Shown one piece after another: positions 1 through 64,000 of a stretch of DNA of 64,000 nt. The notes under the pieces were generated by a model. The model saw only the letters and a list, made by a program, of their open reading frames with translations, was not told the DNA's origin and did no database searches. The stretch is taken from contig PXDB01000079.1 of the NCBI GenBank assembly GCA_003565155.1, positions 32,893 through 96,892 of the forward strand. Direction: 5' to 3'. The position numbers and the translations under genes are program-made. This stretch comes from Nitriliruptoraceae bacterium (lineage in GTDB: Bacteria; Actinomycetota; Nitriliruptoria; Nitriliruptorales; Nitriliruptoraceae). The stretch's first letter is position 1. Every line of letters starts with the position of its first letter.

Positions 1-1006
1 CGGCGTCAAGGTCCACGGCCACCGGTGGCTGCTCACCGAGCTGCTCAAGGGGGAGCTGGGTTTCGAGGGGTTCGTGGTCAGCGACTACGTCGCGGTCGAC
101 CAGCTCAGCCCCGACTACCGCGAGGCGGTGGTGACCGCCCTGGAGGCGGGTGTGGACATGGTGATGGTGCCCTTCGACCACACCCGGTTCCGGGAGACGG
201 TCCGTGAGGTGGTGTTGGCGGGGGAGCTGTCCGAGGAGCGGCTGAACGACGCCGTGCGGCGGATCCTGCGGGTCAAGGACGCGATGGGTCTGCTGGACGG
301 ACAGGAGCCGGCGCTGCCCCATCCCTCCGTGTTGGGCGCATCGGACCACCGGGCGCTCGCCCGTCGGGCTGCGCTTGCAGGAGCCGTCCTGTTGGCCGAC
401 GCGCACGATGTCCTGCCCCTGACCGGGACGCCGAACGTGCTGCTGGCCGGCGCCGCTGCGGACGATGTCGGCCTGGCCTGCGGTGGGTGGACGATCGAGT
501 GGTCAGGGCGCCGCGGGGCCATCACCCCTGGCCGCACCCTGGCGGACGGGCTCCGCGACCACCTCGGTGGCAGCCTCGCGGTGACCGGCGCCACCGCGGA
601 GGACCTCTCCCCGCTCGATCAGATGGCCGCGGAGGTCGGTGTCGTCACCGTCCACGAGGAGCCCTACGCCGAGGGCATGGGCGATACGGCCACGCTGGTC
701 CTGGATGCCGCGCAGCAGGCGCTGGTGGCCCGTGTGGCCGAGGTGGTGGACCGCGTGATCCTGGTGGTCTACGCCGGCCGTCCCTTGGTCCTGGGCCCGG
801 CGCTCGACCACGCGGACGCGGTCGTCGTCGCCTGGTTGCCGGGCAGCGAGGCCGACGGGCTGGCCGACCTGCTGGTCGGGGCCGCCCCCTTCCGGGGACG
901 TCTGCCCGTGGACTGGCCCGCAGCCGATCCTGCCCCCGACGCGGGCCCCCCACAGGACCAGGCGCCGAGGTGGCGCCGCGGGCACGCCCACGGCGTGGCA
1001 GGCTGA
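1..1006 (+). CDS. Glycoside hydrolase family 3 beta-glucosidase/glucanase, 3' part
   Basis: The frame is open from base 2, so the start lies outside the window; about 334 residues are visible. The segment GFEGFVVSDY carries the GH3 nucleophile Asp (codon 83-85), followed by AGVDMVM. A C-terminal domain contains GGWTIEWSG, as in exo-acting beta-glucanases. Family members release glucose from non-reducing ends of beta-glucans or cellobiose. The SDY context favours the beta-glucosidase branch over NagZ-type hexosaminidases. The galM-like gene follows 82 bp downstream on the same strand, a sensible partner for an enzyme releasing beta-sugars. Substrate and secretion cannot be judged without the N-terminus. 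Confidence 0.85.
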   Translation, partial: GVKVHGHRWLLTELLKGELGFEGFVVSDYVAVDQLSPDYREAVVTALEAGVDMVMVPFDHTRFRETVREVVLAGELSEERLNDAVRRILRVKDAMGLLDGQEPALPHPSVLGASDHRALARRAALAGAVLLADAHDVLPLTGTPNVLLAGAAADDVGLACGGWTIEWSGRRGAITPGRTLADGLRDHLGGSLAVTGATAEDLSPLDQMAAEVGVVTVHEEPYAEGMGDTATLVLDAAQQALVARVAEVVDRVILVVYAGRPLVLGPALDHADAVVVAWLPGSEADGLADLLVGAAPFRGRLPVDWPAADPAPDAGPPQDQAPRWRRGHAHGVAG

Positions 1007-1088
1007 GGCGACACCCGCCCGACGACGCGTGATGCCGCCACGTCGCCGAGGGCCGCCAGGCGCCGACGGACGACCACCAGGGAGCCCC

Positions 1089-2132
1089 ATGGACAGCGAG
1101 CCCTTCGGTACCGCAGACGGTGCGTCGGCCCGTTGCTACACCCTCCAGGGGGCGGGAGGGCGCCTCGCCCGTGTCACCGACCACGGGGCCACCCTCGTGG
1201 CGGTGCACGCCCCTGACCGCGACGGGGTGGTGGACGACCTGGTGTGCGGCTTCGACCGCGTGGAGGGCTACCGCGCCCCGGCCAACCCCTACTTCGGTGC
1301 GACCATCGGGCGGGTCGCCAACCGCATCGCCAACGGGCGTTTCACCCTCGAGGGCACGACCTACCAGCTCGCGTGCAACGAGCCGCCGCACCACCTGCAC
1401 GGCGGCGCCGAGCGGTCCTTCGACAAGGTGGCGTGGGAGCTCGTGGACCACGCGAGCGACCGGGTGACCCTGCGCCACCGCTCGCCGGACGGGACCGAGG
1501 GCTACCCCGGCACCGTCGAGGTGGAGGCGACCTATGCGTTCGAGGACGACACCCTCGTGGTGCACTACCGGGCCACCACCGACGCGGTCACGCCCCTCAA
1601 CCTCACCAACCACGCCTACTGGAACCTGTCGGGGGCCGGCGCCGGGGACGTGCTCGATCATGCACTGACCGTGCTGGCCGATCGTTCCTCCGAGGTGGAC
1701 GCGCACTTGATCCCCTCGGGCGACCTCCTGCCGGTCGACGGCACGCCGTTGGACCTTCGCTCGCCGTGCCGTCTCCGGGAGGGGGTCACCGCGCTGCGCG
1801 ACGTCCCCGGGGCCGGTGGGTACGACCACAACCTGGTGCTCCAGGGCACGCCAGGCGAGGTACGGCCTGCTGCGGTGCTGCACGACCCGGACTCGGGTCG
1901 GGTCCTGGAGCTCTCCACCGACCAGCGGTGCCTCCAGGTGTACTCCGGGAACCAGCTGCACCCGCCGGTGGCCGGCAAAGGCGGGCACACCTACGGCCTG
2001 CACGGTGCCCTGTGTCTGGAGCCGCAGGGCTTCCCCGACGCGGTGAACCACCCCGACCTGCCCTCGGTGCTGCTCGCGCCGGACGAGGTCTACGAGCATC
2101 ACACCAGGTTCCGGCTCACCGTCCGACCGTGA
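1089..2132 (+). CDS. galM: Aldose 1-epimerase (mutarotase)
   Basis: 347 residues, the usual size for GalM, which interconverts alpha and beta anomers of glucose and galactose in the cytoplasm. The active-site signatures are present: NRIANGRF, the first His in PPHHLHGG, the second His in NHAYWNLSG, and the catalytic Glu in CLEPQGFPDAVN. The start at 1089 is preferred over the in-frame ATG at 1029 because the family N-terminus begins here and an AGGGA element lies just upstream. It sits 82 bp after a GH3 glycosidase and converges on the hemolysin III gene with 22 bp between the stops. Confidence 0.92.
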   Translation: MDSEPFGTADGASARCYTLQGAGGRLARVTDHGATLVAVHAPDRDGVVDDLVCGFDRVEGYRAPANPYFGATIGRVANRIANGRFTLEGTTYQLACNEPPHHLHGGAERSFDKVAWELVDHASDRVTLRHRSPDGTEGYPGTVEVEATYAFEDDTLVVHYRATTDAVTPLNLTNHAYWNLSGAGAGDVLDHALTVLADRSSEVDAHLIPSGDLLPVDGTPLDLRSPCRLREGVTALRDVPGAGGYDHNLVLQGTPGEVRPAAVLHDPDSGRVLELSTDQRCLQVYSGNQLHPPVAGKGGHTYGLHGALCLEPQGFPDAVNHPDLPSVLLAPDEVYEHHTRFRLTVRP

Positions 2133-2154
2133 GGTGCCGACCGCGGCGTCCGGG

Positions 2155-2832
2155 TCACTGCGCCAGGGGCAACATGTACCGCCAGATGGCGATGACGTGG
2201 GCGGCGCCACCGATCACCACCAGGGCGTGGAACACCTCGTGGAAGCCGAACCACCGCGGCCAGGGATCCGGTCGTCGGCGGGCGTAGATCACGCCGCCGA
2301 CCAGGTAGGCGGTGCCGCCGACGATCACGAGCAGCACCCCCGGGAGCGGGAGTACCTCCGCGATCCGCAGCAGTGGGATGGCACCGAGTGCACCGAAGGA
2401 CGCGTAGGCCGCCACGGTCAGCCACCGGGGACCGGTGAGCGGGGAGGCGGCCACCACGGCACCGATGACGGCGACGGTCCACGCCACCACCAGGCTCCAG
2501 GTCCGCCAGGCGCCGGACAGGGTGTGCACGGCCACCGGCGTGAAGGTCGCCGCGATGAACAGCTGGATCATCGCGACGTCCGCCCGGGCCAGGCGGCGGG
2601 CCACACGCGCCGGCCAGTTGGGGGCGTGGTACAGCCCCGAGGTGGCAAACAACCCGATGAGGGCGGCGCCGAACACCGCGACGCTCAGGCGCGGCAGGCC
2701 CGGGGCCGCAGCGCGGAACAGCTCGATGGCGACCACCGCGGCGACGGGCGCGGTGGCACTGTGGATCCAGCCCCGAAGCCGTGGCCGCGGGGTGCGGATG
2801 CCGGTGGTGACCGTCGCGGCCGTACGCTCCAC
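2155..2832 (-). CDS. Hemolysin III / PAQR family membrane protein
   Basis: 225 residues with about seven hydrophobic segments. The family signatures are GLYHAPNW after the second segment and FGFHEVFHALVVIGGAAH near the C-terminus, whose His residues match the proposed metal-binding and hydrolase site of the PAQR/hemolysin III superfamily. Start is GTG at 2832, preceded on the minus strand by a strong GGGGAGG. The role of bacterial members is unsettled (membrane homeostasis has been proposed); hemolytic activity should not be assumed from the family name. The upstream minus-strand hydrolase gene ends 46 bp away, so co-transcription is possible. Confidence 0.8.
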   Translation of the reverse strand: MERTAATVTTGIRTPRPRLRGWIHSATAPVAAVVAIELFRAAAPGLPRLSVAVFGAALIGLFATSGLYHAPNWPARVARRLARADVAMIQLFIAATFTPVAVHTLSGAWRTWSLVVAWTVAVIGAVVAASPLTGPRWLTVAAYASFGALGAIPLLRIAEVLPLPGVLLVIVGGTAYLVGGVIYARRRPDPWPRWFGFHEVFHALVVIGGAAHVIAIWRYMLPLAQ

Positions 2833-2878
2833 GGAACTGCACCTCCCCTTCAGCGAGAGGAAGGGTACAGGGGCACGC

Positions 2879-4033
2879 TCAGCGGTCGGCGACCACCGTG
2901 GTCAGCAGGTCGTCCACGTGGTCATCGAAGCCCGGGTCGCTGTTCCACTCACGGACGTGCTCGACGTCCGTGAACTCCACGTAGGTGGCCTGATCGCCCA
3001 GGCTGGCGGCCAGATCGCGGGTCGGCTCGAAGGGGATCGTGGTGTCGGCGGTGCCGTGGGTGAGCAGCATCGGCACGTCCTCTGGCAGCTCGTCCGCCCG
3101 CGCGAGGTGTTCCACCTGGCCGAACTCCAGACCGGACCGCCAGGTGGTGATCCACCGCGTGCTGGTCAGCAGTGGGGGGATAATCGTCTCCGGTATCCCG
3201 CGGTTGCGCGCCTGCAGGTCGAGGGTCGCGTCCAGCGACACCAGCGGCGACACCAGCACCGCCCCGGAGATCAGGTCCGCACGGTCCGACCTCCGCAGCA
3301 GCGACAGCGCGATCGACCCGCCCTGGCTGAAGCCGGCGAGCACCACGTCGGAGGCGTCCTCGACCTCGACGAGGTGGTCGACGGCGGCCTCGAGTTCCTC
3401 CCACTCCCGCTCGCCGTAGTAGCCGAAGCCGTCGGGGTCGGCGGGGGCGTCGGGGTCGTTACGCACGGAGATGGTCAGCGAGGGCAGGTCGTGCTCCTCC
3501 AGCAGCGGGAGCAGCCGGTTGCCCTCGCTGAGCGCGCCGCCACGGCCGTGCACCATGATCACCCAGGTGCCCTCGGTGTCGGCTCGTCGCGGGACCACAC
3601 GCCAGGCGGGGAGGTCGCCCAGGTCGCTGGACACCGTCACCGTGTCGTAGGGCAGTCCCAGGGTGGAGGACGGATCGCCGTAGTAGGCGTCGATGCTGGT
3701 GGCGATGACGTCCCCGGGCGCGGGCCACTCGCCATCCAGCAGCACGGCATCGCGGACCGTCTCGTCAGCATCGCCCCCGGCGGCGCCGTTGGCCAGCAGC
3801 AGCCCCGTCTCCGACACCAGACCGACCCGGTACAGCCCGGGATCGGGTGCCGAGGTCGCCAGGGTGATCTCCCCTTCCTCAGGATCGACCGCGGTCACCT
3901 CGAACTCCGGTTGCGGCTCGAAGGGCGGCGGGGCGGGAAGGAGCTGATCGCTGTAGTACCACCCACCGGCACCGAAGCCGATGACCAGCAGGGCCAGGAC
4001 CGGGAGGCCGATCCACAGGACAGGACGACGCAC
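2879..4033 (-). CDS. Membrane-anchored alpha/beta-hydrolase
   Basis: 384 residues from the GTG at 4033; an alternative GTG at 4060 adds nine residues. I prefer 4033 because GGAG lies six bases upstream. One hydrophobic N-terminal segment (LWIGLPVLALLVIGFGAG) would anchor the protein with the catalytic domain outside. The serine hydrolase fold is shown by VMVHGRGG (oxyanion region), the nucleophile elbow GFSQGGS, an Asp in HGTADTTIP and a His in DVEHVREW. Lipase, esterase or peptidase activity is possible; the substrate cannot be read. It is divergent from rsmI. Confidence 0.75.
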   Translation of the reverse strand: MRRPVLWIGLPVLALLVIGFGAGGWYYSDQLLPAPPPFEPQPEFEVTAVDPEEGEITLATSAPDPGLYRVGLVSETGLLLANGAAGGDADETVRDAVLLDGEWPAPGDVIATSIDAYYGDPSSTLGLPYDTVTVSSDLGDLPAWRVVPRRADTEGTWVIMVHGRGGALSEGNRLLPLLEEHDLPSLTISVRNDPDAPADPDGFGYYGEREWEELEAAVDHLVEVEDASDVVLAGFSQGGSIALSLLRRSDRADLISGAVLVSPLVSLDATLDLQARNRGIPETIIPPLLTSTRWITTWRSGLEFGQVEHLARADELPEDVPMLLTHGTADTTIPFEPTRDLAASLGDQATYVEFTDVEHVREWNSDPGFDDHVDDLLTTVVADR

Positions 4034-4147
4034 GGGGAGCTCCAGGTCGCGCGGCGGCACCTGCCACGCAGCCGCGGCCCCCCGATACCTGCGTGCGCGG
4101 CGGGTCAGAATGAGCGTGTTCGTACCACAGGTGACGGGCTTCGGCGA

Positions 4148-4205
4148 ACGCTACGTTAGCAGCAGCCGCATATCGTGACGCTACGTTACGGTCTGTGGCG
4201 TAGCG
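4148..4205. promoter_or_regulatory. Direct repeats in hydrolase/rsmI divergent region
   Basis: The 11-mer ACGCTACGTTA occurs twice, at 4148-4158 and 4178-4188, exactly 30 bp apart (about three helical turns). The inverse core GCGTAGCGC follows at 4198. The patch is less GC-rich than its surroundings and lies in the 240-bp region between the divergent hydrolase and rsmI genes. A regulator binding the same helix face could use these sites. No known regulator motif is recognised. Confidence 0.35.
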
Positions 4206-4273
4206 CGACGTCGGATGCACGCCCCACGGCCGGTGAACATGGCGCGTCGCCGCTCGGTGGCCAAGGAGCGCAG

Positions 4274-5119
4274 ATGGCGGGCACGCTGAGCGTCGTCTCG
4301 ACCCCGATCGGCAACCTCGACGACCTCACGTTGCGCGCCATCGAGGTCCTGCGCAGCGCCGATCTGATCCTCGCCGAGGACACCCGGCGTACCGGCCGGC
4401 TCCTCGCCCACATCGACAGCCGTGTGCCGCAGCGCTCCCTGCACGAGTACAACGAGCAGGAACGTCTCGAGGACGCGCTCGCGCGGCTCGAGGCCGGGGA
4501 GCACCTCGCCCTGGTCTCCGATGCCGGGACCCCGACGGTGTCCGATCCGGGCTACCGGCTGCTGTCGGCGTGCGCCGCCCGGGGCGTCCGCATCGTCCCC
4601 GTCCCGGGAGCCTCGGCTGCGCTTGCGGCCCTCGTGGTCTCCGGGTTGCCCACCGACCGCGTGGTCCTGGACGGTTTCCTGCCGCGCAAGGGCAAGCCTC
4701 GGCAACAACGGCTGTCCGCCCTGGCAGCGGAAGCGCGTACCTCGGTGCTGTTCCTCTCGCCGCACCGGGCCGCGCAGGATCTGGCCGATCTCGCGGAGCT
4801 CGCCGGTGAGGATCGAGCCGCGGTGCTGTGTCGGGAGCTGACCAAACTCCATGAGGAGGTGCGACGGGGCACGCTCGGGGAGTTGCAGCAGCAGGTGGCC
4901 GCTGGGGTGAAGGGCGAGTTGACCCTGGTGCTGGCTGGCGCGCCCGCCGTGTCCGGGGATGCCGGCAGCTCGACCGAGCAGCTGGTCCGAGAGGTGCAGG
5001 AGCTGGTCGGGAGCGGGGAGGGGACCAAGGCTGCGGTCGTTGCGGTGGCTGACGCCCATGGCCACTCGAAGCGTGCGCTGTACCAGGCGGTGCTCGACCA
5101 CAGAGGCGCCTCGCGGTAA
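4274..5119 (+). CDS. rsmI: 16S rRNA (cytidine-1402-2'-O)-methyltransferase
   Basis: 281 residues, the normal RsmI length. The enzyme methylates the ribose of C1402 in the decoding centre of 16S rRNA using S-adenosylmethionine. Tetrapyrrole-methylase fold motifs are clear: LSVVSTPIGNLDDLTLRA at the N-terminus, LILAEDTRRTG, ALVSDAGTPTVSDPGY, and PVPGASAALAALVVSGLP. The start at 4274 follows AAGGAG; the frame is open further upstream without family similarity. The neighbours tatD, rpf, ksgA and ispE form the standard actinobacterial block. Two hairpins follow the stop. Confidence 0.95.
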   Translation: MAGTLSVVSTPIGNLDDLTLRAIEVLRSADLILAEDTRRTGRLLAHIDSRVPQRSLHEYNEQERLEDALARLEAGEHLALVSDAGTPTVSDPGYRLLSACAARGVRIVPVPGASAALAALVVSGLPTDRVVLDGFLPRKGKPRQQRLSALAAEARTSVLFLSPHRAAQDLADLAELAGEDRAAVLCRELTKLHEEVRRGTLGELQQQVAAGVKGELTLVLAGAPAVSGDAGSSTEQLVREVQELVGSGEGTKAAVVAVADAHGHSKRALYQAVLDHRGASR

Positions 5120-5141
5120 GCGGGCGCTACGCTCGGTGACA

Positions 5142-5206
5142 CGCCCGCCGCTCCGGCGGGCGCTCGCACGCACGGGGCTGCTCGGCCGGTCGGCGGCACC
5201 GACCGG
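5142..5206 (+). terminator. Two consecutive hairpins after rsmI
   Basis: An 8-bp stem CGCCCGCC/GGCGGGCG (5142-5149 with 5155-5162, 5-nt loop) is followed by another 8-bp stem CCGGTCGG/CCGACCGG (5186-5193 with 5199-5206, 5-nt loop). There is no T-tract, as is common for high-GC actinobacterial terminators. They lie 22 bp after the rsmI stop and well before tatD. Confidence 0.45.
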
Positions 5207-5273
5207 ATCGGTCACCTCGGTGTGGTCGCCCGACCCGAGCGGGTCGGCTCCTGCGGAAGGTCCGTGATCCCCC

Positions 5274-6062
5274 ATGTCCTACGTCGACACCCACTGCCAC
5301 CTCGATCACCACTTCGACCTCAGCGCGGGTACCCAGGTCGCCCGTGCCCGCGAGGCGGGGGTCGCGACGATGATCACCGTCGGCACGGACATGGCCTCCT
5401 CCGCGCAGGCGGTGGCGACGGCGACCCGCTACGACGGGGTGTGGGCTGCCGTCGGCATCCACCCCAACGACGCGATCGAGGCCACCCCACGGGTGCTGGA
5501 GGTGATCGAGCAGCTCGCACGTGACCCTGCCTGCGTCGCGGTGGGGGAGACCGGGCTCGATTACTACCGGGACCACACGACGCCTGCGCAGCAGGACGAG
5601 AGCTTCCGGACCCACATCGACATCGCCAAGCGCACCGGACGCGCGCTCGTCATCCACTGTCGTGACGCGTGGGACGACGTGCTCGACACCCTGGAAGCCG
5701 CCGGCGCGCCGGAGCGGGTCGTGCTGCACTGCTTCTCCGGGGATGTGGGTGTCGTCGAACGCGCCGTCGCCGCCGGGTACTACGCCTCCTTCGCGGGCAA
5801 CGTCACCTTCCGCAACGCCGCACCCCTGCGGGAGGCGGCGGCCGCGGTGCCCTCGGAGCTGCTGCTCACCGAGACCGACTCGCCGTACCTCACGCCGCAC
5901 CCCCACCGCGGCGCGCCCAACGATCCGTCCTTCGTGGTGCTCACCCTGCGCACACTCGCCGAGGTACAGGGTCGCCCGGAGGACGAGCTCGCGGCCATCG
6001 TCGCAGCGAACACCGCCCGGGCCTTCGACCTCGATGCCGGGACGGTCGCGGGGGCCGCCTGA
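5274..6062 (+). CDS. tatD: TatD-family metal-dependent DNase
   Basis: 262 residues. TatD/YcfH enzymes are TIM-barrel metallohydrolases with 3'-5' exonuclease activity, linked to DNA repair. Metal-ligand motifs appear in order: THCHLDHHF, AAVGIHPND, AVGETGLDYYRD, VIHCRDAWDD, VLHCFSGD and LLTETDSPYLTPHPHRG. The start is the ATG at 5274; GGAAGG lies 14 bases upstream, a rather long spacing. It sits between rsmI and rpf, an order conserved in mycobacteria and relatives. In-frame sequence of the next gene's long open frame overlaps it, but that part is only a shadow. Confidence 0.93.
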   Translation: MSYVDTHCHLDHHFDLSAGTQVARAREAGVATMITVGTDMASSAQAVATATRYDGVWAAVGIHPNDAIEATPRVLEVIEQLARDPACVAVGETGLDYYRDHTTPAQQDESFRTHIDIAKRTGRALVIHCRDAWDDVLDTLEAAGAPERVVLHCFSGDVGVVERAVAAGYYASFAGNVTFRNAAPLREAAAAVPSELLLTETDSPYLTPHPHRGAPNDPSFVVLTLRTLAEVQGRPEDELAAIVAANTARAFDLDAGTVAGAA

Positions 6063-6228
6063 CCTGCGAGAACGCTGCGCGACCGGGGCCGACCGGCCAG
6101 GGGGCCGGGGGTCCGAAGACCGGACCAGTGGCCCTATGGTTCCTCAGGCTTGCGGCCGGGTCCAGCGTGGCCGTTCGGACAGCGCGACCGCGTTCCGGGG
6201 CCGGTGGCGCCTGTCACCGTTGTCCGCC

Positions 6229-7374
6229 ATGAACACCAACCTTCGCTCCCCAGCTGTGCTTCGACGTGCCCTCATGGGCCTCGGCGCGGCTGCCGCCGTC
6301 ACGGCCGGCACCCTCGCGGCGACCTCCGGGTCGACCGTCGAGGTGCTCGCCGATGGGGACCTCCACGAGGTCCGTGTCTCCACCGACGCCACCGTGGCCG
6401 ACGCGATCGACGCGGCCGAGGTCGAGGTCGGCGAGGACGACCTCGTCGAGCCAGCCATCGACACCGAGATCGCCGACCAGCAGCGGGTCACGGTGACCCG
6501 CTCCATCCGCGTGGACATCGTCGTGGACGGTGATGATCCGATGACCGTCCAGGCGCCCGTCACCACCGTCTCCGGTGCCGTCGACGCCGCCGAGCTCGGC
6601 GGGCTGCGCGCGGAGGGGGCCGCGGCCACGCCCTCCTGGCACCTGCCGGTGGCCGACGGCGACACCGTCGTCGTGCACCGTCCGGTCGAGGTGACCGTCG
6701 AGGCCGACGGCGACGCGTTGACCGTCGTCACCCTGGCCTCCGAGGTCCGTCAGGTGCTCAGCCTGACCGATGTCACGGTCGGTCCCGACGACCTCGTGCG
6801 TCCCAGTCCCGGCACGCCGCTGCGCGGCGATCGGACGATCGTCGTCCAGCGGGTCGAGTACGCCGAGGAGGTCGAGGAGACCACGCTCGCCCACGAGGAG
6901 GTCCGGCGCGAGACGGGCGAGCTCGACCGCGGCACGACCCGCGTCGAGCAGGAGGGCCGTGATGGTCTCGAGCGCTCGACCTACGAGGTGACCTACGTCG
7001 ACGGCGAGGAGGTCGATCGCCACCTCCTCGACACCGAGGTGGTCACCGAGCCCAGGGACCGCGTCGTGCTGGTCGGCACCCGCTCGACCCTGCCGGCGGC
7101 GCCTGCAGGGGTGCCATCGATGAACGACCCCGTCTGGGACCGTCTGGCGCAGTGCGAGGCGAACGGGAACTGGCGCAACATCTCCGCCAACGGGATGTAC
7201 TACGGCGGTCTGCAGTTCCACCCCCAGACGTGGCGTAGTGTGGGCGGCCAGGGCATGCCCCACGAGGCCTCCCGTGAGGAGCAGATCCGCCGCGCGCAGC
7301 TGCTGCTCGCCAAGCCCTGGGCCACCTGGGGCAACCAGTGGCCGGCGTGCTCGCGGCGGCTCGGCCTCGGCTGA
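6229..7374 (+). CDS. rpfB: Resuscitation-promoting factor (RpfB-type)
   Basis: 381 residues. An N-terminal hydrophobic segment (about residues 15-30) is followed by three DUF348 repeats (about 36-90, 98-150 and 155-210). Next come a G5-like segment (about 225-285) and a C-terminal transglycosylase-like Rpf domain (about 300-381) with WDRLAQCEANGNW, which holds the catalytic Glu, and YYGGLQFHPQTW. Rpf proteins cleave peptidoglycan and help dormant cells resume growth. The frame is open far upstream, but the ATG at 6229 gives the expected signal sequence; no strong ribosome site is visible. The next gene, ksgA, overlaps the end. The leader shows no recognisable ydaO riboswitch. Confidence 0.9.
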   Translation: MNTNLRSPAVLRRALMGLGAAAAVTAGTLAATSGSTVEVLADGDLHEVRVSTDATVADAIDAAEVEVGEDDLVEPAIDTEIADQQRVTVTRSIRVDIVVDGDDPMTVQAPVTTVSGAVDAAELGGLRAEGAAATPSWHLPVADGDTVVVHRPVEVTVEADGDALTVVTLASEVRQVLSLTDVTVGPDDLVRPSPGTPLRGDRTIVVQRVEYAEEVEETTLAHEEVRRETGELDRGTTRVEQEGRDGLERSTYEVTYVDGEEVDRHLLDTEVVTEPRDRVVLVGTRSTLPAAPAGVPSMNDPVWDRLAQCEANGNWRNISANGMYYGGLQFHPQTWRSVGGQGMPHEASREEQIRRAQLLLAKPWATWGNQWPACSRRLGLG

Positions 7375-8252
7375 GCGTTCCGCCGCGCCGCACGGACGGT
7401 TCCCCGCTGACCGCACACCCTCCACTCCATACCCCCCGCGAGGTCGTACGCCTGCTCGAGGCGTACGGCCTCGCGCCGCGCAGGAGCGCCGGCCAGAACT
7501 TCGTCACCGACCCGAACACCGTGCGACGCATCGTCGCCGCAGCAGGGGTGACCGGCGACGACCACGTGCTGGAGATCGGTCCCGGGCTCGGCTCGCTCAC
7601 CCTCGGGCTCGCGCCGGTCGCCCGGCAGGTCACCGTGGTGGAGATCGACGCCGGCTTCGTCGCCGCCCTCGTGGAGGTGCTGGCCGGGCTGACCAACGTC
7701 GAGGTGGTCCACGCCGACGCGCTGACCGCCGACCTCGACGGCCTGGTCGCCGGCGAGCCGGTTCGTGCCGTCGCGAACCTGCCCTACAACATCGCGACGC
7801 CCCTGCTGTTCCACCTCCTGGCGGCACCGTCGGTGGTGGATGCCTACCTCATGGTCCAGCGGGAGGTGGGCGAGCGGTGGCAGGCGCACGTCGGCCACCC
7901 GCTCTACGCCGGCGTCTCGCTCAAGCTCGCCCTGCAGGCCGAGGTCGTGGTGGACCTCGCCGTGCCACGGGCGGTGTTCCACCCCGTCCCCCACGTGGAC
8001 AGCGTCCTGGTGCGTGTCACCCGCCGCGACGACGCTCCCGATGCCGCGACCTACGTCCGCCAGGCAACGCTGGTCGACGCGGCCTTCGCGCAGCGCCGCA
8101 AGACCCTGCGCAACAACCTGCGGTCGGTGCTGCCGGTGGAGACCCTCGTCGTCGCCGCGGAGGTCGCCGGCATAGATCTGTCAGCGCGCGCCGAGACACT
8201 GGATGTGGCGGCGATCCGCCGCCTCGAGGCCGCGGTGACGGCGCTGCGGTGA
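7338..8252 (+). CDS. ksgA: 16S rRNA dimethyladenosine transferase
   Basis: 304 residues from a GTG that overlaps the end of rpf by 37 bp. KsgA (RsmA) dimethylates A1518 and A1519 near the 3' end of 16S rRNA. Motifs: GQNFVTDPNTVRRIV, the SAM-binding LEIGPGLGSLTLGL, VVEIDAGF and the NLPYNIATPLLFHLL catalytic loop. Typical family N-termini begin near PREVVRLLEAYGL (residue about 33), and no ATG or convincing ribosome site lies between, so the true start could be a later GTG or CTG. The order rpf-ksgA-ispE is conserved in actinobacteria. Confidence 0.93.
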   Translation: MAGVLAAARPRLSVPPRRTDGSPLTAHPPLHTPREVVRLLEAYGLAPRRSAGQNFVTDPNTVRRIVAAAGVTGDDHVLEIGPGLGSLTLGLAPVARQVTVVEIDAGFVAALVEVLAGLTNVEVVHADALTADLDGLVAGEPVRAVANLPYNIATPLLFHLLAAPSVVDAYLMVQREVGERWQAHVGHPLYAGVSLKLALQAEVVVDLAVPRAVFHPVPHVDSVLVRVTRRDDAPDAATYVRQATLVDAAFAQRRKTLRNNLRSVLPVETLVVAAEVAGIDLSARAETLDVAAIRRLEAAVTALR

Positions 8253-8345
8253 CGGCAGCTGCGCGGGTCGCTGCAGGGCGTGCCGTGGCGGGTCCGTAGG
8301 ATGTCGCGGTCCGCGGGAGAGGCGGTGCACGTCCACGGAGGTCGT

Positions 8346-9395
8346 ATGGGGGAGCTCGCACCCGCCCACGTCCGCGTGCGCGTGCCCAGCAAGGTCAACC
8401 TGTTCCTGCGGATCACGGGCGTACGTGACGACGGCTACCACGAGCTGGTCACGGTGCTGCAGACCGTGTCGATCCACGACACCGTCGTCGCGGAGATCGA
8501 CCGCTCCGGGGTCTCCGCCCACCCTGCCGCACGCCGCTTCATGGAGCTGGCCTTCACCGCTGAGGGCCAGGAGGGTGTGCCCCTCGACGCCTCCAACCTC
8601 GCGGTCCGTGCCGCACGGTGCCTGATGGACCACCTCGGCATCGGCCGTGCCACCTCGGAGCTGGCGGGCGAGACCGGCAGCGGGGCCGGCGAGCCGGTCC
8701 GGGGCCCCTGCGCCGTGCCCGACGACGGCGGCGAGGTGGTGCTGCCGACCGCAACCGGGGTGCCCGTCACCCGGCTCCACCTCACCAAGCGGATCCCGAT
8801 CGCTGCGGGGATGGCCGGGGGGTCCGCCGACGCGGCCGCCGCCCTGATCGCGCTCAACCGGCTGTGGCAGGCAGATCTCGACCTGGACGAGCTGCGGGGC
8901 CTCGCGGCGAAGCTCGGAGCCGACGTGCCCTTCTGCGTCAGCGGCGGGACCGCGCTGGCGACGGGGACCGGCGTGACCACCGCACAGGTGCTGGCGCGCG
9001 GCACCTACCACTGGGTGGTGGGGATCACGGACCAGCCGCTGTCGACCCCACAGGTCTACCGTGCCTTCGACGAGGTGGGTGTCAGCAGCGACGCGGAACC
9101 GGACGCGGTGCTGCAGGCGTTGCGCACGGGCGACGACGAGGCACTCGGCGCCGCACTCCACAACGATCTTCAGGTGGCCGCGTTCCAGCTCGTTCCGGAG
9201 CTCGTGGGTCGCCGGGACGCCATGCTCGCGGCAGGGGCGCTCGGTGCGATCGTGAGCGGGTCGGGTCCGACGGTGGTGGCCCTGGCCTCCTCCGCGCAGC
9301 AGGCCGTGCGCCTGGCTGCCGAGGTGGAGCCGGTCTTCGACCGGGTCGAGATCGCCCTGTCGCCGGCCGGGGGACCCGAGCTCGCCGGGGAGTGA
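8346..9395 (+). CDS. ispE: 4-diphosphocytidyl-2-C-methyl-D-erythritol kinase
   Basis: 349 residues, longer than the usual 290-310. IspE phosphorylates CDP-ME in the non-mevalonate isoprenoid pathway. GHMP-kinase motifs: VPSKVNLFLRITG at the start, AAGMAGGSADAAAALIALN (ATP loop), and GAIVSGSGPTVVALA near the end. The extra length is an acidic, Gly-rich insertion (about residues 100-130, around GETGSGAGEPVRG) before the ATP loop. Start at 8346 is chosen for GGAGG at 8337-8341; an upstream in-frame ATG at 8280 is not supported. A TAGGAT -10-like hexamer lies at 8297. Confidence 0.93.
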   Translation: MGELAPAHVRVRVPSKVNLFLRITGVRDDGYHELVTVLQTVSIHDTVVAEIDRSGVSAHPAARRFMELAFTAEGQEGVPLDASNLAVRAARCLMDHLGIGRATSELAGETGSGAGEPVRGPCAVPDDGGEVVLPTATGVPVTRLHLTKRIPIAAGMAGGSADAAAALIALNRLWQADLDLDELRGLAAKLGADVPFCVSGGTALATGTGVTTAQVLARGTYHWVVGITDQPLSTPQVYRAFDEVGVSSDAEPDAVLQALRTGDDEALGAALHNDLQVAAFQLVPELVGRRDAMLAAGALGAIVSGSGPTVVALASSAQQAVRLAAEVEPVFDRVEIALSPAGGPELAGE

Positions 9396-9481
9396 GATCG
9401 GGGAGTGGGGTCGGGGGGTGGGCCGGGCGAGTCACTACCCTGCGCCGCGCGTTGGTGGCCACCCCGGTGGTCGTCGCGTGG

Positions 9482-9556
9482 TGGGGGGTGGTGTAACTGG
9501 CAACACGCCGTCCTTTGGAGTCGGTATTCAGGGTTCGATCCCCTGCCCCCCAGCCA
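9482..9556 (+). tRNA. tRNA-Gln (anticodon TTG)
   Basis: A cloverleaf folds with acceptor stem TGGGGGG/CCCCCCA, D-arm GTGT/ACAC, anticodon loop CTTTGGA (anticodon TTG), T-arm around GGTTCGATC, discriminator G and an encoded CCA (9554-9556). The anticodon stem CCGTC/GTCGG has one T-T mismatch at its fourth pair. The gene stands alone between ispE and a hairpin that ends the stress-protein gene. Confidence 0.9.
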
Positions 9557-9704
9557 CGGCGCCGCGCCACGGGGCGGTCGGGTGCCCTGAGGGGACGTCG
9601 GTGTCCCGCTGGCGAACCCAAGGGCGCTTCGTGGACGCGTTGGGTCCTTCGACGGGCCGTGGATGTCCCCCACAATCACCCGACCGGTCGAGATGGCCGT
9701 CCCC

Positions 9705-9738
9705 GCGCCTGCCGGCCCGCACGCGGGCCGGCAGGCGC
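9705..9738 (-). terminator. Perfect hairpin after the universal stress protein gene
   Basis: GCGCCTGCCGGCCC pairs perfectly with GGGCCGGCAGGCGC around a GCACGC loop (14 bp, extendable to 16). It begins 16 bp past the minus-strand stop at 9755 and could also end transcription from the tRNA side. There is no T-tract. The rest of 9557-9754 shows nothing else I recognise. Confidence 0.6.
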
Positions 9739-9754
9739 CCATCGCCACCCGGGG

Positions 9755-10831
9755 TCAGCGCGTCCGGCTCGGCGGCACCACGGTGACCGGCACGTGGCTT
9801 TGTTGGATCAGCGAGCTCGAGACGCTGCCGAGCACCAGCTTCGACACCGGGCCGATCCCGCGTGAACCCACGATGATCAGGTCGGCGCCCCGCTCCTCGG
9901 CGACGTCCAGGAGCGCCGTGCGGGGGTCGCCCTCGGCGACCACGAGGTCGTGATCGTCCAGGCCACGCCGCTCCAGCGGCTTGCACCACCCCTCGAGCAG
10001 CTGGGTCAGCGTCGGCCGCGCTGCGGCCGGCCCGTCCGACGGGTCGTCGATCGCCGTCCCCGGGGCGGCTGCGTGGACCGCCACGACGTGCGCGCCGGTG
10101 CCCTCCGCGAGCTCCGCCGCGAACCGCACCGCCCGCTGGGCGTTGACACTGCCGTCGACCCCGACGGCGATGGTGTCGAGCCGCAGGTCCGCGTCGGGCG
10201 CGCAGTTGCGCACCACCGTCACCGGGCAGGGTGCGTGTTCGCACAGCTGCCGGCTGACCGAACCGAGCATCAGCCCGCGGAACCCGCCGAGGCCGCGCGA
10301 GCCGACGACGATCATCCGTGCCCGCTCATCCGCTGCGTGCAGGATCGCCTCGCTGGCCGGACCCCGCAGCACGTCGATGGTGACCTGGAGCTCCGGCCGG
10401 CTACCGGGTCGGTCCGCGTCCCCTTGGTCGGGGGCGCCGAGGTCCCGAGGCGCGCCGCCGGTTCCCGACGCGGCGGTGCCCGAAGCGGCCGCAGTGGTGC
10501 CCGCGGGTGCCAGTGCCGGGCCCCTGGCGCCCACCTCGATGGTGCCGCTGGCCACGCTCGCCGCGTCGTCGCCCATCACCTGCTGCACCAGCTCACCGAG
10601 GTGGCCGAGGAGGAGCTCATCCGCGCGCTCCGGGCTCGGGAGCTCGACGCGACCGATGCGCACCACCGTGTCACGGGGGTACTCCCACGCTTCGACGACG
10701 TGGAGTCGGTAGCCGAGCCGCCGTGCGAGCCCTGCCGCCCAGCGCAGGGCGGTGCGGGAGCAGTCGGAACTGTCGACGCCGACGAAGATCTCCGGCTGAT
10801 GCCGCGCCGGTGACCGTGTCTCGGGGGCCAT
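9755..10831 (-). CDS. Tandem universal stress protein
   Basis: 358 residues with two UspA domains (about 14-175 and 205-355). Each carries the ATP-binding G-x2-G-x9-G-S type motif: GSRGLGGFRGLMLGSVS in the first and GSRGIGPVSKLVLGSVS in the second. First strands read IFVGVDSS and IAVGVDGS. A linker of Ala, Gly and Pro interrupts the first domain near residues 90-125. Such proteins bind ATP and are induced by starvation or hypoxia in actinobacteria. The open frame extends far upstream, but ATG 10831 has GAGGAGG close upstream and starts the first Usp strand. It is divergent from glmU. Confidence 0.88.
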   Translation of the reverse strand: MAPETRSPARHQPEIFVGVDSSDCSRTALRWAAGLARRLGYRLHVVEAWEYPRDTVVRIGRVELPSPERADELLLGHLGELVQQVMGDDAASVASGTIEVGARGPALAPAGTTAAASGTAASGTGGAPRDLGAPDQGDADRPGSRPELQVTIDVLRGPASEAILHAADERARMIVVGSRGLGGFRGLMLGSVSRQLCEHAPCPVTVVRNCAPDADLRLDTIAVGVDGSVNAQRAVRFAAELAEGTGAHVVAVHAAAPGTAIDDPSDGPAAARPTLTQLLEGWCKPLERRGLDDHDLVVAEGDPRTALLDVAEERGADLIIVGSRGIGPVSKLVLGSVSSSLIQQSHVPVTVVPPSRTR

Positions 10832-11003
10832 GATCGCGACCTCCTCACGGGTTCCGTGATGCTCGCACCGACCGGCCGTTGCCGCCAGGGTCCGAGGTCC
10901 CCGAAGCGCGGGCGTCGGCTCGTGGCAACCGGTGCGACCGCACGCGATCTCCACCTCGGTAGCGTGCGTTGGCCGCCGCCCCGCCCACGAACAGGAGCCG
11001 ACC

Positions 11004-12377
11004 GTGACATCCGACACCGCCGCCATCGTGCTCGCCGCCGGGAAGGGCACCCGCTTCCGCTCCGAGGTGGCGAAGGTCCTGCACCGGGCCGCGGGTCGCA
11101 GCCTCCTGGGCCACGTGCTGGAGGCGGTGCGGCCGCTTGCGCTCGCACAGACGGTGGTGGTCGTGGGGCACCAGGCCGAGGAGGTGGCGGCCGAGGTCGA
11201 CCGGGTCGGTCTTCCTGGCGCGACCACCGCACTGCAGGCCGAGCAGCGGGGTACCGGGCACGCGGTGCAGCAGGCGGTGCCCGCTCTCGACCCGGCGATC
11301 CGCCGCGTGCTGATCCTGCCGGGGGACACGCCGTTGCTGCCGGCTCGGGTGCTGGAGGCGCTCCTCGAGGGTGCCACCGCGGGTGGGGCGATGCTGACGG
11401 CACGCATGGAGGACCCGACCGGCTACGGACGGGTGCTGCGGACACCGGGTGGGACGGTCGAGCGGATCGTGGAACACCGCGACGCCACCGAGGCGGAGCG
11501 CGCCGTCACCGAGATCAACGCGGGGATGTACCTCCTGGACCGCGCCGGACTGGAAGCGGCGCTCGGTGACCTCGACGACGACAACGCCCAGGGTGAGGTC
11601 TACCTGACCGACATCGTCGAGGTGCTCGGTCGGGGCGGGGCGCCGGTGTCCGCCATCGATGCGAACCCCGTGGAGATCGCGGGGGTCAACGACCGTGCGC
11701 AGCTCGCCGACGCCGCGACGCGGCTGCGCGCCAACCACCTGGACCACCTGCTGCGCGAGGTCGGGGTCAGCGTCACCGATCCCGCCACCACCTACGTCGA
11801 CGTCGACGTCGAGGTGGCACGTGATGCCGTCCTGCTGCCGGGCACGATCCTGGACGCCGGGACCCGCGTCGGCGCCGGCGCGGTCATCGGGCCCAACAGC
11901 CACCTCACCGCGTGCGCCGTCGGCGCGGGGGCCACGGTCCACTCGACCAGGGCCGAGCAGGCTGCCATCGGCGAGGGCGCCACGGTGGGGCCCTTCTCGC
12001 ACCTTCGGCCCGGCACCGTGCTGGGCGCACGCAGCAAGGTCGGTGCGTACGCGGAGACCAAGAACGCGGCGATCGGTGACGGCTCCAAGGTCCCCCACCT
12101 CGCCTACGTGGGGGACGCCACCGTCGGGCAGGGGGTCAACATCGCCTGCGGTGTGATCACGGTGAACTACGACGGCGCCACCAAGTCGCATACCACCGTC
12201 GAGGACGGTGCCTTCGTCGGGTGCGACACCATGCTCGTCGCACCGGTGACGATCGGTGCAGGGGCCTACACCGCCGCGGGTTCGACCATCACCGAGGACG
12301 TCCCGCCCGGCGCCCTCGGGATCGCCCGTTCCCGGCAGACCACCAAGGAGGGTTGGGTCGAGCGTCGCCGGGGGTGA
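11004..12377 (+). CDS. glmU: Bifunctional GlcNAc-1-P uridyltransferase / GlcN-1-P acetyltransferase
   Basis: 457 residues. GlmU makes UDP-GlcNAc for peptidoglycan in two steps. The N-terminal pyrophosphorylase has LAAGKGTRF and AKVLH, then GTGHAVQQA and PGDTPLL. The C-terminal left-handed beta helix has the hexapeptide run from about residue 260, with LRPGTVLGARSKVGAY, the catalytic-loop Lys-Asn (ETKNAAIG) and CGVITVNYDG. The start is GTG 11004, preceded by AGGAG; upstream open frame is ignored. A TAGCGT -10-like hexamer is at 10960. prs follows 88 bp downstream as in mycobacteria. Confidence 0.95.
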   Translation: MTSDTAAIVLAAGKGTRFRSEVAKVLHRAAGRSLLGHVLEAVRPLALAQTVVVVGHQAEEVAAEVDRVGLPGATTALQAEQRGTGHAVQQAVPALDPAIRRVLILPGDTPLLPARVLEALLEGATAGGAMLTARMEDPTGYGRVLRTPGGTVERIVEHRDATEAERAVTEINAGMYLLDRAGLEAALGDLDDDNAQGEVYLTDIVEVLGRGGAPVSAIDANPVEIAGVNDRAQLADAATRLRANHLDHLLREVGVSVTDPATTYVDVDVEVARDAVLLPGTILDAGTRVGAGAVIGPNSHLTACAVGAGATVHSTRAEQAAIGEGATVGPFSHLRPGTVLGARSKVGAYAETKNAAIGDGSKVPHLAYVGDATVGQGVNIACGVITVNYDGATKSHTTVEDGAFVGCDTMLVAPVTIGAGAYTAAGSTITEDVPPGALGIARSRQTTKEGWVERRRG

Positions 12378-12465
12378 CACGGCCGGGGAGCGACCGCAGC
12401 AGGCGGCTTCGCGCCTCCCTCGGCGGCGGGCTAGCGTCCCGCCCACGCGCCGGGTCAGGGAGCAG

Positions 12466-13452
12466 ATGGAAGTCGTCACCAGGAAACGGATGATGATCTT
12501 CTCCGGGTCCTCGTACCCGGAGCTGGCCCGCGAGGTGGCCGACCACCTCGGTATGCGTATGGGTGAGGTCAAGCTGTCGCACTTCTCCAACGGCGAGCTG
12601 TACGCGAGGTTCACCGAGTCCGTCCGCGGCGCGGACGTCTACGTCCTGCAGTCCCACGTGAGCATCCCGGAGGGCATGAGCCTCAACGACTACGTGATCG
12701 AGCACCTGATCATGCTCGACGCGCTCAAGCGGGCCTCGGCCAAGCGCACCGTGGCGGTGGTGCCCTACTACGGGTACTCGCGCTCCGACAAGAAGGCCCG
12801 TTCCCGCGAGGCCATCGCCGCACGGATGATCGCGGACATGTACGAGTCGGTCGGCGTGGACCGGATCATGTCGGTCGACCTGCACACGGGGCAGATCCAG
12901 GGGTTCTTCCACGATCCCTTCGACAGCCTGACCGCGCTGCCGCTGCTGAAGTCCTGGATCGTGGAGCACACCCAGGCCGACGAGCGTGTGATCGTGTCCC
13001 CGGACGCGGGGCGTGTGCGGCTGACGGAGAAGTTCGCAGGTCACCTCGGTGCACCCATCGCGATCCTGCACAAGCGGCGGGATCCCGCCCAGCACAACGT
13101 CTCCGAGACCCTGGACGTGATCGGTGACGTCGACGGGCGCACGGCGATCCTGATCGACGACATGATCGACACCGCCGGCACGATCGTCGGCGCGGCGGAA
13201 CTGCTCAAGCAACGGGGTGCGGAACGGGTCATCGCCTGCGCTACCCATCCCATCTTCTCCGGACCCGCCGCGGAGCGACTCGAGAACTCGGTCATCGAGA
13301 GCGTGGTCGTGACCAACACCATCCCGATCCCCCCGGAGCGGCGCATGAGCAAGCTGGTCGTGCTGTCCATCGCACCGATCCTGGCCTCGGCCATGCGTGC
13401 GGTGTTCGAGGACCAGTCCGTCTCCGAGCTGTTCCAGGGCGAGAACGTCTGA
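12466..13452 (+). CDS. prs: Ribose-phosphate pyrophosphokinase
   Basis: 328 residues. Prs makes PRPP from ribose 5-phosphate and ATP for purine, pyrimidine, His, Trp and NAD synthesis. Motifs: FSNGELYARF, the catalytic flexible loop RSDKKARSREAIAARM, VDLHTGQIQGFF and the PRPP loop LIDDMIDTAGTIVGA (about residue 229). The start at 12466 follows AGGGA; a TAGCGT -10-like hexamer lies at 12432. A 350-bp gap separates it from rplY. Confidence 0.95.
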   Translation: MEVVTRKRMMIFSGSSYPELAREVADHLGMRMGEVKLSHFSNGELYARFTESVRGADVYVLQSHVSIPEGMSLNDYVIEHLIMLDALKRASAKRTVAVVPYYGYSRSDKKARSREAIAARMIADMYESVGVDRIMSVDLHTGQIQGFFHDPFDSLTALPLLKSWIVEHTQADERVIVSPDAGRVRLTEKFAGHLGAPIAILHKRRDPAQHNVSETLDVIGDVDGRTAILIDDMIDTAGTIVGAAELLKQRGAERVIACATHPIFSGPAAERLENSVIESVVVTNTIPIPPERRMSKLVVLSIAPILASAMRAVFEDQSVSELFQGENV

Positions 13453-13802
13453 AGGAGGATCCGGGCCGGATCGGTGCTCGGTATCGGTGCTCGGCCGCGG
13501 GACGGGCAGCGGTTGCCGGCGGTGCGGGCCGACCGGTACCGTGCGCGATACGGCCCGCTCCAACGCGGGCCGAGCGTGTGTCCGGCGACTCCGGGGTCGG
13601 TTACCCGGAACCGGCTGCCCGCCGCCACGACGACGTCGCATCCGCACAGGGTCCCGATGACGGTCCCGAAGCGCGGCGGCATATGGCGGCACGGCAGCCA
13701 CCGTGTTCGCTCGTCGCGCCCGACAGACGCGCCCCACGTGACACCTCGCCGCCGCAACGGTGACCGACCCGCGCTGGGGAACCGCCACCTGGAGGAACCA
13801 CC
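13453..13802 (+). promoter_or_regulatory. 350-bp rplY leader with mutually exclusive hairpins
   Basis: No gene is supported here. The 12-mer ATCGGTGCTCGG is repeated near 13468. GCGGGCCG (13524-13531), CGGCCCGC (13551-13558) and GCGGGCCG (13565-13572) form two competing 8-bp stems that share the middle arm: the first with a 19-nt loop, the second with a 6-nt TCCAAC loop. Such geometry is typical of attenuators, and r-protein leaders are often autoregulated. Both stems could also be GC-driven chance. Transcript start is unknown. Confidence 0.4.
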
Positions 13803-14483
13803 GTGTCAGACCAGATCCGTCTCACCGCCGAGCTCCGCACGGAGCTGGGGAAGGGTGCAACCGGCCGCCTGCGCCGCACCGGCCGCGTGCCCGGCATCAT
13901 CTACGGCTACAAGGTCGAGCCCACCGCCGTCCACGTGGATGCCCTGGAGCTCTACCACGCCCTGCACACCGAGGCCGGCACCAACGCCCTGATCCGGCTC
14001 GAGTTCGAGGGTGACACCCACCTCACCGTCGCACGCGACCTCCAGCGCCACCCCATCAAGGGTGAGACCCAGCACGTGGACTTCCTCGCCGTGGACAAGG
14101 ATGTCCAGATCTCCGTCGAGGTGCCCGTCCACCTCACCGGTGAGGACGACCTCGGCGACGACGCCGGTGTGCTCAACCAGATCCTCTACACCGTGCCGGT
14201 GCTCGTGAAGCCGCTGGACGTACCGAACTACCTCGAGCTGTCCGTCGAGGGGTTGGAGATCGGTGACGTCAAGCGGGTCGAGGACCTCGCGGGCGAACTG
14301 CCCGAGGGTGCCGAGTTCGACATCGAGCCCGAGCGCACGGTCGTGACCGTCAACGCGCCGATCTCCGAGGAGGCCCTCGAGGCCATGGAGGAGCAGGCCG
14401 GGGTCGAGGCCGACGAGCCGGAGGTGATCGGCGAGGAGACCGAGGACGCCGATGCCGGCACGGACGACGGCGACGAGGGCTGA
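13803..14483 (+). CDS. rplY: Large ribosomal subunit protein bL25 (CTC/TL5 type)
   Basis: 226 residues. The L25 domain (about 1-95) binds 5S rRNA; the TL5/CTC beta domain follows (about 96-190), with QHVDFLAVDKD at the junction. The tail (about residue 180 onwards) is strongly acidic, with repeated Glu and Asp, longer than in many relatives. Start GTG 13803 is preceded by GGAGG at 13791. CTC-type L25 is stress-related in Gram-positives and Thermus. It lies between prs and pth, matching the mycobacterial order. Confidence 0.93.
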   Translation: MSDQIRLTAELRTELGKGATGRLRRTGRVPGIIYGYKVEPTAVHVDALELYHALHTEAGTNALIRLEFEGDTHLTVARDLQRHPIKGETQHVDFLAVDKDVQISVEVPVHLTGEDDLGDDAGVLNQILYTVPVLVKPLDVPNYLELSVEGLEIGDVKRVEDLAGELPEGAEFDIEPERTVVTVNAPISEEALEAMEEQAGVEADEPEVIGEETEDADAGTDDGDEG

Positions 14484-14567
14484 GCCGTCTTCGTGGGCGG
14501 ATGGCGCACCCGGCTCGCATCCGTCGGTCCGCGTGCAACGGCGCAGCGTGCAGGAGGTGAGGACCCC

Positions 14568-15146
14568 GTGGCCGACGACCGTTGGTTGGTGGTCGGCCTG
14601 GGCAACCCCGGCGAGCGCTACGACGCGACGCGGCACAACGTGGGCACCGACGCCGTCCGCCGGCTGGCAACGGCGCACCACGGGACATGGTCGCGCAACA
14701 AGCGCGCCCGATGCGACATCGCCGAGGTGGCCGTGGACGGCCACAAGCTGATCCTGGCGGTGCCGGACAGCTACATGAACCGCTCCGGTGGCCCGACCCA
14801 GGCGGCCGCAGCCTGGTACAAGGTCGGGGTGGACCACGTGATCGTGTGCCACGACGATCTCGACCTCGAGCCCGGCCGGCTGCGCTGCAAGCGGGGCGGC
14901 GGCCACGCCGGGCACAACGGGCTGAAGGACATCGACCGTGCGCTCGGCACTGCCGACTACCTCCGGGTACGGATCGGGATCGGCCGTCCCCCAGGTCGCA
15001 TGCCGGCACGCGATCACGTGCTGCGGCGCTTCGATCCCGCGGAGCGCGACGCCATCGACGCCGGCCTCGACGACGCGGCGGGCGCCGTGCTCGCCCTGGT
15101 CACCGAGGGTCTGGAACCGGCCCAGAACCGGTACCACTCCCGGTGA
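14568..15146 (+). CDS. pth: Peptidyl-tRNA hydrolase
   Basis: 192 residues. Pth frees tRNA from prematurely released peptidyl-tRNA. The key residues are visible: Asn in GLGNPGERYD, the catalytic His in TRHNVG, Asn in SYMNRSGG, Asp in CHDDLDLEPG and Asn in GHNGLKDI. The start is GTG 14568 with AGGAGG at 14552. The DUF4191 gene starts 24 bp past the stop, so they are probably co-transcribed with rplY. Confidence 0.95.
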   Translation: MADDRWLVVGLGNPGERYDATRHNVGTDAVRRLATAHHGTWSRNKRARCDIAEVAVDGHKLILAVPDSYMNRSGGPTQAAAAWYKVGVDHVIVCHDDLDLEPGRLRCKRGGGHAGHNGLKDIDRALGTADYLRVRIGIGRPPGRMPARDHVLRRFDPAERDAIDAGLDDAAGAVLALVTEGLEPAQNRYHSR

Positions 15147-15170
15147 GGGCCGGGACGTGAGGAGCAGCCA

Positions 15171-15833
15171 ATGAGGGAGCGCGTACGCCAGATCCGGCAG
15201 GCCTGGACCCAGGTCCGCGAGGTCGACCCCAGGGTGGTGCCGTGGACGCTGTTGGGGGCCACGCTCGGGCTGCTGCTCGGCGTCGGGCTCGGGGCGGTCT
15301 CCCCGTTCCTCACGTTCGTCTTCATGCCGGTCTTCGGGTTGATGTTCGCCCTGCTGGGGTGGCTGGTGGTGTTCAACCGCCGGGCCAGCAAGGCCCAGTA
15401 CACCGCCATCGAGGGACAACCGGGTGCCGCTGCCGCGGTACTGCAGTCGATGCGGGGCCAGTGGTTCGTCAACCCGGCCGTGGCGGTCAACGCCAAGCAG
15501 GACATGGTCCACCGGGTGGTCGGCCGGTGCGGCATCGTGCTGGTGGGCGAGGGTGCGGGCCAGCGGGTCAAGGGGCTGCTGGCCAAGGAACGCAAGCGGA
15601 TGAGCCGCTCGGCCGGTGACGCCCCGATCACCACCATCGTGGTCGGTGACCGCGACGACCAGGTTCCGTTGCGCAAGCTCCAGGTGACGCTGACCAAGCT
15701 GCCCCGTGCGCTGAAGAAGGGCGAGGTTCCCAAGCTCGAGCGGCGGCTGAAGCCGCTCGACAAGGATCTGCCCATCCCCAAGGGTGTGGACCCGATGGCC
15801 GCCGCCAACCGCCGCCGTCCGAAGCCGCGCTGA
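15171..15833 (+). CDS. DUF4191 family two-TM membrane protein
   Basis: 220 residues. Two hydrophobic segments (about 24-45 and 50-72) form a hairpin near the N-terminus; the remaining soluble domain is basic and ends in an Arg/Lys-Pro tail. It resembles the DUF4191 proteins found across actinobacteria, whose function is unknown. It sits between pth and mfd and ends five bases before the mfd start codon, suggesting translational coupling with mfd. Confidence 0.7.
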   Translation: MRERVRQIRQAWTQVREVDPRVVPWTLLGATLGLLLGVGLGAVSPFLTFVFMPVFGLMFALLGWLVVFNRRASKAQYTAIEGQPGAAAAVLQSMRGQWFVNPAVAVNAKQDMVHRVVGRCGIVLVGEGAGQRVKGLLAKERKRMSRSAGDAPITTIVVGDRDDQVPLRKLQVTLTKLPRALKKGEVPKLERRLKPLDKDLPIPKGVDPMAAANRRRPKPR

Positions 15834-15838
15834 GCGAC

Positions 15839-18800
15839 GTGACGACGACCTCCCGTCCGGCGGCCGCCGCCGCGACCAACCGGTCCGTCGACGACGTCCT
15901 CGACCCGGGCCTCGCGGCGGGTCCGCTCGCGGCCGCGTTGCGGCCGGCCCGCACGGCCTGGGACGACCTCGTGTCGGATGACGAGGTGGTGTGTCCACCG
16001 GCGGCACGACCCTACGCCCTCAGCCTCCTGGCGGAACGGTCGGCGCCGTTGCTGGTGCTCACCGCCCGGACCTCGGACGCCGAGGCCATCGGCGACGGGC
16101 TGGCCGCCTACCTCGGCGAGGAGCGGGTGGCGGTGTTCCCCGCCTGGGAGACCCTTCCCCACGAGCGGCTCTCACCGCAGCCGGCCACCGTCGGACGGCG
16201 GCTCAAGGTCCTCGATCGCCTCACCCATCCGGAGGACCACGACGAGCCACTGCTGGCCATCGTGGCCCCCGTCCGCGCCGCGCTCCAGCCGATGGACCCC
16301 AACCTCGCCGCCCAACGGCCCGTCACCGTGGACACCGGCTGGGTGGGGTTCGAGGCCCTGACCGACCGGCTCGCCGCGCTCGGCTACAGCCGTGTGCCCC
16401 AGGTCGACGCCCGGGGCGAGTTCGCCGTCCGCGGGGGCATCGTCGACGTGTTCCCCACCGCCGGTGACCAGGCGGTGCGCTGCGAGTTCTGGGGCGACGA
16501 GGTGGAGTCGATCCGCACCTTCTCCGTCGGCGATCAACGCTCCACCGGCGCAGCGGATGCGGTGGTGATCGACGCGGCCCGCGAGCTGGTGCTCGACCGC
16601 GAGCTGCGCCAGCGTGCGCGGTCGGCGGTGCGTCGGTGGCCGCAGCTGACCGACGAGTTGGACCGCCTCGCCGAGGGACAGGTGTTCGAGGGTGCGGAGT
16701 CCCTGGTCACCCTGCTGGCCGAGCGACCTGCGCTGCTGGTGGATTACCTCCCCGCGGACGCCGGACTCGCCCTGCTCGACCCGATGCTGCTCGCGGAGCG
16801 GGCCGGCAAGCTCGCCGAGGAAGCCGAGGTGCTGGCCGAGACCGCCTGGCGCACCGCCGCGACGGTCGGGCGCAGCGCCGCGCCGGTCACCGGCGGCGCT
16901 GGTGATGGTGCGGGCGGGACCGGGGACGACGGTGCGACCGGCGGTCAGCCCGGCGCCGTTCCTGCCGCCGGGGAGGACGGCCCGGCTGACGGCGACGCCG
17001 GCACCCCGAGCGCCACCGGTGGGCAGCTGCAGGGCTTCGCCGACCCGGAGACCCTGCTGGCGCGCGGGCCGGACCGCACCTGGCGCCTGCCGGCTTTCGG
17101 CGCCGCCGGCAGCCGGCGGTTGGAGGCTGCGCCCTGGGACTCCTTCCGCGGCGACATCGTCACCACCGCCGAGCGGTTGCGCGCCCTGCTGCGGGACGGG
17201 CAGCGGGTGATCGTCTCCGTGGACGCCGACGGCCCGGCGCGTCGCGTCGCCGACGTGCTGGCCGAGCAGGGCGTCCCCGCCTCGGTCGCCGAGCGCGTCG
17301 CGGATGCGCCGCAGGGAGCCCGTGTCGAGGTGGTGGTCAGCCGTCTGCGCACCGGGTTCCGCTCCGAGGAGCTCCACCTCGCCGTCCTGGGTACGTGGGA
17401 CGTGTTCGGACCCCGACGTCGCCGGGCGAGCCGGCGGCTCGGGACCCGCTCGACCGCTGCCGACACCGCCCTGCAGCTCGAGGAAGGCGACGCCGTCGTG
17501 CACCGCACGCACGGGGTCGGCCGCTACCGCGGCATGGTGACCCGCGAGTTCAAGGGCGTCGACGGGCGGATGGCCAAGCGCGACTACGTCCTGCTGGAGT
17601 ACGCGGACGGGGACACCCTGTACGTGCCCTCCGACCAGGTGGATGCGATCGCGCGGTACCAGGGCGGCGAGTCGCCGAGCGTGATGAACCTCGGGGGTGC
17701 CCAGTGGGAGCGGGCCAAGAACCGGGTGCGCAAGGCCGTCCGCGACATCGCCGCGGAGCTGATCCGCCTGTACGCCGCGCGGATGCACGCTCCCGGCCAC
17801 GCCTTCTCCCCCGACGGCCAGCTGCAGGTGGAGCTCGAGGACGCCTTCGCCCACGTGGAGACCGTGGACCAGCTCACCGTCGCCGACGAGATCAAGCGGG
17901 ACATGGAGGCGCCGCTGCCCATGGACCGCCTGCTGGCCGGCGACGTCGGTTTCGGCAAGACCGAGGTGGCGGTGCGGGCCGCCGCCAAGTCGGTCTTCGA
18001 CGGCCAGCAGGTCGCGGTGCTGGTGCCCACCACGATCCTGGCCCAGCAGCACCTCGAGACCTTCCGGGAGCGCTTCTCCGGCTTCCCCGTGGAGATCGCC
18101 GAGCTCAGCCGCTTCGTCACCGACAAGGAGAAGCGCCGCGTCCTCGACGGGTTGGCGGCCGGCACCATCGACATCGTCGTCGGCACGCACGCCCTGCTGG
18201 GCAAGCAGGTGCAGTGGAAGGCGCTCGGGCTGGTGGTCGTCGACGAGGAGCAGCGGTTCGGGGTGACCCAGAAGGAGCGGCTCAAGCAGCTGAGGACCTC
18301 GGTCGACGTGCTGTCGATGTCGGCGACCCCGATCCCGAGGACGCTCGAGATGGCGGTGTCCGGCATCCGTGACCTGTCGGTGATCGAGACCCCGCCCGAG
18401 GACCGCCAGCCCGTGCTGACCAGCGTCCAGCCCTACGACGAGGGGCAGGTGGCGCTGGCGATCCGCCGTGAGCTGCTCCGCGACGGTCAGGTCTTCTACG
18501 TCCACAACCAGGTCGACACGATCCACCGGATCGCGGCCGGGATCGCGGAGCTGGTGCCTGACGCCCGTGTCGAGGTGGCGCACGGGCAGATGGACGAGCG
18601 GCAGCTCGAACGGGTCATGGTGCGGTTCTGGGAGCGCGACTTCGACGTCCTGGTCTGCACCACCATCATCGAGTCCGGCCTGGACGTGCCCAACGCCAAC
18701 ACCCTGATCATCGAGCGCGCCGACCTGCTGGGGCTGTCGCAGCTGCACCAGCTGCGCGGGCGGGTCGGGCGCTCCTCGGAGCGCGGCTACGCCTACTTCC

Positions 18801-19477
18801 TGTTCCCCGAGGGCGCCACGGTCACAGAGCCCGCCTACGAGCGGTTGAAGACCATCGCCGAGCACTCGCGGCTCGGGTCCGGGCTCGCCATCGCGATGCG
18901 TGATCTGGAGATCCGCGGCGCCGGCAACGTGGTGGGTGCCGAGCAGTCGGGCCACGTCGCAGCGGTCGGCTTCGACATGTACTCCCAGCTGCTGAAGGAG
19001 GAGATCGGGGAGCTCACCGGTGAACCGGTGGAGGAGGAGGTGGACACCAAGGTCGACCTTCCCGTCGATGCCCACCTGCCCCACGACTACGTGGAGGACG
19101 CGACCCAGCGGCTCGAGCTCTACCAGCGCATCTCCGCGGTGCGCGACGCGGCGGGGGTGCGGGATGTCCGGTCCGAGCTCGAGGACCGCTTCGGCCCACT
19201 GCCGGAGCCGGCGGACCGGCTGCTCACCATCGCGGCGCTCAAGGCGGCGTTGCGCCGGTGGGGGGTGACCGAGGTCGTGCTCACGCCCAAGGGGCAGCTA
19301 CGGATCGCCCCCGTCGCGCTGTCGGACTCCCAGCAGGTCCGTCTCGACCGCCGGTTCCCTGGCTACCGCCTCCGCAAGGACCAGGCGGTGCTGACCGTCC
19401 CCGCACCGCGCCCGGCGCCGACGGACGCCGTCGCGTGGGCCGCGGGTGTGCTGAGAGAGGTGTTCGCCGGCCGATGA
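15839..19477 (+). CDS. mfd: Transcription-repair coupling factor
   Basis: 1212 residues. Mfd removes RNA polymerase stalled at lesions and recruits UvrA. Order: UvrB-like N-terminal domains (about 1-330); a Gly/Ala/Asp-rich linker (about 341-397) unlike the flanking sequence; the CarD-like RNA-polymerase-interaction domain (about 545-610, GDAVVHRTHGVGRYRG); the RecG-like translocase with Walker A GDVGFGKTEVA (about 701) and DEEQRFGV (about 801); SATPIPRTLEM; and the C-terminal domain that gates UvrA contact. The start is GTG 15839, five bases after the DUF4191 stop. A 12-bp hairpin follows. Confidence 0.96.
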   Translation: MTTTSRPAAAAATNRSVDDVLDPGLAAGPLAAALRPARTAWDDLVSDDEVVCPPAARPYALSLLAERSAPLLVLTARTSDAEAIGDGLAAYLGEERVAVFPAWETLPHERLSPQPATVGRRLKVLDRLTHPEDHDEPLLAIVAPVRAALQPMDPNLAAQRPVTVDTGWVGFEALTDRLAALGYSRVPQVDARGEFAVRGGIVDVFPTAGDQAVRCEFWGDEVESIRTFSVGDQRSTGAADAVVIDAARELVLDRELRQRARSAVRRWPQLTDELDRLAEGQVFEGAESLVTLLAERPALLVDYLPADAGLALLDPMLLAERAGKLAEEAEVLAETAWRTAATVGRSAAPVTGGAGDGAGGTGDDGATGGQPGAVPAAGEDGPADGDAGTPSATGGQLQGFADPETLLARGPDRTWRLPAFGAAGSRRLEAAPWDSFRGDIVTTAERLRALLRDGQRVIVSVDADGPARRVADVLAEQGVPASVAERVADAPQGARVEVVVSRLRTGFRSEELHLAVLGTWDVFGPRRRRASRRLGTRSTAADTALQLEEGDAVVHRTHGVGRYRGMVTREFKGVDGRMAKRDYVLLEYADGDTLYVPSDQVDAIARYQGGESPSVMNLGGAQWERAKNRVRKAVRDIAAELIRLYAARMHAPGHAFSPDGQLQVELEDAFAHVETVDQLTVADEIKRDMEAPLPMDRLLAGDVGFGKTEVAVRAAAKSVFDGQQVAVLVPTTILAQQHLETFRERFSGFPVEIAELSRFVTDKEKRRVLDGLAAGTIDIVVGTHALLGKQVQWKALGLVVVDEEQRFGVTQKERLKQLRTSVDVLSMSATPIPRTLEMAVSGIRDLSVIETPPEDRQPVLTSVQPYDEGQVALAIRRELLRDGQVFYVHNQVDTIHRIAAGIAELVPDARVEVAHGQMDERQLERVMVRFWERDFDVLVCTTIIESGLDVPNANTLIIERADLLGLSQLHQLRGRVGRSSERGYAYFLFPEGATVTEPAYERLKTIAEHSRLGSGLAIAMRDLEIRGAGNVVGAEQSGHVAAVGFDMYSQLLKEEIGELTGEPVEEEVDTKVDLPVDAHLPHDYVEDATQRLELYQRISAVRDAAGVRDVRSELEDRFGPLPEPADRLLTIAALKAALRRWGVTEVVLTPKGQLRIAPVALSDSQQVRLDRRFPGYRLRKDQAVLTVPAPRPAPTDAVAWAAGVLREVFAGR

Positions 19478-19510
19478 GCCGGCAGCCACCTGTCGCGACG
19501 GTGCGCGGCA

Positions 19511-19536
19511 GCGCAGCGATGCGTGCATCGCTGCGC
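19511..19536 (+). terminator. Hairpin after mfd
   Basis: GCGCAGCGATGC and GCATCGCTGCGC are perfect complements around GT (12 bp, effectively 10 bp with a 6-nt loop), 34 bp after the mfd stop. It lacks a T-tract. It marks the boundary between the conserved block and the accessory stretch that follows. Confidence 0.55.
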
Positions 19537-19671
19537 CCGGTAGGTGGTCGAGGTGCGCGCGACGGGCGTTGAGGTCATAGCATCGCAGGAGACGGAGGCC
19601 GTTCGCTGGGGAAGGCGGGTCCGGTCCTCCGGTTGCTGTTGAGCGGTCGACACCTCATCCGGGAGTTCCAC

Positions 19672-21177
19672 GTGGCTGACGAGCGCAAACCCTTCTCGAC
19701 CGCCGTCGGACTGCTTCGGCGGACGACACCCTTCCTGCTGCTGAACGCCGGCGTGTACGCCGGGTTCTTCCTGGCCATCGTGGCCTGGCTCGCGGCCTTC
19801 GGTGGTCTGGCGGTGCTGTTCTCCACCCGGGTGGAGCTGCTGGCGTTCATCTTCCTGCTGATCGCCATCACCGGTCCGGGCGCGCTGCTGGCGCTGGCCC
19901 GTCGCTACCTGCTCTACCTCGTCCAGGGGGCGCACATCGCCGCGGCGACCACGTTGCTGCTCAAGGGCGAGATCCCCGAGGGGAAGGGACAGATCGCGTA
20001 CGGCCGCGCCGAGGTCCAGAGCCGGTTCCGCGACGTGAGCTTCCTGTTCGTCCTCGACCGGATGATCCACGGGGTGGTGAGCACCTTCACCCGCAGTTTC
20101 GTACGGATCGTGGACATGCTGCCGCTCGGTGGTGCGTTCTCGAACCTCGCGCGCATCGGTGCCTCGATCATCAACCGGTCCGTGTCCTACGTCGACGAGG
20201 CGATCCTGTCCTACGCGATCGCCAAGGAGCAGCAGAACGTCTGGAGCAGCGCCCGTCACGGCATCATCCTCTACGCCCAGTCCTACAAGCCGATCCTCGG
20301 GGCCGCGGTGAAGATCTGGCTGATCGGCCGGGTCATCTTCATCGCCGTGCTGATCGTGCTCGGCATCCCCGGGTTGCTGGTGCTGACGGTCTTCGACGCG
20401 ATCTGGTTCCAGGCCGTGGTCATCGTGGGTGTGCTCATGCTCGCCTGGCTCATCGTGGCGGCCACCTTCGAGCCCTTCGCCGCGATCTACACCCTGGTGA
20501 CCTACCACCGGGCGATCGAGGGGGTCGAGGTCAACGCGGAGTGGGACCAGCGGTTGCAGGGGGTCTCCAAGAAGTTCCGTGAGCTCGTCGGCAAGGCCCA
20601 GGAGCAGACCACCGACGCGCTCGATACCGCGACGGTGCCGCAGGAGTCCCTGCAGATGGGTCCCGACCAGCAGGGCGGCAGCGGGCAAGGTGGGCAGCAG
20701 CCCCCCGCCGGTGCCGGTGGCTCCGGTGGCGGCCAGGGTGGTGCCGGTGGCGGAGGCGGTTTCGGTGGCTTCGCCGGAGGTGGCTCGTCCGGCGGGAACC
20801 CGTTGTCCGCCATGCGCGGCGGCCGACGTGGTGGTCTCGGGGGCATGGTCGGCGGCATGCTCTCCCAGGTCGCGCAACAGGGGCAGCAGGGCCAGCAACC
20901 GCAGCAGGGCCAGCAACCCCAGCAGGGTCAGCAACCGCAGCAGGGCCAGCAGCCTCCGCAGGGCCAGCAGCCTCCGCAGGGCCCACAGGATCAGCAACCT
21001 CCCCAGGGCCAGCAGCGCGTCGATCCGCCACCGGAGGCGCCCGGCGCCGGGCAGCCGCCCCAGGCGCCGGGAGCGGCCCAGGGGCAGCAGCAGCCACAGC
21101 AGCCGCCAGCGCCCGAACAGGGTGGCGATGACGATGAGCAGCAGCCACCGCCGCCACCGCCCGGGCCCGGCCAGTAG
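19672..21177 (+). CDS. Membrane protein with long Gly/Gln/Pro-rich tail
   Basis: 501 residues; family not recognised. Hydrophobic segments lie at about 17-45, 50-72, 215-240 and 243-265, with an amphipathic middle. From about residue 300 the sequence becomes low complexity: a Gly/Ser-rich stretch, then repeated QGQQPQ and QGQQPP units (about 402-450), then Pro/Gln and a DDDEQ cluster before a Pro-rich end. The tail is probably disordered and cytoplasmic or extracellular; topology is unresolved. GTG 19672 is preferred over TTG 19633 because GGGAG lies six bases upstream. It lies alone between mfd and the large inverted repeat at 21185. Confidence 0.65.
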   Translation: MADERKPFSTAVGLLRRTTPFLLLNAGVYAGFFLAIVAWLAAFGGLAVLFSTRVELLAFIFLLIAITGPGALLALARRYLLYLVQGAHIAAATTLLLKGEIPEGKGQIAYGRAEVQSRFRDVSFLFVLDRMIHGVVSTFTRSFVRIVDMLPLGGAFSNLARIGASIINRSVSYVDEAILSYAIAKEQQNVWSSARHGIILYAQSYKPILGAAVKIWLIGRVIFIAVLIVLGIPGLLVLTVFDAIWFQAVVIVGVLMLAWLIVAATFEPFAAIYTLVTYHRAIEGVEVNAEWDQRLQGVSKKFRELVGKAQEQTTDALDTATVPQESLQMGPDQQGGSGQGGQQPPAGAGGSGGGQGGAGGGGGFGGFAGGGSSGGNPLSAMRGGRRGGLGGMVGGMLSQVAQQGQQGQQPQQGQQPQQGQQPQQGQQPPQGQQPPQGPQDQQPPQGQQRVDPPPEAPGAGQPPQAPGAAQGQQQPQQPPAPEQGGDDDEQQPPPPPPGPGQ

Positions 21178-21184
21178 CGCTCCC

Positions 21185-21235
21185 GTTGCTCCCCGACGTT
21201 GCCCCGCCCGGTGCGGGGCAACGTCGGGGAGCAAC
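21185..21235. terminator. 23-bp perfect inverted repeat
   Basis: The arm beginning GTTGCTCCCCGACG (21185-21207) is perfectly complementary to 21213-21235 around the loop CCGGT. It lies 7 bp after the stop of the Gln-rich membrane protein gene and 60 bp before the convergent MFS stop, so a bidirectional terminator is the simplest role. It is longer and more perfect than any other hairpin in the window; no T-tract on either side. Confidence 0.65.
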
Positions 21236-21294
21236 CACTGTGACCGGCCGGGTCGGGTACGGCGCTGCGCTGCCGCGCTGCGGGTCCGCGCGTG

Positions 21295-22560
21295 CTACCT
21301 GGCGGCCTCGTCCACCTCGTCGAGTTCGCGGCCCCGGGTCTCCGGCAGCAACCGGAAGCCGATGGCGATCACCGCGACGCTGAGACCGATCCACCGCGAC
21401 GCGGCCACGAACCCGCCCGTGAGGTCGGCCAGGACCCCGAACAGCGCCAGGCCGATCACCGCGCCCAGCACCCCGGCGACCGTCTCCCAGCCCGCCACCG
21501 TGGCCCGCACCTTGGTCGGTACCAGCTCCGCGATCAGCGCGCCGGTCGCGGGGGCGAAGGCGCTGGACCCGGCGATGGTCAGCAGATAGCCGATGGCGAG
21601 GTCACGGATCGTGCCGGCGTAGGCGTAGGCGACCGCCCCGCCGGTGACCGCCATCGCGACCCCGCCGGTGACCACCCGCCCGAAACGGTCCGCGCAGAAG
21701 CGCCCGATCAGGATGCCCGCGAGGCCTACCGGGCCCGCCGCGACCACCAGCGCCGACAGCAGGAGGGGCGAGGCACCCAGCACGCCTTCGCCGTAGACGA
21801 AGAGATAGGTGAAGCCCGGCCCCGTCGCGAGCGCGATCGCACCGACCAGCCCGGCCAGCAGCGCCACCCGACCCACGAGCTCCCGCGGCACCCGTCCCGG
21901 CAGCCCGACCGCGCGCTCGGCGTGCGCCGCGATCCTTGGCTCGCGGATCCGCTTCGCCAGGACGGGCAGCAGCAGCAGCGGGAGCAGCGAGAACGCCATC
22001 ACCGGCCGGAAGCTCGGCTCGCCCGGCAACAGGCCGCGACCGACGGCGACGATCCCGGAGCCGAGCCCGTAGGCGGCCGCGATCAGGGCCAACGCCCACG
22101 CGCGGGACCCGCTGTCGGTCTCCTCCGCGGAGATGACGCCGGCCAGGGCGTTCACCCCCGACAGCAGCGGCCGTGCCAGCGCGACGGCCACCACGAACAC
22201 CCAGAAGCTCCATGCCAGGGCCGACAGGGAGGTCAGCGCCAGTCCCACCGCCATGGCGGTCAGCAGGGTGCGCCGCCGCCCGAACCGGTCGGCCAACGCC
22301 GCCGTCGGGAGGGACCCGAGGGAGGCCAGCCGGATCAGGGCCAGCGCGATGCCGATCGTCGTCGCGGGTAGGCCGAGTTGCTCGAGCGCCTCGTCGCCGA
22401 CCACCTCACCGAACTCGACCGCGACGTCGCCGATGATCGTGGTCACGCCGAACTGCGCGATACCCGAGGCCACGGACAGCACCGTCACGCTCAGGATCGG
22501 CGCGCTGAGCCACAGGGGCCGCCACCACCGGTCCCGCGTGGCGTTCCCAGCTGCTCCCAC
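21295..22560 (-). CDS. Major facilitator superfamily transporter
   Basis: 421 residues with about 12 hydrophobic helices. The MFS signature between helices 2 and 3 is ADRFGRRRTLL; the second-half equivalent is CADRFGRVVTGG. The C-terminal GRELDEVDEA resembles sugar-porter/MHS-type ends. Substrate unknown. GTG 22560 is chosen because GAGGAG lies just upstream; the open frame continues back into xth but carries no family sequence. It is divergent from xth with 76 bp between start codons. Confidence 0.8.
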   Translation of the reverse strand: MGAAGNATRDRWWRPLWLSAPILSVTVLSVASGIAQFGVTTIIGDVAVEFGEVVGDEALEQLGLPATTIGIALALIRLASLGSLPTAALADRFGRRRTLLTAMAVGLALTSLSALAWSFWVFVVAVALARPLLSGVNALAGVISAEETDSGSRAWALALIAAAYGLGSGIVAVGRGLLPGEPSFRPVMAFSLLPLLLLPVLAKRIREPRIAAHAERAVGLPGRVPRELVGRVALLAGLVGAIALATGPGFTYLFVYGEGVLGASPLLLSALVVAAGPVGLAGILIGRFCADRFGRVVTGGVAMAVTGGAVAYAYAGTIRDLAIGYLLTIAGSSAFAPATGALIAELVPTKVRATVAGWETVAGVLGAVIGLALFGVLADLTGGFVAASRWIGLSVAVIAIGFRLLPETRGRELDEVDEAAR

Positions 22561-22623
22561 GGGACTCCTCGATGCTCTGCGGCCGGGACGGTAGCCGGTG
22601 CGCGTGCACCCGTACGGGGGCGG

Positions 22624-22629
22624 TAGCGT
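22624..22629 (+). promoter_or_regulatory. -10 hexamer TAGCGT for a likely leaderless xth transcript
   Basis: TAGCGT lies exactly seven bases before the xth ATG, with no ribosome site between. This is the spacing typical of actinobacterial leaderless mRNAs, where transcription starts at the A of the start codon. Zur (29813) and the isomerase-like gene (62309) show the same arrangement. Confidence 0.5.
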
Positions 22630-22636
22630 CCCGGAC

Positions 22637-23419
22637 ATGCGCGTGATCACCTGGAACGTCAACTCGATCCGCGCCCGCCTCCCGCGGGTGCGCGAGCTCC
22701 TCGACGCCCACCGCCCCGACGTGGTGTGCGTGCAGGAAACCAAGGTCGGCGACGACACCTTCCCCCGCACGGCGCTCGGCGAGCACGGCTACCGGGCTGT
22801 CGCCGTCTCCGAGGGCCGCTGGAACGGTGTCGCCCTGCTGGTCCCCGAGGCCGCCGCGGTCACCGAGGTGGTGACCCAGCTGCCCGGCGCCCCCGACCCG
22901 GCAGAAGCCAGGTGGGTGGAGGCCGTGATCGACGGCGTGCGGGTGGCATCGGTCTACGTGCCCAACGGACGGGATCGTGCGCACCCGATGTTCGCGGCGA
23001 AGCTGCGCTTCCTCGAGGCCATGCACGACCACCTCGACGGTGTCGACGCGCCGTTGGTGGTCGCCGGCGACATGAACATCGCGCCGGAGGATCGCGACGT
23101 GTGGGACGTCGCGCAGGCGGGTCTGACCACCCACATCACCGATGAGGAGCGTGACCGACTCGCTGCGCTGGTCTCCCTCGGCCTCGAGGACGCCTATCGC
23201 GCAGTCCATCCGGACGGGGAGGGGTTCACCTGGTGGGACTACCGCATGGGCGCGTTCCGGCGCGGCTGGGGGATGCGGATCGACCTGGCGTTGGTCGGCG
23301 GGGGGCTGTCCGTGTCGAGCTGCGAGGTCGATACGAGGTTCCGTCGGGTTAACGCGGCGGGTGACAAGCCCTCGGATCACGCCCCGGTGGTCGTGGAGTT
23401 CGAGCTCGCAGGGGAGTGA
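22637..23419 (+). CDS. xth: Exonuclease III
   Basis: 260 residues. Exonuclease III family AP endonuclease acting in base-excision repair. Motifs: ITWNVNSIRARLP, the metal Glu in CVQETKVGDD, YVPNGRD, the catalytic VVAGDMNIAPEDRDVWD, FTWWDYR, RIDLALVG and SDHAPVVVEFE. Start ATG 22637 with a -10-like TAGCGT seven bases upstream. It converges on the small minus-strand gene at 23435 with 15 bp between stops. Confidence 0.94.
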   Translation: MRVITWNVNSIRARLPRVRELLDAHRPDVVCVQETKVGDDTFPRTALGEHGYRAVAVSEGRWNGVALLVPEAAAVTEVVTQLPGAPDPAEARWVEAVIDGVRVASVYVPNGRDRAHPMFAAKLRFLEAMHDHLDGVDAPLVVAGDMNIAPEDRDVWDVAQAGLTTHITDEERDRLAALVSLGLEDAYRAVHPDGEGFTWWDYRMGAFRRGWGMRIDLALVGGGLSVSSCEVDTRFRRVNAAGDKPSDHAPVVVEFELAGE

Positions 23420-23434
23420 CCACCCGCAGGAGCC

Positions 23435-23707
23435 TCACTCGTCCTTGAGCGCGTACAGCTGCACGCCGAGCCCGAGGTCCGCGAGCAGGAGCCGCAGATC
23501 GAGACCGTGGTCGGCTGCCTCCTCACCGAGCATCGCGATGGTCGTGGTGAGCGCCGTCACGACCTCGTCGGCGTCGTCGCCGGCGAGAGCCTGTCGCAGC
23601 AGGCCCTCCGCGTGCGTGGGCTGACCGGCGATCGCGGCGGTGCACACCGCGATCGCGTCGAGCACGCCGTTGCCCTCGGTCCGTCGGCGGCGGCGTCGGG
23701 CCGTCAC
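23435..23707 (-). CDS. Small protein coupled to the flavoprotein gene
   Basis: 90 residues, starting at a GTG that overlaps the flavoprotein stop as GTGA (23704-23707), so it is probably translated by coupling. After a basic N-terminus (ARRRRRR) the rest looks all-helical and acidic: AIAVCTAAIAGQPTHAEGLLRQAL, then DADEVVTALTTTIAMLGEEA, ending in LGVQLYALKDE. No family recognised. It may be a partner or regulator of the flavoprotein; this rests on the coupling alone. Confidence 0.55.
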   Translation of the reverse strand: MTARRRRRRTEGNGVLDAIAVCTAAIAGQPTHAEGLLRQALAGDDADEVVTALTTTIAMLGEEAADHGLDLRLLLADLGLGVQLYALKDE

Positions 23708-25065
23708 CGGGAACCTGCCGGGGTTGGCCGCGCCTGGCGGGTGGTGGTGCCGGTACGTGCAGCCGCGACCCCGGTGCGTCGTGCGGGTGCAGCGGTCGAC
23801 GACGTGGGCCAGGAACCCAACTGCGGACACGCACCCGCGCCCGTCGTGATGCGGTCGGCACGTTCGGGATCGAGATCCCGCATCGAGGCGGTGATGCGTT
23901 GTGCCGCCCGCCGGTGCCCGATCAGGTTGCCTGCGGTGGGTCCGAGGATGAGGCCTGCCGCCGCACCGGTGAGGTGGAGGTTGGTCCCGGGCCATCGCAG
24001 TGCCGCGTCGAGGTCAGGGAGTCCGCCGGCGACCGCCAGAGGATGGCGTTGCTGCACCTCGGACAGCAGCGGATCCGATGCCACGTCCACCTGTCCGCCC
24101 GTCGCGCACCACAGGGCGTCGGCAACCAGCGTGTCCTGTCCGTCGATGCACACCCGGAGGCGGTCCCCGACCGCCTCGACGCCGGTGATCTGCGCGCGCT
24201 GGCGGAGGTGGAGCTGTCCTGCCGCTGCGAGCTGCTCGAGTCGCATCCGCGCGCGGTGCGGCATGGTGCCACCCCCCCGCGCCTGGGCCAGCATGCGGGA
24301 GCGGACGGTGGGATCCGGCTCCGCCCGGAAGGGTCGGAGCTTGCGGGGACCGAGCCAGGTCGGGTGGGTGTCGTACCGGCGGACGGCGAGCCTTCGGCGT
24401 GCGACGAGGGTCACGCGTGCGCCGCGTGCCGCGGCGCCGCTGCACAGCTGTGCGGCGGAGAGCCCACCACCGATGACCACGACGTGACCGCCTGCAGGCG
24501 TGGTCCGGACATCGCAGCCGTCGCCCACCCGCACGTTTGGATGGTCCGTCGCCGCGGGCTGGAGCGGTGGTGGCGCGACGGGGAGCCGCCGGTTCGTCGC
24601 CAGTACGACGTGGGCGGGACGTCGGCGTGTTCCGTCCGAGAGCTCGAGGACCGCCTCACCGTCGTCGAGGAGCCGCAGGGCGATCACCGATGCCGGGGTG
24701 ATCGCGTCCGTCAAGCCCGTGGCGTCGACCAGTTCCGAGGTGAACCGCGCGAACGCCGCGGTCGTGGGGAGGTTGGCCTGTCCACTGCGCACCAGTTCGG
24801 ACGCGTGGCAAGTGGCGAGCAGCGCGAAGGGGTCGGGATGCGGGTGGTGGACCGCCGGGGACCGCAGGTGTGCGATGTCCTGGGAGGCGAACCGGTGGTG
24901 CCAGGTGTGCAGCCACTGGGCGCCGGGATCGACGACCTCGACCGGTCCGAGGTCGTGGCAGCGCAGCAGGGTCCCGAGAGCGAGGGCGGCAGGCCCGGCG
25001 CCGACGATGACCGTCTCGGCTGTCCGGGCGGGTCCTGGTTCGGCGGGCGAGGTCGGCGGCGGCAA
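23704..25065 (-). CDS. FAD/NAD(P)-binding monooxygenase-like flavoprotein
   Basis: 453 residues. An N-terminal FAD dinucleotide fold (VIVGAGPAALALG) and an internal NAD(P) fold (HVVVIGGGLSAAQL) flank the segment HLRSPAVHHPHPDPFAL. A LATNRR-type turn and the C-terminal LHLTGAAAGLILGPTAGNL close the FAD site. The layout resembles the SidA/IucD/PvdA (lysine/ornithine N-hydroxylase) and related oxidoreductase superfamily; the substrate is not evident. The last about 60 residues are low complexity. TTG 25065 is chosen because GGAG lies eight bases upstream and no ATG or GTG fits. A promoter with a Zur-like box lies upstream, and its neighbours are zinc genes. Confidence 0.72.
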   Translation of the reverse strand: MPPPTSPAEPGPARTAETVIVGAGPAALALGTLLRCHDLGPVEVVDPGAQWLHTWHHRFASQDIAHLRSPAVHHPHPDPFALLATCHASELVRSGQANLPTTAAFARFTSELVDATGLTDAITPASVIALRLLDDGEAVLELSDGTRRRPAHVVLATNRRLPVAPPPLQPAATDHPNVRVGDGCDVRTTPAGGHVVVIGGGLSAAQLCSGAAARGARVTLVARRRLAVRRYDTHPTWLGPRKLRPFRAEPDPTVRSRMLAQARGGGTMPHRARMRLEQLAAAGQLHLRQRAQITGVEAVGDRLRVCIDGQDTLVADALWCATGGQVDVASDPLLSEVQQRHPLAVAGGLPDLDAALRWPGTNLHLTGAAAGLILGPTAGNLIGHRRAAQRITASMRDLDPERADRITTGAGACPQLGSWPTSSTAAPARRTGVAAARTGTTTRQARPTPAGSR

Positions 25066-25094
25066 CCGGGGGTCTCCATCGTGGCGGGAGATGC

Positions 25095-25123
25095 ACGATA
25101 ACTGGACCCGGAATCATTCTCAA
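25095..25123 (-). promoter_or_regulatory. Promoter of the flavoprotein gene with Zur-like box
   Basis: On the minus strand, TTGAGA (25123-25118) and TATCGT (25100-25095) are spaced by 17 bp, a good vegetative promoter. The -35 overlaps TGAGAATGATTCC, with perfect core palindrome GAATGATTC (25111-25119). This resembles the actinobacterial Zur box (TGAAAATGATTTTCA), 10 of 15 positions matching. A zur gene lies 4.7 kb away in the same locus. Zinc-dependent repression is inferred. Confidence 0.5.
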
Positions 25124-25214
25124 ACTTGGCGCACGCCTGCGGCGATCGACCCCGGGCGCGAACCCACGGCCGTGTTGCGATCGCGGCGCCACCGGCCACG
25201 CCGGGGGAACCGGT

Positions 25215-25238
25215 CGGGCCCCGCCGTAGCGGGGCCCG
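25215..25238 (-). terminator. Hairpin after the His-rich protein gene
   Basis: CGGGCCCCGC and GCGGGGCCCG pair perfectly around a CGTA tetraloop, starting 20 bp beyond the minus-strand stop at 25259. It separates the His-rich gene from the flavoprotein promoter, supporting two transcription units. Confidence 0.6.
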
Positions 25239-25258
25239 GGATCGGTCGTGGTGGCGGC

Positions 25259-25555
25259 TCAGTGCTCGTCGTAGTGGTCGCCGTGCACCGCGTGCCGGTG
25301 GCCGTCGTGCAGGTAGTCGACGTGGTCGTCGTGGGTGATCGTCTCGTGCCCGCACTCGGGGCCGTGGGCGTGGTCGTGGGGTTGGGCGACGGCGTGCACG
25401 TCCGTGATCGAGCACTCGTCGTAGTGATCGCCGTGCGGCGTGTGGGCATGGCCGTCGTGGAGGTAGTCGACGTGGCCCTGGTGTTCGACGGCTGCGTGAC
25501 CGCAGTCCGGGCTGTGGCTGTGGGTGTGTGCGTCGTGAACGGTGCAGGTGGACAT
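25259..25555 (-). CDS. Duplicated His-rich zinc-binding protein
   Basis: 98 residues, 25 of them His and four Cys. It is made of two near-identical units of about 40 residues (about 8-48 and 58-97), each with a CGH motif, then HxxHVDYLHDGH and HGDHYDE. Single-unit His-rich proteins of this type occur beside zinc importers in other actinobacteria, sometimes mislabelled as transporter permeases; here there is no membrane segment. It probably buffers or delivers zinc in the cytoplasm. Start ATG 25555 follows GGAGA. An ArsR-type operator lies upstream at 25617, and the gene sits just downstream of the SmtB-type regulator. Confidence 0.75.
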   Translation of the reverse strand: MSTCTVHDAHTHSHSPDCGHAAVEHQGHVDYLHDGHAHTPHGDHYDECSITDVHAVAQPHDHAHGPECGHETITHDDHVDYLHDGHRHAVHGDHYDEH

Positions 25556-25616
25556 GGGTTCTCCGGTGCTGAGCGTCGTGGAGGCGGCTTGCCGCTGCTG
25601 ACGAGAGCATAGCATC

Positions 25617-25642
25617 GATGTATCGCGATGTCACGATATATC
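25617..25642. promoter_or_regulatory. Putative ArsR/SmtB operator
   Basis: GATGTATCG (25617-25625) and CGATATATC (25634-25642) form an inverted repeat with eight of nine matching positions and an 8-bp spacer, in a locally AT-rich patch. It lies between the ArsR gene and the His-rich gene, both on the minus strand. ArsR-family zinc sensors bind imperfect AT-rich palindromes of about this length and release on zinc binding. Confidence 0.55.
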
Positions 25643-25680
25643 GGTGATGGAGTGCGGGTGAGGTCCCGTGCCGTCCATGG

Positions 25681-25977
25681 TCAGTGCGTCTCGCCGGCGT
25701 GGATGACCGCATCCTCGACGATGTGCGCCACGTGTTCATCGACGAGGTGGTAGGTGACCGAGCGTCCCTCCCTGACCGCGGTGACCAGCCGCACGCCACG
25801 CAGGATGGCCAGGTGCTCCGAGACGCGGGGCTGGGCGACGCCCAGGGCGTCCACCAGTTCGTGGACCGCGCGGGGGCCGCTGGCGAGTTGACGGACGATG
25901 GCCACGCGGATGGGGTTGGAGAGCGCCTTGAAGGTGTCGGTGACCCGCTCCATGTCCTGGATCGCCGTCGCCTCCAT
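25681..25977 (-). CDS. ArsR-family zinc-responsive repressor (SmtB/CzrA type)
   Basis: 98 residues. Winged helix: FKALSNPIRVAIVRQL, then VHELVDALGVAQPRVSEHLAILR (recognition helix), and wing REGRSVTYHLVD. The C-terminal helix contains D-x-H-x10-H-x2-E (DEH ... IHAGE), the exact alpha-5 zinc-ligand pattern of SmtB; there is no alpha-3 Cys pair, which argues against a cadmium, lead or arsenic sensor. Start ATG 25977 follows GGAGGGGAGG. It lies 101 bp downstream of znuC and 125 bp upstream of the His-rich gene, with the operator between. It probably releases the His-rich gene when zinc is high. Confidence 0.8.
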   Translation of the reverse strand: MEATAIQDMERVTDTFKALSNPIRVAIVRQLASGPRAVHELVDALGVAQPRVSEHLAILRGVRLVTAVREGRSVTYHLVDEHVAHIVEDAVIHAGETH

Positions 25978-26078
25978 GGGGACCTCCCCTCCGGTGACAG
26001 GGTAGCCGGGCGGGGTGGATGGCCGCGGGTCCGACCATCGTCGCCGGTGGTGCCGCCGTCGGCGTGGTCAGCGCCGTC

Positions 26079-26930
26079 CTAGCCGAGCTGATCCTCGTGA
26101 CGGTGGTCGTGGGTGTGGGGGTCGTCGAGCACGAGCGTCCCGTCCTCCAGCACGTGCACGTGGCCACCGTACGCACGTGACAGCAACTCCGGGGTCAGCA
26201 CCATCGATGGGGCGCCCGCGGCGATGATGTCGGTGGCGATCAGCACGGCGACGTCGGTGAGCCGCGCCGTTCCAACGTCATGGGTGGTCAGGATCACGAT
26301 CCGTCCGCGGTCACGCTCCTCGCGGATGACTTCCGTGATGACCTCCTGGGAGATCATGTCCAGCCCGGTGATCGGCTCGTCGAGCAGGAGGACGTCCGCC
26401 TGCTGCGCGAGGCCCTGCGCGACGTAGGTGCGTTGGCGTTGGCCCCCGGAGAGCTCGTGCAGTTGCCGATGGCGCAGATCATCGATGCGCATCCGGTGGA
26501 TCGCGTCCTCGACCGCCGTGCGATCCTCAGCCGTCAGCCGACCGACCATCCCGCGTCGTCCGTAGGCGCCCATCCGCACGGTCTCGAGCACCGTCAGCGG
26601 CACCGCCTGGTTCGCGATGGTCGTCTGCAGCACGTGGGCGACCCTGTTGCGGCGTGCGGTCCCCGCCGTGCCGCTCACCGACACCTGGCCGCGTGACGGT
26701 CCGACGAGCCCGGAGATCGTCGACAGGAGGGTGCTCTTCCCGGAGCCGTTCGGCCCGATGATGGCCACAGCGGTGCCAGGAGCCAGGTGCATTGACGCGT
26801 CGCGAACCGCCACGATGTCCCCGAAGGTGACCCACAGGCGGTCGACGTTGACGGTCGGCCCCCCAGCGGGCTCATGTGCGGACCCCGCTCCCGGGGAGCT
26901 TCCGGTTGGCGATGCGGGAACGGTTCCCAT
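26079..26930 (-). CDS. znuC: Zinc ABC transporter ATP-binding protein
   Basis: 283 residues. Walker A GPNGSGKST, signature LSGGQRQRTYVAQGLAQ, Walker B LLLDEPITGLD and switch TTHD are all present. It belongs to the manganese/zinc/iron chelate importer ATPases. The C-terminus is His-rich (THDHRHED), consistent with zinc. The first about 25 residues are a Pro/Gly/Ser extension. Start ATG 26930 has GAGGAG upstream. It is divergent from znuA over about 100 bp, in which CGTAGCGCTACG (26958-26969) is a perfect 12-bp palindrome that may be an operator. Confidence 0.85.
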   Translation of the reverse strand: MGTVPASPTGSSPGAGSAHEPAGGPTVNVDRLWVTFGDIVAVRDASMHLAPGTAVAIIGPNGSGKSTLLSTISGLVGPSRGQVSVSGTAGTARRNRVAHVLQTTIANQAVPLTVLETVRMGAYGRRGMVGRLTAEDRTAVEDAIHRMRIDDLRHRQLHELSGGQRQRTYVAQGLAQQADVLLLDEPITGLDMISQEVITEVIREERDRGRIVILTTHDVGTARLTDVAVLIATDIIAAGAPSMVLTPELLSRAYGGHVHVLEDGTLVLDDPHTHDHRHEDQLG

Positions 26931-26957
26931 TACGCTCCTCGTGCCGTCCCGGCGAAC

Positions 26958-26969
26958 CGTAGCGCTACG
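26958..26969. promoter_or_regulatory. 12-bp palindrome between znuC and znuA
   Basis: CGTAGCGCTACG is a perfect palindrome near the middle of the 101-bp divergent region. It does not match the A/T-rich Zur consensus. Its position between two divergent importer genes makes it a candidate site for shared control; it could be chance. Confidence 0.3.
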
Positions 26970-27031
26970 AGCGGGCCTCGTCGTCGCGAACCGCCTCCAG
27001 CCGGATCGTCCCCTCGAAACGAGATGCCCCG

Positions 27032-28243
27032 ATGTCGCTCCCGCACCTCGCCCGCCCGTCTGGCGGCCTGCCGCTGCTCGCGGTGCTCGGCCTCCTCCTC
27101 GCCGCGTGCGGCGCCGGGGTCGAGCCGTCGGCGACCGAGGCGGTGGCCGATGACGGGACCGACGCTGCCGTCGACGACAGCTCCGCGGATGCGTCGGACG
27201 GAGCGGCCGCCGAGGAGGTCGACCGCCTCTCGATCGTCGCCACGACCTCGCTCATCGGGGACATGGTCGCCACGCTCGCGCAGGAGGATGCCGAGGTGAC
27301 CGTGCTCATGCCGCCGGGTGTCGACCCGCACGGCTACGAGCCATCGGCGAGCGACGGGCGGCTGCTGCGTGAGGCGGATCTGATCGTGGCGAACGGCTTG
27401 CAGCTCGAGGAGAACCTGGTGTCGGTCCTCGAGGCGGTCGAGGAGGAAGGTGGCAGCATCCTCGCCCTGGCCGAGCAGCTCGACCCCATCGACTTCGCGT
27501 GGGACGGCCCGGGGCACAGCCACGGTGACGACGACGCCGGTCACCCGCAGGATGATGACGACCACGGTCACTCACACGACGATGACGCCGGTCACTCCCA
27601 CGATGATGACGACCACGGTCACTCCCATGATGACGACGACCACGGTCACTCCGACGAAGAGGAGGACCACGGTCACTCCCACGATGGCGGGGACCCGCAC
27701 TTCTGGTTCGACCCGCTACGTGCCGCCGAGGGTGTGCAGCTGATCGCCGAGGCCATCGCCGAACTGGACGAGCGGCTCGAGGCTGAGGAGTGGTCGGCGC
27801 GCGGTGCGGCCGCGGCCGAGGAGCTCGAGGAGCTCCACGACGAGATGATGGCGATGTTCGACACCATCCCGTCCGGGAACCGCACGCTGGTCACCAACCA
27901 CGACGCGCTCGGCTACCTGGCGTACCGCTACGACCTCGAGGTGCTGGGCACGGTCGTGCCCGGCGCCTCGACGCAGTCCGAGGTCGACGCGCGTGGATTC
28001 GCGGAGCTGGTGGAGACGGTCGAACGCGCTGGCGTCGAGGTGGTCTTCGCCGAGAACACCGACTCCACCGTGCTCGCCGAGCAACTCGCCAGCGAGGTGG
28101 TCGGGCGCGGCGATCTCGAGGTCGAGGTCGTGCGGATCTACACCGACGCCCTCGGTGAGGAGGGCAGCGGTGCCGAGACCTACACCGGCCTGCTGCGCAC
28201 CACCTCCAGGCTGATCACGGAGGCGCTCGGCGGCACCGTCTGA
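27032..28243 (+). CDS. znuA: Zinc ABC transporter substrate-binding lipoprotein
   Basis: 403 residues. A lipoprotein signal ends in LLAACG (lipid anchor on Cys about residue 28). The cluster A-I solute-binding fold shows VDPHGYEPSASD with a zinc-ligand His, then a long His/Asp-rich loop (about 165-225; repeated DDDHGHSH units), then DPHFWFDP and TNHDALGYLAYRY with further ligand residues, and the acidic ligand region VFAENTDST. The His-rich loop is characteristic of zinc rather than manganese binders and is unusually long here. Extracellular zinc capture for ZnuB and ZnuC. No strong ribosome site. Confidence 0.9.
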   Translation: MSLPHLARPSGGLPLLAVLGLLLAACGAGVEPSATEAVADDGTDAAVDDSSADASDGAAAEEVDRLSIVATTSLIGDMVATLAQEDAEVTVLMPPGVDPHGYEPSASDGRLLREADLIVANGLQLEENLVSVLEAVEEEGGSILALAEQLDPIDFAWDGPGHSHGDDDAGHPQDDDDHGHSHDDDAGHSHDDDDHGHSHDDDDHGHSDEEEDHGHSHDGGDPHFWFDPLRAAEGVQLIAEAIAELDERLEAEEWSARGAAAAEELEELHDEMMAMFDTIPSGNRTLVTNHDALGYLAYRYDLEVLGTVVPGASTQSEVDARGFAELVETVERAGVEVVFAENTDSTVLAEQLASEVVGRGDLEVEVVRIYTDALGEEGSGAETYTGLLRTTSRLITEALGGTV

Positions 28244-28365
28244 CCTGCGCGTGCAGGATCGGCGTCGCCGGGAGCCACCGGTACCTGGGGGTCCCCGAAC
28301 GCTGGAGGTCGCTCCCGCCCGCCCGGGGGTCTACGGTTCGCCGCGCCAGGGCGCCGTCCACCGGG

Positions 28366-28422
28366 GGCCGGCCGACCCAGCCGGCCGACGACCGGTGGGC
28401 ACACCGCCACCGGTCGGTGTGC
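28366..28422 (+). promoter_or_regulatory. Overlapping hairpins in the znuA-znuB gap
   Basis: In the 239-bp gap, GGCCGGC/GCCGGCC (28366-28372 with 28380-28386) forms one stem. Then GACCGGTGG/CCACCGGTC (28390-28398 with 28407-28415) and GCACACCG/CGGTGTGC (28399-28406 with 28415-28422) form two stems that cannot coexist, because each arm of one lies in the loop of the other. This suggests attenuation or differential expression of znuB; chance is possible at this GC content. Confidence 0.4.
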
Positions 28423-28482
28423 GCTCCTGATCACGGCACGGTAGGTCCGAGCCCTGCACGGAGGTTCCGGAGACGATGACCC

Positions 28483-29349
28483 GTGGTTGATCTGCTCCTC
28501 GACCCCTTCGTGTTCGAGTTCATGCGCAACGGCCTGTACGCGGGACTGCTGACGGTGGTCGCCGCCTCGCTGGTCGGGACGTGGGTCGTGCTGCGGGGCC
28601 TGTCCTTCATGGGCGACGCGATGGCGCACGGGGTGCTCCCCGGGATCGCCGTGGCCTTCCTGCTGGGGGGCAACCTGCTCGTCGGTGCGGCGATCAGTGC
28701 CGCGGTCATGATCGCCGGCGTCAGCCTCGCCAGTGCCAGGAGCCGTCTGGGTGACGACGTCGCGATCGGGCTGCTGTTCGTCGGGATGCTCGCCCTCGGT
28801 GTCGCCATCATCTCCGCACGTGGTGCCTACGCCGGCGACCTGACGACGATCCTGTTCGGTGACCCCATCGGCGTGACCGCCGGCCATCTGCGCACCCTGC
28901 TGCTCGCCGCCACCGTGACCATCGTGCTCACCGTCGCGCTGTACCGGCCGTTCCTGGTCCTCTCCTTCAGCCGGGCGAAAGCCCTGGTCCTCGGGATGCA
29001 TCCGCGTCTCGCGCACCTGGCGATGCTCGGGCTGATCGCCATGGTCATCGTGACGTCCTTCAGGACGGTGGGCACGCTGCTGGTGTTCGCCTTCCTGATC
29101 GCCCCGCCGGCGACCGCCTCCCTGATCGCGCGACGCGTGCCGGTGATGATGCTGGTGTCCATCCTCGTCGGCGCCATCAGCGTGCTGGCAGGGCTGCTGA
29201 TCAGCTTCTACTTCGGCACAGCGACCGCGGCCACGATCGCGGGCCTGACCGTCCTGCTGTACTTCGTGGTGCTGACGGTCCGCGAGACGATCGACGCCCT
29301 CCGCCGGTGGCGGTCACGGTCTCGCCGACACGCCACAGCGCCCGCGTGA
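28483..29349 (+). CDS. znuB: Zinc ABC transporter permease
   Basis: 288 residues, about eight or nine hydrophobic helices. The family signature SFMGDAMAHGVLPGIAVAF follows helix 2, and SFRTVGTLLVFAFLIAPPATA lies near the middle. It is the single permease of the locus, likely working as a homodimer with ZnuC and ZnuA. GTG 28483 is preceded by CCGGAG. It is separated from znuA by 239 bp containing hairpins and converges on zur with 29 bp between stops. Confidence 0.9.
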   Translation: MVDLLLDPFVFEFMRNGLYAGLLTVVAASLVGTWVVLRGLSFMGDAMAHGVLPGIAVAFLLGGNLLVGAAISAAVMIAGVSLASARSRLGDDVAIGLLFVGMLALGVAIISARGAYAGDLTTILFGDPIGVTAGHLRTLLLAATVTIVLTVALYRPFLVLSFSRAKALVLGMHPRLAHLAMLGLIAMVIVTSFRTVGTLLVFAFLIAPPATASLIARRVPVMMLVSILVGAISVLAGLLISFYFGTATAATIAGLTVLLYFVVLTVRETIDALRRWRSRSRRHATAPA

Positions 29350-29378
29350 GGCCGCGCCCGTAGGTGCAGCTGCGAGGT

Positions 29379-29813
29379 TCAGCTGCACCGTCCGCAGGTG
29401 CCGACCAGTTCGAGACGGTGCGAGTCGATCACGTAACCACGCTGGTCCCGCGCTTCGCCGGCTGCCTCGCCCAGCGCCCGTTCGATGGCGGGTGGCAGCA
29501 CCACATCGTCGATCCGGCCACAGACGGAGCACACCACGTGGTGGTGGTGCTCCGAGAGCTCCTCGGTCAGCTCGTAACGCGCGACATCGTCGGTCGAGGC
29601 GAGGCGATGGACCGCGCCGCACTGCTCGAGGATGGCGAGGTTGCGGTAGAGCGAGCTCTGCGACTGTGCCGCGCCCCGATCCAGTAGCTCCGGGATCGTG
29701 ACCGGCCGGTCCGTCGCTATCAGCAGGTCCACGAGCTGCTTCCGACCCCGGGTGTAGCGCTGCCGGGACCGCCGGAGTTGCTCGTCCACGATGGTATGCA
29801 CGTCTGTACTCAT
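29379..29813 (-). CDS. zur: Fur-family zinc uptake regulator
   Basis: 144 residues. Fur fold: winged helix TRGRKQLVDLLIATDRPVTIPELL with SQSSLYRNLAILEQ as recognition helix, then a dimerisation domain with EHHHHVVCSVCGRIDDV and a C-terminal CGRC. The two Cys pairs form the structural zinc site; the His cluster supplies the regulatory site. Context (ZnuABC) and the His-rich loop favour Zur over Fur. The minus-strand sequence TAGCCT lies seven bases before the ATG, so the mRNA is probably leaderless. Confidence 0.88.
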   Translation of the reverse strand: MSTDVHTIVDEQLRRSRQRYTRGRKQLVDLLIATDRPVTIPELLDRGAAQSQSSLYRNLAILEQCGAVHRLASTDDVARYELTEELSEHHHHVVCSVCGRIDDVVLPPAIERALGEAAGEARDQRGYVIDSHRLELVGTCGRCS

Positions 29814-29820
29814 GCCGTGC

Positions 29821-29826
29821 AGGCTA
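29821..29826 (-). promoter_or_regulatory. -10 hexamer TAGCCT for a likely leaderless zur transcript
   Basis: Reading on the minus strand, TAGCCT is followed by seven bases and the zur ATG, with no ribosome site. This is the same geometry as at xth and the isomerase-like gene. Confidence 0.45.
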
Positions 29827-29988
29827 CACGCGTTCTCGGAACGGCGGCGTCAGGCGTGACACGGCGTCGACCGGCGGCGCGCGGGCGAGCACGGCCGGGC
29901 AGTTAGACTGCGCTGTCGCGCCCCTGCCACCCGCGGGCCGATCCCCGCGCATCCCGCCGCCCTGTCACCGTCCCGCCCGGAGCCCGTA

Positions 29989-31071
29989 GTGCGCCCCCGC
30001 GTCCGAACCCTGGCTGCCGCACTGGCCGCGGCGCTCCTGCTCGCTGCCTGCGGCCCCGCCCTGCCCGCTGGTACCGCAGCGGTGGTCGGCGACTCGCGCA
30101 TCCCACGCGCCGAGGTGGAGCGTGCGGTCGCGAACCTGGATCTGTCGGCCGACCGTGAGGCGATCGCGGACTCCTTGCCCGCCGATCTCTCGCCGGCCCA
30201 GCGGCGTGCCCAGACCGACGAGCAGTTCGCCGAGATCGTCCAGGACCTCCAGCGCCGGACCCTCGACCTCTACATCCGGCTGGAGATCGTGCGGATGGTC
30301 GCCGCGGAGGAGGGCGTCGAGGTCGCCGACGCTGATCGCGCCGAGGCCCGCCAGGCGCTCATCGACTCCATCGGCGGGGAGGACGAGCTCGACGGTGTCC
30401 TCACCCAGTCCGGGTTCACCGAGGAGCTCTTCGAGGAGGTCATCGTCGAACAGGAGGCGCTGATCGGCGCGCTGCGCACCGCCCTGCTCGGTGACGCCAC
30501 CCTCGAGGTCCGTGAACCACGGCACATCCTGGTGGAGGACGAGGCCGAGGCCCTGGAGATCGTGGAGCTGCTCGCCGGCGGGGAGGACTTCGCGGCGCTC
30601 GCAGAGGAGCGCTCCGTCGACCCGGGCAGCGCCGCAGAGGGTGGCGCGCTGGAGGCCGCGCCCCGCGGTGCGTGGCTGCAGGAGTTCGACGACGCGGTGT
30701 GGACCGCCGAGATCGGGGAGACCGTCGGACCGGTCCAGACCCAGGCCGGCTTCCACATCATCGAGGTGGTGGACATCCAGACCCTCGATGCCGACGAGCT
30801 CCCTGAAGAGCAGGTGCAGCAGCTGGTCGGTGGGGAGCTCGACGCCCGCTTCGTCGCGGTCGTGGCGGATACCGAGGTCCGGGTCGATCCGGCCTTCGGT
30901 GAGTGGAGCCAGGACCCCAACGACCCGTCGCTGCGCCCCCTCCAGCCGGTCGGTGCGGCACCCGACGCCCCCGCGCCCGGAGCGGAGCCGGGGCTCGACG
31001 AGCTGGAGGGAGGGGAGCTGACCGAGGAGGAGCTCGCGGAGCTGCTCGAGGAGCTCGAGAGCGGCCAGTGA
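29989..31071 (+). CDS. PpiC/SurA-type peptidyl-prolyl isomerase lipoprotein
   Basis: 360 residues. Signal peptide with lipobox LLLAACG (lipid anchor at about Cys 21). A SurA-N-like helical region follows (about 30-175), then a parvulin domain (about 180-270) with REPRHILVEDEAEAL, FAALAEERSVDPGSAAEGG and TQAGFHIIEVVD. The C-terminal tail is Glu/Pro-rich. Predicted to help fold exported proteins outside the membrane. GTG 29989. The mazG start overlaps its stop (GTGA), and this pairing beside mfd/eno is frequent in actinobacteria. Confidence 0.85.
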   Translation: MRPRVRTLAAALAAALLLAACGPALPAGTAAVVGDSRIPRAEVERAVANLDLSADREAIADSLPADLSPAQRRAQTDEQFAEIVQDLQRRTLDLYIRLEIVRMVAAEEGVEVADADRAEARQALIDSIGGEDELDGVLTQSGFTEELFEEVIVEQEALIGALRTALLGDATLEVREPRHILVEDEAEALEIVELLAGGEDFAALAEERSVDPGSAAEGGALEAAPRGAWLQEFDDAVWTAEIGETVGPVQTQAGFHIIEVVDIQTLDADELPEEQVQQLVGGELDARFVAVVADTEVRVDPAFGEWSQDPNDPSLRPLQPVGAAPDAPAPGAEPGLDELEGGELTEEELAELLEELESGQ

Positions 31072-32477
31072 CCCCCGCAGCGACGAGCAGACCCCACGAC
31101 GGCGTCTCCAGCGTGACCGTCGCCCTGGTGGAAACCTCGGACCTGCTGCCGGGCCTGCTGCCCTTCCAGGCCTGGGACGTCCTCGGCACCGCGGAGCAGG
31201 TGTTCGCCCGTGATGCGGCCGCGCACCCCTCCGCCGAACATCTCCACTTCGCCGGTCTCGACCTGTCCACCCTGGAACCCGCACCCCTGCAACGTGGTGA
31301 CCTCGACCTCACCCGCCCCGGCGATCCCGGCGACCGCCGTCTCGCGAAGGCGCTCATCGCCCACGCGCACGCGGCGGGAACGGCGGTGTACCTCCTCGGT
31401 CCTGAGGACGAGCGGCTCGCACTGGCGCTCGCCGGGATGGCAGCCGAGCAGGACGTCGAGGTGGAGCTGGTCTTCCTCGCGCAGCAGCCTCCAGGTACCG
31501 AGCTCCTGCGCCTCGTGGAGGTCCTGCGCCGACTCCGTGACCCCGACCACGGCTGCCCGTGGGACCTCGAACAGGACCACGCGAGCCTCGTGCGCTACCT
31601 GGTCGAGGAGACCTACGAGCTGGTCGAGGCCGTCGAGGCCGGGGATGACACCGACCTGGCCGAGGAGCTCGGCGACGTGCTCCTGCAGGTGGTGTTCCAC
31701 GCGCAGGTCGCGAACGACCGGCGTGCCTTCGGTATCGACGACGTGGCCCGTGGCATCGCGCAGAAGCTCATCCGGCGCCACCCCCACGTGTTCGCTGACG
31801 GGGACGCGTCCACGCCGGAGGAGGTCCAGACCCGCTGGGACGAGCTGAAGACCCAGGAGAAGGACCGGACCGGACCCTTCGACGGGGTGCCGGCCGCCGG
31901 CCCGGGCCTCGATCTGCTGCACACCCTGCATCGGAAAGCTCGGCGTCGCGGGGTGCTGCCGCCCGACCAGCCGTCCCCTGGCCAGCAGCTGACGGCGGCG
32001 GCCGCTGCCGTGGCCCAGCTGCAGCAGCCGATGGTGACGCCGGCCGCCGGAGCGTCGCGCGACGCCGATCCTGACGGCGGTGGTGGCCCTGACGCGGGCG
32101 GCGGCCGGGATGCAGGCGCTGACCTGGACGCGGGCGTCGGCCCGGATGTAGGCGCTGATCCGGACGCGGGCGGCGACCAGGACGCGGGCGCTGATCCGGA
32201 CGCGGGCGCTGATCCGGACGCGGGCGGCGACCAGGACGCGGGCGCTGCGGTCCAGGCCGATGCGGAGCTCGCCGTCGGCCGGCTGCTCGATGCCGCGGTC
32301 GTGGTGGCCGCAGCGCACGGCGTCGACCCGGAAGCCGCCGCACGCCGGGTTGCGCGCGAGCGGCGCGCCCGCACGGAGGCCGCCTTCGACCGGCTGCCGG
32401 CGGCGGTGCGTGGCGACGAGGCGGTCGATCCCGAGGCGTGGGCGCAGGCCTGGACGGACGCCGCCGCTGACGGCTGA
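31068..32477 (+). CDS. mazG: Nucleoside triphosphate pyrophosphohydrolase MazG with repeat insertion
   Basis: 469 residues, coupled by GTGA to the PpiC gene. MazG hydrolyses non-canonical NTPs to NMPs. The MazG domain (about 150-290) is intact: RDPDHGCPWDLEQDH, EETYELVEAVE and EELGDVLLQVVFHAQ (acidic metal ligands), RRHPHVF. The N-terminal about 140 residues are degenerate. A run of six-residue Asp/Ala/Gly-rich units such as GADPDA and GGDQDA (about residues 332-395) interrupts the C-terminal region before a helical end (AARRVARERRARTEAAFDRL). The insertion is encoded by near-exact 18-nt DNA repeats. Members elsewhere lack it as far as I know. Confidence 0.88.
   Translation: MTPAATSRPHDGVSSVTVALVETSDLLPGLLPFQAWDVLGTAEQVFARDAAAHPSAEHLHFAGLDLSTLEPAPLQRGDLDLTRPGDPGDRRLAKALIAHAHAAGTAVYLLGPEDERLALALAGMAAEQDVEVELVFLAQQPPGTELLRLVEVLRRLRDPDHGCPWDLEQDHASLVRYLVEETYELVEAVEAGDDTDLAEELGDVLLQVVFHAQVANDRRAFGIDDVARGIAQKLIRRHPHVFADGDASTPEEVQTRWDELKTQEKDRTGPFDGVPAAGPGLDLLHTLHRKARRRGVLPPDQPSPGQQLTAAAAAVAQLQQPMVTPAAGASRDADPDGGGGPDAGGGRDAGADLDAGVGPDVGADPDAGGDQDAGADPDAGADPDAGGDQDAGAAVQADAELAVGRLLDAAVVVAAAHGVDPEAAARRVARERRARTEAAFDRLPAAVRGDEAVDPEAWAQAWTDAAADG
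32061..32250 (+). repeat. 18-nt tandem repeats inside mazG
   Basis: Units close to GATCCGGACGCGGGCGCT recur in frame over about 190 bp, alternating with GGCGACCAGGACGCGGGC-like units. Because the unit is a multiple of three, copy changes would keep the frame and simply lengthen the acidic linker. Confidence 0.7.
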
Positions 32478-32619
32478 GCGCTGCGGGGCCACGGCTGCCG
32501 GAGGGCACCTCGAGGCCGCGTCACGGCACCGCTGGAGGCGCGTGCCCCTGACCACACGGTCCCTGCCGCGTCCCGCGGCCGGCCACTAGCATCTCGCACG
32601 TCGCCACCTGGAGGACCGT

Positions 32620-33087
32620 GTGCCACCGAAGCGCTGCCCCGAGTGCGGGCGCTTCCTCGCCAACGAGGTCGTCGCGTCCTTGGACACCGCCAGCGCGCCC
32701 TGTCCGCGCTGCGGCGCCCAGCTCACACCGGACGTCGTCGTGGGAGGCACAGCTGCACAGCACGCCACGTCCCCGGCGGCGGATGCGGACAGCGCCGACC
32801 GTTCGGTGCGTCCGCCTGACCTCGACCCCTCCGACGTCCAACGCCGGGATCTCGACGTCCTCTCCGGTTGGGATGTGGGCGCGACGCCCGAGGAGGTGGC
32901 CTCCTGGCGGTCGGACCGCCGGCCCTTCCCCACCGACACCGTGGTCGTGCTCGGCGCCGGCCTCGCCGGTGCCGCGCTCGCCGGTCTGGTGGCACGCGAA
33001 CACCGGGCCGGTTGGGCCGCCGCGGGCGTGATCGGCGGTGTCGGGCTCGCCGGCGCCTGGCGGCGGATCTGGGAGCTGCGGCTGTGA
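32620..33087 (+). CDS. Zinc-ribbon membrane protein
   Basis: 155 residues. The N-terminus has two Cys pairs, CPECGRF and CPRCGAQ (residues about 6-9 and 28-31), forming a zinc ribbon. An acidic linker precedes two hydrophobic segments (about 105-122 and 130-148) that make a C-terminal hairpin, ending in WRRIWELRL. No named family recognised. GTG 32620 with GGAGG at 32609; a -10-like TAGCAT lies at 32587. It lies between mazG and eno. Confidence 0.65.
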   Translation: MPPKRCPECGRFLANEVVASLDTASAPCPRCGAQLTPDVVVGGTAAQHATSPAADADSADRSVRPPDLDPSDVQRRDLDVLSGWDVGATPEEVASWRSDRRPFPTDTVVVLGAGLAGAALAGLVAREHRAGWAAAGVIGGVGLAGAWRRIWELRL

Positions 33088-33156
33088 GGCCGCGCCGCGA
33101 TGCCGGCTGTGCGCCCAGCGCGCTGGTCGACGCACGCGTTGAAGCTGTTGAAGTTG

Positions 33157-34542
<1,386 letters not shown>

Positions 34543-34565
34543 GGCGTCCCTACCGAGGACGATCC

Positions 34566-35102
34566 GTGACCGCGAGCCACCGCCTGGACGAACGTCGTCG
34601 CCTGCGCGCCCTGGAGCGGCGGCGACGGCGAGGTGGCAGCGCGGGCGGTCCCGCGACGGGGCAACGCGCCCCCCGCGGCATCCGCGGCGGCGTCGCACGG
34701 CTCCGCAGCCGTGCGACCCGCGCGGCGCGCGGCGACCGCCCCCTGATCGTGGCGCTGCTCGGGATCCTCGCGCTGACCGCGGTGATCCTCTCCTCTCCCG
34801 TGGAGAGCTTCCTCGACGGCCGCGACCGCGTGGAACATCTCGAGGTGAAGGCCGCCGCCCTCGACGCGGAGAACACCCGGCTCGAGCAGCGTGTCAGCGA
34901 TCTCAAGAGCGACACCACGATCGAGCTGCTCGCCCGCGAGCAGCTGGGTCTGGTCCACCCGGGCGAGGTGCTCTACACCCTCAGCCCACCAGAGGTGGAG
35001 CGTCCGCTGATCTCCTCGCCCCGTACCCGAGAGTCGGACACCCAGCTCCCCTGGTACCGGCGTGCCTGGCAGGAGCTGCGCCAACGCCTGCCGGGCGGCT
35101 GA
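34566..35102 (+). CDS. Septum formation initiator FtsB/DivIC-like
   Basis: 178 residues. A basic, Arg-rich N-terminal region (about 1-55) precedes one membrane segment (LIVALLGILALTAVILSS, about 59-77). A coiled coil follows (DRVEHLEVKAAALDAENTRLEQRVSDLK), then a C-terminal extracellular tail. It matches bitopic division proteins that bridge FtsQ and FtsL at the septum. GTG 34566 with GAGGA upstream. The order eno-ftsB-S1 protein-DUF501-ppx is conserved. Confidence 0.88.
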   Translation: MTASHRLDERRRLRALERRRRRGGSAGGPATGQRAPRGIRGGVARLRSRATRAARGDRPLIVALLGILALTAVILSSPVESFLDGRDRVEHLEVKAAALDAENTRLEQRVSDLKSDTTIELLAREQLGLVHPGEVLYTLSPPEVERPLISSPRTRESDTQLPWYRRAWQELRQRLPGG

Positions 35103-35222
35103 GCGCGCACGCATGGGGCGGGCCACCCCGTCACCCGTGATGTTGCCGCAGCGCCGCCGACTCCGTACCGTTCCTACCGGCGGCGTCTCCTTGGTGCCGC
35201 CATCCGCGCGCCCGGCCGGCAG

Positions 35223-35699
35223 GTGGTCGGGACCCATCATCCCGCCGGTTCCATCGGCGCGGCAGACCGGATCGCCGGTGCGGGCGCGGGCACCCACCCG
35301 ATCCGCGAGGAGTTGATCGCACTGCAGGGATCGATCGTCAAGGGCAAGGTCGTCCGGCTCGAGGAGTACGGCGCGTTCGTCGAGGTGCAGACCGAGGACG
35401 GTGGCGCGGTCACCGGCCTGGTGCACGTCTCTGAGGTCGACGCCGATTTCGTCGAGAACATCTACGCCTACCTCGCCGAAGGCGACGAGGTGGACGTGAA
35501 GGTGCTCGATGTGAAGGAGGACGGCAAGGTCGACCTCTCCATCAAGCGGGCAGACCCCGACTGGCAGGACGAGGAGACCGTCAACCTCCGTTCCAAGCTG
35601 GACAAGGACTTCAACAAGCGGCTGCGTCGCTTCATGCACAAGTCCCAGATGATCCAGGGTGAGGCGCGCCGTCAGCGGCGTGGTCGCGTCGGTTCATGA
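35223..35699 (+). CDS. S1-domain RNA-binding protein (YabR/GSP13-like)
   Basis: 158 residues from GTG 35223. The S1 OB-fold (about 36-110) reads GSIVKGKVVRLEEYGAFVEV, GLVHVSEVDADFVEN, VKVLDVKEDGKVDLSIKRA, followed by a basic tail (NKRLRRFMHKS ... RRQRRGR). The first about 30 residues have no family match, so a later start such as TTG 35313 is possible. In Bacillus the related yabR follows divIC, the same pairing as here. Probable ribosome- or RNA-associated factor. The next gene overlaps its stop (ATGA). Confidence 0.8.
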   Translation: MVGTHHPAGSIGAADRIAGAGAGTHPIREELIALQGSIVKGKVVRLEEYGAFVEVQTEDGGAVTGLVHVSEVDADFVENIYAYLAEGDEVDVKVLDVKEDGKVDLSIKRADPDWQDEETVNLRSKLDKDFNKRLRRFMHKSQMIQGEARRQRRGRVGS

Positions 35700-36343
35700 C
35701 GCACGCTGACGGGGAGGATCCCCCCCTCCCTGTGGTGGACGCCCCCGGCGGCCGCGAGGCCGCCGCACGTACACCCCTCGAGGACGCCGTCCGGGTCGAC
35801 CCGGCGGCGTCCTACGTGCGTGCGGGCGCAGCACCGGCCGCCGACACGGCGGAACGGGCCGTGCTCTCGGCCCAGCTCGGCCGTCCCGCCCGTGGCGCAC
35901 CCGCGGTGGTCCACCGCTGCGGCTTCGGGTTGCCGACCGTCGCCCGGGTCCAGCCGCGGTTGGAGGACGGCACCCCCTTCCCCACGGTGTTCTGGCTGAC
36001 CTGTCCCGTGCTGCGTTCGCGGGTGGGGCGGCTGGAGGCCGACCACGCCATGGTCGGCCTCAACGACCGCTTGTCGCACGACCCGGTCCTCGCCGCCGAG
36101 TACGCCGCCGCTTCCACGCGCTACGTGGCCTTCCGCGACCGGCTGGATGGCCCGTTGCCCGGCGATCCGAGCGCAGGTGGCATGCCGCACCACATCAAGT
36201 GCCTCCACGTCCACGCTGCACATCACCTCGCGACCGGCGACAACCCGGTGGGCGCGTGGACGGTGGAGCACGCCACGCCGGCGCCGTGCGCCGGCCCGTG
36301 TGTCCCGGAGGACCTGCTCGGTGACGCCGACGACGCCGGGTGA
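35696..36343 (+). CDS. DUF501 family protein
   Basis: 215 residues, coupled by ATGA to the S1 gene. The DUF501 domain (about 55-205) shows GLPTVARVQPRLEDGTPFPT, FWLTCPVLR and HHIKCLHVHAAHHLATGDNPVG, with conserved Cys and His that could bind a metal. An acidic N-terminal extension of about 50 residues is not part of the family core. Function unknown; the gene persistently lies between ftsB and ppx in actinobacteria. Confidence 0.85.
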   Translation: MTHADGEDPPLPVVDAPGGREAAARTPLEDAVRVDPAASYVRAGAAPAADTAERAVLSAQLGRPARGAPAVVHRCGFGLPTVARVQPRLEDGTPFPTVFWLTCPVLRSRVGRLEADHAMVGLNDRLSHDPVLAAEYAAASTRYVAFRDRLDGPLPGDPSAGGMPHHIKCLHVHAAHHLATGDNPVGAWTVEHATPAPCAGPCVPEDLLGDADDAG

Positions 36344-36432
36344 CATGGTGCTTCCCCCGCGCCGGTCACGGCACGGTCGTGTCGTCCACGGCTTCGACAG
36401 GCCCGAACACGGCCTGACCAGGAGCGCCACTG

Positions 36433-37359
36433 ATGTCCGCCCCCCGCGCCGCCGTCGACGTCGGCTCGAACTCCGTCCGCCTGCTCGTACTCGACGGTGA
36501 CGGCACCCGCCTGACCCGCATCATGCGTATCACGCGGCTGGCTGCCGGCGTGGACGCCACGGGCCGTCTCGACGACGCGGCGCTGTCCCGAACCCTGGAG
36601 GCGATCGCCGGCTACCGGCAGGTGTGGCAGGAGCACGGCGTCACCGATCAGGTCCGCATCGCCGCGACCTCGGCGGTTCGGGACGCCACCGACCGGGACC
36701 GTTTCTTCGACGGTGTGCTGGACGCCACCGGCGTGCGCGCGCAGGTCATCTCCGGCGCGGAGGAAGCCGCCCTCGCCTTCGCCGGCGCCGTGGGAGCGGT
36801 GGACGTGCCCCGGCCCACCGCGGTGCTCGACATCGGTGGGGGTTCAACGGAACTGATCGTCGGTGACACGGCCGGACAGGTCGCGGCGGCGGTGTCGATG
36901 CAGCTCGGCTGCGTCCGCGTCGCCGAGCGTCACCTCTCCCAGGACCCGCCGAGCGCCGCCGAGCTGCTGGCGGCCCGCGAGCTGATCGACGCCCGCCTCG
37001 ACGATGGGGTCGCCGCGCTGGACCGCGACGGTGGCGTGCTGTCGACCGCGCAGGCGCTGGTGGCGGTCGCCGGTACGGCCACCACCCTCGGCGCGCTGCA
37101 CCTCGGGCTGGACAGCTACGACGAGGACCGCATCCACGGGACGCGGGTGCCGGCCGACGCGCTGCAGGAGCTGACCGCGCGGCTCGCGGCGATGACCGCG
37201 GCGGAGCGGGCCCAGCTCGGCCCCGTCCAGCCGGGCCGGGAGGACGTGATCCACGGTGGGGCGCTGGTGCTGCAGGCTGCGTTGGCGCGTACCGGGCTGG
37301 GTGAGGTCGTGATCAGCGAGGCTGACGGGCTGGACGGGCTCGCGGCGTCGCTCAGCTGA
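36433..37359 (+). CDS. ppx: Exopolyphosphatase/pppGpp phosphohydrolase
   Basis: 308 residues, the short two-domain actinobacterial form. ASKHA-fold phosphate loops: AAVDVGSNSVRLLVLD at the N-terminus and LDIGGGSTELIVGD (about 133). The catalytic Glu lies in SGAEEAALAF. It hydrolyses polyphosphate or (p)ppGpp tails. ATG 36433 follows AGGAG. Its stop overlaps that of the convergent MFS gene by 8 bp. Confidence 0.9.
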   Translation: MSAPRAAVDVGSNSVRLLVLDGDGTRLTRIMRITRLAAGVDATGRLDDAALSRTLEAIAGYRQVWQEHGVTDQVRIAATSAVRDATDRDRFFDGVLDATGVRAQVISGAEEAALAFAGAVGAVDVPRPTAVLDIGGGSTELIVGDTAGQVAAAVSMQLGCVRVAERHLSQDPPSAAELLAARELIDARLDDGVAALDRDGGVLSTAQALVAVAGTATTLGALHLGLDSYDEDRIHGTRVPADALQELTARLAAMTAAERAQLGPVQPGREDVIHGGALVLQAALARTGLGEVVISEADGLDGLAASLS

Positions 37360-38638
37360 GTGGGGCCGCCTGCGCGAGCGTCGCGACGTCGGTGCCTTCC
37401 TCGGACATCTCGCCGGCCTGCTGTTCCCGCGGCTGGTCCGGATCGAGCGCCCGGTCGGTGATGGGGCGGTGCAGCAGCAGCACGGCCACGACCTGCACCA
37501 GCACCGCCGCTGCGAAGGTCAGCTGCAGGCTGGTCGCCGAGGCGAGCAGCCCGCCGAGCAGCGCACCCACCGGCATCGCACCCATGCCGACCAGGCGGAA
37601 GGTGGCGTTGACCCGTCCGAGCACCGCACCCGGGACGATCCGCTGACGGCTCGACACCGACACGACGTTCGAGGCCACCGAGCCGGCACCGAGCACCAGG
37701 GCGACCAGGACGATGGGGGCGAGCGCGGCGGTCATCAGGGGGACCAGCATCGCCGCGCTGCACAGCAACACGCCACCGAGCAGGGTGCGTCGGGCACCGA
37801 GGTGACGCTCCGCGGGTGCTGCCACCAGCGAGCCGGCCACGCTGCCGACGGCCAGCACGGCCGCCAGACCACCGTAGGCCGCTGCCGGCAGGCCCATGGG
37901 CGCGTCGTCTCCCACCACGAACAGCACGAACACCCCGAAGTAGGCCGCGTTGGCGAGGTTCAGGGCGCCGCCGAGCAGGGCGATGGCCTTCAGGGTCGGG
38001 TTGGCGAACAGGTGGCGCCCCCCTTCGCGGATGTCCGCACGCAGCCGGGCCGGCGGCCGTGGCGCCGGGGTGTAGGCCGAGGGCAGGCCGAGCAGGAGCG
38101 CGGCGGTGGCCAGGTAGAGGGCGGCGGGGGTGAGCAGCACCGCCGCGCCCGCGACCCCGACGAGCACGCCGGCCAGGGGCGCCCCGGCGAAGTTGCGGAG
38201 CACGGTCTGCACCCCGATCAGCCGTCCGTTGGCGGCGCCGAGCTGCTCGCGACCGACGACGTCGGGCAGCAGGGACTGGCTGGTGGTGTCGAACAACACC
38301 TCGCAGCACCCGAGCAGCACCACGGCGAGGTAGAGCAGCGGAAGGCTGAGCTGGCCCAGCAGGGCGGCCGTTCCCACCACCACCAGCACCAGCGCGCGGG
38401 CGCCGGCCGCACCGACCAGCAGCCGGCGTCGCGCGCGGCGGTCGGCCAGGGCACCGGCGGTCAGGGCGAACAGCAGCCAGGGCAGGGTGAAGGCCGCCTG
38501 CACCCCGCCGATCAGTGCCGGCTCCCGGGTCAGCTCCAGCGCGAGCAGGGGCGCGCCCACCAGCACGAGCCCGTCAGCGAGGTTGGAGGTCGTCGCGGCG
38601 GCGAGCAACCGGTGGAAGGGGCGGGGGAGGGGTGTCAT
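37352..38638 (-). CDS. MFS transporter (enterobactin-exporter/MFS_3-like)
   Basis: 428 residues with 12 predicted helices. Motif GALADRRARRRLLVG lies between helices 2 and 3, and QSLLPDVVGREQLGAANG, typical of the MFS_3/TetV-type branch, follows helix 4. The C-terminal tail is acidic. A drug or metabolite exporter is likely; the substrate is unknown. ATG 38638 is used; the open frame extends 1.4 kb further, antisense to other genes, with no support. The divergent regulator and the three palindromes between them suggest control by that regulator. Confidence 0.82.
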   Translation of the reverse strand: MTPLPRPFHRLLAAATTSNLADGLVLVGAPLLALELTREPALIGGVQAAFTLPWLLFALTAGALADRRARRRLLVGAAGARALVLVVVGTAALLGQLSLPLLYLAVVLLGCCEVLFDTTSQSLLPDVVGREQLGAANGRLIGVQTVLRNFAGAPLAGVLVGVAGAAVLLTPAALYLATAALLLGLPSAYTPAPRPPARLRADIREGGRHLFANPTLKAIALLGGALNLANAAYFGVFVLFVVGDDAPMGLPAAAYGGLAAVLAVGSVAGSLVAAPAERHLGARRTLLGGVLLCSAAMLVPLMTAALAPIVLVALVLGAGSVASNVVSVSSRQRIVPGAVLGRVNATFRLVGMGAMPVGALLGGLLASATSLQLTFAAAVLVQVVAVLLLHRPITDRALDPDQPREQQAGEMSEEGTDVATLAQAAPLS

Positions 38639-38662
38639 GGTGCCACCTCGGTGTAGGTTTCT

Positions 38663-38729
38663 GCAGAGGAAGTTCTGCGGTCTCTCGGGATCATAAACTG
38701 CAAAGGAACTTCTGCAAAGATATCTCTGC
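38663..38729. promoter_or_regulatory. Three-site operator between MFS and regulator
   Basis: Three related 16-bp imperfect palindromes occur: GCAGAGGAAGTTCTGC (38663-38678), GCAAAGGAACTTCTGC (38700-38715) and GCAAAGATATCTCTGC (38714-38729). Consensus GCARAGNNANNTYTGC. Sites two and three overlap by two bases, so their centres are 14 bp apart; site one is centred 37 bp before site two. The region is AT-rich relative to surroundings and lies wholly between the divergent start codons. Confidence 0.7.
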
Positions 38730-38749
38730 GAACGGTGGCAGGAGCGGAC

Positions 38750-39454
38750 ATGTCGAGCGAGGCGCGCGCGGACGCGACGGACGCCGAGACAGCGGCCCCA
38801 GCAGCCGAACCCGATCCACGGCCGCCGCAGCCGATGGCGGTGGATGCCGCGGCGCTGAAGGCCCTGGCCCACCCGCTGCGGCTGCGGATGTACGACCTGC
38901 TCGCCGACGGTGGCCCCGCCACCGCCTCGCAGCTCGCGCAACAGGTGGGCGAGAGCAGCGGCACGACCAGCTACCACCTGCGCGTCCTGGCGAGCCACGG
39001 CTTCATCGAGGACGCCCCCGACCGCGGCAACCGTCGGGAGCGCTGGTGGCGGACCCGCCCCGGGGGCTACACCCTCCAGGGCAGCACGCTCCTCGACGAC
39101 CCGTCCAACGACCCCGCGCTGGAGGTGATCGCGGACCGCGCCTGGCGTACCAGTGCCACGCAGCTGCGGACCTGGTTCGCCTCGGCGACCCGGTGGGACG
39201 CGCGGTGGCTGGACGCGACCGCCAACGCCACCATGCGAATCCAGGCGACGCCGGAGCAGCTGGCGGCACTTCGCGACGAGGTGTGGGAGGTGCTGGAGCG
39301 CCACCGTGTGCGGCTGACGACGGCGGATGCTGCCGAGGAGGCCGCCGCAGGAGGGACGGCGCACGTCACCGACGGGGCCACCGACGACGCCCGCCGGGTC
39401 GTGGTGCAGTTCCACGCCTTCCCCCTCGGCGAACCACCGGAGGCGTCCCCGTGA
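38750..39454 (+). CDS. ArsR-like winged-helix regulator
   Basis: 234 residues. The HTH domain (about 29-100) reads ALKALAHPLRLRMYDLLADGGPATASQLAQQ, then SSGTTSYHLRVLASHGFIE and a wing with RGNRRERWWRTRPGGYT. This is the helix_turn_helix_5/ArsR-like type often paired with MFS exporters; no metal-site Cys or His is evident. The C-terminal half is unassigned and may bind the ligand. ATG 38750 is chosen over GTG 38735 because AGGAG precedes it. The next gene overlaps its stop (GTGA). Confidence 0.85.
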   Translation: MSSEARADATDAETAAPAAEPDPRPPQPMAVDAAALKALAHPLRLRMYDLLADGGPATASQLAQQVGESSGTTSYHLRVLASHGFIEDAPDRGNRRERWWRTRPGGYTLQGSTLLDDPSNDPALEVIADRAWRTSATQLRTWFASATRWDARWLDATANATMRIQATPEQLAALRDEVWEVLERHRVRLTTADAAEEAAAGGTAHVTDGATDDARRVVVQFHAFPLGEPPEASP

Positions 39455-40956
39455 CGAGCACGCCCCACGAGCACGACCACCGGCACGGTGCACCGCGCGC
39501 CCCCGACCTCGAACCGACCCTCTTCTGGCGCCGTCTCGAGCGCGCCCTGTCCGAGGTGGACCCGTCGCGACGGATCCCGCCACCGGGCGCCCGGGCCGGC
39601 GCGGTGCTCGTCCTGATCGAGGAGGCCGCGGACGGCCTGCGCGTGGTCCTGACCCGCCGCCGCCGCGACCTGCGATCCCACCCGGGGCAGTTGTCCTTCC
39701 CGGGTGGGCGTCTCGATGGGGGTGAGAGCGTCGAGGAGGCCGCCCTGCGTGAGGCCACCGAGGAGGTCGGGCTCCGTGCGGACAGCGTCGAGGTGGTGGG
39801 CACCGGACCGGTGTTCTACATCCCGCCCTCGCGCTTCTGGGTCGCACCCGTCCTCGCACGCTGGCGCCACCCGCACCCCCTGGATGAGAACCCCTGGGAG
39901 GTGGACGCGATCCTGCGGGTCCCCCTGGCGCGGCTGGTGGATCCCGCTGCCTGGCGGCACGCGCCCCTGTCACTCGAGGGCTCGACGTGGGCGTGGCAGC
40001 TCGACGAGGACCTGTTGTGGGGTGCCACGGCGGTGGTGCTGGCCGTCCTGCTCGACACCGCACTGCCGGGATGGCACGGCGGGCGTGACCCGCACGAGCT
40101 CGGCCCCGAGCGCGAGGTGCGACCCTGGGAGCAGGTCCCCGCCCTCACCCGCCGACCACGGTTGTCGGGCGAGCTCCCGAGCCTGCCGCAGGACCTCGTC
40201 CCCCACGTCACCACGTCCCAGCTGCGTTCGGTGCGCAGCTGGCTCCGGCGGCACGGGGTCGGCGAGCTCGCCCTGGCCGAGCAGGTAGGTAGGGCCCTGG
40301 TCAACGCCGCCCGACGGCTGCACGACGGCGGGCTCGACGGCGTGCCGGTGACGGTGCTGGCCGGTCCCTCCAGCAACGGTGCCGGCGGACTCGCCGCCGC
40401 ACGGCTGCTGGTCAGCGCGGGAGCGCGGCCCCGGGTCCTGCTGGCCGGCTCCCCGCGGTTCCCGGCGCAGGTGGAGCTCCTGCGTGCCGGTGGGGTGGCG
40501 GTGGCCGTCCTCGACGACACCCCCGCCGGGCCTGCGCTCCCGGAGGGGCCCGGCGCGCTGTTGCTCGACACCCTGCTCGGCGTCGGCAGCAGCCCCCCGC
40601 TGACCGACACCCCGCGCGCCGCCGTCCGCTGGCTCCGCCGCCACGACGTGCCGGTGGTCGCCGCGGAGCTTCCGAGCGGGTTGGACCCGGCGACGGGGCT
40701 GCGGGGACCCTGTGTCACCGCCGATGTCACCGTCGCGCTCGGTCTGCCGCTCCTCGGCCTGCAAGAGACCATCACCCACGCCTTCGTGGGGGACCTCTAC
40801 CTCGCCGACATCGGTATCCCCCCTGCCGCCTGGGCCGACGCCGGCGTGGACGTGACCGCGGTGGCGCCCTTCTCCTCCGGCTCGCTGGTGCGACTGTGCA
40901 CCGGGCAGCGGGCCAGCGACGCCGGCACACCGGACCAGGCGGTGCCGGGCGCCTGA
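39451..40956 (+). CDS. Nudix hydrolase fused to NAD(P)HX-epimerase-like domain
   Basis: 501 residues, coupled by GTGA to the regulator. N-terminal Nudix domain (about 45-205): HPGQLSFPGGRLDGGES followed by REATEEVG completes the Nudix box, and the SFPGG context resembles CoA pyrophosphatases. C-terminal YjeF_N/NnrE-like domain (about 255-480): VTVLAGPSSNGAGGLAAAR, LLLDTLLGVG, AAELPSGLDPATG, VTADVTVALGLPLLGLQ. The usual GNNGGDG motif reads PSSNGAGG, losing the Asp; the Asp in DTLLG and in SGLD are kept. The second domain may therefore be weak or non-catalytic. Both activities would be metabolite repair of nucleotide cofactors. Confidence 0.82.
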   Translation: MTSTPHEHDHRHGAPRAPDLEPTLFWRRLERALSEVDPSRRIPPPGARAGAVLVLIEEAADGLRVVLTRRRRDLRSHPGQLSFPGGRLDGGESVEEAALREATEEVGLRADSVEVVGTGPVFYIPPSRFWVAPVLARWRHPHPLDENPWEVDAILRVPLARLVDPAAWRHAPLSLEGSTWAWQLDEDLLWGATAVVLAVLLDTALPGWHGGRDPHELGPEREVRPWEQVPALTRRPRLSGELPSLPQDLVPHVTTSQLRSVRSWLRRHGVGELALAEQVGRALVNAARRLHDGGLDGVPVTVLAGPSSNGAGGLAAARLLVSAGARPRVLLAGSPRFPAQVELLRAGGVAVAVLDDTPAGPALPEGPGALLLDTLLGVGSSPPLTDTPRAAVRWLRRHDVPVVAAELPSGLDPATGLRGPCVTADVTVALGLPLLGLQETITHAFVGDLYLADIGIPPAAWADAGVDVTAVAPFSSGSLVRLCTGQRASDAGTPDQAVPGA

Positions 40957-40984
40957 CGCCTGCCGGCGCACCCTGGTACCCCGG

Positions 40985-41070
40985 TGCGGGTGGTGGGGTT
41001 CGAACCCACACGGGCCTCGCGGCCCCAAGGGTTTTAAGCCCTCTGCGTCTGCCAACTCCGCCACACCCGC
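40985..41070 (-). tRNA. tRNA-Leu (anticodon TAA)
   Basis: 86 nt on the minus strand. Acceptor stem GCGGGTG/CACCCGC, D-arm, anticodon stem-loop GAGGG-CTTAAAA-CCCTT (anticodon TAA), a class II long variable arm (GGGCC GCGA GGCCC) and T-arm GTGGG-TTCGAAC-CCCAC. Discriminator A; CCA is not fully encoded (CCG follows). Confidence 0.95.
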
Positions 41071-41215
41071 GTCTTCGGCAGGGTAGGCGTTGCCGGCCGC
41101 CCGGGGCCGCCCGGGGCCGCCCGGGGTGATCGGTGGCCACCGCACCGCCGGACACGGCACCCTGTCCGCCTGTCCGCCCGTCGGGCGACCGGCTACCGAC
41201 TCCGAGGAGCGCACC

Positions 41216-42181
41216 GTGACCACCGTCCTGGTCGAGACGACCCAGCACCGCGTCGACGTCACCGGTGCCGACCGCGTCCGTTACCTCGAGGACGTGACCT
41301 CGCAAGCCCTGCTGGACGTGCCGGTGACCCATGTCCGCAGCGCCCTGGTCCTGGACACCCACGGCACCCCTGCCGCCATGTTCGACGTCGTGGTCCTCGG
41401 TGACCGGCTCACCCTGCTGGCCCCCGACGCCGAGGTGGCGCGCTACCTCGTCGAGGTGCTCGGCGGGCGCACCTTCCTGCTCGACGCGGCCTTCGCGCTC
41501 CGCGAGACCGCGGCGCTGGCGGTCCGGGGGCCACAGGCCGACGCCGTGGTCGCCGCGGCCGGGTTGACGGTGGTCGCGGGACGGTGCCGCCTCGCGGGTG
41601 ACCTCCTGGTGGTCAGCCGCCCGGACGGGGTGGATCTCTTCGGTCCGGAGTCGGCCCGCCTGGACGCCGCAGCGGCCCTGCGTGCTGCCGGTGGCGTGGA
41701 CGGTGACACCACCGACCTCGAGGACCTGCGCATCGCCCGGGGCGAGCCGGCCTGGGGCCGTGAGGTCGTGGCACCCCACCTCCCCGAGGAGATCGGGCTG
41801 CTGCCCAGCCACGTCCACCTCGCCAAGGGCTGTTACCCCGGCCAGGAGGCCGTGGCCCGCATGTGGATGCTCGGCCGGCCACGGCGTCGGCTGGCGGCGG
41901 TGCGGGTCTTCGGTGACATCACCGCCGGCTGGCGTACCGGATCGGGCCGACGGCAGGTCGAGGTGACCAGCGTGACCTCCGACGGCGGGAGGGCGCTGGC
42001 CTTCGTGCCGGCTGATGCTGCGGTGGGTGCGGCCTTCGGTGACGGCGTCGACGGGGCCGGGGACCCGGCGGATGCGGGAGGAGGTGCCCGCATCGAGGTG
42101 GAGCGGCTCGTGGGGGCCGACCCGAACCCGCCCGGTCACGACCCGGCGATCGCGCGGCGCCGAGACCGCCCCCGCGGCTGA
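41216..42181 (+). CDS. ygfZ: YgfZ/GcvT-like folate-binding Fe-S maturation protein
   Basis: 321 residues. YgfZ supports assembly or repair of certain iron-sulfur enzymes with tetrahydrofolate. The signature KGCYPGQEAVARM (about 203-215) with the conserved Cys is intact, and the N-terminal segment VTGADRVRYLEDVTSQ matches the GcvT-like fold. GTG 41216 is preceded by GAGGAG. It converges on bcp with 16 bp between stops. Confidence 0.88.
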   Translation: MTTVLVETTQHRVDVTGADRVRYLEDVTSQALLDVPVTHVRSALVLDTHGTPAAMFDVVVLGDRLTLLAPDAEVARYLVEVLGGRTFLLDAAFALRETAALAVRGPQADAVVAAAGLTVVAGRCRLAGDLLVVSRPDGVDLFGPESARLDAAAALRAAGGVDGDTTDLEDLRIARGEPAWGREVVAPHLPEEIGLLPSHVHLAKGCYPGQEAVARMWMLGRPRRRLAAVRVFGDITAGWRTGSGRRQVEVTSVTSDGGRALAFVPADAAVGAAFGDGVDGAGDPADAGGGARIEVERLVGADPNPPGHDPAIARRRDRPRG

Positions 42182-42197
42182 CCGTCTGCCGTCCGGT

Positions 42198-42659
42198 TCA
42201 CAGCGCGGCGATGGCCTTCAGCACCGCGTCCGCGTGCTTCTTGGGCTGGATCTTCGGCCACGCGGCGGCGACCCTGCCCTCGGCGTCGACCAGGACCGAG
42301 GAGCGGATCACGCCCTCGTACTCCTTGCCGTACATGCTCTTGGTGCCCCAGGCGCCGTAGGTGCGGATCACCTCGGTGTCGGGGTCGGCGAGCAGGCGGT
42401 GCGGCAGATCGTGCTTCGCTGCGAAGCGCGCGTGGCTGTCGACGGGGTCGGGGGAGATGCCGAGCACCGCGGCGCCGGCCGCCTCGAACTCGCTCCACTG
42501 GTCGCGGATGCCGCAGGCCTGGGTCGTGCAGCCCGAGGTGTCGTCGCGGGGGTAGAAGTACACCAGCACCGGCTGCCCCTGGAGCGCGGACAACCGGACC
42601 TCTTCGCCGTCCTGGTCGGGGAGGGAGAAGTCCGGGGCCTGGCTGCCGATCTCGAGCAT
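42198..42659 (-). CDS. bcp: Thiol peroxidase BCP/PrxQ
   Basis: 153 residues. PrxQ-type peroxiredoxin reducing hydroperoxides. YFYPRDDTSGCTTQACG carries the peroxidatic Cys44 and the resolving Cys49 (C-x4-C), and the catalytic Arg lies further on. ATG 42659 has GGAGG upstream on the minus strand. It is divergent from ppa. Confidence 0.93.
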   Translation of the reverse strand: MLEIGSQAPDFSLPDQDGEEVRLSALQGQPVLVYFYPRDDTSGCTTQACGIRDQWSEFEAAGAAVLGISPDPVDSHARFAAKHDLPHRLLADPDTEVIRTYGAWGTKSMYGKEYEGVIRSSVLVDAEGRVAAAWPKIQPKKHADAVLKAIAAL

Positions 42660-42835
42660 GATGATCCTCCGTGCGTGTCGGGTCTCGGGTGCGCCGGATC
42701 GAGGGCGCCACCGGCACTTCGTAGCAGGCCCGCGGTGGATGGCGTGCGCGGGTGCGCCCGGCGTCGACCCACTAGGGTCCCGCCCGCAACGGTACGACGA
42801 GCGTCCGGCGCACACGGACGCGGAAGGTGTGGTGG

Positions 42836-43345
42836 ATGGACGAGAACATCGAGGTCTTCATCGAGGTACCGATGGGGTCCCGCAACAAGTACGAGTGGGA
42901 CTTCCGACGGCAGTGCTTCGTGCTCGACCGCATGCTGTTCACCGCCGTGCGCTACCCGGGGGACTACGGCTTCATCCCTGAGACCCTGGCCCTCGACGGT
43001 GACCATCTCGACGTGATGGTGATCCTCGGTGAGCCCTCCTTCCCCGGTTGCACCGTCAAGGCGCGCGTGCTCGGCATGCTGGACATGAGCGACGACAAGG
43101 GGCCTGACGAGAAGATCCTCACGGTGGCCGATCACGATCCGCGCTGGCAGAACCTCCGCTTCCTCGGTGACGTGCCGCGCCACCTGCTGGACGAGATCGC
43201 CCACTTCTTCGGCATCTACAAGGACCTCGAGCAGAAGCTCGTCGAGGTGCGTGGGTGGGAGAACCGAGAGAAGGCCCTGCAGGTCATCGAGGAGGCCCGG
43301 GACCGCTACGAGGGCCCGGAGGAGACGGTGGGCTACCCGCTGTGA
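42836..43345 (+). CDS. ppa: Inorganic pyrophosphatase
   Basis: 169 residues, family I PPase. It hydrolyses pyrophosphate released by biosynthesis. Motifs: EVPMGSRNKYEWD, RYPGDYGFIPETL, DGDHLDVMVI (metal Asps) and ADHDPRW. ATG 42836 is favoured over GTG 42827, with GGAAGG eight bases upstream. A TAGGGT -10-like hexamer is at 42773. It stands 160 bp before the RsiG-like gene. Confidence 0.95.
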   Translation: MDENIEVFIEVPMGSRNKYEWDFRRQCFVLDRMLFTAVRYPGDYGFIPETLALDGDHLDVMVILGEPSFPGCTVKARVLGMLDMSDDKGPDEKILTVADHDPRWQNLRFLGDVPRHLLDEIAHFFGIYKDLEQKLVEVRGWENREKALQVIEEARDRYEGPEETVGYPL

Positions 43346-43505
43346 CCGTGACCGGCCGTGACCGGCCCGGGAGCGACATGCAGGCACCGTCGTGGTCCTC
43401 CCGGCGGTAGGGGTCTGTCGGTGACCGCCGGACCGGCGGCCGGTATGGTACGAAGCCGGACGGGTCACCCTGGGATCCGCACCGTGTACCGTCGGGAGGT
43501 CCCCG

Positions 43506-44090
43506 GTGAGCGACAACGACGAGCAGCCGACCGCCGCGAGCCGGCGTGACGCGTCGGGCCCCTTCGCGCTCCTCGAGGGCCCTGAGGACCTGGTGCCGGA
43601 CGCGCAGCTCGCTGATCTGTCCTCCCTCGACACGGCGGCGCTGCGGGAACTGCGGACGCGGTGCGAGACCGCGGAGGAAGGCGTCTCCTACGCGCGACGC
43701 GTGCTCCAGGGGCGGCTCGACATCCTGCGTGCGCGCCTCGGCGACCGGGCCGACGACACCGACCACGTCCTCAGCGACCTGCCCCGCATCCTCGCCGACC
43801 CGGGGCACGTCGCCGATCCGGCCCAGGCACGCGCCACCCGCGTTCGGGTGCCCGCTGACGCTGACCGCTACACCGAGGTGATCGACGCCGTCCTCGCCGA
43901 GGACGATCTCGAGGCCATCGATGAGGTGGCCCTGAACGAGCTGGACCCGGTCATCGAGCGCCTCACCGCAGCGGAACAGGAGCTGTCGCGGCGGCGGCGG
44001 GAGCTGTTCACGCGCATCGACGCGATCCGCGCGGAGCTCCTCGCCCGCTACAAGGACGGCCGCGCGGACGTCCGCGAGCTGCTGGCGTGA
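43506..44090 (+). CDS. RsiG-like c-di-GMP-binding coiled-coil protein
   Basis: 194 residues. RsiG of Streptomyces is an anti-sigma factor for WhiG that binds c-di-GMP through E-x3-S-x2-R-x3-Q-x3-D motifs, one on each helix of a coiled coil. Helix 1 here has a perfect motif (EEGVSYARRVLQGRLD, about residues 57-72). Helix 2 has E-x3-S-x2-R-x3-F-x3-D (EQELSRRRRELFTRID, about 159-174), with Gln replaced by Phe. A central acidic/Asp-rich region joins them. GTG 43506 has GGGAGG upstream and a TATGGT -10-like hexamer near 43444. No WhiG-like sigma gene is in the window. The C-terminus continues as a helix to residue 194. Confidence 0.78.
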   Translation: MSDNDEQPTAASRRDASGPFALLEGPEDLVPDAQLADLSSLDTAALRELRTRCETAEEGVSYARRVLQGRLDILRARLGDRADDTDHVLSDLPRILADPGHVADPAQARATRVRVPADADRYTEVIDAVLAEDDLEAIDEVALNELDPVIERLTAAEQELSRRRRELFTRIDAIRAELLARYKDGRADVRELLA

Positions 44091-44124
44091 CACCACCCAC
44101 CGGCGAGATGACGCCCTGCGGCGG

Positions 44125-45228
44125 GTGAGCGCTGCCGTCACGCCACCGGCCGCCGACGGCCCGCCACAGCTGCTCGCCGAGGTGACCCGGCGCGACCAGC
44201 GTGACGGAACCGAGGTGGTGGAGTCCACCCACGCGGGACACCTCGTGGTGTGCGGGCCGGAGGGTGCTGTCGTGGCCGCGGTCGGTGACCCCGGTCGCTG
44301 CACCTTCGCGCGCTCCACGGTCAAGCCGCTGCAGGCAGCGGCGTGCCTCGAGGTCCTGGCAGCCCACGGGTGGGGCGACGATGCCCTCCCGCTGCCGGAG
44401 CTGGCCGTGGCCTGGTCCTCCCATCGCGGCGAACCGGCACACCTCGCGGCGATCACGGACCTGCTGGCCCGCTCCGGGACGCCCGCGTCGGCGCTGACCT
44501 GCCCACCTGCGGTGCCGGAGGCTGACCCGGGCGCGATGCCGAGCCGGTTGCTGCACAACTGCTCCGGCAAGCACGCCCTGTTCGCCCTGGCCGGGTCCGC
44601 CCTCGGCGTCCGCGGCCCGGCACTGCTGGACCCCGACGCGGCGGTGCAACAGCAGGTACTCGGGGTGCTGGCGGCGATGCTCGGCCGCCCAGCGGCCCTG
44701 GGCGTCGACGGCTGTGGGGCCCCGGCGGTCGCGGTGCCGCTGTACCGCCTGGCCGCCGGCTTCCAGCGGGTGCTGACCGACCCCCGCTGTGCACGCGTGC
44801 GTGCGGCCGGGGCCGCCCACCCGCTGCTGGTCGGCGGACAGGGGCGGCTCGAGTCGGCGCTGTGCGGTGCCGGAGTCACCGCGAAGGTGGGGGCGGAGGG
44901 CGTGTACGCGGTCGCGTGGCACGACCGTGCGGGGGCGCCCTGGTCCCTGGCCATCAAGGCCGAGGATGGTGCGTCGCGCGGGGTCGGGGCGGTGGTCAAC
45001 GCCCTGCTGGTCGCGTTGGGGGTGGTAGCCGCCGGTACCTGGCAGCCACCCCCGCCGCTGGGTGGTGGACGACCCGCAGGTCACGTCCGGCCTGCGCCGG
45101 GGGTGCTCGACGCCGTGGTTGGCCCGGTCCTCGACGCCGGAGGACGCGGCGTCGAGGCGGGCGGGGCGGCCGGTGCGGCCGCGGGCAGCGGCGCCGCCCG
45201 CCGTCAGGTACCGGGCCGGCACCTGTGA
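44125..45228 (+). CDS. L-asparaginase II family protein
   Basis: 367 residues. The asparaginase_II family (Pfam type found in rhizobia and actinobacteria, distinct from AnsA/AnsB) shows FARSTVKPLQAAA, ELAVAWSSHRGE, LHNCSGKHALFAL with the catalytic Ser-Lys pair region, GVDGCGAPAVAVP and a Gly-rich C-terminus. Converts asparagine to aspartate and ammonia. GTG 44125 has no strong ribosome site; the tail after about residue 300 is low complexity. It begins 34 bp after the RsiG-like gene. Confidence 0.85.
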   Translation: MSAAVTPPAADGPPQLLAEVTRRDQRDGTEVVESTHAGHLVVCGPEGAVVAAVGDPGRCTFARSTVKPLQAAACLEVLAAHGWGDDALPLPELAVAWSSHRGEPAHLAAITDLLARSGTPASALTCPPAVPEADPGAMPSRLLHNCSGKHALFALAGSALGVRGPALLDPDAAVQQQVLGVLAAMLGRPAALGVDGCGAPAVAVPLYRLAAGFQRVLTDPRCARVRAAGAAHPLLVGGQGRLESALCGAGVTAKVGAEGVYAVAWHDRAGAPWSLAIKAEDGASRGVGAVVNALLVALGVVAAGTWQPPPPLGGGRPAGHVRPAPGVLDAVVGPVLDAGGRGVEAGGAAGAAAGSGAARRQVPGRHL

Positions 45229-45310
45229 GTCGGGGGGATGGGCCCGAAGGCGGTAGGGTCCACGAGGCCGCTCGGCGGGGGGAGCTGCCGGGCCGGGTCA
45301 GGAGCGGACG

Positions 45311-45874
45311 GTGAGCGAGGACGTCGAGGACCCCCGCGGGGGCGATCGCGGTGACGCGGTGTCCGGTACCGCTGCCGAGGACGCTGCGCCACCGGCCCGG
45401 GGGGCGGTTGCCGAGGGCGACCAGGGCTCCGCCATCGACGAGCTCGGGAGCTACATCCGGCACCAACGAGAGGCGGCGGCGCTGTCGCTGCGCAAGCTCG
45501 CCAAGATCGCCGGGGTCAGCAACCCCTACCTGTCCCAGATCGAGCGGGGCCTGCGCAAGCCGTCAGCGGAGATCCTGCAGGCCATCGCCAAGGGGTTGGA
45601 GATCTCCTCGGAGACGTTGTACGTCAAGGCCGGCATCCTCGACGAGCGGGAGGTCGTGCTCGACGTGGAGGAGGCGGTGGCCGCGGACCCGCACCTGACC
45701 GGCCCGCAGCGCCAGGCGCTGCTGGAGATGTACCGGTCCTTCCGGCGGCTGTCGGAGCTGCACGAGCCCCGCCCCAGCCGCCGACGGCAGCTCCTCGATG
45801 CGCTGACCCCGGGGGACGTCGATGACGCGGCCATCCGCGCAGCCGGGAGCCGACACGAGCCCGAGGACGGTTGA
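45311..45874 (+). CDS. XRE-family transcriptional regulator
   Basis: 187 residues. An acidic N-terminus (about 1-45) precedes a Cro/CI HTH: LSLRKLAKIAGVSNPYLSQIERGLRKPSAEILQAIAKGL (about 57-95), here given as its key run SNPYLSQIERGL. The C-terminal half ends RLSELHEPRPSRRRQLLDAL. Similar proteins lie near the mshA region in mycobacteria. GTG 45311 with AGGAG upstream and a TAGGGT -10-like hexamer at 45254. Confidence 0.85.
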   Translation: MSEDVEDPRGGDRGDAVSGTAAEDAAPPARGAVAEGDQGSAIDELGSYIRHQREAAALSLRKLAKIAGVSNPYLSQIERGLRKPSAEILQAIAKGLEISSETLYVKAGILDEREVVLDVEEAVAADPHLTGPQRQALLEMYRSFRRLSELHEPRPSRRRQLLDALTPGDVDDAAIRAAGSRHEPEDG

Positions 45875-45958
45875 GGGCGGCACGGGCGGTACGCGGACGC
45901 GTGGGAAGGCCGACGGCGGCGGCGACGTTCGACACCGTGCAGCCGACTACCATCCGCA

Positions 45959-46085
45959 CCGGGGGCACTGCCGCGAAGCCCTGTTGGCACCCTCGGGCGA
46001 ACCGGTCGGTGCGGGGGTTCGCACCGATGAAGGCCCGACCGTCGCGTCACGGGGTGGATCGGCCCTTCATCCGCACTGCCCCCGG
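45959..46085 (+). promoter_or_regulatory. Possible structured leader of the GNAT-mshA operon
   Basis: CCGGGGGCACTGC (45959-45971) pairs with GCACTGCCCCCGG (46073-46085), 12 of 13 positions. The enclosed segment holds CGGTGCG/CGCACCG (about 46008-46027) and a third stem GAAGG-CCGA / TCGG-CCTTC (about 46029-46070). Together they make a three-way junction about 50 bp before the GNAT start. I do not recognise a riboswitch class. GC-driven chance cannot be excluded. Confidence 0.4.
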
Positions 46086-46135
46086 CCGATGCGCACCCGG
46101 CCCCGCGACCCGCGCCGTCCCGACGAGGATCCGCC

Positions 46136-47161
46136 GTGATCGAGCTCCGTACCCACGACCAGCTGCCCCTTGGGGGTGACCGGTCGACCTGGGAGTTGCT
46201 CCTGGACGAGGACCCGCACGCCACGGTGTTCCACAGCCCGCGCTTCCTCGGTGTGTGGCACCGCGTCTTCGGTGGCGCTACCGCCGTCCGGGTCCACACC
46301 GTCCATCGGGATGGTCGCCTGATCGGCGTCGTTCCCGACGCCAACGACCTCCACGGCAGTGCCGGAGGACCGGAGGAGATCCGTCGCTTCCAGGGTGGCA
46401 CCGAGGTGACGGACTACCTCGGTCCGGTCAGCCGCCCCGAGGATCGTGGCGATGTGGCCGACGCCTACGTCGCCAACCTCGCCGACGATGTGGATTGGGA
46501 CGAGTTCGTCGCCGGCGGGCTCGCCGCCGACTCTGGCTGGCCCGACGTGTTCCGCCGCGCCCTCTCAGCCCATGGGCTGGAGGTCGTCGACGACGCGGTG
46601 GAGGACGTGTGTCCCCGGGTAACGCTCGCTGGCAGCCACGACGCGTTCCTCGCGGCGCTGCCGGGCCGCGCACGCCAGGAACTCAACCGCAAGACGCGTA
46701 AGCTCGCCCGCGACGCTGGCGAGCTGGAGCTGGTGCGGGTGCCCGATGCGGAGGTGGCCGGACGGCTCGACGCCTTCCTCGACCAGGCCGCCCTGAGCTT
46801 CCCCGACAAGGCCGGGTTCTTCCAGCGCGACGACATGCACGCCTTCTTCGCCGCGCTCGCCGAGGAGTTCGTCGGTGACGGGGTGTTCCGGCTCCACGAA
46901 CTGCACGTCGGCGGCCTGCCCGCCGCGTCCACGGTGTCCCTGGTCCACGGTGGGAGCTGGGGGTTGTACAACTCGGCCTTCGATCCCTCCCTGGGGTCCT
47001 TGGCGCCCGGGATGGTGCAGCTGAACCTGCTGATCGGTGCGGCCGCCGAGGAGGGCCTGAAGGTCTTCGACCTGCTCCGCGGCGACGAACCCTACAAGTA
47101 CCGCTTCGGTGCCACCGACCGGGCGCTGGAGCGTCTCGTGGTGCGGCGGGCGGACCCGTGA
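46136..47161 (+). CDS. CelD/BcsL-like GNAT acyltransferase
   Basis: 341 residues. N-terminal half weakly conserved; the C-terminal acetyltransf_6/CelD-like domain contains LPGRARQELNRKTRKLARDA, AFLDQAALSFPDKAGFF, GGLPAASTVSLVHGGSWGLYNSAFD and FDLLRGDEPYKYRFG, typical of FemAB/CelD-type acyltransferases for envelope polymers. Substrate unknown. GTG 46136 with GAGGA upstream. mshA starts at its stop (GTGA), so the two are coupled. Confidence 0.8.
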   Translation: MIELRTHDQLPLGGDRSTWELLLDEDPHATVFHSPRFLGVWHRVFGGATAVRVHTVHRDGRLIGVVPDANDLHGSAGGPEEIRRFQGGTEVTDYLGPVSRPEDRGDVADAYVANLADDVDWDEFVAGGLAADSGWPDVFRRALSAHGLEVVDDAVEDVCPRVTLAGSHDAFLAALPGRARQELNRKTRKLARDAGELELVRVPDAEVAGRLDAFLDQAALSFPDKAGFFQRDDMHAFFAALAEEFVGDGVFRLHELHVGGLPAASTVSLVHGGSWGLYNSAFDPSLGSLAPGMVQLNLLIGAAAEEGLKVFDLLRGDEPYKYRFGATDRALERLVVRRADP

Positions 47162-48480
47162 GCGGGAGCGGCGAGCAGGTCCGGCGCGCCACGCCCGTCC
47201 GGCGGGTCGCGGTGCTGAGCGTCCACACCTCCCCACTGGACAGGCCGGGGACCGGTGACGGTGGCGGGCTGAACGTCTACGTCCGCGAGGTCGCCACCCG
47301 CATCGCTGCCCGTGGTGTGCACGTCGACATCTTCACCCGCCGTACCGACCCCGCACTTCCGGGCACGGTGCCGCTGGCGCCCGGGGTCGACGTCCACCAC
47401 CTCGATGCGGGGCCCGCGGCGCCGGTCGACAAGGAGCAGGTGGCCAACCATCTGTGTGCGTTCCTACTGGCGCTCAGAGCGCACCCGACCGCGGGCAGCC
47501 ACGACGTGGTCCACGCGCACTACTGGCTGTCCGGGTGGGTCGGTCGGCGGATCGCGCCGCGGTGGGGCGTGCCGCTGGTCCAGACCTTCCACACCCTCGG
47601 GGTGCTCAAGAACGCCACCCTCGCTCCGGGCGACACGCCAGAGCCGCCCCTGCGCCTGCTCGCGGAGGAGCGCGTGGCCCAGGCCGCCGACCGGGTACTG
47701 GTGCTCACCTGTGGCGAAGCCCGGCTGCTGCACTGGACCTACGGGTTGTCGGGCGCGCGGCTGACGGTGGTGCCCGCCGGGGTCGACCTCGACCGCTTCG
47801 GGCCGGCGCAGGATGGCCCGGTGGGTGGCGCACCTGGGCCGGAGCTGCTGTTCGTCGGTCGGCTCCAGCCGCTCAAGGGTCCCGATGTCGCGATCCGCAC
47901 CCTGGCGGAGCTGCGTCGCACCCTGCCAACGGCCCGTCTCAGGATCATCGGTGGTGCGTCGGGCAACGGCCACGGAACCAGCGGCCCGGCGCAGCTGCGT
48001 GCCCTGGCTGCCGAGCTCGGTGTCGGTGATGCGGTGCAGATCGAGGATGCCGTGGAGCAGCACCTGCTCGTCGACCGGTACCGCGCCGCCGACGTGCTGC
48101 TCGCGCCCTCGCGCAGCGAGACCTTCGGGTTGGTGGCCCTCGAGGCCCAGGCGTGCGGCACGCCGGTGGTCGCCGCCGACGTTCCCGGGCTCGAGGCCGT
48201 GGTCCGCGACGGCGGGGTCCTGGTGCCCGGTCACGAGCCGACCGATCACGCGGCGGCGGCCCTGACGCTGCTCACCGACCCCGCGCACGCCGCGGCCGTC
48301 AGCCGCGCGGGCATCGCTGCGGCCCGGGCGGCATCCTGGGACCGCACCGTCAGCCGGCTGCTCGACGTCTACGCCGAGGTGGTGTCCGAGTTCCCTGCTG
48401 CCGTCCCGGCGGCGGCGACCGGCGCAGCGCCCCATGGCGCGCCGCCCACGGGTCAGCAGCTGGTCGAACGCTCCGCCTGA
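47158..48480 (+). CDS. mshA: D-inositol-3-phosphate glycosyltransferase (mycothiol)
   Basis: 440 residues. MshA joins GlcNAc from UDP-GlcNAc to inositol 3-phosphate, the first step of mycothiol synthesis. GT4 family: HTSPLDRPGTGDGGGLNVYVRE near the N-terminus, here TGDGGGLNVYVRE as the key run; HAHYWLSGWVG; FHTLGVLKN; and the E-x7-E motif SETFGLVALE (about 320). GTG 47158, coupled to the GNAT gene. A hairpin follows the stop at 48484. In mycobacteria the next gene is ybjN; here putB and pruA lie between. Confidence 0.93.
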   Translation: MSGSGEQVRRATPVRRVAVLSVHTSPLDRPGTGDGGGLNVYVREVATRIAARGVHVDIFTRRTDPALPGTVPLAPGVDVHHLDAGPAAPVDKEQVANHLCAFLLALRAHPTAGSHDVVHAHYWLSGWVGRRIAPRWGVPLVQTFHTLGVLKNATLAPGDTPEPPLRLLAEERVAQAADRVLVLTCGEARLLHWTYGLSGARLTVVPAGVDLDRFGPAQDGPVGGAPGPELLFVGRLQPLKGPDVAIRTLAELRRTLPTARLRIIGGASGNGHGTSGPAQLRALAAELGVGDAVQIEDAVEQHLLVDRYRAADVLLAPSRSETFGLVALEAQACGTPVVAADVPGLEAVVRDGGVLVPGHEPTDHAAAALTLLTDPAHAAAVSRAGIAAARAASWDRTVSRLLDVYAEVVSEFPAAVPAAATGAAPHGAPPTGQQLVERSA

Positions 48481-48483
48481 GCC

Positions 48484-48500
48484 GACCAGCGTGGCTGGTC
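48484..48500 (+). terminator. Hairpin after mshA
   Basis: GACCAGC and GCTGGTC pair perfectly around GTG (48484-48500), three bases after the mshA stop and before the convergent pruA stop at 48549. CCCGG/CCGGG follows at about 48503. No T-tract. Confidence 0.4.
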
Positions 48501-48548
48501 CGGCCCGGGCAGCTGCCGGGTCCACGCGGGGAGCGCACCCCCGCGGCC

Positions 48549-50174
48549 TCAGCCCTCGTGCGGGTAGGACCAGTGCGTCGGGCCCGCCCACGTCTCCTTG
48601 ATCGCCCGCGGCGAGCACCACCGCCCAAGGTTGAACACCGACCCGGCCTTGTCGTTGGTGCCGGATCGGCGCGCGCCGCCGAAGGGCTGGCGGCCGACCA
48701 CCGAGCCCGTCGGCTTGTCGTTGATGTAGAGGTTGCCCGCGGTGTGGCGCAGCGCCTCGGTCGCCCGGGCGACCGCGCTGCGGTCGTCGGCGAACACCGC
48801 ACCGGTCAGGGCGTAACGGGTCGCCTGGTCCACCTCCGGCAGCAGCGCGTCGAACCGGTCGTCGTCGTAGACGTGCACGGTGAGGATCGGCCCGAACAGC
48901 TCCTCGGTCATGGTGAAGGCCCGCGGGTCGTCGGTGACCAGCACCGTCGGCGGGACGAACCACCCGTCGGTGTCATCGCACTCCCCGCCGACCAGCAGCT
49001 CCGCGCCCTCGGCCTGCGCCCGCGCGATGGCCTCGGCGTGCTTGCGGAAGGCGTTGCCGTCGATGACCGCACCGAGGTAGAGGGACAGGTCGCGGCCGAC
49101 GTCCCCCATGGACAGCGACCGGGCGAGGTCAGCGAGGTGGTCCTTGACGGCCGGCCACAGGCTGCGGGGCAGGTAGGCGCGCGACGCCGCGGAGCACTTC
49201 TGCCCCTGGTACTCGAAGGCGCCCCTACCAAGGCCCACCACCAGCCGCTGCACGTCGGCGCTCGGATGCGCGAGGACGAAGTCCTTGCCGCCGGACTCGC
49301 CGATGATCCGGGGGAAGCTCGTGTAGCGACCCACCTGCGCGCCGATGCGCTCCCAGAGCGAGGACAGGACACGCTCGGAGCCGGTGAAGTGCAGGGCGCC
49401 GAAGCGCGGGTCGGCGGTGGCGACCTCGGCAGCCAGGGCGCCGTCGCCGTGCACGAGGTTGATCACCCCGGGGGGCAGGCCGGCGGCCTCCAGCAGGCGC
49501 ATCGTGTGGTGGGCGGCCAGCGCCTGCTTCTCCGACGGCTTCCATACCACGGTGTTGCCCATGATGGCGGGGGCGGTGGGCAGGTTGCCGGCGATCGCGG
49601 TGAAGTTGAAGGGGGTGATGGCCAGCACGAAGCCGTCGAGCGGCCTGAGGTCGACGCGGTTCCACTCGCCGTCCACCGACAGGGGCTGCTCGTCCTGGAG
49701 CTGCCGGGCGTAGGCGACGTTGAAGCGGAGGAAGTCGATCAGCTCGCAGGCGGCGTCGATCTCCGCCTGCTGGACCGACTTGGACTGGCCGAGGATCGTG
49801 GCGGCGTTGATGCGATCCCGCCACGGACCGGCCAGCAGGTCGGCCGCCCGCAGGAAGACCGCCGCCCGGTGCTCGAAGGGCATCGCCGCCCACTCGGGTC
49901 GCGCGTCCTCGGCGGCCTCGACGGCACGCTCCACCTCGGCGCGGGTGGCGCCGTGCACCTCGGCGAGCTCGAGACCGTGGTCGTGCGGCGCGCGCTGCAC
50001 GAAGGTCTGGCCGGTGGTGACCGGGACGCCGCCGATGACGCAGGACGCCTCGATGGGGGAGGCCGCCATGTCAGCCACCACCGCCTCCAGTGAGCGCCGT
50101 TCGTCGCTGCCGGGGGCGTAGCCGCGGACCGGCTCGTTCACCGGCGGTGGGATCGGGATGCTGCCGTCGCTCAT
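48549..50174 (-). CDS. pruA: L-glutamate gamma-semialdehyde dehydrogenase
   Basis: 541 residues. Oxidises P5C/glutamate semialdehyde to glutamate with NAD, the second step of proline catabolism. Aldehyde dehydrogenase motifs: TPFNFTAIAGNLP, WKPSEKQAL, LHFTGSERV, the Glu in IIGESGGKDFVL, the catalytic Cys in EYQGQKCSAASRAY, and EELFGPILTVHVYDD. ATG 50174 is preferred over ATG 50180 because GGAAG is nine bases upstream. It lies downstream of putB on the same strand, 122 bp away. Confidence 0.94.
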   Translation of the reverse strand: MSDGSIPIPPPVNEPVRGYAPGSDERRSLEAVVADMAASPIEASCVIGGVPVTTGQTFVQRAPHDHGLELAEVHGATRAEVERAVEAAEDARPEWAAMPFEHRAAVFLRAADLLAGPWRDRINAATILGQSKSVQQAEIDAACELIDFLRFNVAYARQLQDEQPLSVDGEWNRVDLRPLDGFVLAITPFNFTAIAGNLPTAPAIMGNTVVWKPSEKQALAAHHTMRLLEAAGLPPGVINLVHGDGALAAEVATADPRFGALHFTGSERVLSSLWERIGAQVGRYTSFPRIIGESGGKDFVLAHPSADVQRLVVGLGRGAFEYQGQKCSAASRAYLPRSLWPAVKDHLADLARSLSMGDVGRDLSLYLGAVIDGNAFRKHAEAIARAQAEGAELLVGGECDDTDGWFVPPTVLVTDDPRAFTMTEELFGPILTVHVYDDDRFDALLPEVDQATRYALTGAVFADDRSAVARATEALRHTAGNLYINDKPTGSVVGRQPFGGARRSGTNDKAGSVFNLGRWCSPRAIKETWAGPTHWSYPHEG

Positions 50175-50296
50175 GGTCATCCACTTCCGTAGGTCGCTGG
50201 TCAGCCTGCCAGGTGTCGGCGCAGGATGCACCGCCGCGTGCGTCGGGGTGCGCGTCGGCGTGCGCGACCGTGGCGCCCACCGTCGTGCCGGCGGTG

Positions 50297-51244
50297 TCAG
50301 AAGGACGTTGCGCTGGGCGTCTCGGGGGGTGTGCGGTCCGTCAGCGCCCGTGCGAAGAACAGCAGGTTGGCCGGACGCTCCGCGAGTCGTCGGGTGAAGT
50401 AGGGGTACCACTCGGTACCGAAGGGCACGTAGATGCGCAGGCGGTAGCCCTCGGCGACCAGGGCCTGCTGCATGTCGGGACGCACCCCGTAGAGCATCTG
50501 GAACTCGAAGGTCGAACGGTCCCGCTCCAGCAGCGCCGCTGCTCGCTTGATGGCACCGACGAGACGGTGGTCGTGGGTGGCGAAGCGGGGCTCGTGCCCG
50601 TTGGCGAGGAGGTAGCGGGCGTCCTCGAGGTAGGCACGGTCGACGTCGGTCTTGCGCTGGTGGGCGACGAAGGGTGGCTCGGCGTACGCGCCCTTGCACA
50701 GCCGTAAGCTGGCGCCGGCGGCCGTCAACCGGCGCAGGTCCGCGGGCGTGCGGTGCAGGTAGGACTGGACCGCGCAGCCGACGTTGCCGTGGCCATCCTC
50801 CTGGGCGCCTTCGACCAGCCGGATCGTGGCCTCGACGGTCGCGTGGTCCTCCATGTCGATCGTCATGTGGACGCCGGCTGCGTCGGCAGCAGCGGCTAGG
50901 CGGTCGACCAGCGCGGCGGCACCCGCCTCATCGACCAGCAGACCGAGCTGGCTCGGCTTGATGGAGATACCGGCGGACAGGCCGCGGTCACCGATCCGCT
51001 CCAGCAGCTCGAGGTAGACCTCTGCCGCGGCGTTGGCCTGCGCCATCGAGCCGACGGACTCACCCACGTGGTCGAGGGTGAGGTCCATGCCCCGTGCGGT
51101 CAGGGTCTCGGCAGCGGCCATGCACGCGGCCGCGCCGTCGCCCGCCACGTACCGCTCCACCACACGGCCTACCGTGGCGCTGCGCCGTGCGGTGGACGCG
51201 AGCGCGTCGTTGTCGGCCGCCCGGAGGAGGAACCAACGCAGCAT
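50297..51244 (-). CDS. putB: Proline dehydrogenase
   Basis: 315 residues, monofunctional FAD-dependent ProDH. Motifs: SIKPSQLGL, TIDMEDHATVEATI, LCKGAYAEPPFVA, FATHDHRLVGA, FEFQMLYGVRPDM, RIYVPFGTEWYPYFTRRLAER and PANL. It oxidises proline to P5C, which PruA consumes; the two genes are in order. ATG 51244 has GGAG upstream. It is divergent from ybjN. Confidence 0.94.
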   Translation of the reverse strand: MLRWFLLRAADNDALASTARRSATVGRVVERYVAGDGAAACMAAAETLTARGMDLTLDHVGESVGSMAQANAAAEVYLELLERIGDRGLSAGISIKPSQLGLLVDEAGAAALVDRLAAAADAAGVHMTIDMEDHATVEATIRLVEGAQEDGHGNVGCAVQSYLHRTPADLRRLTAAGASLRLCKGAYAEPPFVAHQRKTDVDRAYLEDARYLLANGHEPRFATHDHRLVGAIKRAAALLERDRSTFEFQMLYGVRPDMQQALVAEGYRLRIYVPFGTEWYPYFTRRLAERPANLLFFARALTDRTPPETPSATSF

Positions 51245-51391
51245 CTACCGCTCCAGCGACTGTCGGGGACCGCGGCGGGAGCATAGCCGTGCGTCGGACG
51301 GCAGACTGCCGCGGGGCGAGGGTGGTGGCGCCGCCGAGCGGCGCCCTGGCAGGGTGTCGGTACGCAGGGTGCAGGACGGGGAGGTGGAGAG

Positions 51392-51916
51392 ATGAGCGAA
51401 CCGATCGGTGCGTTGATCCTCGAGGTGCTCGAGGCGGCCGGCCTCGAGGTCACCGAGGTGGGACAGGGCCGGTGGATGACGATGCTGTCGGGGGAGTGGA
51501 AGCGCACCATCCCGCTGCTGCTCACGCTCAAGGACCGCCGGCTGACGGCCACCTCGCTGTTCGCCGGTGTCCCCGACGAGGGGCATGAGGAGGTGTACCG
51601 CATCCTGCTCCAGCGCAACCAGCGCCCGGGACCGGTCCACTTCGCCCTGGACGACGAGGGTGACCTGATCCTGACGGGCTCGATCCCCCTGCAGGCCGTC
51701 GATACCGACACCCTCGACGAGCTGCTCGGGCAGGTGCTGGTGCTCAGCGACGAGACCTTCAACCAGGTGCTTCGGGCCGGGTTCGCGACCTACCTGGCCG
51801 CGGAGCAGCGGTGGCGCGCCAAGGTCGGGCTCCCGCCGAACCCCGTCGCTCCACCGGACCAGCCGGCCGCGTCGCAACCGGGACCCGCGACCGGCTCGAC
51901 GGGCCGAGGTGAGTAG
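51392..51916 (+). CDS. YbjN-domain protein
   Basis: 174 residues. The YbjN fold resembles type III secretion chaperones; LEVLEAAGLEVTEVG, LFAGVPDEGHEEVYRILLQRN and DLILTGSIPLQAVDTDTLDELLGQVL fit the mycobacterial Rv0487-type protein beside mshA. Function unknown, with links to stress tolerance in enterobacteria. The C-terminal 25 residues are Pro/Ala/Gln-rich. GGGGAGG precedes the ATG. proC follows 33 bp downstream. Confidence 0.8.
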   Translation: MSEPIGALILEVLEAAGLEVTEVGQGRWMTMLSGEWKRTIPLLLTLKDRRLTATSLFAGVPDEGHEEVYRILLQRNQRPGPVHFALDDEGDLILTGSIPLQAVDTDTLDELLGQVLVLSDETFNQVLRAGFATYLAAEQRWRAKVGLPPNPVAPPDQPAASQPGPATGSTGRGE

Positions 51917-51949
51917 GCTCGCCGACCGCCACAGGACAGGAGCGTGGGC

Positions 51950-52762
51950 ATGGACGGTCGTCTCGCGATCATCGGGACGGGCAGGATCGGAGAGGCGCTG
52001 CTGCGGGGGCTGCTGCGCTCCAGCTGGCTGGACCCGGCCCGGGTGGTGTGCACCGACGCCCTCGAGGCCCGCTGCAACCAGCTCACCGCGGAGTACGGGG
52101 TCGAGGCCACCACGGACAACCGTGCCGCCGTGCGCTCCGCCGACGTGGTGCTCATCGCGCTCAAGCCGCAGGTGCTGGTCCGCGCCCTGACCGCGATCAC
52201 CGACGCCTTCACCCCCCGTCAGACCGTGATCTCCGTGGCGGCGGGGATCCCCACCTCGACGATCCAGGACGCCATCGAGGGTGAGGTGCCCGTGGTGCGG
52301 GTGATGACCAACACCCCGGTCCAGGTGGACGAGGCGATGTCGGTGCTCAGCGGCGGCACACACGCCGGGGAGCGCGACCTCGACCTCGCCGAGGAGATCC
52401 TCTCCCACGTCGGCCACGTGGTGCGGATGGACGAGGAGCACCTCAACGCGGTCACCGCGCTCTCGGGCTCCGGTCCCGCCTACTTCTTCCTCCTCGCCGA
52501 GGCCATGATCGACGCCGGCATCCTCCTGGGGCTTCCCCGGGACGTCTCGACGCAGCTCATCATCCAGACGATGGTCGGTTCGGCGACCATGCTGCGAGAC
52601 AGCGGCCGGCACCCCGTGGAGCTGCGGGAGATGGTGACCTCGCCCGGCGGGACGACCATCTCGGCGATCCGCACCCTGGAGTCGGCGAGGGTGCGGGCCG
52701 CCTTCCTCGATGCCATCGAAGCGGCGAAGCTGCGCGGTGAGGAGCTGGCCCGCGGGGAGTGA
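51950..52762 (+). CDS. proC: Pyrroline-5-carboxylate reductase
   Basis: 270 residues. Final step of proline synthesis. LAIIGTGRIGEALLRGLL (dinucleotide fold), VLIALKPQV, VSVAAGIP, VMTNTPVQV, ALSGSGPAYFFLLAEAM and MVTSPGGTTISAI are all present. ATG 51950 is preferred over GTG 51944 because AGGAG (51938-51942) is seven bases upstream. TAGGCT (51914) is a -10-like hexamer. It lies beside the proline degradation genes putB/pruA. Confidence 0.95.
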   Translation: MDGRLAIIGTGRIGEALLRGLLRSSWLDPARVVCTDALEARCNQLTAEYGVEATTDNRAAVRSADVVLIALKPQVLVRALTAITDAFTPRQTVISVAAGIPTSTIQDAIEGEVPVVRVMTNTPVQVDEAMSVLSGGTHAGERDLDLAEEILSHVGHVVRMDEEHLNAVTALSGSGPAYFFLLAEAMIDAGILLGLPRDVSTQLIIQTMVGSATMLRDSGRHPVELREMVTSPGGTTISAIRTLESARVRAAFLDAIEAAKLRGEELARGE

Positions 52763-52914
52763 TCCGCCCCCTGCAGGCCGGCGGGTGGTCCACAGCGCAG
52801 CCGACACACGGCACCCTGGGGTTCGAGCGCTTCCTGGTGCAGGCGTCCCGCCTGCGCCGGCCGCCGCGCCGTCCACCACCCGCGCCGTCCACCACCCGCA
52901 CCCAGGAGTCCCCC

Positions 52915-54561
52915 GTGCGCCGACACCGAGCTTCGGCCGGCGTGGCCGTCCTCGCGCTGGCCGCCGTCGTCCTCGCCGCCTGCACCGGTGATGACGACCA
53001 GGTCTTCGGCACCGCCGAGGTGGCCGAGGGCGAGGTGGTCCAGACCGTCGCGGCCGCCGGCGTGCTGGAGCCGGCGGGCCGGACCACCGTCACCGCACCC
53101 TCCGCCGGTGAGATCGAGGTGCTCGACGTCGCCGACGGTGACCGGGTCGAGTCCGGTGATCCCCTCTTCACCCTGCGCTCGGACTCCCTCGAACAGCAAC
53201 TGGAGCAGGCGGAGGCGGCGGTGGAGACCGTCGGGATGCTGGCCGGCGCCCCGGATGGCCTCGCCAGCGTGGACCTCGCACCGGTCGTGACCTCCCTGCA
53301 GGCCCAGCTCGACGCGGTGGTCCCCGCCCTGCTCGGCACGCTCGAGGACCAGGTCGGGGCCCTCGAAGCGACCATCACGGCGGTGACCTCCGCCACCGAG
53401 GAGAGCGGCCGCGCCACCGTTGCGGCCCTGCGCGATCTGCGTGACACCCTCGGTGGCGCGCTGCCGGAGGAGCTGGGTGTCGACCCGGAGACCATCGCGG
53501 CCCCGGCCGCCGAGTCCACCCTGGTGACCGTCGACACCGCCGAGCTCGAAGCGTCACTGGCCAGCTCCCAGGCGCGCCTGCACACGACGCAGACCGAGTA
53601 CCGCGCGGCGACCGCGCAGCTCGACGAGGTGGCGGCCTCCCTGTCGGCCCAGACGGAGGGCGCCGCCGAGGCGCAGGATGCCGCCGTTGCGGCGCAGCGG
53701 GAGCAGGCCGAAGCCGCGGTGGAGGCCGTGCGCGAGCGGATCGAGGACCTGGCGGTGGTCGCACCGGACAGCGGCGTCGTGGAACTGGTGCGTGATGCGG
53801 GTGGTGGCGACCTCGGGGGCCTCGGCGCCCTGGAGGGACTCGAGGGTCTCGGCGATGTCGGTGACCTCGAGGGGCTGGGTGGCGAGTTGGGTGAGCTCGG
53901 CGAGCTGGGCGACGGCCTCGGGGGCGATGCCGGTGACCTCGACGGGGTGCTCGGGGGCGAGGCGGGTCCCAACGGCGCCGAGGGACCTGCTGAGGTGGGT
54001 GCACGCGTCGGTGCCGGCCAGCCGGTACTGACCATCTTCGACCTCGACGTCTTCACCGTCCGCGCCGAGGTGGATGAGCTCGACGTCATCGAGGTGGCCG
54101 CCGGGCAGGAGGGGGTCGTGCTGGTCGACGCCTTCCCCACCGCGGAGCTGCGCGGTGTGGTGGAGCGCGTCGGGATCGAGCCGCGCCAGGTCGGGACCGG
54201 CGGCGCCCAGTTCCCGGTCACCGTCCGGATAGAGGAGGTCCCCGACGACGTCGACCTCCGGCTCGGGATGACCTCCTCGGTGGAGATCGAGGTGCGGGCC
54301 GTGGCGGGCGAGCTCGTGGTCCCGAGCTCCGCCCTGCTGCGTCGTGGTGGCGATGAGATCATCCACGTGGTGCGCGACGGACGCGCGGAGCGCGTCAACG
54401 TGGAGGTGCTCGCCCTCGGGGACGGCGTCGCGGCGGTCGAGGGTCCGGTCGAGCCCGGCGATGTGGTGGTCACCACCGGGGTCGAACTGCTCGAGGACGG
54501 ACAGGAGATCGAGACCGAACCTGACGACGACCTGGCGGCCGCACCGCCCGCGGCCCGATGA
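52915..54561 (+). CDS. MacA-like periplasmic adaptor lipoprotein
   Basis: 548 residues. Lipobox VLAACTG (lipid anchor on Cys about 23), a biotinyl-lipoyl half (GRTTVTAPSAGEIEVLDVADGDRVESGD), a long coiled-coil region (about 85-290), a second lipoyl half, and a beta-barrel with VRAEVDELDVIEVAAGQ. A Gly/Leu/Asp/Glu-rich insertion (about 300-355, GLGALEGLEGLGDVGDLEGL and more) interrupts the domain after PDSGVVELVRDAGGG. It probably links MacB-type permease to the outside. GTG 52915 with AGGAG upstream. Coupled to the ATPase (ATGA). Confidence 0.85.
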   Translation: MRRHRASAGVAVLALAAVVLAACTGDDDQVFGTAEVAEGEVVQTVAAAGVLEPAGRTTVTAPSAGEIEVLDVADGDRVESGDPLFTLRSDSLEQQLEQAEAAVETVGMLAGAPDGLASVDLAPVVTSLQAQLDAVVPALLGTLEDQVGALEATITAVTSATEESGRATVAALRDLRDTLGGALPEELGVDPETIAAPAAESTLVTVDTAELEASLASSQARLHTTQTEYRAATAQLDEVAASLSAQTEGAAEAQDAAVAAQREQAEAAVEAVRERIEDLAVVAPDSGVVELVRDAGGGDLGGLGALEGLEGLGDVGDLEGLGGELGELGELGDGLGGDAGDLDGVLGGEAGPNGAEGPAEVGARVGAGQPVLTIFDLDVFTVRAEVDELDVIEVAAGQEGVVLVDAFPTAELRGVVERVGIEPRQVGTGGAQFPVTVRIEEVPDDVDLRLGMTSSVEIEVRAVAGELVVPSSALLRRGGDEIIHVVRDGRAERVNVEVLALGDGVAAVEGPVEPGDVVVTTGVELLEDGQEIETEPDDDLAAAPPAAR

Positions 54562-55262
54562 GCGGAGGCCAGGAGACGGCCCCTCTGCTCACCGCCGAGG
54601 AGGTCACCCGCGTCTACGTCCTCGGCCGCGACAACGAGGTGCACGCCCTGCGCGGTGTCAGCTTCGCGGTCGACCACGGTGAGCACGTCGCCATCGTCGG
54701 GTCCTCCGGGTCCGGCAAGTCCACCCTGCTGAACCTGCTGGGCGCCCTGGACCGGCCCACCAGCGGGCACGTCCGCTACCACGGGCGGGACGTCCGCGAC
54801 ATGGACGACACCGAGCTCGCCCAGCTGCGCAACGCCGACATCGGCTTCGTGTTCCAGTCCTTCCAGCTCCTGCCGCGCCTGACGGCCCTGGACAACGTGG
54901 TGCTGCCCCTGGTCTACCGGCCCGGGTCGCCACGCGAGCGGCGGGAGCGGGCCCGGCTCGCGCTCGAGCGGGTCGGTCTGGCGGACCGTGTGACGCATCG
55001 GCCGGGTGAGCTGTCGGGTGGTCAGCAACAGCGGGTGGCCATCGCCCGTGCGCTGGTGACCGAGCCGGCGCTGCTGCTGGCCGACGAGCCGACGGGCAAC
55101 CTCGACTCCCGCACCGGCGAGGAGATCATGATCCTGCTGGAGGAGCTCCACCGCGATCGCGGGACCGCCCTGGTCGTGATCACCCATGAGGCCGAGGTCG
55201 CTGCCCGGGCGGCACGTCGTATCGAGCTGCGTGACGGGCTGATCGTCGCCGAGGCGGCGTGA
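54558..55262 (+). CDS. MacB-type ABC transporter ATP-binding protein
   Basis: 234 residues. Walker A GSSGSGKST, FVFQSFQLLPRLTALDNVVLPL, signature LSGGQQQRVAIARAL, Walker B LLLADEPTGNLDS and ITHE. LolD/MacB family, energising efflux or envelope remodelling. ATG 54558 overlaps the adaptor stop (ATGA). The permease gene starts 37 bp downstream. Confidence 0.93.
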   Translation: MSGGQETAPLLTAEEVTRVYVLGRDNEVHALRGVSFAVDHGEHVAIVGSSGSGKSTLLNLLGALDRPTSGHVRYHGRDVRDMDDTELAQLRNADIGFVFQSFQLLPRLTALDNVVLPLVYRPGSPRERRERARLALERVGLADRVTHRPGELSGGQQQRVAIARALVTEPALLLADEPTGNLDSRTGEEIMILLEELHRDRGTALVVITHEAEVAARAARRIELRDGLIVAEAA

Positions 55263-55299
55263 TCGTGCCGTCGGTTCCCCACCGGGTGGCGCTGCCGGT

Positions 55300-56490
55300 A
55301 TGAGCCTGCGCGAGTCGCTGCGCGTCGCGATGCAGGCGTTGCGTGCCAACCGCCTGCGGTCCGCACTGACCACCCTCGGTGTGCTGATCGGGGTGATGTC
55401 GGTGGTACTGCTGGTGGCCATCGGCCAGGGCGCCCGCTCGGAGATCACCGGCGCGATCGAGGGGCTCGGCTCCAACCTGCTCTTCGTGCTGCCGGGGGAC
55501 GGCGACTTCGGTGGTGGCCCGCAACGCTCCAGCTTCCAACTCGACGACGTGGAACGTCTCGATCGGGCCCTGCCCGGCGGTGAGGGACGCGCCGCCGGGT
55601 ACGTGATCGGCGGCGAGGCGGTCCAGGCCGAGGGCAACCGGTTCAACGCCACGGTGTTCGGGATCACCGAGAACTACCTCGGTGTGGTGGACCGCACCGT
55701 GGCCCGGGGGCAGTCCCTGAGCGCCTCCGACATCGCGACCGGCCGTCGGGTGGCGGTGCTCGGTGCCACCAGCGCGGAGACCCTGTTCCCGGGGCAGGAT
55801 CCGATCGGGCGCACGGTGTCGCTGGGCGCGATCCGCTACCGGGTCGTCGGCGTCCTCGACCGGGTGGGGACCACCGCGTTCGGCCCGGACGTCGACCGGC
55901 AGGTGCTGATCCCCGTCAGCGCCGCGCAGCGGTTGTTCGGCTCCACGCGCATCGACGCGATCTTCGTGCGGGCGGAGTCGACGGTGGGCATCGAGGCGGA
56001 CCGCGAGGCGGCACGGGCCGCGCTGGCGGAACGGCTCGACGAGGAGGAGTTCAGCGTCGTCTCCCAGGACGAGATCATCGGCGTCGTCGGTGACATCCTC
56101 CAGATCCTGACCTGGGTGCTCGCCGCCATCGCCGGCATCTCCCTGCTGGTGGGCGGGGTCGGGGTCTCCAACATCATGCTGGTGTCGGTCAGCGAGCGGA
56201 CGCGCGAGATCGGCCTGCGCAAGGCCATGGGGGCCCGCACGCGCGACATCACCCGCCAGTTCCTCTTCGAGGCGGTGGCGCTGACCGGCCTCGGCGGCGT
56301 GGTGGGGCTCGGTCTCGGCATCGCCGCTGCCGAGGTGGTGGCCGCCGTGGCCCCGGTCCCTGCGGAGGTGACCTGGTGGTCGATCGCGTTGGCACTCGGT
56401 GTGTCGGTGCTGGTCGGCCTGGTCTTCGGGGTCCTGCCTGCCCGCCGTGCGGGCCAACTCGACCCCGTTGCGGCGCTGCGGCACGAGTGA
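55300..56490 (+). CDS. MacB-type ABC transporter permease
   Basis: 396 residues. Membrane segment 1 (LTTLGVLIGVMSVVLLVAIG, about 24-43), an external MacB periplasmic core domain (about 44-270), then three C-terminal helices including GISLLVGGVGVSNIMLVSV, with TREIGLRKAMGARTRDITRQF as the coupling region. Mechanotransmission-type export with the adaptor and ATPase. ATG 55300 is used. Substrate unknown; peptide, siderophore or drug export are all possible. Confidence 0.9.
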   Translation: MSLRESLRVAMQALRANRLRSALTTLGVLIGVMSVVLLVAIGQGARSEITGAIEGLGSNLLFVLPGDGDFGGGPQRSSFQLDDVERLDRALPGGEGRAAGYVIGGEAVQAEGNRFNATVFGITENYLGVVDRTVARGQSLSASDIATGRRVAVLGATSAETLFPGQDPIGRTVSLGAIRYRVVGVLDRVGTTAFGPDVDRQVLIPVSAAQRLFGSTRIDAIFVRAESTVGIEADREAARAALAERLDEEEFSVVSQDEIIGVVGDILQILTWVLAAIAGISLLVGGVGVSNIMLVSVSERTREIGLRKAMGARTRDITRQFLFEAVALTGLGGVVGLGLGIAAAEVVAAVAPVPAEVTWWSIALALGVSVLVGLVFGVLPARRAGQLDPVAALRHE

Positions 56491-56500
56491 GCCGGTGCAG

Positions 56501-56680
56501 GTCCGCGCCGGCGTCCGCGCGGCGACCTCGCCGGCGTCCGCGCCGGCGTCCGCGCGCCGACCTCGCCGGCGTCCGCGCCGGCGCACGCCCGTTGACCGCG
56601 CCGGCGTCCGCGCGCCGGCGCACGCCCGTTGACCGCGCCGGCGCACGCCCGTTGACCGCGCCGGCGCACGCCCGCCGACC
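56501..56680. repeat. GC-rich tandem repeat array
   Basis: In the 319-bp gap after the MacB permease gene, a 35-bp-spaced unit beginning GACCTCGCCGGCGTCCGCG occurs at 56524 and 56559, then units beginning GTTGACCGCGCCGG occur at 56591, 56628 and 56651 (the last two 23 bp apart). Short modules GCCGGCGTCCGCG and GCCGGCGCACGCCC alternate. The array looks like a minisatellite; no protein is supported. The rest of the gap holds a -10-like TAGGCT at 56743 for the deacetylase gene. Confidence 0.7.
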
Positions 56681-56809
56681 GGCAGCGGTGGCCGGGTGCG
56701 GGATCAGCCTCTCGACCTTCGCGGTCGTCTGCGGTGCGTGTGTAGGCTCGCGGGGCCGGACCGGCAACGGTCGTGACCCGGGTCCGGTGCGGTCGGGGAG
56801 GAGCAGCCG

Positions 56810-57991
56810 GTGGCGGGTGAGGGCGCACGGGCGCGCGGTCGCGTCGCCCTGATCTGGGATGAGCGCGCCGCTGGCTACGACCTCGGACCGGGACATCCTC
56901 TCGCGCCCGTGCGGGTGGAGCTCACCGTGGACCTCATCCGTCGGGTCGGGCTCCTCGGCAACGGTGTCGATGAGGTGCTGCCCCGCCCGATGGACGATGC
57001 GGAGCTCCTGCGCCTGCACCGTGAGGACTTCGTCGACACCGTCCGGAGGCTGTCCTGGGACCCCACGGCCCGGGCGGAGGCGCGCTACGGCCTCGGGCCG
57101 GGGGACACGCCGGCGTTCGAGGGCATGCACCCGGCCTCGGTGCTGATCTGTGCCGCGTCCATCGAGGCGGCACGCCAGGTCTGGGAGGGCGAGGCCGACC
57201 ACGCCTTCAACCCTGCCGGCGGTCTGCACCACGCCATGCCGGATCGTGCCGCCGGGTTCTGCATCTACAACGACCCCGCCATGGCGATCGACTGGCTGCT
57301 GGAGCACGGCGCCGAGCGCATCACCTACGTCGACGTCGATGTCCACCACGGTGACGGGGTCGAGGTGATGTTCCGTGACGACCCTCGGGTGCTGACCATC
57401 TCGCTCCACGAGTCCGGTCGCTTCCTGTTCCCCGGGACCGGCGCCGCGGACGACATCGGCGGGCCTGGTGCCGAGGGCAGCGCAGCCAACCTCCCCCTGC
57501 ACCCGGGGACGACGGGGTCGATCTGGCTGGAGGCCTTCGACGCCGTCGTGGAGCCGCTGGTCCGCGCCTTCGACGCCGACGTGCTCGTGACCCAGCTCGG
57601 CTGTGACACCCACGCCACGGACCCGCTCGCCCACCTCGCGCTCACCGTGGACGACATGGCCGCGATCTACGCACGGTTGCACCGGCTGGCACACGAGACC
57701 GCCGAGGGCCGTTGGCTCGCGATGGGTGGTGGCGGTTACCAGCTCGTCAGCGTCGTGCCACGGGCGTGGACGATGGCCTTCGCGGAGATGACGGGTCGGC
57801 GCGTGCCGGTGGAGACGCCGATGGGGTGGCGGGAGCTCGCCGTGGAGCGCACGGGTGACGTCCCACCCACCGCCTTCCTCGAGGATCCGGTCCGGGTGTC
57901 CGAGGCGATGCGCACCCAGGCGGCTGATGCCGCCCGCACGTCCATCCAGGCGCTGCGTGAGATCCTGCTGCCTCACCACGGCGTGCGTTGA
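56810..57991 (+). CDS. AcuC-type histone-deacetylase-family protein
   Basis: 393 residues. Zinc-dependent deacetylase of the class I/II HDAC superfamily; AcuC in Bacillus reverses acetyl-CoA synthetase acetylation. Motifs: GYDLGPGHPLAPVR, GMHPASVLICAAS, GGLHHAMPDRAAGF (active-site His pair), VDVDVHHGDGVE (zinc Asp and His), LHPGT, LGCDTHATDPLAHL (zinc Asp) and MGGGGYQ (catalytic Tyr). It may deacetylate proteins or small acetyl compounds. GTG 56810 with GAGGAG upstream. Confidence 0.9.
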   Translation: MAGEGARARGRVALIWDERAAGYDLGPGHPLAPVRVELTVDLIRRVGLLGNGVDEVLPRPMDDAELLRLHREDFVDTVRRLSWDPTARAEARYGLGPGDTPAFEGMHPASVLICAASIEAARQVWEGEADHAFNPAGGLHHAMPDRAAGFCIYNDPAMAIDWLLEHGAERITYVDVDVHHGDGVEVMFRDDPRVLTISLHESGRFLFPGTGAADDIGGPGAEGSAANLPLHPGTTGSIWLEAFDAVVEPLVRAFDADVLVTQLGCDTHATDPLAHLALTVDDMAAIYARLHRLAHETAEGRWLAMGGGGYQLVSVVPRAWTMAFAEMTGRRVPVETPMGWRELAVERTGDVPPTAFLEDPVRVSEAMRTQAADAARTSIQALREILLPHHGVR

Positions 57992-58241
57992 GCGCGCGAG
58001 GACGGCTCGATGGAGCTGGTGTGGCCGGGGAGCAGCCACGGTGCGCAACGGTGGCCTACGAGCCGTTACGGCCTCTGGTGTGGCGTCCTACGCCAGGTGT
58101 ACGGTCCTGACGCAGTACGGAGCAGCGGTGCATCGACGAGCAGGGATCGGTACCGCCGGCCCGGCCATGCCGCGCGGTGCGGCTGGCGTACCGTCCCCGA
58201 CGGGTCGGTTGGGAGCTGGCCACGGCACGAGAGAGGTACGG

Positions 58242-58466
58242 ATGGGACGACAACTGCTGACGGCGGCGGAGGTGGCCGGGGAGCTGCGGGTCTCCACGAT
58301 GACGATCTACCGTCTCATCCGGAGTGGGGAGCTGCCAGCGGTCCGGGTCGGTCGCAACTACCGGGTCCGCGAGGACGACCTCGTCACCTACCTCGAGTCA
58401 CAGGTCGTCGATCCCGCGACGATCGAGCTCGACGGCCTCGACGCCGACGGCCGGGTCGGGCCCTGA
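58242..58466 (+). CDS. Excisionase-type HTH protein (BldC/Rv0500A-like)
   Basis: 74 residues. MerR-like helix-turn-helix: LLTAAEVAGELRVSTMTIYRLIRSGELPAVRVG, here the core STMTIYRLIRSGELPAVRVG, then NYRVREDDLVTYLE. A similar small protein lies beside proC and the epimerase gene in mycobacteria (Rv0500A position). Probably a small DNA-binding regulator of cell development or the envelope. ATG 58242 follows GAGAGG. In the 250 bp before it, TGGCGT/ACGCCA forms a small stem and repeats of TACGG occur; nothing else is seen. Confidence 0.82.
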   Translation: MGRQLLTAAEVAGELRVSTMTIYRLIRSGELPAVRVGRNYRVREDDLVTYLESQVVDPATIELDGLDADGRVGP

Positions 58467-58747
58467 GGCGGCACCGACGCGCCCTGCTGACCGCAGGGCT
58501 CGCGAGAGCCCGCGCGCAAGGCCGTCGTCGGGGTGGTGGCCGTCCCACCGTGACTTCGGCTCGCGTCACGGGTGTCCGCACGCTTGACTGAAGGGTGTGC
58601 GCGGGCCGACAGGCTCCCGAGCCCGAGGTCGGACGGCCGCGGGGCTGCACGGCCACGGGTCGCAAGCCCGGGTGACGACGACCCCTGGCGCCGTAGGCGC
58701 TCGGGGTTCTCGCAGATACGCGCCGGAACGCCGGGAGGTGCAGGAGC

Positions 58748-59824
58748 GTGGTCGACGGTCGTCGGGTGCTGATCACGGGCATCTCCGGGCAGCTCGCGGG
58801 CATGGTCGCGGGTGCGCTGGAGGCGCGCGACGACATCCTGGAGATCGTCGGGATCGACGTCCGCGAGCCGCAGCATGACCTCCGGCGGACCGAGTTCGTC
58901 CGCGCCGATCTGCGCAACCCGCTCGTGGCGCGGGTGTTGGAGGCCGCTGCGATCGACACGGTCGTGCACCTTTCCATCACCTCGCAACCGCGCGCCGCGG
59001 GGGGCCGCAGCCAGATGAAGGAACACAACGTCATCGGCACGATGCAGCTCATGGCGGCGTGCCAGGCGGCGCCTTCGCTGCGCCGTGTGGTCCTGAAGTC
59101 GACCGGTGCGGTCTACGGCTCGTCCCACACCGACCCGGCCCTGTTCCGCGAGGACGCCACTCCCGAGGTCGCGCCGCGACAGGGGTTCGGGCGTGATGCC
59201 AGCGAGGCGGAGGGCTACGTCAGGATGCTGGGGCGCCGGCGCCCCGAGGTGGACGTCTCGATCCTGCGGTTGTCGAACCTGGTCGGTCCACGGGTCGACT
59301 CCGCCTTCCAGTCCTTCTTCTCGCTGCCGGTCCAGCCGAGCGTCGCCGGCTTCGATCCACGGCTGCAGTTCTGCCATGAGGAGGACGCCGTGGCCGTCCT
59401 GGCCGAGGTCGCCGGCGGCGACCGCGCCGGGACCTACAACGTGGCCGGGTCAGGGGTGCTGTACCTGTCCCAGGCGATCCGGAAGTCGGGTCGGTTGCCC
59501 GTCGCGGTGCCCCTGCCCTTCGTCTCCGCGGTGGCCGGCGTGTTGCGGCGTGCGGGCCGTGCGGACGTCGCTCCCGACCAGTTGCGGATGCTGCAGTTCG
59601 GTCGGGTCATGGACACCACCAAGCTCCGTCAGGAGCTCGGCTACCGGCCGCGTTACACCACCCGCGAGGCGTTCGAGGACTTCCTGGAGCGTCGACGCAT
59701 CCGCGGGATGATCGACAGCGAGGACGTGGTCCGTTGGGAACGTGAGCTGTACGACTTCCTCCAGCGCAAGGGGCAGGAACGCTTCCTGGAGGCACAGCGC
59801 GCTGAGCAGGAGGGACGCGCATGA
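58748..59824 (+). CDS. NAD-dependent epimerase/dehydratase
   Basis: 358 residues, extended SDR fold. LITGISGQLAGMVAGAL is the dinucleotide loop, VVHLSITSQPRA and LKSTGAVYGSS follow. The usual catalytic YxxxK is not obvious: the matching region reads AEGYVRMLGRR, lacking Lys at +4. LSNLVGPRVDSAFQSF and the C-terminal ELGYRPRYTTREAFEDFL complete it. It matches the galE2/Rv0501 position; NDP-sugar substrate is unknown and the enzyme could be atypical. GTG 58748 with GGGAGG at 58732. In the 281-bp gap before it only a TTGACT -35-like hexamer (58584) stands out. Confidence 0.82.
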   Translation: MVDGRRVLITGISGQLAGMVAGALEARDDILEIVGIDVREPQHDLRRTEFVRADLRNPLVARVLEAAAIDTVVHLSITSQPRAAGGRSQMKEHNVIGTMQLMAACQAAPSLRRVVLKSTGAVYGSSHTDPALFREDATPEVAPRQGFGRDASEAEGYVRMLGRRRPEVDVSILRLSNLVGPRVDSAFQSFFSLPVQPSVAGFDPRLQFCHEEDAVAVLAEVAGGDRAGTYNVAGSGVLYLSQAIRKSGRLPVAVPLPFVSAVAGVLRRAGRADVAPDQLRMLQFGRVMDTTKLRQELGYRPRYTTREAFEDFLERRRIRGMIDSEDVVRWERELYDFLQRKGQERFLEAQRAEQEGRA

Positions 59825-61188
59825 GCGATGCCGCCAGCAACGACGCCCGCGTGTACTCCCTGGAGGACCAGCGGGCCGCTCGTGAGGCGCGGTCCGGCGG
59901 GGAGCCCGGCGAGCACCGCGCCCGGTGCGCGGCGGTGACCGGCAGCGGGTCACCGTGCCGCAACTACGCGGTCGAGGGGGAGCTGTGCCGTGTCCACGCC
60001 CGCGCCTCCGGCGGTGCGCAGGGCACCCACGGGCGCACCCCGCCACCTCGGCGCCAACCGGGCCTTGCCGGCCCCGGCGGTCCCCCCGGATCCACCGGCA
60101 ACGCGCCTTCGGGGCGGTCGAAAGGGCAGGAGGGTGGGGACGCTGCGGCGGAACGATCCGGACCGTCCGCGCCCGGCGCTCGGACCGCGAGGCTCGGTGA
60201 CGACGACGGACCCGAGGGCGCGACCGGTGCCGCGCCGGGTGGCGGTCCGTCCTACGGCTCCTTCCGCTGGGCGGAGACGCAGCTACTGCAGCGCGGCTAC
60301 GGTGCGGCGGTCGACGGGCTGGAGCTGCTCCGCGACGCGGCGGACGACCGGTTCCTGGACGCGCTGCGGGGTCTGGTCGGCTTCCTCCGCCGGCGGGTGA
60401 CGGGGGAGTACGACGTCGACGAGTTCGGCTTCGACGAGGACCTGACCACCCACGTCCTCATGCCCCTCCTCCGGCCGCTGCATCGCACCTACTGGCGGGT
60501 GACCTCCCACGGGATCGGGCACGTGCCCCCCGAGGGCGGCGCGCTCCTGGTCGCCAACCACGCGGGGACCCTGCCAGCCGATGCCCTGATCACCCGGTTG
60601 GACGTCTTCGACCTCACGGGGCGCCACGCCCGAGAGCTGGGCGCCGACCTGGTGTTCCGCACGCCCTTCGTGGGCGAGTTCGCCCGCAAGACCGGCGCGA
60701 CGCTCGCCTCAGGTGATGACGCGGACCGGCTGCTCGCGGCGGGTGAGCTGGTGGCGGTGTGGCCGGAGGGGTTCAAGGGTCTCGGCAAGCCGTGGCGCGA
60801 CCGGTACAAGCTGCAACGGTTCGGACGGGGTGGGTTCGTGGCCACCGCCTCCCGCGCCGATGTGCCCATCATCCCGACGGCGATCGTGGGCAGCGAGGAG
60901 ATCTACCCGATGCTGTTCGATCTGCGCATCGTCGCGCGGTTGCTCGGGTTCCCCTACTTCCCCGTGGTGCCGCAGATGTTCGCGCTGCCGTTGCTCGGGC
61001 CCTTCGCGCTGCTCCCACTGCCGAGCAAGTGGATCATCGAGTACGGCGAGCCGATCGACACCACCGTGCTGTCCGGCGAGTTGGCCGAGGACCCCATGGC
61101 GCTGTTCGACCTCACCGACCAGGTGCGCGAGCGCATCCAGCAGATGCTGTACCGCAACCTGATGGGGCGCCGCTCGGTGTTCCTCTGA
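59821..61188 (+). CDS. PlsC-like acyltransferase with zinc-knuckle N-terminus
   Basis: 455 residues, coupled by ATGA to the epimerase. Residues about 36-60 contain RCAAVTGSGSPCRNYAVEGELC then HA, a C-x8-C-x9-C-x2-H pattern like the small zinc motif of DUF5763-type proteins. A Pro/Gly-rich linker (about 65-140) leads to the acyltransferase (about 200-440) with VANHAGTLPAD (catalytic His), LVFRTPFVGEFARKTGA, VWPEGFKGL and PTAIVGSEEIYP. This LPLAT/MGAT-like type corresponds to mycobacterial Rv0502. Likely phospholipid or envelope lipid synthesis. The last codons lie inside a 47-bp tandem repeat. Confidence 0.82.
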   Translation: MSDAASNDARVYSLEDQRAAREARSGGEPGEHRARCAAVTGSGSPCRNYAVEGELCRVHARASGGAQGTHGRTPPPRRQPGLAGPGGPPGSTGNAPSGRSKGQEGGDAAAERSGPSAPGARTARLGDDDGPEGATGAAPGGGPSYGSFRWAETQLLQRGYGAAVDGLELLRDAADDRFLDALRGLVGFLRRRVTGEYDVDEFGFDEDLTTHVLMPLLRPLHRTYWRVTSHGIGHVPPEGGALLVANHAGTLPADALITRLDVFDLTGRHARELGADLVFRTPFVGEFARKTGATLASGDDADRLLAAGELVAVWPEGFKGLGKPWRDRYKLQRFGRGGFVATASRADVPIIPTAIVGSEEIYPMLFDLRIVARLLGFPYFPVVPQMFALPLLGPFALLPLPSKWIIEYGEPIDTTVLSGELAEDPMALFDLTDQVRERIQQMLYRNLMGRRSVFL

Positions 61189-61314
61189 CCGGCGGGGTCA
61201 GGCCGTCACAGCTGCGCCGCTCGGTGTTCCTCTGACCGGCGGGGTCAGGCCGTCACAGCTGTGCCGCTCGGTGTTGCTCTGGCCGACGGGGTCAGGCCGT
61301 CACAGCTGCGCCGC
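61167..61314. repeat. 47-bp tandem repeat overlapping the acyltransferase stop
   Basis: Three units start at 61167, 61214 and 61261, with a partial fourth at 61308. The first two are identical; the third differs at four positions. Unit one encodes the last residues (RSVFL) and the stop. Each unit contains a hairpin CTGACC-GGCGG-GGTCAG (third copy CTGGCC/GGTCAG, stem kept through a G-T wobble). The array also overlaps the end of the small minus-strand gene at 61300. It looks like a triplicated terminator. Confidence 0.8.
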
Positions 61315-61392
61315 CTGACTCAGTTGGATGGCGGCTGCCGCGATGATGACGAGCAGCAGGACCGCCAGGGCGATGGTGGTGCCGTTGCGCAT
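61300..61392 (-). CDS. 30-residue single-pass membrane peptide
   Basis: A 30-codon frame starts at ATG 61392, 14 bp after the stop of the isomerase-like gene on the same strand. It reads RNGTTIALAVLLLVIIAAAA and then IQLSQAAQL, one hydrophobic helix with a basic N-terminus and polar end. CAGGGA lies a few bases upstream. It is too short to recognise a family; it could be a membrane-acting regulatory peptide or be unexpressed. Confidence 0.5.
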   Translation of the reverse strand: MRNGTTIALAVLLLVIIAAAAIQLSQAAQL

Positions 61393-61406
61393 GTCGTCCC
61401 TGTCCG

Positions 61407-62309
61407 TCAGGTGCCGTCGGGTGCGACCGTCGGCTGGTCCGCGTCATCCTCGGCGTAGGGCGCCTTCGCGACCACGTCGGGTCGACCGAGGACGTCCTCT
61501 GCGGGTGCGCCCGCCAGCAGCGCCTCTGCCTTGAAGCGCTCCTGGCGGAGGTAGCCGACCAGTGCGGACCGGTCGTCGAGGTAGCGGCGGCAGTCGAGTT
61601 CGAGGGTGATCGCGGTCTCGCCGCGGCCGACCGCTCCGAGCCCGCGGCGCTCATCCTCGCCGATGCTCGCGAGGAAGGACGCCAGGGGGAGGCGGCCGTG
61701 GCCGAGCGGGGCGTGGCTGTCCCTCGGTCCGCCACGGTGATCGGACACGTGCAGATGAGCGGTCTGCTCCCGTAGTTCCCGGTACGCCGCGTTGATGTCC
61801 ACCTCGGCGACCCCGAAGTGGCTGGTGTCGAGCACCACGTGGTGGAACGGGGAGAGGTGCTCGGCGGTGGTATAGCGGTGGAAGCGCACCGGGCGGTTGC
61901 CGACCGCGACCGGGTAGAGGTTCTCCACCCCCACCCGCGCGCCATGCACCGCCGCCTCGTCATCGGCCTCGTCGAGCAGCCACCGGTGGAACCCACGCTG
62001 CCACCGGTAGGGCGGGTGGACGATCATCAGGTTGGCGCCGATCGCACCGGCGAGCTCCAGCGAGCGCCGTGCCTTGTCGACGGGGTCGGTGCCGAACACC
62101 CGACGTGTCAGGAGCAGGAAGGGGCCGTGGACGACCTCGGGCCGGATCCCCTCGGAGCGGACCGCGGCCTGGACCTGCTCGGCGTCCTGCGTCGCAGGAT
62201 CCTGGGTGACCATGAGCTCCGCACCGTCGTAGCCGGCTTCGGCGATGACGCCGAAGGCCCAGTCCAGAGGACGGGCGAACAGGGATCCGGTCGAAGCGAG
62301 GAAGCGCAT
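61407..62309 (-). CDS. Sugar phosphate isomerase/epimerase-like TIM-barrel protein
   Basis: 300 residues. AP-endonuclease-2/xylose-isomerase-like barrel with VVHGPFLLL, IVHPPYRWQRGF, RVGVENLYPVA, LDTSHFGVAEVD, HLHVSDHRGG and a final metal Glu in ITLELDCRRYL. Substrate unknown; a related mycobacterial gene (Rv0498) lies in the proC neighbourhood. On the minus strand TAGCGT sits six bases before ATG 62309, so the mRNA is probably leaderless. The 30-residue peptide gene follows. Confidence 0.8.
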   Translation of the reverse strand: MRFLASTGSLFARPLDWAFGVIAEAGYDGAELMVTQDPATQDAEQVQAAVRSEGIRPEVVHGPFLLLTRRVFGTDPVDKARRSLELAGAIGANLMIVHPPYRWQRGFHRWLLDEADDEAAVHGARVGVENLYPVAVGNRPVRFHRYTTAEHLSPFHHVVLDTSHFGVAEVDINAAYRELREQTAHLHVSDHRGGPRDSHAPLGHGRLPLASFLASIGEDERRGLGAVGRGETAITLELDCRRYLDDRSALVGYLRQERFKAEALLAGAPAEDVLGRPDVVAKAPYAEDDADQPTVAPDGT

Positions 62310-62315
62310 ACCGCC

Positions 62316-62321
62316 ACGCTA
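62316..62321 (-). promoter_or_regulatory. -10 hexamer TAGCGT for a likely leaderless transcript
   Basis: Minus-strand TAGCGT, six bases, then ATG of the isomerase-like gene; no ribosome-binding site between. Same pattern as xth and zur. Confidence 0.45.
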
Positions 62322-62436
62322 CCGGTCGTCCACGCGCGAACCGGTTCCGGGTACGTCGCATCGGCGGTGGTCCGCGCCCTGCACCTTCCGGAACCCCGCC
62401 TACGGCCCAGCTACGGCGCTGAGGTGTCCACGTGGC

Positions 62437-63267
62437 TCAGGCAGCCGGGTCCTCCGCCAACTCCGCCAGCACCTCGTCGAGGGGGATGTCCCGCTCACGT
62501 GCCTCGTGCTTCGCGAGGAGCAGCGTGGTGCGGTCCGGGGTGACCCGCTGCTCGGGCACCGGGTGCGGATCGGGCGCGGGTTCGGCATCATCGGCCGGCC
62601 CAGGCCCGTCACCGTCTCCCCCGCCCACGCTGTCGGAGTTGGCGCCGCTCGCACCGTCAGCGTTGTCCCCAGGGTCCTCGTCCGTGGCGGGGGCTGGCGT
62701 CGGCTCGGGCTGCGGTGCGGGATCGGTCGCCGGCTCCGGCTCCGGCTCCGGGGCCGCGCTGCTGGCACCGGTCGGCTGGCGGAACATCTGGGTGACCCAG
62801 ATCGTGCCGTCGACGACCACGACCCCGATGCCGATCTGCGTCCAGTCACCGCCGAGGATGTTGGCCCGGTGGCTCGGGGAGTCCATCAGTGCACGGTGTA
62901 TCGCGTCGACCGAGGGCCCCCGTCCCACGTTCTCGCCGAGCTTCTGCCACCCGCTGACGCTGCCGCCGAGGTTGGGGTTGTGGTGCAGGTTGCTCGCGTT
63001 GCCCATCACGCGGCTGTGCGCTCGCGCCGCGGAGGTCAGGTCCCCGGCCACCGCCAGGGCGGGCAGGCCGTGGGCCGCGCGTGCGTCGTTGGCGGCGGCG
63101 ATGAAGGCGGCCTCGATGCCGCTGTCGGCGTGGGCTGGACCCGTGAGTGGGGGCAGGGACGCCGCCACGAGTGCCAGCGCTGCCACGAGCAGCACCGATC
63201 GCGGTCGACCCCACGCAGCGGTCCGAGAGGGCCGGTGGGATGGGCTCGGGACGAGAAGGGGTGCCAC
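62437..63267 (-). CDS. Secreted CAP-domain (SCP/PR1) protein
   Basis: 276 residues. Signal peptide (VLLVAALALVAASLPP, cleavage after AHA) then a CAP domain (about 45-165): ANDARAAHGLPAL, LGENVGRG, SPSHRANILGGDW and WVTQMFRQP. A Pro/Glu/Asp-rich linker (about 168-235) precedes a short C-terminal segment. CAP proteins are extracellular; bacterial ones are linked to envelope remodelling or adhesion. GTG 63267 has a weak ribosome site. The 5' leader resembles a c-di-GMP-I riboswitch with a hairpin-prone expression platform (CCCCACGTGGGG at 63295). Confidence 0.85.
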   Translation of the reverse strand: MAPLLVPSPSHRPSRTAAWGRPRSVLLVAALALVAASLPPLTGPAHADSGIEAAFIAAANDARAAHGLPALAVAGDLTSAARAHSRVMGNASNLHHNPNLGGSVSGWQKLGENVGRGPSVDAIHRALMDSPSHRANILGGDWTQIGIGVVVVDGTIWVTQMFRQPTGASSAAPEPEPEPATDPAPQPEPTPAPATDEDPGDNADGASGANSDSVGGGDGDGPGPADDAEPAPDPHPVPEQRVTPDRTTLLLAKHEARERDIPLDEVLAELAEDPAA

Positions 63268-63311
63268 GGGTGCGTCCGTTCAGCCTGGACGGAGCCCCAC
63301 GTGGGGGGTAG

Positions 63312-63404
63312 GAGGTTCCTTCGGTAGCCCGGTGGTCCTAGCCGCCATGCGCCCGTAGACCCGGTGCTTTGCTGACCGCCCTTTCGGACGGGGTGCCGTT
63401 GTCG
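63312..63404 (-). promoter_or_regulatory. Cyclic di-GMP-I (GEMM)-like riboswitch
   Basis: Reading the minus strand from about 63404, the RNA shows the GEMM-I order: CGGCACCCCG, stem CCGTCC-GAAA-GGGCGG with the GNRA tetraloop, the invariant-like AGCAAAGC, CCGGGTCTA, a closing hairpin, CTAGGACCA and CCGGGCTACCGAAGG. These track Vc2-type features (GGCAAACC, GAAA loop, GACGCAAAGC, GGCCUA, UAGGUAGC, GGGGUUACCGA). It lies in the leader of the CAP gene. Downstream, CCCCACGTGGGG (63295-63306) could form a control hairpin. The rest of the 303-bp gap between the CAP and glutaredoxin genes shows no other gene. Confidence 0.6.
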
Positions 63405-63570
63405 AGAAGCTCCGCCTGCGTCGTTCGCCCCCGGTATCGGCGCACGCGACGGTGCGCTTTAGGCCACCCTCATGCCAGCGATGGGTCTGGGGTAGCGCCC
63501 GGCGCCGCGCGACCCCGGTGGTTGATCACCGGGGGATAGGGTCACGCCCGCCCAACGCGGGGAGTCGTCG

Positions 63571-63855
63571 ATGGCGCGTCACCGACCCTCGATCGTCGTC
63601 TACACCCGTACCGGCTGCGGTCTGTGCGTCGCAGCCGAGCGGTTGGTGGCTCGTGAGGCGCAGCGCCGGGCGCCCCTGCCGTCCCGCGCGGACATCGAGG
63701 TGGTCGATGTCGACGCCGACGAGGAACTGGTGCGCCGTTTCGGCGTGCGCGTTCCCGTGGTGGTCGTGGACGGTCGGGAGGTGGCCGAGCTGGAGGTCTC
63801 CCGCGATGCGGTACGCGGTGCGTTGCGCGCCGCCCGACGCCGTCGGGCCGGCTGA
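63571..63855 (+). CDS. Glutaredoxin-like protein
   Basis: 94 residues. Thioredoxin fold with an N-terminal CxxC (YTRTGCGLCVAAE) and the cis-Pro strand VRVPVVVVDGREVAELEV. The C-terminus is Arg-rich. It matches small glutaredoxin-like proteins (Rv0508 type, near hemA in mycobacteria). A role in mycothiol-linked redox is plausible given mshA in the window. ATG 63571. Confidence 0.85.
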   Translation: MARHRPSIVVYTRTGCGLCVAAERLVAREAQRRAPLPSRADIEVVDVDADEELVRRFGVRVPVVVVDGREVAELEVSRDAVRGALRAARRRRAG

Positions 63856-63860
63856 GTTCC

Positions 63861-64000
63861 GCGGCTGTGCGTGCACCCCGTGCGGCCCTCGGCCGCGCGC
63901 CCGTACCGCACGGCCCGCGGCTGTGCGTGCACTCCGTGCGGTCCGCGGCCGCGCGCCCCTGCCGCACGGCCCGCGGCTGTGCGTGCACCCCGTGCGGCCC
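63861..64000. repeat. 56-bp tandem repeat array, open at window end
   Basis: The string GCGGCTGTGCGTGCAC recurs at 63861, 63917 and 63973, a period of 56 bp, with minor changes between units, and continues to the window edge. Each unit contains CCGTGCGG and CCGCACGG, which can pair. It follows the glutaredoxin-like gene by a few bases. No protein is supported on either strand. Confidence 0.75.

What the first reader, a model, noticed from the sequence alone, without database searches (positions are those of the whole stretch)
63268..63404. GEMM (c-di-GMP-I) riboswitch-like leader before a CAP-domain secreted protein
The minus-strand leader shows, in correct order, a GNRA-capped P2 stem, AGCAAAGC, a paired CCGGGTCTA...CTAGGACCA segment and GGGCTACCGA. 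Upstream hairpin CCCCACGTGGGG could be the expression platform. A c-di-GMP switch controlling a secreted envelope protein in an actinobacterium would be notable, because CAP and Rpf genes there are better known from c-di-AMP switches.
Basis: partly seen in the sequence, partly recalled or inferred. Interest (0 to 1): 0.7.

Follow-up and report, generated by a model that had tools for sequence, protein, structure and literature searches.

The report
c-di-GMP riboswitch behind a WhiG-type promoter
In this actinobacterial genome the gene for a predicted secreted CAP-domain protein starts with an RNA leader that matches the known c-di-GMP riboswitch and lies behind a predicted WhiG/flagellar-type promoter, so the signal c-di-GMP would likely shut off the gene's translation; riboswitch matches in front of CAP genes recur in several families of the phylum.

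Summary
In detail: window 63407-63320 (minus) matches Rfam RF01051 at 50.1 bits (cut-off 35), with canonical ligand-contact bases. The claimed surprise is not: 155 of 396 sampled genomes of the phylum have RF01051 matches, and CAP genes are recurrent targets (13 of 48 hits in the class, 24 of 90 examined outside it). What is new lies around the aptamer. (1) In Nitriliruptoraceae the 5' flank GACGGAGC can pair with GCUCCGUC, the strand that can also mask the ribosome-binding site; helix P1 beside it covaries. This suggests a translational switch, likely OFF with c-di-GMP; the window's own masking hairpin is weak. (2) The leader lies behind a sigma28-type (WhiG/FliA) promoter, T(A/C)AAG-N15-GCCGATA. 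That motif precedes 28 of 46 class riboswitches and 20 of 30 others in the phylum (other windows of the class loci: 0.7%). The genome encodes a WhiG, and WhiG is elsewhere held by c-di-GMP through RsiG (PMC8325347). So c-di-GMP may gate the same gene twice. RsiG was not tested; direction and ligand binding are inferred.

The parts
63457..63461 (-). predicted -35 element TAAAG of a sigma28 (WhiG/FliA)-type promoter
   Evidence: one of 4 exact matches to TMAAG-N14..16-GCCGATA in the whole assembly (backward-read control: 1)
63435..63441 (-). predicted -10 element GCCGATA; transcript start expected about 63430 (inferred)
63409..63416 (-). 5' flank GGCGGAGC, complementary (one G-U) to 63295-63288 (helix P0, anti-sequestor strand)
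   Evidence: sequence; 12-row alignment A1: 99.0% of P0 cells paired, no covariation
63403..63408 (-). P1 5' strand UUCUCG
   Evidence: 3 of 6 P1 pairs change on both sides among 12 leaders
63320..63407 (-). c-di-GMP-I aptamer (RF01051); G at 63397, A at 63370 and C at 63324 correspond to model positions 11, 38 and 83 (Vc2 G20, A47, C92 by recalled numbering)
   Evidence: 50.1 bits, cut-off 35
63316..63323 (-). P1 3' strand CG-AA-GGAA
63311..63314 (-). proximal CUCC, can pair with GGAG of the 5' flank (P1 outer part)
   Evidence: folding only
63295..63306 (-). hairpin CCCC-ACGU-GGGG; no U-run after it
   Evidence: sequence
63288..63295 (-). distal strand GCUCCGUC: can pair either with the 5' flank (P0) or with the ribosome-binding region (sequestor)
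   Evidence: invariant in 12 of 12 leaders; RNAalifold finds P0 unaided
63273..63280 (-). AACGGACG, predicted ribosome-binding region (GGA) that can pair with CGUCC
   Evidence: the hairpin of this copy is no better than shuffles (z -0.09)
62437..63267 (-). CAP-domain (YkwD-like) protein, 276 aa, GTG start, hydrophobic N-terminus (predicted secreted)
   Evidence: PF00188 52.3 bits; TIGR02909 59.6 bits, below its cut-off of 171

Best explanation
The leader at 63461-63267 (minus strand) holds a c-di-GMP-I aptamer match behind a predicted sigma28-type (WhiG/FliA) promoter and likely acts as a translational OFF switch: c-di-GMP binding would stabilise helix P1, and the strand GCUCCGUC would then be free to mask the predicted ribosome-binding site of the CAP-domain gene. 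Without ligand, the 5' flank (GACGGAGC in most relatives, GGCGGAGC here), which resembles the ribosome-binding region, is predicted to pair with GCUCCGUC (helix P0, extended by the P1 5' strand) and to leave the ribosome-binding site open. Shown: the aptamer match, the complementarities, the covariation of P1, the promoter-motif enrichment, and the WhiG and GGDEF genes in the genome. Inferred: ligand binding, the direction of switching, the use of WhiG rather than FliA, and secretion.
For: Aptamer. Canonical contact bases: G at model position 11 and GCAAAGC, against GCGAAGC in the GGC variant consensus. P1: 3 of 6 pairs with changes on both sides; in the joint P1+P0 count 10 cells change on both sides (0 of 500 shuffles reach that) and 98.2% of cells pair (at most 55.4% when partners are slid). 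P0: 99.0% of cells paired; 11 of 12 flanks reach a helix of at least 8 bp with G-U allowed (7 of 12 without), shuffled flanks 7.7%; RNAalifold on the 12 leaders returns P0 plus three pairs in the P1 5' strand unaided, a helix that excludes part of P1. Direction: with the aptamer pairs enforced, P0 is at most 0.11 in 11 of 11 leaders where the constraint took effect, and the sequestor rises in 8 (by 0.06 or less in 4 of these) and is unchanged in 3. Vc2 is called the best known GEMM-I example, a translational OFF switch in which P1 is key (PMC9262584, passages). Sequestor hairpin better than the shuffle mean (z -1.4 to -4.6) in 9 of the 10 leaders given to the test, of 12. Promoter: 28 of 46 class and 20 of 30 phylum leaders, against 11 of 9200 shuffles and 32 of 4442 other windows of the class loci. 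Sigma: NF004935 WhiG 361.1 bits, cut-off 343; closest solved chains 6pfj/6pfv at 281-283 bits, FliA chains at 150. Ligand supply: 16 GGDEF matches.
Against: The window's own sequestor hairpin is no better than shuffles (z -0.09). P0 shows no covariation, and the number of covarying pairs alone (3) is reached by 63 of 500 shuffles. With the aptamer enforced but before the ribosome-binding site is transcribed, P0 still dominates in 10 of 11 leaders, which would suit an ON switch. The same-genus leader L062 has no detectable aptamer yet keeps P0 and sequestor, and its full-length fold favours the sequestor (0.77, P0 0.00), as do 7 of the 11 other full-length unconstrained leaders (above 0.5), so the anti-sequestor state is not shown to win at equilibrium. 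FliA reads the same promoter consensus (PMC8325347), and the genome has flagellins and a second, FliA/WhiG-family sigma match on the contig of one flagellin. No ligand assay was possible.
Confidence: 0.55

Rival explanations
1. Translational ON switch: the ligand-bound aptamer (P1) carries P0 as an outer helix in a three-way junction, so GCUCCGUC stays occupied and the ribosome-binding site stays open at high c-di-GMP.
For: In truncated transcripts with the aptamer enforced, P0 is at 0.62 to 0.98 in 10 of 11 leaders; P0 (8 bp) is compatible with P1.
Against: In full-length transcripts with the aptamer enforced, P0 is at most 0.11 in 11 of 11. RNAalifold extends P0 into the P1 5' strand, which makes P0-extended and P1 exclusive.
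Confidence: 0.27
2. The aptamer binds another ligand: 3',3'-cGAMP, or the ligand of the GGC variant class.
For: RF03167 (c-di-GMP-I-GGC) scores 51.1 bits, slightly above RF01051 on the same stretch; the relative G048 has GCGAAGC as in the GGC consensus.
Against: 51.1 is below the RF03167 gathering score of 59; this RNA has GCAAAGC, not GCGAAGC, and G, not A, at the position equivalent to Vc2 G20, described as a selectivity factor (PMC9262584, passage). The genome has 16 GGDEF matches.
Confidence: 0.08
3. Transcription-level control through the hairpin CCCCACGUGGGG or Rho.
For: Relatives in another family (f19) with a CAP gene show a terminator-like hairpin with a T-rich stretch after the aptamer (a run of seven T in L099 and L111), so c-di-GMP-CAP platforms differ between clades.
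Against: No U-run follows the hairpin here; the invariant strand in the 12 family leaders can pair with the ribosome-binding region.
Confidence: 0.07
4. The promoter belongs to the flagellar FliA, not to WhiG, so there is no second c-di-GMP gate (this rival does not exclude the switch itself).
For: Both sigmas share the consensus (PMC8325347, section 14); flagellins are present and another sigma match of this family lies on the contig of one flagellin.
Against: The four exact motif matches of the assembly lie before a pilV-like prepilin ORF, a polysaccharide biosynthesis gene, this CAP gene and an ORF that I did not identify, none seen before a flagellar gene; in Rubrobacter predicted WhiG promoters lie in the type IV pilus cluster (PMC8325347).
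Confidence: 0.35

Closest known systems
c-di-GMP-I (GEMM-I) riboswitch, RF01051; Vc2 of Vibrio cholerae
   Same: Full-length aptamer match, GNRA-capped P2, canonical contact bases, P1 as the pivot, predicted masking of the ribosome-binding site (OFF), as reported for Vc2 (PMC9262584, passages).
   Different: Here the predicted anti-sequestor is the RNA 5' of P1 that resembles the ribosome-binding region; the target is a CAP-domain gene; a sigma28-type promoter precedes it. I did not compare the Vc2 platform base by base.
c-di-GMP-I-GGC riboswitch, RF03167
   Same: Same clan; 51.1 bits.
   Different: Below its cut-off of 59; GCAAAGC in place of GCGAAGC.
c-di-AMP (ydaO) riboswitches before rpf/nlpC in Actinobacteria (PMC9960051, passages)
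   Same: Cyclic dinucleotide control of cell-envelope proteins; the C. glutamicum nlpC switch is thought to act on translation.
   Different: Other aptamer and ligand; RF00379 not found in this genome.
[quoted passage not shown]
   Same: Same promoter consensus, TAAA and GCCGATAA; type IV pilus genes as targets in Rubrobacter.
   Different: That paper's main text has no occurrence of 'riboswitch'; here the promoter motif precedes a c-di-GMP riboswitch. RsiG was not tested in this genome.

Membership tests
c-di-GMP-I riboswitch (RF01051) | Covariance score at or above the gathering score | tested here: met
   50.1 against 35 bits, model 1-87
c-di-GMP-I riboswitch (RF01051) | Contact bases for c-di-GMP: G at the Vc2 G20 position, A in GCAAAGC, C in the 3' CC | tested here: met
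   G 63397, A 63370, C 63324 by the model alignment; Vc2 numbering recalled, G20 role from PMC9262584
c-di-GMP-I riboswitch (RF01051) | P1 helix closing the junction | tested here: met
   3 of 6 pairs covary among 12 leaders
c-di-GMP-I riboswitch (RF01051) | Ligand binding and ligand-dependent expression | not testable with these tools
   no bench assay
c-di-GMP-I-GGC (RF03167) | Score at or above 59 bits and GCGAAGC | tested here: not met
   51.1 bits, GCAAAGC
cGAMP variant of GEMM-I | A in place of G at the Vc2 G20 position (recalled) | tested here: not met
   G at model position 11
c-di-AMP riboswitch (RF00379) | Match above the gathering score | tested here: not met
   no match in the window or in the genome
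Translational (ribosome-binding-site masking) switch | Stable sequestor hairpin including the ribosome-binding site | tested here: inconclusive
   9 of the 10 leaders given (of 12) fold better than the shuffle mean (z -1.4 to -4.6); the window's own does not (z -0.09)
sigma28/WhiG regulon | -35 TAAA and -10 GCCGATAA with about 15 nt between | tested here: met
   TAAAG-N15-GCCGATA; the eighth -10 base is C in place of A
sigma28/WhiG regulon | A WhiG-family sigma in the genome | tested here: met
   NF004935 361.1 bits, cut-off 343
sigma28/WhiG regulon | Transcript start at the motif, dependent on that sigma | not testable with these tools
   no transcript data
WhiG/RsiG c-di-GMP switch | RsiG with E(X)3S(X)2R(X)3Q(X)3D | not tested

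The most novel reading that the evidence does not exclude
In much of the phylum c-di-GMP-I riboswitches are built onto sigma28/WhiG promoters as one module, so that c-di-GMP gates the same surface genes (type IV pilins, CAP-domain proteins, matrix-like proteins) twice in series: through RsiG-WhiG at the promoter and through the riboswitch at the ribosome or terminator. CAP-domain proteins would be a core, so far overlooked, output of c-di-GMP in actinobacteria.
Probability: 0.35. Interest if true: 0.8.

Novelty: new variant of a known kind. Interest (0 to 1): 0.6.

Why it matters
If true, it links two known c-di-GMP receptors, the WhiG anti-sigma and the GEMM-I riboswitch, into one circuit, and names CAP-domain proteins, whose bacterial role is poorly known (recalled), as c-di-GMP targets in several families of the phylum. 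It also gives a testable sequence rule: a sigma28 motif followed by a GEMM-I aptamer marks the regulon.

Tried and rejected
Terminator reading of CCCCACGUGGGG: dropped, no U-run. c-di-AMP reading: dropped. GGC variant: dropped on score and on the GCAAAGC sequence. Rarity in the phylum: dropped. One origin for all CAP riboswitch genes: not supported; in a 66-row tree of few columns the 11 riboswitch CAP rows of the family fall in one starred group of 17 with 6 rows without a riboswitch, and those of other families lie elsewhere. Direction from folding: kept only as a lean; the enforced-aptamer constraint did not take effect for G055 (same energy and structure with and without), so that row is left out of the counts (my notebook entry says 12 of 12 and is superseded). 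The P1 constraint for the two G039 leaders held 5 pairs, not 6. Sequestor shuffles were run on 10 of 12 leaders; G063 and G056, near copies of others, were not given. Rows dropped: 2 of 48 class hits from the promoter count for short upstream sequence; 1 of 48 (G013, 43 bases downstream) from the CAP scan; several of the 90 phylum stretches are cut short by contig ends. Literature: no paper in the library holds the terms (c-di-GMP-I riboswitch, Actinobacteria, GEMM), or riboswitch and c-di-GMP with 'CAP domain' and Actinobacteria, with 'SCP-like' or with 'CAP superfamily'; most subscription papers are not in that library, so absence in print is not shown. The 'cap' gene under a c-di-GMP switch in Bacillus thuringiensis is a collagen adhesion protein, not a CAP domain (PMC4933901, listing and start of abstract). 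PMC7266159 and PMC9481103 were seen in passages only; a term search in PMC8835794 gave nothing. Promoter pattern: the relaxed form was shaped on the class leaders, so only the 30 phylum leaders are an independent test.

Full report
CHECK OF THE OBSERVATION. Rfam's c-di-GMP-I model matches window 63407-63320 on the minus strand over its whole length at 50.1 bits (gathering score 35; E 8.4e-7). It is the only match at E up to 0.001 in the assembly, which is 3.5 Mb in 129 contigs and 83% complete; the window ends where contig C118 ends. With laxer filters the clan competition prefers RF03167 (c-di-GMP-I-GGC, 51.1 bits), but that is below its gathering score of 59, and the RNA has GCAAAGC where the GGC consensus has GCGAAGC. 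The base at the Vc2 G20 position is G. The aptamer is therefore filed as canonical c-di-GMP-I. The gene below is a CAP-domain protein with a hydrophobic N-terminus (PF00188).

WHERE IT IS.

DISTRIBUTION. RF01051 occurs in 36 of 66 class genomes with 48 hits, 46 of them over the cut-off, and in 155 of 396 sampled phylum genomes, 152 over the cut-off. Downstream genes of the 48 class hits (one, G013, has too little sequence to tell): CAP domain in 13 (the 13 coincide in contig and position with Pfam CAP matches), a prepilin with GFTLIELL in 17 (read by eye), and the rest mixed, among them two camelysin/TasA-like proteins, two CWB2 cell-wall binders, a GGDEF protein, a response regulator, and several without a Pfam match. 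Outside the class I took the 30 best-scoring hits and the next 60 of the list (90 of a longer list that the tool cut): 24 have a CAP domain downstream by a profile that I built from the window's domain, in seven other families (family labels). c-di-AMP switches (RF00379) are in 6 of 66 class genomes and not in this one.

LEADER ANATOMY. Twelve family leaders (11 before CAP genes, one before another gene) were aligned (A1). Immediately 5' of the aptamer they have GACGG(A/G/C)GC, GGCGGAGC in the window, and 3' of it all have GCUCCGUC (12 of 12). P1 (six pairs with a two-base bulge) has three pairs with changes on both sides; P0 (flank with GCUCCGUC) is paired in 99.0% of cells but hardly varies; in the joint count the paired cells, the cells changed on both sides and the covariation score exceed all 500 shuffles, the number of changed pairs (3) is reached by 63 and the number of further pair types (6) by 499. 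RNAalifold, not told of P0, returns it and extends it by three pairs into the P1 5' strand. Counted so, 97.0% of cells pair, with no double change. Flanks of 11 of 12 leaders reach a helix of at least 8 bp (G-U allowed) with the first 70 downstream bases; shuffled flanks 7.7%; other class leaders 9 of 35; phylum leaders 18 of 90. The same strand GCUCCGUC can pair with the ribosome-binding region just before the start codon; nine of the ten such hairpins given to the test fold better than the shuffle mean, the window's own does not (z -0.09).

DIRECTION. Unconstrained full-length folds give P0 0.43 and sequestor 0.24 in the window's leader; the sequestor is above 0.5 in 7 of the 11 others. Transcripts cut two bases after GCUCCGUC give P0 of 0.87 to 1.00 in 12 of 12. 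With the aptamer and P1 enforced, full-length P0 is at most 0.11 in 11 of 11 leaders, and the sequestor rises in 8 (by 0.06 or less in 4) and is unchanged in 3 (G055 left out because its constraint had no effect). By the ensemble energies, enforcing the aptamer makes P0 costlier in 10 of these 11 and cheaper in one (G063). Against this, cut transcripts with the aptamer enforced keep P0 at 0.62 or more in 10 of 11. I lean to OFF, in line with Vc2 (PMC9262584, passages read), at roughly 2 to 1.

PROMOTER. Upstream of the aptamers lies T(A/C)AAG-N13..16-[GAT][CT]CGA[TC]: 28 of 46 class leaders (2 of 48 dropped for short upstream sequence), 0 of 46 reverse complements, 11 of 9200 shuffles, 32 of 4442 other windows of the same loci; and 20 of the 30 best phylum leaders (stricter form 23 of 46 and 11 of 30). 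In the window it reads TAAAG-N15-GCCGATA at 63461-63435. In the whole assembly the exact form TMAAG-N14..16-GCCGATA occurs four times (backward control once): before a prepilin-like ORF (TIGR02523 27.9 bits, below its cut-off of 52.2), a polysaccharide biosynthesis gene (PF02719, 209.6 bits), this gene, and an ORF that I did not identify. This is the flagellar/WhiG consensus; in Rubrobacter predicted WhiG promoters lie in the type IV pilus cluster, and c-di-GMP arms RsiG to bind WhiG (PMC8325347: abstract, passages and section 14 read). The genome has a WhiG (NF004935, 361.1 bits; nearest solved chains 6pfj/6pfv, named only as sigma factors and recalled to be the Streptomyces WhiG-RsiG complex), and also flagellins and a second sigma match of this family, so FliA remains possible. 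Genomes with RF01051 have a FliA/WhiG-family sigma over the cut-off in 34 of 36 cases, those without in 16 of 30 (Fisher p 1.2e-4; by genus 21 of 22 against 7 of 13, p 0.006; relatedness not controlled, and the model does not part FliA from WhiG).

NATURAL VARIANTS. In a same-genus genome (L062) the CAP leader keeps the promoter motif, P0 and sequestor, but no aptamer is detected; L079 and the window genome's second CAP gene (L033) have the motif without a detected riboswitch. Of the 27 CAP loci without a riboswitch that I had fetched (not all of those), 8 have the motif, in a slightly laxer form, within 450 bases upstream of the domain, one of 27 on the reverse strand. This suggests that the promoter link to CAP genes can exist without the aptamer.

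VERDICT. A real member of a known riboswitch class with a new arrangement around it. The strongest new fact is the coupling of GEMM-I leaders to sigma28-type promoter motifs and to CAP genes; the weakest step is the direction of switching. Steps inferred: ligand, direction, sigma identity, RsiG.

Noticed in passing
L062 (G065:C250), same genus: CAP ortholog leader keeps the sigma28-like promoter motif, GACGGAGC, GCTCCGTC and sequestor but has no detectable aptamer: a natural aptamer-loss variant.
   Followed up: partly
L033 (G000:C84, second CAP gene of this genome): CTCAAG-N15-CCCGAT a few tens of bases before its start codon, without a detected riboswitch.
   Followed up: partly
L088, L092, L096, L097, L099, L100, L105, L109-L112 (family f19): CAP riboswitch leaders with a terminator-like hairpin and a T-rich stretch after the aptamer (seven T in a row in L099 and L111), so another platform type for the same gene kind.
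   Followed up: no
L042 (G063:C156:48-122 and 2581-2655): Two RF01051 matches on one short contig, each before an ORF with a lipoprotein-like start; the first ORF carries SpaA-like domains.
   Followed up: no
L026 (G048) leader: This relative has GCGAAGC, as in the c-di-GMP-I-GGC consensus, in an otherwise similar leader.
   Followed up: no
L040 (G039:C24): Same leader type as the CAP leaders, but no ORF of 60 aa or more was listed at the expected start; the next clear ORF (183 aa, 285 bases after the aptamer) has no Pfam match.
   Followed up: no
window 63859-64000: GC-rich direct repeat (GTGCACGCACAGCCGCGG, three copies 56 bases apart) at the contig end, beyond the divergent glutaredoxin-like gene at 63571-63855 (+).
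   Followed up: no
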